From: a virus
Length of the DNA stretch: 20,286 nt
Direction: 5' to 3' (one strand)
Virus record (IMG/VR): IMGVR_UViG_3300020411_000404
Coordinates: 1-20,286 of that record
Made by a program: the position numbers and the translations under genes. Positions 1 to 20,286 of this stretch are shown in pieces. The number at the start of each line of letters is the position of its first letter. The first letter of the stretch is position 1. The notes under the pieces are model-generated. The model saw nothing but the letters and a program-made list of their open reading frames with translations, had not been told where the DNA came from and searched no databases.

Positions 1-69
1 TATTCCTGCAGGGCCTGTATTTCCTATTGGTCCTACTGGTCCAGGACTTCCTACTGGTCCTGGAGGTCC
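1..69 (-). repeat. Collagen-like Gly-X-Y repeat coding region
   Basis: In the minus-strand frame of the DUF4815-type gene, codons give glycine at every third residue (residues 1322, 1325 and so on to 1343), mostly followed by proline (GPP, GPV, GSP, GPV, GPI, GNT, GPA). This is the collagen triple-helix pattern and implies a trimeric rod. At DNA level it appears as repeated tcctactggtcc-like units. It continues past the window, so total length is unknown. Confidence 0.85.
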
Positions 70-3000
70 TACTATTTCTATAACTTCTTGTATAACTACA
101 GGTGCTGGTGGGGGTGGCATAGGTGTTCCTAAACCAATTGATATATCAGTTGAAATATCTGTAACCACTCTATCGTCTGTATGTTGTGATGCTGCTACGT
201 TCGCTGTTTTAAGACTAACAATAGTGTCTTGTGTTTTTTGTCTTAAACCTGCTGATTCGTAATTAGCAGTAACAGAAGTTGTTGCTTGTCTGTCTTTATT
301 ATTAACATTGTCTGTTAATTTAAATACCTTAACACCTGTTCTAAATGTTCCTGATGGAATTGTAAATTGTCCTGAAACTTTTCCGTCTGCATCTGTTGTA
401 AGTGTGCTTCCCAATGCTCCACCTATTGTAGAACAATGTTCTGATACATCTTCTCCATCAAAGAATGGATAAACTCTTGTATTAGGTTTTAGTCTTATTG
501 CACTAAATACTACAGCTCTTGATCTCATGAACGGAGCAAAGGATACGTCAACCACTTTTTCACCCAACGATTGTTCTTCTCTGTTGGCACTAATGTCCAA
601 GCTAGTTCCTTGTCGGGTTTGAGCTTGTTCTGTTGTGGTTGTTGTAAATAGTGAGTTATTACTTGTTCCTGAGCCTCCACTACCTGAACCAAATGTATTT
701 AATTCTTGTGTTTGTGTTGAAACAACATTTGCTGCTCCTGTGTCTTCCCATGAACCCCATTGTGTTCCCCAAGCATTTGCCATGTTTTCCCAAGCATCAT
801 AGTTACCATCAAAGTTTTTAGTGACTGCTGGTTGAACGTCTGTAGCAACAAAGTTGTCTACGTCTGGAGTAAGTGTTAAGTCTCCATAATAATGGAATGT
901 TAATTCCTTAACTAGGTTCTCTGTCTGAGAAGCTTTCATTTGTGATATAAACGGAACCACTTCATATGGTAGTGTAATTGCTGTTCCTGTTTGTGCTAGC
1001 GTTGTAGTTGCACTTGCGGTTCCTATATCTGAATGTGCTGTTAATGATATGTTTTCCATATCAAAGAATGGTCTAGCATGTTTCTTTTTAGGATCAATTG
1101 CTATCTTATAATCAGGATCTAATACAGCTCCAACGTTATGTCCTGTCATTGGATCTACTAATATACCATTCTTAAATCTATCTACACCACTAGAGTTTAC
1201 TATTGTTTGTTCTTTTGCGTATGTTTCTAATAAGTTAAGTGATGCGTAATATTCTAAATTTTTAATTCTGTTTTCTAATACGCCAATATCTCTCATTGTA
1301 AAGCGTTTGAAAGATAACTGTTGAACACTAATGGCGTAATCTGGTCTGCCTACTTCTTTAGCTCTTGTAGTAGATAAACAAGGGAACGGTGGCAAATTAA
1401 TTGTTGCCAATGTCATACATTTTTCTGGCTCTGCAGGTAATATAGGATCGTCTGCGTATGCTCCTTCTACTTGTCTTAAATTGCCATCGTTATCACATAT
1501 AACTCTTAATCTTTTACCTTGATATCTTATATAATCTGTTGTAAATGTCTTAACTGGAACAGGGTTTGTAAGTCCATTACCTGGTCTATCTATAGCTTCA
1601 TTAATATTTGTAACTGCTGGGATAGAACCAACTGTGCTTCCATCAGTAGGTGTTACTGTGTCTACTGCCCTAGGACGGAAGTCAACTGTATCTCTAAGAT
1701 CAAAGTCTCCATGTATCTGAGATCTGTATATTGGAATATCTTCTGTTCTAATTTTATCTGCTGGTAATGATGCTGTTGTGTCATCTACAGGATAACTGTC
1801 TACTACCGAGAATGTTGCTGTTGTAATTGTTTGTGTAAAGTAAGAAAACTTAACTAATAAATTATCATATGTTGAAAGGTCAAGTGTGCTACTTGCTTTC
1901 TTAATAATTTTAGCATGTCCTACTAAATTGTCTTTATGTCCGTTGTCAAATCTAAAATCAGATGTTACATCAATACCATCTGTTAATGCAGTAAATGCTG
2001 CTGTATGTGCTCTAATTTCTTCTATTTTAAATCCGTCTGAAACACCTAATGAATATTCTCCGCTAGTTCCTGCAGGGTGTCCTGCTGCTTCTGTATTAAT
2101 TGTTACATATTTAGATTTATTAATTGCTTTTGCTACTGGTGTTGAATCTGTTTTTAATACATTAACATAAGCTAAAGCATTTCTATTTGCGCCTGTAATA
2201 GCACCAATGTCTATTTCTAATGTAGAGGTTCCTGATTGTGTAATTGTTGCAGCGTCTACATCAATATATTCTCCTGCATTAATTGTGTTACCGCCGTATG
2301 CAAATCCATCTTCTACGACAACAATTATATTAGCAAGTTTAATTGTATCTGTTAATGTTCCTGAATAAGGGAATGTTTCATCACCTGAAGTTGTTAGTGT
2401 AAGTTTACCTGCTGCTGTAAATGTTCCTGTAAACTCTTTTGTATATTGGAATGTGTGATCGTATGAACCTGAATCTGCTTTTAATGTTTGGATATGCTTA
2501 TGAGGCATAGCAAATAACATTTTATTTTGTGATTGTTCTTTTATTTCTGATTTACCACCAACTAAATTAACGTCTGCAATACCATCTGGTGTTCCTGAAG
2601 TTGCGTCGTATCTAACACCTTTAATACTTTCGTTATCTCCACCTGTTAATTGTATGTCATATAGATACATTCTATAAACTGCTGTTGTTCCCATAATACC
2701 AGCTGATGGAGAACTACTTTGATGGACTAAGTGTCTGGCTTTTGCTACACCTATTTTTGTTCCTTGTGCTGTAGAATTACCGCCTTGTGCTGTATCATAT
2801 AAATCTACTGTTGCACCACCATCAATATCCCAATTACCTGTAACCTGAGTTATCTCTATGTAATTTCCATATGAAGTTGATATTGGTGTTCCTTCTAAAG
2901 TTTTTGTTCCTGAAGGTTTTCTAATTATAATCTTTTTAGTTGTTCCTAGTGATCTTTTGAAACCACCTACATATGAAACACCAGGTGATACACCAATTAC

Positions 3001-4032
3001 AAGTCCTTCTCTATTACCACCATTAGCTGATGAATATACACCATTATTATTTCCTTCTTTTAAATGTTCTCTAACATCTACTGTCATACCTCGAACAGTA
3101 TAGTTACCTGATTCGTCGTATGTTCTGTTTGCTAATACTTCTCCTAGTCCGCCTAGTGGATTATCTTTTGTTCTTGTTCTTACAACACCACCATCTTTAA
3201 CTTCGTAATATAAGTAGAAATTTTCTGGAACACTATCTGCTGGATCTAATGCTTTAAGAGTTACTGTAAATTTTAATCTATCTGCACCAGGAGCATTATA
3301 GTTAAATGAGCCCTGTGCTGGATCTAGTAATGTGCTATCTGTTGATGAGTTTATTGCTGTTTCTGTTACTAAGAAACCTACTCTCTTACCATGTAATATT
3401 GAGTATCTATCTTGTAATACACTTATTTTGTCTGTTCTTATGAATGAACCTCTGGCAAATATTAAACCTGGTTCTAATATAAGTTCTCTTGTTCTACCAT
3501 AATGAGATGTTGTTTCGTTTGCTGCATTAGCTGGTGCTACTACGAAGGTCTTACCATTTCTGCCTGCGTCTGTAGATGTAACTGTTAATGTTTCTCCTGC
3601 TGCAAATTTTGTGTAACTTGTTTGTGAATTGGTGTAATTACCATAAATCTGTTTTGTTGCCGGAGCTGCTGCTTCTGTTCCTGTTTCAACTCCTGTAATT
3701 GTCATTGTTAGGCCTGAGGTTCCGCCTGTTAATGTATCTCCTTTGTATGTAGATAAAGTTGTATTGTCTACTGCTACTGCAGGTGATGAGGCGTCTGTGT
3801 CTAATATTTTAACCCAATCTCTAATTACAAGGTTTTCTGCACACCCTGTTATAACTGCGCCTTCTTGCAACACAAAACCAAAACCTTTTTCCATTTGGTT
3901 TTGTAATATTGTTTGTAATTGTGTAAGTTCTCTTGCTTGGACTGCCACACCTGGTTTAAATAAAACCCTATGGAAATCATTAGCAGAGCTAAAGTCGTCG
4001 TAATATGGTGATGCGTTTAAATTTAATGCCAT
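1..4032 (-). CDS. DUF4815-type large virion structural protein, C-terminus cut by window edge
   Basis: The reading frame starts at the ATG at 4032 and stays open for 1344 codons to the left edge, so the C-terminus is missing. The N-terminus (MALNLNASPYYDDF, then FHRVLFKPGVAVQARELTQL near residues 20-40) matches what I know of the DUF4815 virion proteins of marine T4-like phages. A long beta-rich body follows. Near residues 1304-1311 there is a proline-rich stretch, and from residue 1322 to the edge the sequence is regular Gly-X-Y, with eight glycines at every third position. I infer a baseplate-peripheral protein that carries or connects fibres, in the place T4 uses for gp9/gp10. It sits 3 nt after the gp8 stop, with only a weak AGG ahead of the start, so it is probably translated by coupling. 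Family assignment is fairly sure; exact role is not. Confidence 0.82.
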   Translation of the reverse strand, partial: MALNLNASPYYDDFSSANDFHRVLFKPGVAVQARELTQLQTILQNQMEKGFGFVLQEGAVITGCAENLVIRDWVKILDTDASSPAVAVDNTTLSTYKGDTLTGGTSGLTMTITGVETGTEAAAPATKQIYGNYTNSQTSYTKFAAGETLTVTSTDAGRNGKTFVVAPANAANETTSHYGRTRELILEPGLIFARGSFIRTDKISVLQDRYSILHGKRVGFLVTETAINSSTDSTLLDPAQGSFNYNAPGADRLKFTVTLKALDPADSVPENFYLYYEVKDGGVVRTRTKDNPLGGLGEVLANRTYDESGNYTVRGMTVDVREHLKEGNNNGVYSSANGGNREGLVIGVSPGVSYVGGFKRSLGTTKKIIIRKPSGTKTLEGTPISTSYGNYIEITQVTGNWDIDGGATVDLYDTAQGGNSTAQGTKIGVAKARHLVHQSSSPSAGIMGTTAVYRMYLYDIQLTGGDNESIKGVRYDATSGTPDGIADVNLVGGKSEIKEQSQNKMLFAMPHKHIQTLKADSGSYDHTFQYTKEFTGTFTAAGKLTLTTSGDETFPYSGTLTDTIKLANIIVVVEDGFAYGGNTINAGEYIDVDAATITQSGTSTLEIDIGAITGANRNALAYVNVLKTDSTPVAKAINKSKYVTINTEAAGHPAGTSGEYSLGVSDGFKIEEIRAHTAAFTALTDGIDVTSDFRFDNGHKDNLVGHAKIIKKASSTLDLSTYDNLLVKFSYFTQTITTATFSVVDSYPVDDTTASLPADKIRTEDIPIYRSQIHGDFDLRDTVDFRPRAVDTVTPTDGSTVGSIPAVTNINEAIDRPGNGLTNPVPVKTFTTDYIRYQGKRLRVICDNDGNLRQVEGAYADDPILPAEPEKCMTLATINLPPFPCLSTTRAKEVGRPDYAISVQQLSFKRFTMRDIGVLENRIKNLEYYASLNLLETYAKEQTIVNSSGVDRFKNGILVDPMTGHNVGAVLDPDYKIAIDPKKKHARPFFDMENISLTAHSDIGTASATTTLAQTGTAITLPYEVVPFISQMKASQTENLVKELTFHYYGDLTLTPDVDNFVATDVQPAVTKNFDGNYDAWENMANAWGTQWGSWEDTGAANVVSTQTQELNTFGSGSGGSGTSNNSLFTTTTTEQAQTRQGTSLDISANREEQSLGEKVVDVSFAPFMRSRAVVFSAIRLKPNTRVYPFFDGEDVSEHCSTIGGALGSTLTTDADGKVSGQFTIPSGTFRTGVKVFKLTDNVNNKDRQATTSVTANYESAGLRQKTQDTIVSLKTANVAASQHTDDRVVTDISTDISIGLGTPMPPPPAPVVIQEVIEIVGPPGPVGSPGPVGPIGNTGPAGI

Positions 4033-4035
4033 TTG

Positions 4036-5634
4036 TTAAAACCTAATCAATGCTTTTATTTGTTCTACTTGATCCTCGGATCTAGTTACCGGTGATCTGT
4101 TATCTAAATATATTACTTCACCTGAAGAATTCTTAACTTCTGGATTCGTAACACTATTTATACTCAAACTCGGAATGTTTTGAGTAGTATTTGTTAAAGT
4201 TGACGACCCTGTTATTAATGGTAGTTCGGCTGTAAGATAAACATTATCATTATCGCTGTCTACTTGTATAACTTGAAACTTGCCTCCGTCGCTAGTTGTT
4301 ATTATATCGTCTGCAACATATCTGTTAGCTGTAATATCGGCCGTTGGCACATTTACTATATAACATGCTGTTGCTGTGTTCGTTGTATAAACTACACCTG
4401 CTGGTGTTTTTATATTTTTAATTAGTGCAATCTGTCTAAAGTCGTTGCCTAATATTAAATCTTTGTTTGAGTTTTCATCGAATGAAACTGTTAGTCCTAA
4501 ATTATTTGCAAACAATTCTCTTGTTGCATTTGAACCATGTCCTCCTTGAGGAGATACAATAGCTCTACATACTGCTCCTGAACCATTACCACCTGCTGTT
4601 GTAATAGTTATATCTGCGTATGAATATCCTGTTCCTGCTTGTGTAACCGTTACTTCTGTTATTGCTCCTGTTGCTGCATTAACTGTGGCAGAAGCTTCTG
4701 CTCCTGTTCCATCTCCTGTTATTGTTAATGTAACATCATCAGGTTGATAAAGTGTTCCTGCTGTAGTTACTTCCACTCTATCTACAGTTCCTTCTATTGC
4801 TGCACCTTCTACAGCACTTTGTAATGCTGGTAAACTATCTGCGTCGCCTAATGTAACTGTTCCGGTAGCTGCTGTTCCTGCTCCACCACCAACAAAGGTA
4901 ACGAAACAAAAACTATAACCAGAACCTGCTGTATCAATTGTAACACCTGTTACTGCTCCGCCTGATACTGTTGCTGTTCCTGTTGCTCCTGTGCCATCTC
5001 CAGCAAAAACAACGGTAGGAACTCCAGTATAACCTGAGCTCCCACTCGTTATCGTAACACTATCTACTTCTCCCGTAACGTCATGCGTTGGGTTTCCTGA
5101 AATTTTTCTAACAGGAATGTAGTCTGCGTCTAAAAATTTGTTTTGGTCTGAGGCTGATACTTGGAACATAAATTTCCAAATATAGCCATCAGATAGTTGG
5201 AACGCTGAGGTTCCTGTTGTAGTGGGCTTGTCTGCTGATTGTGCATTTGAATTATTAGATATACATTTATATACTTTAAATTCATCTGTCATAACATAAA
5301 AATTGGAATCTGCTAATGATGTAGCTTGAGAATACGATTTATTAGTTGATGAGTAAGCATCATCATACTCATCATATATTGTATTCTGTGTCCAATCAAT
5401 ACGTCTTGACAACATACATATATCTGCTGAATCAACTCTTTGTGTAAACATCATGCTTCTTCTAAATTCAGAAACATATGAGTCTGAGTCAATAGGAGAC
5501 TCTGGACTGGTATCATCAGTCCAGGCCGTCGTCTTACCAACTGCAAAATGATAGTAGTCGTTATTGTTCTTGATGTCCCTATGGAACGTCCGAGCCAATT
5601 CTACTCTACCAAGTCTCCTTAAAACTAGCGCCAT
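4036..5634 (-). CDS. gp8: Baseplate wedge protein gp8, enlarged by an inserted repeat region
   Basis: The product is 532 aa. Residues 1-185 carry the marine gp8 pattern: DYYHFAVGKTTAW, then RRIDWTQNTIYDEYDD near 77-92, FYVMTDEFKVYKCISNN near 112-128, and DGYIWKFMFQVS near 149-160 followed by IPVRKI. gp8 is a structural protein of the baseplate wedge that binds the gp10/gp7/gp6 complex. Residues of about 187-363 are four Gly/Thr/Val-rich beta repeats (GSGY-type) that T4 gp8 lacks; T4 gp8 is about 334 aa, and the insertion explains almost all the extra length. The gp8-like sequence resumes from about 370. The start at 5634 has AGGGA a few bases upstream. It lies between the 149-aa gene and the DUF4815 gene. 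Confidence 0.88.
   Translation of the reverse strand: MALVLRRLGRVELARTFHRDIKNNNDYYHFAVGKTTAWTDDTSPESPIDSDSYVSEFRRSMMFTQRVDSADICMLSRRIDWTQNTIYDEYDDAYSSTNKSYSQATSLADSNFYVMTDEFKVYKCISNNSNAQSADKPTTTGTSAFQLSDGYIWKFMFQVSASDQNKFLDADYIPVRKISGNPTHDVTGEVDSVTITSGSSGYTGVPTVVFAGDGTGATGTATVSGGAVTGVTIDTAGSGYSFCFVTFVGGGAGTAATGTVTLGDADSLPALQSAVEGAAIEGTVDRVEVTTAGTLYQPDDVTLTITGDGTGAEASATVNAATGAITEVTVTQAGTGYSYADITITTAGGNGSGAVCRAIVSPQGGHGSNATRELFANNLGLTVSFDENSNKDLILGNDFRQIALIKNIKTPAGVVYTTNTATACYIVNVPTADITANRYVADDIITTSDGGKFQVIQVDSDNDNVYLTAELPLITGSSTLTNTTQNIPSLSINSVTNPEVKNSSGEVIYLDNRSPVTRSEDQVEQIKALIRF
4155..4162 (-). promoter_or_regulatory. Possible internal T4-type late promoter box for the DUF4815-type gene
   Basis: TATAAATA reads leftward here, inside the end of gp8 and about 120 nt before the DUF4815-type start. 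It encodes part of Ser-Ile-Asn in gp8. A chance match is quite possible in DNA this AT-rich, so this is tentative. Confidence 0.25.
4546..5076 (-). repeat. Four GSGY-type beta repeats inserted in gp8
   Basis: Residues of about 187-363 of gp8 contain four degenerate repeats of roughly 35-50 residues. Each has a short valine/threonine strand, a turn like SSGYTGVPTV, AGSGYSF, GTLYQPDD or GTGYSYAD, and a Gly/Ala/Thr segment such as GDGTGATGTATV. The same repeat type occurs in the gp7-position protein. I infer surface beta domains; function is unknown. Confidence 0.75.
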
Positions 5635-5646
5635 TAGTTGTCCCTA

Positions 5647-6096
5647 TTAAGAAATAGTTACTGTCCAGGTAATAGTCATTGAGTCACTAGCACCTTTATT
5701 AACTACTGAAAAAACAGTTCTACAAAGTAGGGTTCCGCCTGAGCCTGCATTTAAAATACCTGCTTCTGTTACTGCCCCTGTTCCTGTGCCTGCTGCAAAT
5801 GATGCAACATAAGCAACAGCGTTTGATGTAACTGTTGTAGAAGTTAATGCGGTTCTTGAACCGGAAATAGCTGTTTCAAGAGCTGTGTTACCAGCTGCTG
5901 CTGCAGTTGTTCCTGTTCCAAGTTCCATATGAGTCATGGCAGTTGCTGAAGCATCTTTCATTCTAGATGCTATAAAAGCAAGTCCAGTATCTACTACAAG
6001 GTTATCTACCTCTCTAGTATCTTTGACTTTACCATGCTTGTCTTTGACTTCAATTTTGAGTTTACCTAAAACTCTGCTTTCATCTTTTTTAAACAT
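5647..6096 (-). CDS. Small Ala/Thr/Gly-rich putative virion protein
   Basis: The product is 149 aa. The N-terminal third is charged (MFKKDESRVLGKLKIEVKDK, then REVDNLVVDTGLAFIASRM), and the remainder is rich in Ala, Thr, Gly and Val with alternating beta-strand character, ending in a TITWTVTIS strand. The NLVVDTGLAFIA and HMELGTGTTAAAAGNTAL motifs recall small structural or tail-associated proteins seen in many tailed phages, but I cannot assign a T4 counterpart. Its position between the gp7-position protein and gp8 supports a baseplate or fibre-accessory role. A clear AGGAG precedes the ATG by about 8 nt, one of the best ribosome-binding sites in this operon, which may mean high expression. 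Function unknown. Confidence 0.75.
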   Translation of the reverse strand: MFKKDESRVLGKLKIEVKDKHGKVKDTREVDNLVVDTGLAFIASRMKDASATAMTHMELGTGTTAAAAGNTALETAISGSRTALTSTTVTSNAVAYVASFAAGTGTGAVTEAGILNAGSGGTLLCRTVFSVVNKGASDSMTITWTVTIS

Positions 6097-6120
6097 TTTT
6101 GTCTCCTAATTATGTTTATT

Positions 6121-9114
6121 CTATGTGAATGTCCAACCTTGACCTACATAATCCTCACTTAAATAAGCTGGGTCTACATAGTCCTGCATTGAACCAATTC
6201 CAGTATCTGTTGCCGTTGCTGTCTCCGCTATTGACGGTTTACTTAACGCTAATACTGCTGATTCTGTAGCAGTTTCGGTTTCTGTTATTCCTTTACTTGT
6301 ATTTATACTGTCTACAGAATCTGTTGCTGCTTTTGAGTTAGAAATATTAACTCCCATACCCTTAACAACACCAGCTGTATCTGAGACACTTACACTATTA
6401 GATAGTGCTTTACTATATGCAATTGCCGGACTGTCTGTGTTCGACGTTGCATGTCCTAACACCTTAGTGAAAGCTTTTGTTTCTGATTCTGACATTGTGC
6501 CTGAATCAGTATAAACTATGCTTAAGGACATAGCCAAACTCTCTTGAGCTTGGTGTCCATCACTAAGCGTTCTATTAAAACTTGTGGCCACTTGTGCCAC
6601 TTCAGTTACTGAAACTGAATCGTCTGGATCGGGTATCCCTAAAGTTAATTCGGTTACGCAAACATCTGTTGCGTCGACGCTACCCAATCTTGTTCCTACA
6701 TAAGCGAGGAAGTTACTTTCTGCGTCTAAATCATTTGTATAAGCTCCTGATCCTGTCGCTGGTGTCCAATAAGTATTTTGGAAACCAGAATCGAAAACTT
6801 TATAAAAATGTTGAACTAGGCTTGAAGCTGCTGATTGTGTTTCAGTAAATGTTCTGATAAACTCTATGTCTATATCATCTTCTGTTACTGAATCTGAAGC
6901 AGTTAAAGCCTCCGTAACGGCCTTAGACATTGACCAATTACTTGAATCTGTATTTGTTGTGACTTCTGCTATGTTGCCTTTATTAAATGCTATAGCATGA
7001 GCCTCTGTTGGAGTAGGAGCATCTGTTAATACTTTATAGAAGTGCATTATTCTAACAGTTGAAGTATTTACTTCATCATCAGAATCAAAAACGTAGAAAT
7101 GATAACCTGTTGATGATACTTCAAATGATACATTAAAGTCTACAACACTTCGTATTAATAAGTCTCCAAATACTTCCATACCTGCTGGGTGGACAGTATC
7201 TCTTAATGCTCTATTCCATGCTGATTGAGGATTGCCTGTTTTAATTACATAAGAATAAGGTTGATATCGTTTGTTGTCTTGTAAGACATTAACATCTGAT
7301 AACTTACCTCTATCGTCTTTCCACTTGCCTTCGTAATTGAATAGATACCCTGTTGTTATAGTTATAACAATAGTCTCTCCTGAAGGAGATATTATTTCTA
7401 TATCAGCGGTATCATTTAGGAAGCCTTCTCCTGGTTGTATAATTGAAAACTCACTAGGTAATCCTGCATCTGTTACAGCTGTTACTCTTACATAACCTAC
7501 GTTTGCTCCACCTATAAATGTATAGTCTTCTGCAAAATATCCTGTAACAGCATATCCTCTACCGTCATCTCCTGATTCGTTTATTACATAAACTTGCCCT
7601 ACTTTAAATCCTGCATTTGCTTCTGAGCCTGCATAAGATTTAAATGAACAACCTACTAAACTTCTTACAAGATAACCGTATATGTCTGCAGTAGTATCGC
7701 CAGCATCTTCTGCTACTACATATGATTTAATTTCTGAAACGTTAATTTCAGCTGCTGCTGATGAATAGCCTGATCCTGCTGCTGTAACTGTAGCAGTTGC
7801 TATTTTACCATCGCTAATTGTTAATACTCCTGTAGCTCCTGAACCGTCTACAGATTTAATATCTAATGTTGGTAGTGCATCATAACCACCACCAGCATCT
7901 GCTATTTTTAAAAATGTTAATCCGTCTGCGTCTATTGTTGCAGTAGCCGTTGCACTAGAACCACCGCCTCCGCTAATTGTAATAGCTGGTGCAGATGAAT
8001 AACCAGATCCTGAATCTGTAATTGTTATGCCTGTAACTGCACCACTTGAATTTACTGTTGCTGTTCCTGTTGCTGTAACACCGTCTCCTCCTGGAGCAGC
8101 AAATGTTACTGTAGGAACACTTGTATAACCAGAGCCTGCTGCTGTAATTGATGTTGCATTAACACCACCTATTCTTGCTAGTATCGCTGCTCCTGCACCA
8201 GGTCCTTTAATTTTTGTTACTGTTTCATCAAAATTTAAAATTAACTCAAATCTTTTTGCCGAGGTTCCTGCTGATTGATATGCGTTCTTTTCAACCCTGT
8301 TTACTGTTCCTGTATGTTCTTTTCTTACTGTAATAGAACCTATTGTTTCATAATATCTTAAATCTATTTTCTTACCTAGTAAGTCTAATGGATCTAAACT
8401 ATTAGCAGGTTCTTCTTCTATCTTAACTGCTTGTTCTTGTGTGTATATGGCATCAGAAGGTTTTAGAATATATTTACTTGGATATGTAACTTCAACATTC
8501 TCTCCATACATAATTCTAAAGAATGCTTGTATGGATTCCTTACTACCTTTTGCTTCATAAAAGTCTTTTGCTCTTTTATAAAAGAATTTTTTATCTAACT
8601 CTATACTCTTAGGGAAATCACTAACAAGAGCTCCTCTCCATTTGTCTAAGAAGTTAGTAGACGCTGCGTCTATATCATTTGTATAGTTTATTATCTCGTC
8701 GCCTTGTTTGGATTGTTGATCCATAAAGGCATAATATTTTTTAAGGAATGTTACAAATGTAGGATATTCAGATTTAATAAATTCTGGAAATTGATCTTCT
8801 ACTAAGAAACTTGTATTTCTTTGTTCAAATTGTATGTCGCCTTGTGCAGCATCTAATACTGCTGTTCCTGCTGCTCCGGAACCTCCGCCACCTGTAATTG
8901 TAACTGTGGGTGTTGACGTATAGCCTGATCCTATGTTTGTAACTTTTATTTCTGTTACAATACCTGATATTTCATTTACTGTTGCAACAGCTGTTGCTCC
9001 TGTGCCTCCGCCTCCAGATATAGAAATTGTTGGCGCGCTGGTATATCCCGAACCTCCGGCTGTTACTGTTATAGATGCAACGTATCTATAAAATGATGGG
9101 ATATAATCCGACAC
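6121..9114 (-). CDS. Large baseplate wedge/structural protein at the gp7 position
   Basis: The product is 997 aa, starting at GTG (9114). The GTG shares its G with the gp6 stop (TAGTG), and AGGAG lies just upstream. Two GSGYTSAPT-type beta repeats occupy about residues 12-92. A helical domain follows, with [20 protein letters not shown] near 109-128 and [19 protein letters not shown] near 191-209. Four more beta repeats lie at about 318-460. The YQPYSYVI and [13 protein letters not shown] motifs near 617-653 are ones I associate with marine T4-like virion proteins. A Ser/Thr/Ala-rich repeating tail ends in [12 protein letters not shown]. Placement between gp6 and gp8, and length near T4 gp7 (1032 aa), suggest the gp7 role: the central wedge subunit. 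That identity rests mainly on gene order; the protein could be a marine-specific structural protein instead. Confidence 0.75.
6180..7047 (-). repeat. Degenerate Ser/Thr/Ala-rich C-terminal repeats of the 997-aa protein
   Basis: From about residue 690 to 975 short units recur with the theme of an aromatic plus Lys motif ([33 protein letters not shown]) followed by a Ser/Thr/Asp-rich segment such as SVSVSDTA or TETETATES. Spacing is irregular, at roughly 25-45 residues. It resembles stalk-like repeats of phage tail proteins. Confidence 0.55.
6300..6307 (-). promoter_or_regulatory. Possible internal late promoter box for the 149-aa gene and gp8
   Basis: TATAAATA reads leftward inside the end of the 997-aa gene, about 200 nt before the 149-aa gene start. 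It encodes Ser-Ile-Asn, as does the other intragenic copy, so it may simply reflect codon content. Low confidence. Confidence 0.2.
7735..8163 (-). repeat. Second block of GSGY-type beta repeats (four units) in the 997-aa protein
   Basis: Residues 318-460 hold four units with cores [42 protein letters not shown] and [14 protein letters not shown]. Each is followed by a Gly-rich turn and an Ala/Thr/Val strand. The block separates the helical N-terminal domain from the conserved central region. Confidence 0.75.
8839..9081 (-). repeat. N-terminal pair of GSGY-type beta repeats in the 997-aa protein
   Basis: Residues 12-92 contain two units, with cores [19 protein letters not shown] and [19 protein letters not shown], directly at the N-terminus and ahead of the conserved helical domain. 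The units are close to each other in sequence and to those in gp8. Confidence 0.75.
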
Positions 9115-11303
9115 TAGATCTCCTCTACTTCAGGTGTGGCTGAGATTACAAGACCTGACGTGGTATTTATTGTTGTATTTACCACACTATCATCTAAAGT
9201 TAAAACTGTATTTCTGCTAGGTTTAGCAACGACTGCTGCTGTGCTAACATCGGAAGTTCTAACCAATGCTTGTGTTGTAATATCTTTACTGTCTGCTTGT
9301 AAGCCTGCTCCTATTCTTAAACTCTTCTCTGTTCCTGCTAATGCGTTAATTGTAATTGCTGGTAAACTAACTGTTCCTGAATCATAATCAATTGTTCCTA
9401 CTTCAGCAATAATAGAGCCGTCTTGTTTAACAGCATTTACAACACCTGTTCCACTATACTTAGGCGCAACTACACCTGAGCCTGCAACGTCTTTTAATTG
9501 AACTTGTGTTGTAATATTAGATGATATAATATCAAAATATGAGGAAGTTAGTTCTCCTGGTTGTAATTTTTGATTAAATTTAACTGTATAATTTTTAGCC
9601 TTTGCTAAATCTGGTGTTACTCTTTTTTGTAGTTTTGCTAATACATTAACTGAAATAATTGAATCTGATGACTCTTTAATTAAATCATGCAGTTTTGTAT
9701 AGTAAAAACTCTTGTTAAGTTTGTTTAAACTTGTATTAAAATATTCAGTAACTGCTGTATTTGCTGCGCTTTCTATTTGTCCTTTTGCTAATGTTGTAAG
9801 TTTAGGATCATATGTAACACTAATATCTAATGAAATATATGTAAACTCTGGGTCTACAAATTCTGGAATAATTGAAACTGGTGTTTTAGGTTCTATAACC
9901 TGTGTTTTAATATTGTCTTTATCTGCTTCTGTAATAATTGTTCCTACGACAGGATTTAATGATATAAACACTTTACCATATATAGGTGGATCGTTTTTCT
10001 CTCCACCCCATACAGAACAAGATTGTATATTAGAATTACTTGCTAATATAAGTGCTTCATAATCTGATGAAGTTACTGCTCTATCTCTTGTAGCATTAAA
10101 CTTAGGTGCATTGTGTCTTATCTCATCTACAGTTTCTTTAACATCTCCTGAAATGGATTTTGTATGTGTTCCTACTGTTACTGTTTCTCCACTTGCTGTT
10201 AATGTCGCTGCTGTTGAAAAACTTAAAGTATTATTTGCTGGTGTTCCAACAGAACTTAAATAGTCAATTATTACAATATTTCCTGCTGTTAGTTTTTTAC
10301 CTACAATACCATCTCCAAATTTAATTTGGAATAAACCATCTGCACCCTCTTCTAAGAAAAATGCTTTTGTATCTGATTTAACATTTAAGAAACTTGATTC
10401 TTTAGAATATGTTGTCATTGTTAAATCTACAGATGATTCTTGAACTCTTACTCTTATTGTAGAAGTATCAACTGTTTTATTAGGTATAACATAAGGTCCT
10501 GTTTCATTACTAGCGCTAACAACAAATTGGTTCTCTACTCTTACACCTTCTTTTATTGTAAGTCCAGGTAAAACAAATTGTGTTTTACTTGTAGATGTTG
10601 CAGATTGTCCTATGTATTGTCCGTAACTTAACCCTGTGCTAATAACTGTAGCATCTCCTGATGTTGTAGATGTTCCTAATGATTGCTTAGCTTCGTTTTT
10701 AGAAGTATTAGGCATATAAAAAGTTACTCCACTATATTCTGTAAATGTGTATGATGTAACTCCTAGTCCGCCTGTTTCTGCTGCTAATGCTGCTGCTTCT
10801 GTTAAATAAACAGGATAATAAAATCCTTTTCCTAGTGTTTCATGTGTGCCATATAAGAAGTATGGACCTGCTCCACCTGCTGTTGTTGCGCTTGTAGTTA
10901 CTGTTTCATTAGGATAAAATGTATAAGTTGTTCCGTCTACTGTTCCTTTAAATGATGTGTTCCTACTTAATTCCATTGTAGTAGATGTATAACTAGCTGG
11001 TGGATTAACTACTACATTAACTTTTCCTTGTGCTCCTCTTCTAGATCTAGGTGTATAACCTAATGCTTTTGCAATAGAAACTACTGATTCTCTTTTAACT
11101 GCTGTGTCTATAAAGTTTTCGTTGGCTAGCATATGAGCCAACATACCGTTATAATGAGTATTATATGCTAGTAAATCTATCATTACTGCAAGACCCGATC
11201 CTTCAAAATCGTAGTCTGAAAATTCTGTTTGGCTATTTAAATACTCTTTTAAATTAGCTTTTATTAAATCAAAATCTAATTCTGTAACTTTTAATTGTGC
11301 CAT
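9114..11303 (-). CDS. gp6: Baseplate wedge protein gp6
   Basis: The product is 729 aa (T4 gp6 is about 660). The N-terminus is typical: [19 protein letters not shown], then [20 protein letters not shown] near 30-50, NYxxML-type helices, and [14 protein letters not shown] near 83-97. A central [18 protein letters not shown] motif is typical of the gp6/phage P2 J-like baseplate family. gp6 dimers form the continuous inner ring that ties the wedges together and drives the hexagon-to-star change on infection. The start is ATG at 11303, 4 nt after the gp25 stop, with AAGGTAG upstream. Its 3' end overlaps the next start by one base. Identification is firm; the extra length appears spread through the beta-rich middle and C-terminus. 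Confidence 0.95.
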
Positions 11304-11307
11304 ATCT

Positions 11308-11712
11308 CTACCTTAACCTTGTTAAATTTAGATGTAATGCTTGTGGTTCGTTTATTCCTACTACATGAAAAAATAATGATAGCCTATATCCATTGGCTTC
11401 ATAATCAGCAAACGTTTCTATATCCATTATTCTAGCTCTAGGTTCATAAGCTTCTATTACATCTCTAACTCTAGAACTAATAACAGTTTCTATACCAGGA
11501 CGCATTGGTTCAAACAACATATGATATAATGGTGAACCTAACTCTGGATTAAAAGGTCTTTCTCCTGTTTTAGTTAATAGCAAATTTTTAATTGCCTGTT
11601 TTACAGCATTTACATCTAATTTTTTATTGATATCATTTGAAAAGTCATTCTTACCGAATGCCATATCGATATCTTTAAACAGTCTTACTTTCTTTGCCCT
11701 TTGTGTTGCCAT
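11308..11712 (-). CDS. gp25: Baseplate wedge protein gp25
   Basis: With the ATG at 11712 the product is 134 aa, matching T4 gp25 (132 aa). A longer frame would need a TTG at 11736 inside the upstream gene, so I prefer the ATG. The lysozyme-like-fold family signature is clear: DVNAVKQAIKNLLLTKTGER near 33-52, PFNPELGSPLYHMLFEP near 53-69, and the conserved EPRARI near 90-95. gp25 is a small wedge subunit that, with gp6 and gp53, starts sheath assembly; homologues include type VI secretion TssE. There is no Shine-Dalgarno sequence. Instead a late promoter box ends 5 nt before the ATG, so the message from it should be leaderless. Confidence 0.95.
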   Translation of the reverse strand: MATQRAKKVRLFKDIDMAFGKNDFSNDINKKLDVNAVKQAIKNLLLTKTGERPFNPELGSPLYHMLFEPMRPGIETVISSRVRDVIEAYEPRARIMDIETFADYEANGYRLSLFFHVVGINEPQALHLNLTRLR

Positions 11713-11717
11713 AATAG

Positions 11718-11725
11718 TATTTATA
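11718..11725 (-). promoter_or_regulatory. T4-type late promoter for gp25
   Basis: TATAAATA (extended TATAAATACT) reads leftward, directly after the TAG stop of the 202-aa gene. The box ends 5 nt before the gp25 ATG. T4 late transcription starts about 6 nt past the box, which falls on the A of the ATG. Confidence 0.7.
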
Positions 11726-12334
11726 CTACCAATCAAATTCTGGTATCTCTAAATTAAAAAATTCTTCTGATTGTCTTCTAGACGATCTTTCAACATCAAA
11801 CCAAACATTTCCTTTCTTAATTTCAGGAAGTCCTTGTCCCTTAAGAATGCCTTCCGGAGATATATCTGGAAAAGAAATTGGTTGTCCTTTAACAACCATA
11901 TCTACACCCTGTCCTTCTACATTAGGCAATAACTTACATATACTATCTAAATCTATTGCCCCATTTCTTATAAGACGAGCTAGATCATCTAAATCTTCAA
12001 TGTCTCCTAAGTCAACACTACCCCATTTCCTTTTCATTGAATCTAATTTATTTTCCAATGCAGGTTTAGCAATAGCACCTAACATTATAAATTTAAGTAA
12101 ATCTGATGTGTCTTCATGTAATGTTTTATCCATCTCTCCTAATACTTTATTAAGAGCCTCGGGTATTGCTGATTCTACTTTATTCATTACACCACCAATA
12201 GCATCTTTTGCTTGGTTTTGTAAGTCTGCTAATTTTCCTAAAGGCGACTCTGCAATTAAGTCATCTACTTTATTATCCAACTCATCAATTTGATCTGCTA
12301 AATCTTTTAATGCTTTACTTGGTCCGCAACTCAT
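11726..12334 (-). CDS. Unknown 202-aa coiled-coil protein between spike and gp25
   Basis: I do not recognise this gene. The first 100 residues are mostly helical and acidic with coiled-coil character (LKDLADQIDELDNKVDDLI near 9-27, and ALNKVLGEMDKTLHED near 60-75). A hydrophobic LLKFIMLGAIAKPAL stretch lies near 79-93 but is too short and mixed for a sure membrane segment. The C-terminal 60 residues are proline/glycine-rich, ending EFFNLEIPEFDW. It has the best ribosome-binding site in the operon (AGGAGG, 5 nt before ATG). Its place after gp5 and before gp25 suggests a hub or spike partner, a tail accessory protein or an assembly factor. It does not look like a PAAR tip protein such as gp5.4, and no catalytic motif is visible. 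Confidence 0.7.
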   Translation of the reverse strand: MSCGPSKALKDLADQIDELDNKVDDLIAESPLGKLADLQNQAKDAIGGVMNKVESAIPEALNKVLGEMDKTLHEDTSDLLKFIMLGAIAKPALENKLDSMKRKWGSVDLGDIEDLDDLARLIRNGAIDLDSICKLLPNVEGQGVDMVVKGQPISFPDISPEGILKGQGLPEIKKGNVWFDVERSSRRQSEEFFNLEIPEFDW

Positions 12335-12343
12335 TTAATCCTC

Positions 12344-13954
12344 CTAGTTAGGGCCGCTTGTTGTGCCACCACTATCTCCTGTATGTGTATGTCCTTTACC
12401 TGACTTGCCAGCCGATACATGATCACCATCTGCAGTGCTTGTTCCTGTAATGTTTAGATCACCGGTTATATCTACTGTATTGTTAATATCTGTGTTAGAG
12501 GCTGTAATTGTTTGTTGGCCTGTAACTTCCATTGTTTGTGTAGCTTCTGTTTTAAATTTTTGATCTCCGGCAGAACCAAATTCACTTTTACCGCCTGCTC
12601 CAAACATTAAATCTCCTCCAGTAACTTCTACAATATTACCTACAGATTGTCTGAATGTTGATTTATCTACCATTGTAGAATGTTTACCATAATTTTCCAT
12701 TACAGAGTCTACGACAGTTTCTCTTTTCTTCTTAGCAACAGATTCTGTTTGATTACCTATGATTGTTTGAGAGTCATCTTTTTCTACACGAGTTGTTCTG
12801 TTTCCTCCAATAGAATCTCCTACATCAGTTACAACCGATCTTATATCACTACCTTGTATTTTAGTAATTCTGTCTCCATGAACTTTTAAGAAATAATCTC
12901 CTTCTACTTCTTCGTATTTGTCTCCTATAACTAACATTTTAGCATCGCCAGCTATTGTAATGTTACAAGTTCCTCTAATAAGAACATTTTTATCTTTTGC
13001 TACAATCTCATAATCGTCGCCTATAATTTTTTCTACTTTTGTTCCGTCATTATGTATTTCTTTGTGAGTGCCTGAAGGATGATATTCATGATATCTTTTA
13101 TTCCCTTCTGTATTGTCTGTTTCAAATACAAATCCACCACGTGTTTCTTTAACATTATTAAAAGGATATAATGAAGTATAGTCTTTCATATTTCCTTTTT
13201 TACTTGGATCTCCATCTCCACCATCAATTATATCCTGTCTAGGATTAAAATATTTTGCTTCGTCTTTTGATTTACCTCTAGGATGTGGTTCGTCCCATGT
13301 TTCGCCTGTATAGTCTTTTCCAGACTTATCATCTAATAATTGGTCCTTTTCAACTGAAGGTGCACTTGCTGTTCTTATTTTTTCGTCTCTTATTTCCCTT
13401 CTATGAAGTAAAGAGAAATGTTCTTCTGCGTGTTCGTTTCTTGCTAATCTAGATACATCAGGTTCTCCTACTCCTGCAAAACCATCTTCTGCTTCTGGGC
13501 CTTTTGTTGTTCCAGGCAATCTACCATCAGAGTCTCTAGGAAATCTACCATTAGGATCTACAAATCCTCTTTTATCTCCTGGATCTCCTGTTGTTTTTTC
13601 TCCTGTAGGGTTTCCAGATTCATCAGTTGCTGATAAAGGATTACCTGCTATTGTTCCCATTATAATAGGTATTTGTCCATCTTCGCCGTCTGCAAAGAAA
13701 CCTATAACTGTTGAACCTTGCACTAATGCGTGATTTTCCATTATGCCATTTACTGCTGCACTTGTAACAGAGTTAATTGGTATGGCATAAGGTAAATGTT
13801 TTATTGGTAAAGTAGCTCTGTTACCTGTGTGATAACCTGTTATTCTAACCTTGACTCTACCAGCCATTGCTATATCGTTATTATCTTCTACAACACCTAA
13901 CCACCAAATAAAATCTGGTATATTAAGTGAGCCTTTATTTTTTAATGTATCCAT
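12344..13954 (-). CDS. gp5: Baseplate central spike gp5-like, without a lysozyme domain
   Basis: The product is 536 aa. Residues of about 13-105 form an OB-fold-like domain (GRVKVRITGYHTGN near 32-45, then GSTVIGFFADGEDGQIPIIMG near 80-100). A polar, proline/glycine-rich linker covers about 105-260. YPFNNVKETRGGFVFE near 263-278 and YHEYHPSGTHKEIHNDGTK near 288-306 lead into a repetitive beta-helix (about 305-505), with short strands such as IIGDDYEIV, VIGDKYEEV and IIGNQTESV. The protein ends with His-Thr-His (522-524) in a Gly/Ser-rich tip. T4 gp5 has a lysozyme domain between the OB-fold and helix; none is visible here. The ATG shares a base with the previous stop (TAATG). Its role is the membrane-puncturing needle at the hub centre. 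Confidence 0.9.
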   Translation of the reverse strand: MDTLKNKGSLNIPDFIWWLGVVEDNNDIAMAGRVKVRITGYHTGNRATLPIKHLPYAIPINSVTSAAVNGIMENHALVQGSTVIGFFADGEDGQIPIIMGTIAGNPLSATDESGNPTGEKTTGDPGDKRGFVDPNGRFPRDSDGRLPGTTKGPEAEDGFAGVGEPDVSRLARNEHAEEHFSLLHRREIRDEKIRTASAPSVEKDQLLDDKSGKDYTGETWDEPHPRGKSKDEAKYFNPRQDIIDGGDGDPSKKGNMKDYTSLYPFNNVKETRGGFVFETDNTEGNKRYHEYHPSGTHKEIHNDGTKVEKIIGDDYEIVAKDKNVLIRGTCNITIAGDAKMLVIGDKYEEVEGDYFLKVHGDRITKIQGSDIRSVVTDVGDSIGGNRTTRVEKDDSQTIIGNQTESVAKKKRETVVDSVMENYGKHSTMVDKSTFRQSVGNIVEVTGGDLMFGAGGKSEFGSAGDQKFKTEATQTMEVTGQQTITASNTDINNTVDITGDLNITGTSTADGDHVSAGKSGKGHTHTGDSGGTTSGPN

Positions 13955-15408
13955 TAGAAATCCACCACTTCATCTTCTGGACCTGTTCCTATTGCTAGTC
14001 CATTTTTACAAATTTCCATTCTCATCATATGCCTTTCTGCGTTAAAAATATGCTTAATAGCTGTTATTATAAATTTACCTGACAATACAGGATCTATTAT
14101 ATCATCGTAAGTAGCATCTGGTGCTTTGTCTGCTGCCTTTGGATATGCTAATTGTATCATTCTACCTACTTCTATATCTGTTCTTCCTGGAACATCTACA
14201 GAAAATGTATTGTCTTTAAATGAATTAAAGTATTGTTGTCTAAGTAATCCTGCCTCTACTACATTAGCATTTGCTGCTGCACCTTTAGAACCTTCTACTA
14301 ATCCACCTTGTTGTCCTGGAGATGTAAGCATATTAATATATTTAACACCTCTCATAGAATAAGGATTTCTTTGAACACCCATTGGTATTGGAATGCCTTC
14401 TTCTGTGTGAACAAAACTTGCAAAGTTGTTTCTACCATCTATAATATATTCTCCTTGTTCTTTTGAAAACAAATCGTATGCCATAACAGATGATGAAAAA
14501 TAACCACTATCTTGTCCGTCTAAAATGTCCATTGTTCTAGGGACATTTATTTCTTCTATCTTACTGAACATTTTAGGTAAAGGAGCACCAAGAAATATAT
14601 CTCCTGAATCTCTATGCATCATATCCTGTCCAGGTTGTTCGTATATGTAATGTTCAAACAAACCATTTTCTAATTGTGTTCCTATTAAGTTTTGTATTGT
14701 TGTAAAATAAAAACTTTTATTACTTTCAAAGAATACAAAATCAGCACCCTTATATTTGTTTCCACTTGCCTTCTTACATAAGTAGGATATATTTTGAAAT
14801 GGAGTCCAATGATTAGATGTGTATTGAACTCTAGAATTATGAGGTGTGTCTCCTATAAAAAGATTGGAAACGACTCTGTCACCTTCTGTATCTAGTCTTC
14901 TCATTTCTTGACAATGATCTAACCATATTTTTTGAACTATTTGATCTGTAGTTTTAGCCTGATCATATCCATATGCTTGAACTATACTACGAGCCTGATC
15001 ACTTATTGCTTCAATAGAACAAAATTTTAAAATATAAAATTGTTCCCTATCATTATTAAGTCGTCTACCTTCTATTGCATATATTTGAAATGATTTTTCT
15101 ACAAGGTTGTCAGGATGATCTTTTAATGTTTTTGTTCTTGCTTTTATTGAAAGAATTTCACCGCCTCGTATAGGGGCAACATTAATTAAATTGTTTGCAT
15201 CTGTTATTGTTATTTGTCCAAATAAACATGGAGACCATATATCTTCATGAAGTTCTAAGTCTATCATGAAGCCTTTCATATCAAATATGTCGCCAGTAGA
15301 AGTCATCAACGTTAGTTCATCTATACTAACGTCTCCTGGTTTTGTTATTTTTTCTTCGAATAACTGAGCTATTGCTGCTCCCGCTGCTGCTCCTACTCCG
15401 ATTGCCAT
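13954..15408 (-). CDS. gp27: Baseplate hub protein gp27-like
   Basis: The product is 484 aa (T4 gp27 is 391). After an Ala/Gly-rich start (AIGVGAAAGAAIAQLFEE), the body reads like the hub family: SIDELTLMTSTGDIFDMKGFMIDLELHED near 23-52 with LFGQITITDANNLI just after, and a C-terminal segment with VDVPGRTDIEVGRMIQLAYP and GKFIITAIKHIFNAERHMMRMEI typical of the second hub barrel. In T4 a gp27 trimer forms the cylinder between spike and tail tube. Lying directly upstream of gp5, with a one-base stop/start overlap, fits the gp5-gp27 complex. The ribosome-binding site is weak, so coupling from gp53 is likely. The family call rests on motifs and context. Confidence 0.82.
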   Translation of the reverse strand: MAIGVGAAAGAAIAQLFEEKITKPGDVSIDELTLMTSTGDIFDMKGFMIDLELHEDIWSPCLFGQITITDANNLINVAPIRGGEILSIKARTKTLKDHPDNLVEKSFQIYAIEGRRLNNDREQFYILKFCSIEAISDQARSIVQAYGYDQAKTTDQIVQKIWLDHCQEMRRLDTEGDRVVSNLFIGDTPHNSRVQYTSNHWTPFQNISYLCKKASGNKYKGADFVFFESNKSFYFTTIQNLIGTQLENGLFEHYIYEQPGQDMMHRDSGDIFLGAPLPKMFSKIEEINVPRTMDILDGQDSGYFSSSVMAYDLFSKEQGEYIIDGRNNFASFVHTEEGIPIPMGVQRNPYSMRGVKYINMLTSPGQQGGLVEGSKGAAANANVVEAGLLRQQYFNSFKDNTFSVDVPGRTDIEVGRMIQLAYPKAADKAPDATYDDIIDPVLSGKFIITAIKHIFNAERHMMRMEICKNGLAIGTGPEDEVVDF

Positions 15409-15418
15409 ATCTTACTCA

Positions 15419-15937
15419 CTATTTTACCAATTTTTTATATTGTTGAATTATATCACTTACGAATCTTTTATCTAATAAGTATATTTGCCTTTTATCATCA
15501 TTTAATTCTGTTTCATAATCTATATTTGTAACTGCCAAATAATCACCATTTGCTACTTTTACTGCATCCCAATCAACAATAATGTCTTTATGGTCTTTCA
15601 TTACATAGTGATGAACATCTGAAATATTGTTCTCTCCGTATTTGTCTTTAGCATATCTTACAACGTCTGCCTGTGATAAAGGCCATTCTCTTTTAACGTC
15701 TACAATATTATTACACAATAAGACAATCCAATGATATTTAACTGAACCATAATATTCATGTGCCACGCTTTCCGGTGTTTCACCGTCATTTAAATAAAAG
15801 TCTAAAAGATTTAATCTGTTTTCAAAATACTTATCTAAATGAACTCTACGAAAAATATCAGGGACTACTTTTTGAACTTGTTTTTTATTCTTATCCTTGT
15901 ATGGATAATATAGTTTTGGTAATGATTCAAAATACAT
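15419..15937 (-). CDS. gp53: Baseplate wedge protein gp53
   Basis: The product is 172 aa (T4 gp53 is 196). It begins MYFESLPKLYYPYK. The diagnostic core is LLDFYLNDGETPESVAHEYYGSVKYHWIVLLCNNIVD near 44-80, a LysM-like region typical of gp53 and its relatives, followed by REWPLSQADVVRYAKDKYG. gp53 binds the gp6/gp25 core and helps link wedges to each other and to the hub. The ATG lies just after the gp48-like stop (TAACATG), and I see no separate Shine-Dalgarno, so translation is probably coupled. The phenylalanine/tyrosine-rich, charged composition fits the family. Confidence 0.9.
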   Translation of the reverse strand: MYFESLPKLYYPYKDKNKKQVQKVVPDIFRRVHLDKYFENRLNLLDFYLNDGETPESVAHEYYGSVKYHWIVLLCNNIVDVKREWPLSQADVVRYAKDKYGENNISDVHHYVMKDHKDIIVDWDAVKVANGDYLAVTNIDYETELNDDKRQIYLLDKRFVSDIIQQYKKLVK

Positions 15938-15938
15938 G

Positions 15939-17174
15939 TTATAACCCCTGTGATATTCTGTTTGCCGTTAGTGTTTCTAGTTCTGCAAACGATAGTTCCA
16001 TTGTAATTTCAGTTGGTTTACCACCTGAATTTTGGAATGTTTGAAATGCTCCGTCAGGACCATATGTAACTTTACAATTTTCTAATATACAAGATGATAC
16101 TTTAGGCATGTTTGTATTTCTAGTAACAGATCCATCTGAGTTTCTGTGTTCAAATTCTATTGAAAATTCTGAAGGATATATTAAGAACATATCAGTATCT
16201 GAAACCGTAGGGTGCATATGATATTTAAATAATTGTATAATCTCCTCTACATTTTTATATTCACCTGGATTCCTAGGTGCAAAACTATATGTAAATGAAA
16301 ATTTCCTAAAGCCTATACTCTTAAATAATTGTTCCTTAAAAGGATTCATAACCTTTTTACTTGTTGCCTCGAATGCTGCTCCGGCATCCATGTTTATACC
16401 TGCCGCTTTAGGTATGTTAGCTGCTCCTCCTACTGTTCCTCTAATAACTGCCTCTGCACCTTCTCCAGATAAAAAGTCTCCTACTCCTGCTCTTCCTGTT
16501 GTAAGCATACCAGCCATTCCTAATTCCTCTTGATCCCAATTTGCTTGATATGCAGTAATTACAGATTGTGGAACGAAAAGTTGTATAGAGTCTAATAGTC
16601 TTACCGTTGTATTGTTTTCTGCTGCCATTTTGGCTGCTCCATATCCTACTACAGCAGTTCCTGCTGTTGTAAGAGCTTGACCAAAATTAGAGGCGTCGGC
16701 ATCTAAGATTTTACCTGATTTAATAGCTGTTGCTGTTCCTATAGCTGCTGTTAATGCTGAGGTATTTGCTAATGTGTTTTCGTATTGTTCTGCTTTTGCT
16801 CTATTTTCTTTAGTGTATTCTTCTTGATACGCTGCTTGTGCTGCGTCCATTTTATCTTTATTAGGGCCTGATAGTGCTGCTTGAGCTGCTGCTGAATTTC
16901 TTCTAGCGTTTATATAGAAATGTATTCCGTTAGGTTGACTCTCTGAATATAAATCTTGAGGGAAATAACGTGTGGTGCCATCTCCTCCTACTGTTCCTGA
17001 TTTTCTAGATTCACGTTGAGCTGCTACTTGATCATAGAATTTATCAGTAGGTTTACCTTGTTCTACTTTTTTCTTCTGATCTATTTCGTATTCTTTCTTT
17101 ACTTCATCAGCAGACTGGAACCAATCGCCTGGGTCCCACCATTGTTTTTCTGGACTTCCGTCAAACCATCCCAC
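15939..17174 (-). CDS. gp48: Baseplate tail-tube cap gp48-like protein
   Basis: The product is 411 aa, starting at GTG (17174) with AGGAG 8 nt upstream; no in-frame ATG fits. The N-terminus is Trp/Asp/Lys-rich (GWFDGSPEKQWWDPGDWF), then a helical, Ala-rich region, with RYFPQDLYSESQPNGIHFYI near 69-88 that I associate with marine gp48. The C-terminal 130 residues look like a tail-tube-fold domain: FRKFSFTYSFAPRNPGEY, IIQLFKYHMHP, a DMFLIYPSEFSIEFEH strand and a final EITMELSFAELETL strand. In T4 gp48 (364 aa) sits on the hub and, with gp54, starts the tail tube. It is first in the leftward operon. It could instead be gp54, since both share this fold. Confidence 0.72.
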   Translation of the reverse strand: MGWFDGSPEKQWWDPGDWFQSADEVKKEYEIDQKKKVEQGKPTDKFYDQVAAQRESRKSGTVGGDGTTRYFPQDLYSESQPNGIHFYINARRNSAAAQAALSGPNKDKMDAAQAAYQEEYTKENRAKAEQYENTLANTSALTAAIGTATAIKSGKILDADASNFGQALTTAGTAVVGYGAAKMAAENNTTVRLLDSIQLFVPQSVITAYQANWDQEELGMAGMLTTGRAGVGDFLSGEGAEAVIRGTVGGAANIPKAAGINMDAGAAFEATSKKVMNPFKEQLFKSIGFRKFSFTYSFAPRNPGEYKNVEEIIQLFKYHMHPTVSDTDMFLIYPSEFSIEFEHRNSDGSVTRNTNMPKVSSCILENCKVTYGPDGAFQTFQNSGGKPTEITMELSFAELETLTANRISQGL

Positions 17175-17182
17175 TATAAATA
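17175..17182 (+). promoter_or_regulatory. T4-type late promoter for the rightward operon (gp4)
   Basis: TATAAATA (extended TATAAATACT) on the plus strand is 28 nt upstream of the gp4 ATG. By T4 rules transcription would start near 17188, giving a leader of about 23 nt. The box lies between the Shine-Dalgarno and the GTG of the opposite gp48-like gene. Confidence 0.7.
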
Positions 17183-17187
17183 CTCCT
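17183..17187 (-). promoter_or_regulatory. Ribosome-binding site supporting the GTG start of the gp48-like gene
   Basis: Read leftward the bases are AGGAG, 8 nt before the GTG at 17174. This supports GTG as the true start. Confidence 0.75.
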
Positions 17188-17203
17188 ATAAGATTCTTTT
17201 TAT

Positions 17204-17211
17204 TATTTATA
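17204..17211 (-). promoter_or_regulatory. T4-type late promoter for the leftward baseplate operon
   Basis: TATAAATA (extended TATAAATAAT) reads leftward 29 nt upstream of the gp48-like GTG. Predicted transcript start is near 17198, leaving a leader that contains the AGGAG. Its first base overlaps the A of the gp4 ATG on the other strand. Confidence 0.65.
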
Positions 17212-17648
17212 TGGTTTATGCAAAAGAAATATACAAAGGAAGGTTTATTCCAAGAAATCCTTTAAAATATCTAGGAGACCCTAGTAACATAGTCTATCGC
17301 TCTAGTTATGAATTAAAGTTTATGAATTGGTGTGATCTTAATGAATCAATAAAAGGTTGGGTTTCAGAAGAAGTTTACATACCTTATCGTAATCCATTAG
17401 ATAATAAAGTCCGTAAATATCTTGTTGATTTCTATATAGAAGTAGACAACAAGAAGAGATATCTAGTAGAAGTAAAACCTGAACGGTTTACAAAACCTCC
17501 AGCAACACAGAAAAGAAAGACTAAAAGATACTTAGAAGAGGTTGCACAATACGGAGTAAATGAAGCCAAGTGGAAGTCTGCAAGAGACTTTTGTAAGAAA
17601 CAGAATATGGAATTTATGATTATTACCGAGAAGGACTTGGGCATTTAG
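17211..17648 (+). CDS. gp4: Head completion protein gp4 (TnsA-like nuclease fold)
   Basis: With the ATG at 17211 the product is 145 aa, close to T4 gp4 (150 aa). The frame continues upstream, but that would cross the promoter region and add an atypical hydrophobic Phe/Tyr-rich leader, so I reject the longer form. Motifs of the gp4/TnsA-like restriction-endonuclease fold are visible: YRSSYELKFMNWCD near 29-42 with Glu34, KYLVDFYI with Asp73, and YLVEVKPE with Glu87 and Lys89, the E-x-K pair. A basic KPPATQKRKTKRYLEE stretch follows near 95-110. In T4 gp4 (gp50) acts on DNA-filled heads before tail joining. The leader has only a weak ribosome-binding site. It is the first gene of the rightward operon. 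Confidence 0.88.
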   Translation: MVYAKEIYKGRFIPRNPLKYLGDPSNIVYRSSYELKFMNWCDLNESIKGWVSEEVYIPYRNPLDNKVRKYLVDFYIEVDNKKRYLVEVKPERFTKPPATQKRKTKRYLEEVAQYGVNEAKWKSARDFCKKQNMEFMIITEKDLGI

Positions 17649-17649
17649 T

Positions 17650-17657
17650 TATAAATA
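17650..17657 (+). promoter_or_regulatory. T4-type late promoter for the gp2-like gene
   Basis: TATAAATA (extended TATAAATACT) starts 1 nt after the gp4 TAG and ends 5 nt before the ATG at 17663, the same geometry as at gp25. The predicted start of transcription is the A of that ATG. Confidence 0.7.
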
Positions 17658-17662
17658 CTTAC

Positions 17663-18271
17663 ATGGCTGATAATACACCATTTGGAAATATTAACATAGA
17701 AGCTGGATCTACTGAAAGATCTGCTAGCTGGTATCAACGTCAAGTTAGAAGTTATGCTAGTCATCTTAATAGTCCAGCAGAGTTATATGATTCTGATTTA
17801 GGAAGATTTGAAACTAAATTAGAAGTAGGTCAAATGTATTTGTTTGAATACACACCTAAACATGCTGATACTTTACCGTATTATGATAATTTTCCTTTAG
17901 TCGTAATAGCAGATGCTATACCAAATGGATTTAGTGGTGTTAATTTACATTACTTACGTCCTATGGCAAGAGCAGCATTATTAGATAAACTTATGCCTGC
18001 TTGGAGCGATATTGGAGCTAAATCACAATTAGCATCTTCTTGGTCAACTCTAAGAAACTTTTCTAAGTTTCCAGAAGCAAGAGGAGCTACTAAGAAATAT
18101 TTAGGCTCACAAGCTGGAAGACTATTTAGAATAAATCCAGCACATTGGAAGTCAGCTATATTTTTACCTGTTCAAATGTTTAAAGGAGCAGGGTTACAGA
18201 AAATTTATAAGGACACAATGGAAAGACCAGAAAGAAAGAAACGTGGCTCAATTAATGTAGGAAGGATATAA
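17663..18271 (+). CDS. Probable DNA end protector, gp2-like
   Basis: The product is 202 aa. The core GQMYLFEYTPKHADTLPYYDNFPLVVI (residues of about 56-82), with SGVNLHYLRPMARAALLDKL near 91-110, is a pattern I recall from short marine myovirus proteins annotated as DNA end protector (T4 gp2). An aromatic-basic N-terminal helix (ASWYQRQVRSYASHL) precedes it. The C-terminus is strongly basic (MERPERKKRGSIN), consistent with DNA binding. T4 gp2 is larger (274 aa); it binds packaged DNA ends and blocks RecBCD. In T4 genes 2 and 4 are neighbours, which supports the call. No Shine-Dalgarno precedes the ATG; a late promoter box ends 5 nt upstream. The last base of its stop codon is the first of the next ATG. 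The gp2 identity is from recollection and context. Confidence 0.6.
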   Translation: MADNTPFGNINIEAGSTERSASWYQRQVRSYASHLNSPAELYDSDLGRFETKLEVGQMYLFEYTPKHADTLPYYDNFPLVVIADAIPNGFSGVNLHYLRPMARAALLDKLMPAWSDIGAKSQLASSWSTLRNFSKFPEARGATKKYLGSQAGRLFRINPAHWKSAIFLPVQMFKGAGLQKIYKDTMERPERKKRGSINVGRI

Positions 18272-18987
18272 TGCCAATTGAAAATCAACAATATCAAAAT
18301 TTTACAACCTATGAGAAAATGGAAGACGTTCGTGGGCTAGGAACTGGAACTGATCAACAAATAGCAGGAACAAGTGGCGCTTCTTTTATGGCAAAAGCAA
18401 GAACTACAGAATTTGCTTTTACAGAAAGATTTGAAGTGTTATTTAGTTTTCCAGCTTCCTTAAAAGAAGAGTGGACTAAAATACAAAACGGCGTAGGCGA
18501 CACACCTAACGGAACATTACAAGATCTTCCTTTAGAAGCGACTTTATTATGTGAAGAAATACAAATACCAGGTATGACGCTGGCAAACAAAGAACAAAAT
18601 ATAGGAAACTGGACTTTCTATAGAAATACAAATATGGGATTTTTAGGTAATGAAATAAACATTACCTTTTATACAGACGTTCAATGGAAGTTAAGAAGTC
18701 TGTTTGAAGCCTGGATGGCGCATTGTGTTAATCCTACTTCCAAACAAGTTGCTTTCCCAGACGATCAGTTTGGGCAAGTATGGATTAATCAACTAAGCAA
18801 AGATGGCAGAGTTACTGCCACATGGGAATTATCTGAGGTAACACCGAAGGTATTAAACTTGGTTCCCCTATCAATGGGAGCCATTAGTATCGCGAGAACA
18901 ACATTAATTGTATCCAGTGCATACTGGGAATCTAAAGCAATTGATGTTAATGTTCATGGTGAAGGCGATACAGGAATGAATTTATAA
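18271..18987 (+). CDS. Tail-tube-fold protein, probably gp54-like tube initiator
   Basis: The product is 238 aa. An unstructured N-terminus (about 1-45, Gly/Thr-rich) is followed by a tube-type beta domain: FTERFEVLFSFPASL near 50-64, LCEEIQIPGMTLANKEQNIG near 92-111, a GFLGNEINITFYTDVQWKLR strand-helix near 124-143, LFEAWMAHCVNP, and a final ARTTLIVSSAYWE strand. The pattern of an (I/L)PG turn followed by a long helix and a closing strand is shared by T4 gp19, gp48 and gp54. Position next to gp26, and the presence of another tube-like protein across the promoter, favour gp54, the layer from which the tube grows. gp19 is the alternative but is usually nearer 165 aa and lies with the sheath gene. 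AGGAAGG precedes the overlapping TAATG start. Confidence 0.65.
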   Translation: MPIENQQYQNFTTYEKMEDVRGLGTGTDQQIAGTSGASFMAKARTTEFAFTERFEVLFSFPASLKEEWTKIQNGVGDTPNGTLQDLPLEATLLCEEIQIPGMTLANKEQNIGNWTFYRNTNMGFLGNEINITFYTDVQWKLRSLFEAWMAHCVNPTSKQVAFPDDQFGQVWINQLSKDGRVTATWELSEVTPKVLNLVPLSMGAISIARTTLIVSSAYWESKAIDVNVHGEGDTGMNL

Positions 18988-18999
18988 TAGGAGAAAATT

Positions 19000-19695
19000 A
19001 TGGCACTACCAAAAATTGATACGCCAAGATTTAACGGAACAATTGCTTCTTCAGGTGAAGAAGTTACATTTAGACCGTTTAAAGTTAAGGAAGAAAAAAT
19101 CCTTATGTTGGCGAGTGAAGGTGGCGAATATAAGGACATGGTTAATGCATGTGCTCAAATCGTCAGTAATTGCGTTGAAAACCTCAACGCTTATGAGCTA
19201 CCAATATTTGACTTACAAGATTTGTTTATTCAAATCAGAAGTAAATCAGATGGAGCGTTAGCTAATTTTAAATTAACTTGTGGAAATGATGATTGTGGTG
19301 AGTCTATCCCTTATGAGATGGACCTAACAGAATTTAAAATGACTGGACTAGATAATAGACCAAATGATGTAATACAAGTTTCAGAGGATATGATTATTAA
19401 ATTAAAATATCCAAACGCTGCAATGGCATCTGTAATTGATGAATTAGATGATGCCGTATTAGTAGCAAAATGTATAGAACATGTTGTTGATGGAGAAGAA
19501 ACAATTAATGTTGAAGAAGAACCAATTGAAGATGTTGTTAATTTTGTAGAAGATCTTCCCATTGATACTTTTAAGGAAATCCAGTCTTTCTTTACAAATA
19601 TGCCAATGATGGAACATGTTGTAGAATACACATGTCCTAAATGTGAGCATGATAACAGGATAAGTATTAATGGTTACGAACATTTTTTCGGCTAA
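19000..19695 (+). CDS. gp26: Baseplate hub assembly protein gp26
   Basis: The product is 231 aa (T4 gp26 is 208), with AGGAG well placed before the ATG. MALPKIDTPRFN near 1-12 and TFRPFKVKEEKILMLASE near 23-40 are the hallmark of the T4 baseplate hub gp26 family. The middle is helical and acidic. Four cysteines, Cys94 and Cys99 (CGNDDC) and Cys212 and Cys215 (CPKC), suggest a split zinc-binding site. In T4 gp26 is needed for hub assembly. The gene ends FFG-stop, and its last sense codons form a U UUU UUC slip site. A -1 shift after Phe230 would add 62 residues, for a 292-aa product. Located directly before the presumed tape measure gene, it occupies the place of tail assembly chaperones in other phages. 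Confidence 0.88.
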   Translation: MALPKIDTPRFNGTIASSGEEVTFRPFKVKEEKILMLASEGGEYKDMVNACAQIVSNCVENLNAYELPIFDLQDLFIQIRSKSDGALANFKLTCGNDDCGESIPYEMDLTEFKMTGLDNRPNDVIQVSEDMIIKLKYPNAAMASVIDELDDAVLVAKCIEHVVDGEETINVEEEPIEDVVNFVEDLPIDTFKEIQSFFTNMPMMEHVVEYTCPKCEHDNRISINGYEHFFG

Positions 19696-19711
19696 CTCTT
19701 TCTCAGGAAAG
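19683..19711 (+). promoter_or_regulatory. Predicted -1 ribosomal frameshift site (slippery heptamer plus hairpin)
   Basis: TTTTTTC at 19683-19689 is a canonical X XXY YYZ heptamer in the gp26 frame (codons TTT TTC). The zero-frame stop TAA is at 19693-19695. After 8 nt a small hairpin can form, with stem CTTTC (19698-19702), loop TCAG and stem GAAAG (19707-19711). Both the spacing and the frame of the downstream open region fit -1 slippage. The stem is only five pairs. Confidence 0.65.
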
Positions 19712-19877
19712 TCTTGCGAATTACTACAAGACAAATTTCCTGTTGATGCAAGAACATCATTATTCTTTAACGGAACTAGAAGAAATGATGCCATGGGAAA
19801 GAGAGGTTTATGTTTCAATGTTAATAGAGCATCTTAATAAGAAGGCGGAAAAACAAAAGGCACAAAATAAATTTTAA
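19689..19877 (+). CDS. -1 frame extension of gp26 (small second tail chaperone, gp51-like)
   Basis: This frame is open from just upstream of the slip site to the TAA at 19875. Entered by -1 slippage it adds 62 residues: RLTLSQESLANYY, a hydrophobic NFLLMQ, then HHYSLTELEEMMPWEREVYVSMLIEHL and a lysine/glutamine-rich end. The pattern of EL, MPWE and a following helix is typical of second-frame tail assembly chaperone segments, and I recall similar short proteins labelled gp51 in marine T4-likes, although T4 gp51 itself is much longer. The only ATG near the front (19746) has no Shine-Dalgarno and would leave 43 residues, cutting off the conserved front half. I therefore prefer the fusion reading. 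A separate weakly initiated small protein is the alternative. Confidence 0.65.
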   Translation, partial: RLTLSQESLANYYKTNFLLMQEHHYSLTELEEMMPWEREVYVSMLIEHLNKKAEKQKAQNKF

Positions 19878-19887
19878 GGTTAAGTAA

Positions 19888-20286
19888 ATGGCTATAGAAA
19901 AAGATTTAGAAAAGGCGTTACAAGGATTAGAAAAGCTGCATAAGAAAATGCCAGATACGGATCTTTCTACGTCTAAAGAAATTAAAAAGATAGAGACTTT
20001 AGTTGAGGAAATCGAAGAGAATGCTAAAGGCGAACGTGAGCAACTCACGAAAATGGCCAAACAAAACAACAACGCTAACAATGCACAGATTGCCAAGGAG
20101 ATTTGGACTTATCAACAAGACCAAGCGATGGCAAAAGGACAGAAAAAACACTTTAGAGGAGCCAAAAAATCTCGAACAAGAATCGAGAATATGAATAAAG
20201 AGATATTATCCATACTTAAAAATGCCCCTGCCGTTGGTGGTGGCGGTGGCGCTGGTGGTGGAGGTGGCTCTGGCGGGGGCTCTGGA
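19888..20286 (+). CDS. N-terminus of a probable tape measure/large tail protein, cut by window edge
   Basis: The frame opens at ATG 19888 (AAGG about 8 nt upstream) and runs 133 codons to the right edge without a stop. Residues 1-60 are highly charged helix with coiled-coil character (MAIEKDLEKALQGLEKLHKK, then KEIKKIETLVEEIEEN). Residues 60-112 remain helical and become basic (KGQKKHFRGAKKSRTR near 83-98). From residue 117 on there is an almost pure glycine/serine/alanine run up to the edge. Tape measure genes normally follow the chaperone frameshift pair, and coiled coils are usual in them, so I infer a gp29-like tape measure; a hub protein such as gp28 is possible. There is not enough sequence to be sure. 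Confidence 0.55.
   Translation, partial: MAIEKDLEKALQGLEKLHKKMPDTDLSTSKEIKKIETLVEEIEENAKGEREQLTKMAKQNNNANNAQIAKEIWTYQQDQAMAKGQKKHFRGAKKSRTRIENMNKEILSILKNAPAVGGGGGAGGGGGSGGGSG
20236..20286 (+). repeat. Poly-glycine/serine linker coding repeat
   Basis: From residue 117 of the last gene, 17 codons up to the edge are GGN with single Ala or Ser interruptions (GGGGGAGGGGGSGGGSG). This is locally GC-rich in a very AT-rich genome. It continues beyond the window. Confidence 0.8.

Follow-up and report, generated by a model that had tools for sequence, protein, structure and literature searches.

A predicted -1 frameshift joining gp26 to a gp51-family extension in a marine T4-like virus and its relatives

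In the tail-assembly chaperone loci of phages lambda (G/GT) and P2 (E/E'), a short gene carries a slippery heptamer just before its stop codon, a -1 frame extension follows, and the tape-measure gene lies downstream. Both pairs have reportedly been described as products of frameshifting, by Xu et al. in 2004 for lambda G/GT and by Christie et al. in 2002 for P2 E/E'. The locus studied here raises the question of whether gene 26 of a T4-like virus is read in the same way, and how the T4 hub factors gp26 and gp51 would then be related. We analyzed an IMG/VR record of 20,286 bases from a marine T4-like virus (the window, i.e. the whole stretch of DNA) together with related loci. The reading that we favor, with a probability of about 0.92, is that a programmed -1 frameshift at U UUU UUC yields two forms of a chaperone, gp26 (short) and a gp26-51 fusion (long); the occurrence of slippage, its efficiency and the action of the chaperone on the tape measure are the parts of this reading that we infer.

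Gene 26 and its -1 frame in the window

The features of the locus are as follows.

19000..19695, + strand: gene 26 (gp26, 231 aa), predicted short-form tail-assembly chaperone of TAC-N type (PF12322, phrog_150, AlphaFold2)
19683..19689, + strand: slippery heptamer T TTT TTC in the gp26 frame, predicted -1 slip site (sequence, T6 conservation)
19683..19877, + strand: -1 frame extension of 64 codons plus TAA, gp51-family C-terminal part of the predicted fusion (phrog_634, tblastn, codon-position bias)
19693..19695, + strand: gp26 stop TAA, one codon past the end of the heptamer (sequence)
19698..19711, + strand: small possible hairpin CTTTC-TCAG-GAAAG with a 5-bp stem, after an 8-nt spacer (sequence; not conserved)
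19746..19748, + strand: internal ATG of the -1 frame (codon 22), without a ribosome-binding site; a separate gp51 starts hereabouts in many public records
19888..20286, + strand: next gene, incomplete at the window end; its position, with a gene order matching HTVC008M, makes it a tape-measure candidate

At the junction the gp26 frame reads CAT TTT TTC GGC TAA, with the single codon GGC between the heptamer and the stop, and the predicted junction of gp26 with the -1 frame spans EHFFRLTLSQESLANYYK. An upstream -1 stop at 19668-19670 and the terminal TAA at 19875-19877 bound the -1 frame, which stays open over 19671-19874; its candidate start codons are all internal (TTG at 19743, then ATG at 19746, 19785, 19788 and 19818), and none has a ribosome-binding site. 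The original prediction had described a heptamer in the gp26 register near the stop, an open -1 frame with no well-placed start and a tape-measure candidate 10 nt downstream, and we confirmed all three: the heptamer has the predicted sequence and position, the 64 codons contain internal starts only, and 10 nt separate the -1 stop from the ATG at 19888 of the ORF called tape measure. In HTVC008M an annotated tape measure lies downstream of gp51, and the gene order of the window agrees with this; the window ORF is incomplete and was placed by position. This ORF ends in a glycine-rich run (20232-20286). Elsewhere in the window, the ORF at 17016-17648 probably has an over-extended start, because its head-closure match spans residues 72-209 only.

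The window gp26 matches PF12322 (T4_baseplate) over residues 14-230 at 1.4e-51 (175.7 bits, with a curated cut-off of 24.5) and phrog_150 (baseplate hub) at 1.6e-57. Against phrog_634 (gp51, baseplate hub assembly catalyst) the 64-residue extension gives 4.2e-26, and against the C-terminus of phrog_150 it gives 4.2e-07; we assign the -1 frame to the gp51 family. By tblastn the extension was found in 665 phage records; the best 60 of these 665 matches show 60-71% identity, with alignments beginning at residue 1, i.e. at the slip site, and the 60 best matches of gp26 show ∼32-36% identity. AlphaFold2 modeled the window gp26 with a pLDDT of 94.1 and a T4-type gp51 with a pLDDT of 90.6, the latter having a similar order of elements plus extra C-terminal helices. 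Searches for solved relatives found none by sequence and none that was significant by fold, the Foldseek match to the HK97 chaperone gp13 being insignificant (2ob9; E 2.6, probability 0.18).

Under the proposed mechanism, most ribosomes translating gene 26 would terminate at the TAA at 19693 to give the 231-residue gp26 as the short form. On CAT TTT TTC, the two tRNA-Phe could each move back by one base on U UUU UUC, and a minority of ribosomes would therefore continue in the -1 frame to 19874, giving the 292-residue gp26-51 fusion as the long form. If lambda G/GT is a guide, coating of the tape-measure protein would fall to the short form, and the resulting complex would be joined to the tube or baseplate by the long form.

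Conservation of the slip site and translation of the extension

We searched IMG/VR and GTDB contigs using patterns drawn from the extension alone, and the heptamer was therefore not a selection criterion. This retrieved 92 loci, one of which ends upstream of the slip site, leaving 91. In all 91 a TTTTTT run stands at the junction in the same register, and each of the four bases occurs after it; in each locus the gp26 frame upstream of the T6 is open for ∼230 codons (162 in one contig-truncated case) and the gp26 stop comes soon after it. The same layout is found in HTVC008M, Mosig, P-SSM2, Syn9, S-RSM4, Cr30, pf16, Ochrobactrum OC, Milchi, Ps15, SRB7757, Vibrio D480, Aeh1, phiAS5, LPCS28, PhiW-14 and Atu_ph04, and the annotated carriers come from several families. 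A pooled set of 110 distinct extensions, chosen for a T6 in register, was used for the finer comparisons; in 96 of the 110 the distance from the start of the heptamer to the start of the gp26 stop is 10 nt. The comparison of gp26 3' ends across T4-like phages that had been proposed at the outset therefore came out in favor of the prediction: the heptamer and the extension's frame are conserved, and so is the absence of an internal initiation signal.

An alternative is that the second frame is an independent short gp51 gene begun at the internal ATG (19746 in the window). In public records the extension is either called as its own gp51 gene (roughly 40-62 aa) or goes unannotated, the HTVC008M, S-RSM4 and Mosig records annotating a gp51 of 44-45 aa from an internal start, and an ATG at extension codon 21 or 22 is common among the distinct sequences. 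However, no Shine-Dalgarno sequence was found at the internal ATGs of the 110 extensions: with an E. coli type anti-Shine-Dalgarno the mean duplex energy there is -0.24 kcal/mol, weaker than at random gp26 positions (-1.40), the values for gp26 starts and downstream gene starts being -5.17 and -3.54 kcal/mol, respectively. In addition, the -1 frame is conserved at the protein level over the ∼19 residues before the ATG. Of the substitutions in the 45 nt that separate the usual gp26 stop from the internal ATG, 23, 18 and 59% are at -1 codon positions 1, 2 and 3, respectively (461 pairs of close sequences, the pairs not being independent), and across the 110 distinct extensions this stretch evolves as coding sequence of the -1 frame. 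The T6 is also kept in every locus from the extension-pattern search, and T4 gp51 holds the whole extension fused to a gp26-like domain. We rejected independent initiation on the Shine-Dalgarno strength and the conservation upstream of the ATG, and regard a separate gp51 gene as highly improbable. The same fusion could be made without ribosomal slippage if RNA polymerase slipped on the T run; the site is a homopolymer and has 7-8 T in 16 of the 110 distinct sequences, but in the other 94 the run is exactly six, which is shorter than polymerase slippage usually needs. As the 110 sequences were selected for a T6 in register, the register is not independent evidence against such transcriptional slippage, which we consider very unlikely.

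Translational coupling would instead have ribosomes that finish gp26 restart at an overlapping -1 frame ATG, giving a free extension. An overlap of the gp26 stop with such an ATG (TGATG or TAATG) does occur at some loci (L103, L108, L115, L117, L119 and L172; phages Cr30, Vibrio D480, PhiW-14, Atu_ph04, Ps15 and Dickeya Ds23CZ), but it is missing in most relatives, and the window offers no such overlap, the heptamer being followed by CTAACTC and the first -1 ATG lying ∼50 nt past the stop; we judge it extremely unlikely as an account of the locus. Chance alone can also place a heptamer in register, since the 6,528 codons of the main ORFs of the window contain 20 canonical XXXYYYZ heptamers in register, the one at gene 26 being the sole T6 case. 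The probability by dinucleotide shuffling of an open -1 frame is ∼1.5% at the window locus and averages 0.9% per locus, and the site, the frame and the protein are conserved across hundreds of phages, leaving a functionless coincidence with a negligible probability. The comparative evidence strongly favors a programmed -1 frameshift on the heptamer.

The original prediction had also included a hairpin 8 nt after the heptamer. The hairpin is present in the window but is not conserved: all five CTTTC/GAAAG pairs are kept in 5 of 15 sequences (the window and close relatives) and in 11 of 110 overall, and it was therefore ruled out as a general stimulator of the frameshift. RNAalifold gave no consensus pair downstream of the heptamer among the 15 close sequences, the energy profile over the 110 sequences had no clear dip there, and Rfam returned no match to a downstream RNA structure. 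A stimulatory element is frequent but not obligatory, and is therefore not decisive for whether a locus belongs among -1 frameshift sites.

T4 gp26 and gp51 and published chaperone genes

PF12322 matches T4 gp26 and T4 gp51 alike along almost all of the gp26 length, the C-terminal continuation of T4 gp51 matches phrog_634, and in an alignment of T4-type proteins gp51 continues past the point at which gp26 ends. T4 gp26 and gp51 are paralogues, gp51 consisting of a gp26-like domain plus the extension. T4 gene 26 has no slip site of this kind: many T4-type copies of the gene retain the Phe-Phe end, but code it as TTC TTT, which is not slippery. T4 has two separate genes without the heptamer, whereas the window has one gene and a predicted frameshift. 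Of the loci that we examined, 129 have the T6. Another 28 lack it and have two PF12322 genes, 12 (Vibrio phage D531 among them) are of the Ackermannviridae type, and one is a truncated T4-type contig. Those with the heptamer have one gene with a -1 extension, and among all of them the heptamer and the T4-type two-gene layout never occur together. A tree groups the proteins into the frameshift type, T4-type gp26 and T4-type gp51, but the search behind it was quick and not bootstrapped and its root cannot be placed; we therefore make no claim about the ancestral state.

Both gp26 and gp51 are listed as T4 hub assembly chaperones, and gp51 is needed for assembly yet absent from the T4 particle (PMC3004832). 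By sequence, gp26 and the gp26-51 fusion are consistent with a tail-assembly chaperone whose short and long forms have the N-terminal domain in common, and in T4 two paralogous genes, 26 and 51, would supply these forms. The two T4 hub factors could then be read as one chaperone in a short and a long version, and the annotation of the gene pair would be corrected in the many T4-like phages where gp51 has been given an internal start or is omitted.

The window, with its tape-measure candidate downstream, shares its layout with lambda G/GT and P2 E/E', as had been predicted, and the T6, the open frame and the coding evolution of the extension support this core reading; its function would follow by analogy. 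The likeness is one of layout; the gp26 domain is larger, and many members have CxxC pairs. Closer to the window, Vladimirov, Gautam and Davidson (Virology 2022, pmid 34826709), as cited by PMC10885494 and PMC12846349, anticipated the frameshift link for T4-like tail-assembly chaperones, and are credited in these two papers with T4-like phages in which a short chaperone gene accompanies a fused long one and with poly-T frameshift signals in the short gene. By our own matches the chaperone of the window is of the same family (PF12322 plus a gp51-type C-terminus), the window differing in coming from an unannotated marine virus. The frameshift signature holds up and is conserved widely; the general idea, to judge from these citations, is already published for T4-like phages. 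The tie between gp26/gp51 and the tail-chaperone system drawn in the original prediction therefore holds, through the gp51 family match and the T4 paralogy, but its novelty does not. With the general idea in print, the value of the present analysis lies in confirmation, in breadth and in a few testable exceptions. For the Vandenendeviridae/Andersonviridae chaperone locus (Pseudomonas phage Adele), a -1 frameshift has likewise been proposed, at a poly-T motif where the short chaperone gene ends; the second frame there is often annotated as a separate hypothetical gene (PMC12846349). The Adele-type locus has a GTTTTT motif in place of T TTT TTY and belongs to a different phage family; its likeness to the window is one of layout.

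Loci that depart from the canonical site

In Ackermannviridae and Vibrio phage D531 the canonical heptamer is missing and the -1 extension is still open (loci L118, L120, L136-L145, L172 and L173). The site at the 3' end of the gp26 gene reads A ATT TTC in Vi01 and Dickeya Ds23CZ, A CTT TTC in Vibrio D531 and C CTT TTT in Kuja, and G ATT TTC also occurs among the non-canonical sites of this group. Two marine contigs (L035:1114-2510 and L036:1113-2510) have tandem PF12322 genes, in which the upstream copy is short-only, has no heptamer and is 38-41% identical to the adjoining frameshift copy. These Ackermannviridae and the contigs with a tandem short-only copy are less explored ground. We suggest, tentatively and with considerable doubt, that a frameshift gene may have been converted to short-only and long-form genes more than once: completely in the T4-type loci, and by a tandem short-only copy in L035 and L036. 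On the same tentative footing, Ackermannviridae would still make the long form at the non-canonical site (A AUU UUC in Vi01 and Ds23CZ, C CUU UUU in Kuja, and A CUU UUC in the related D531), perhaps via single-tRNA slippage.

Two further observations concern individual records. In S-SCSM1 (L113, around 2466-2662) the heptamer is kept and the conserved extension lies in another frame, perhaps through an indel or a sequence error. Loci L085-L096 are T4-like phage sequence on contigs whose bins had been assigned to archaea or bacteria (Euryarchaeota, Bacteroidetes, Actinomycetota and others).
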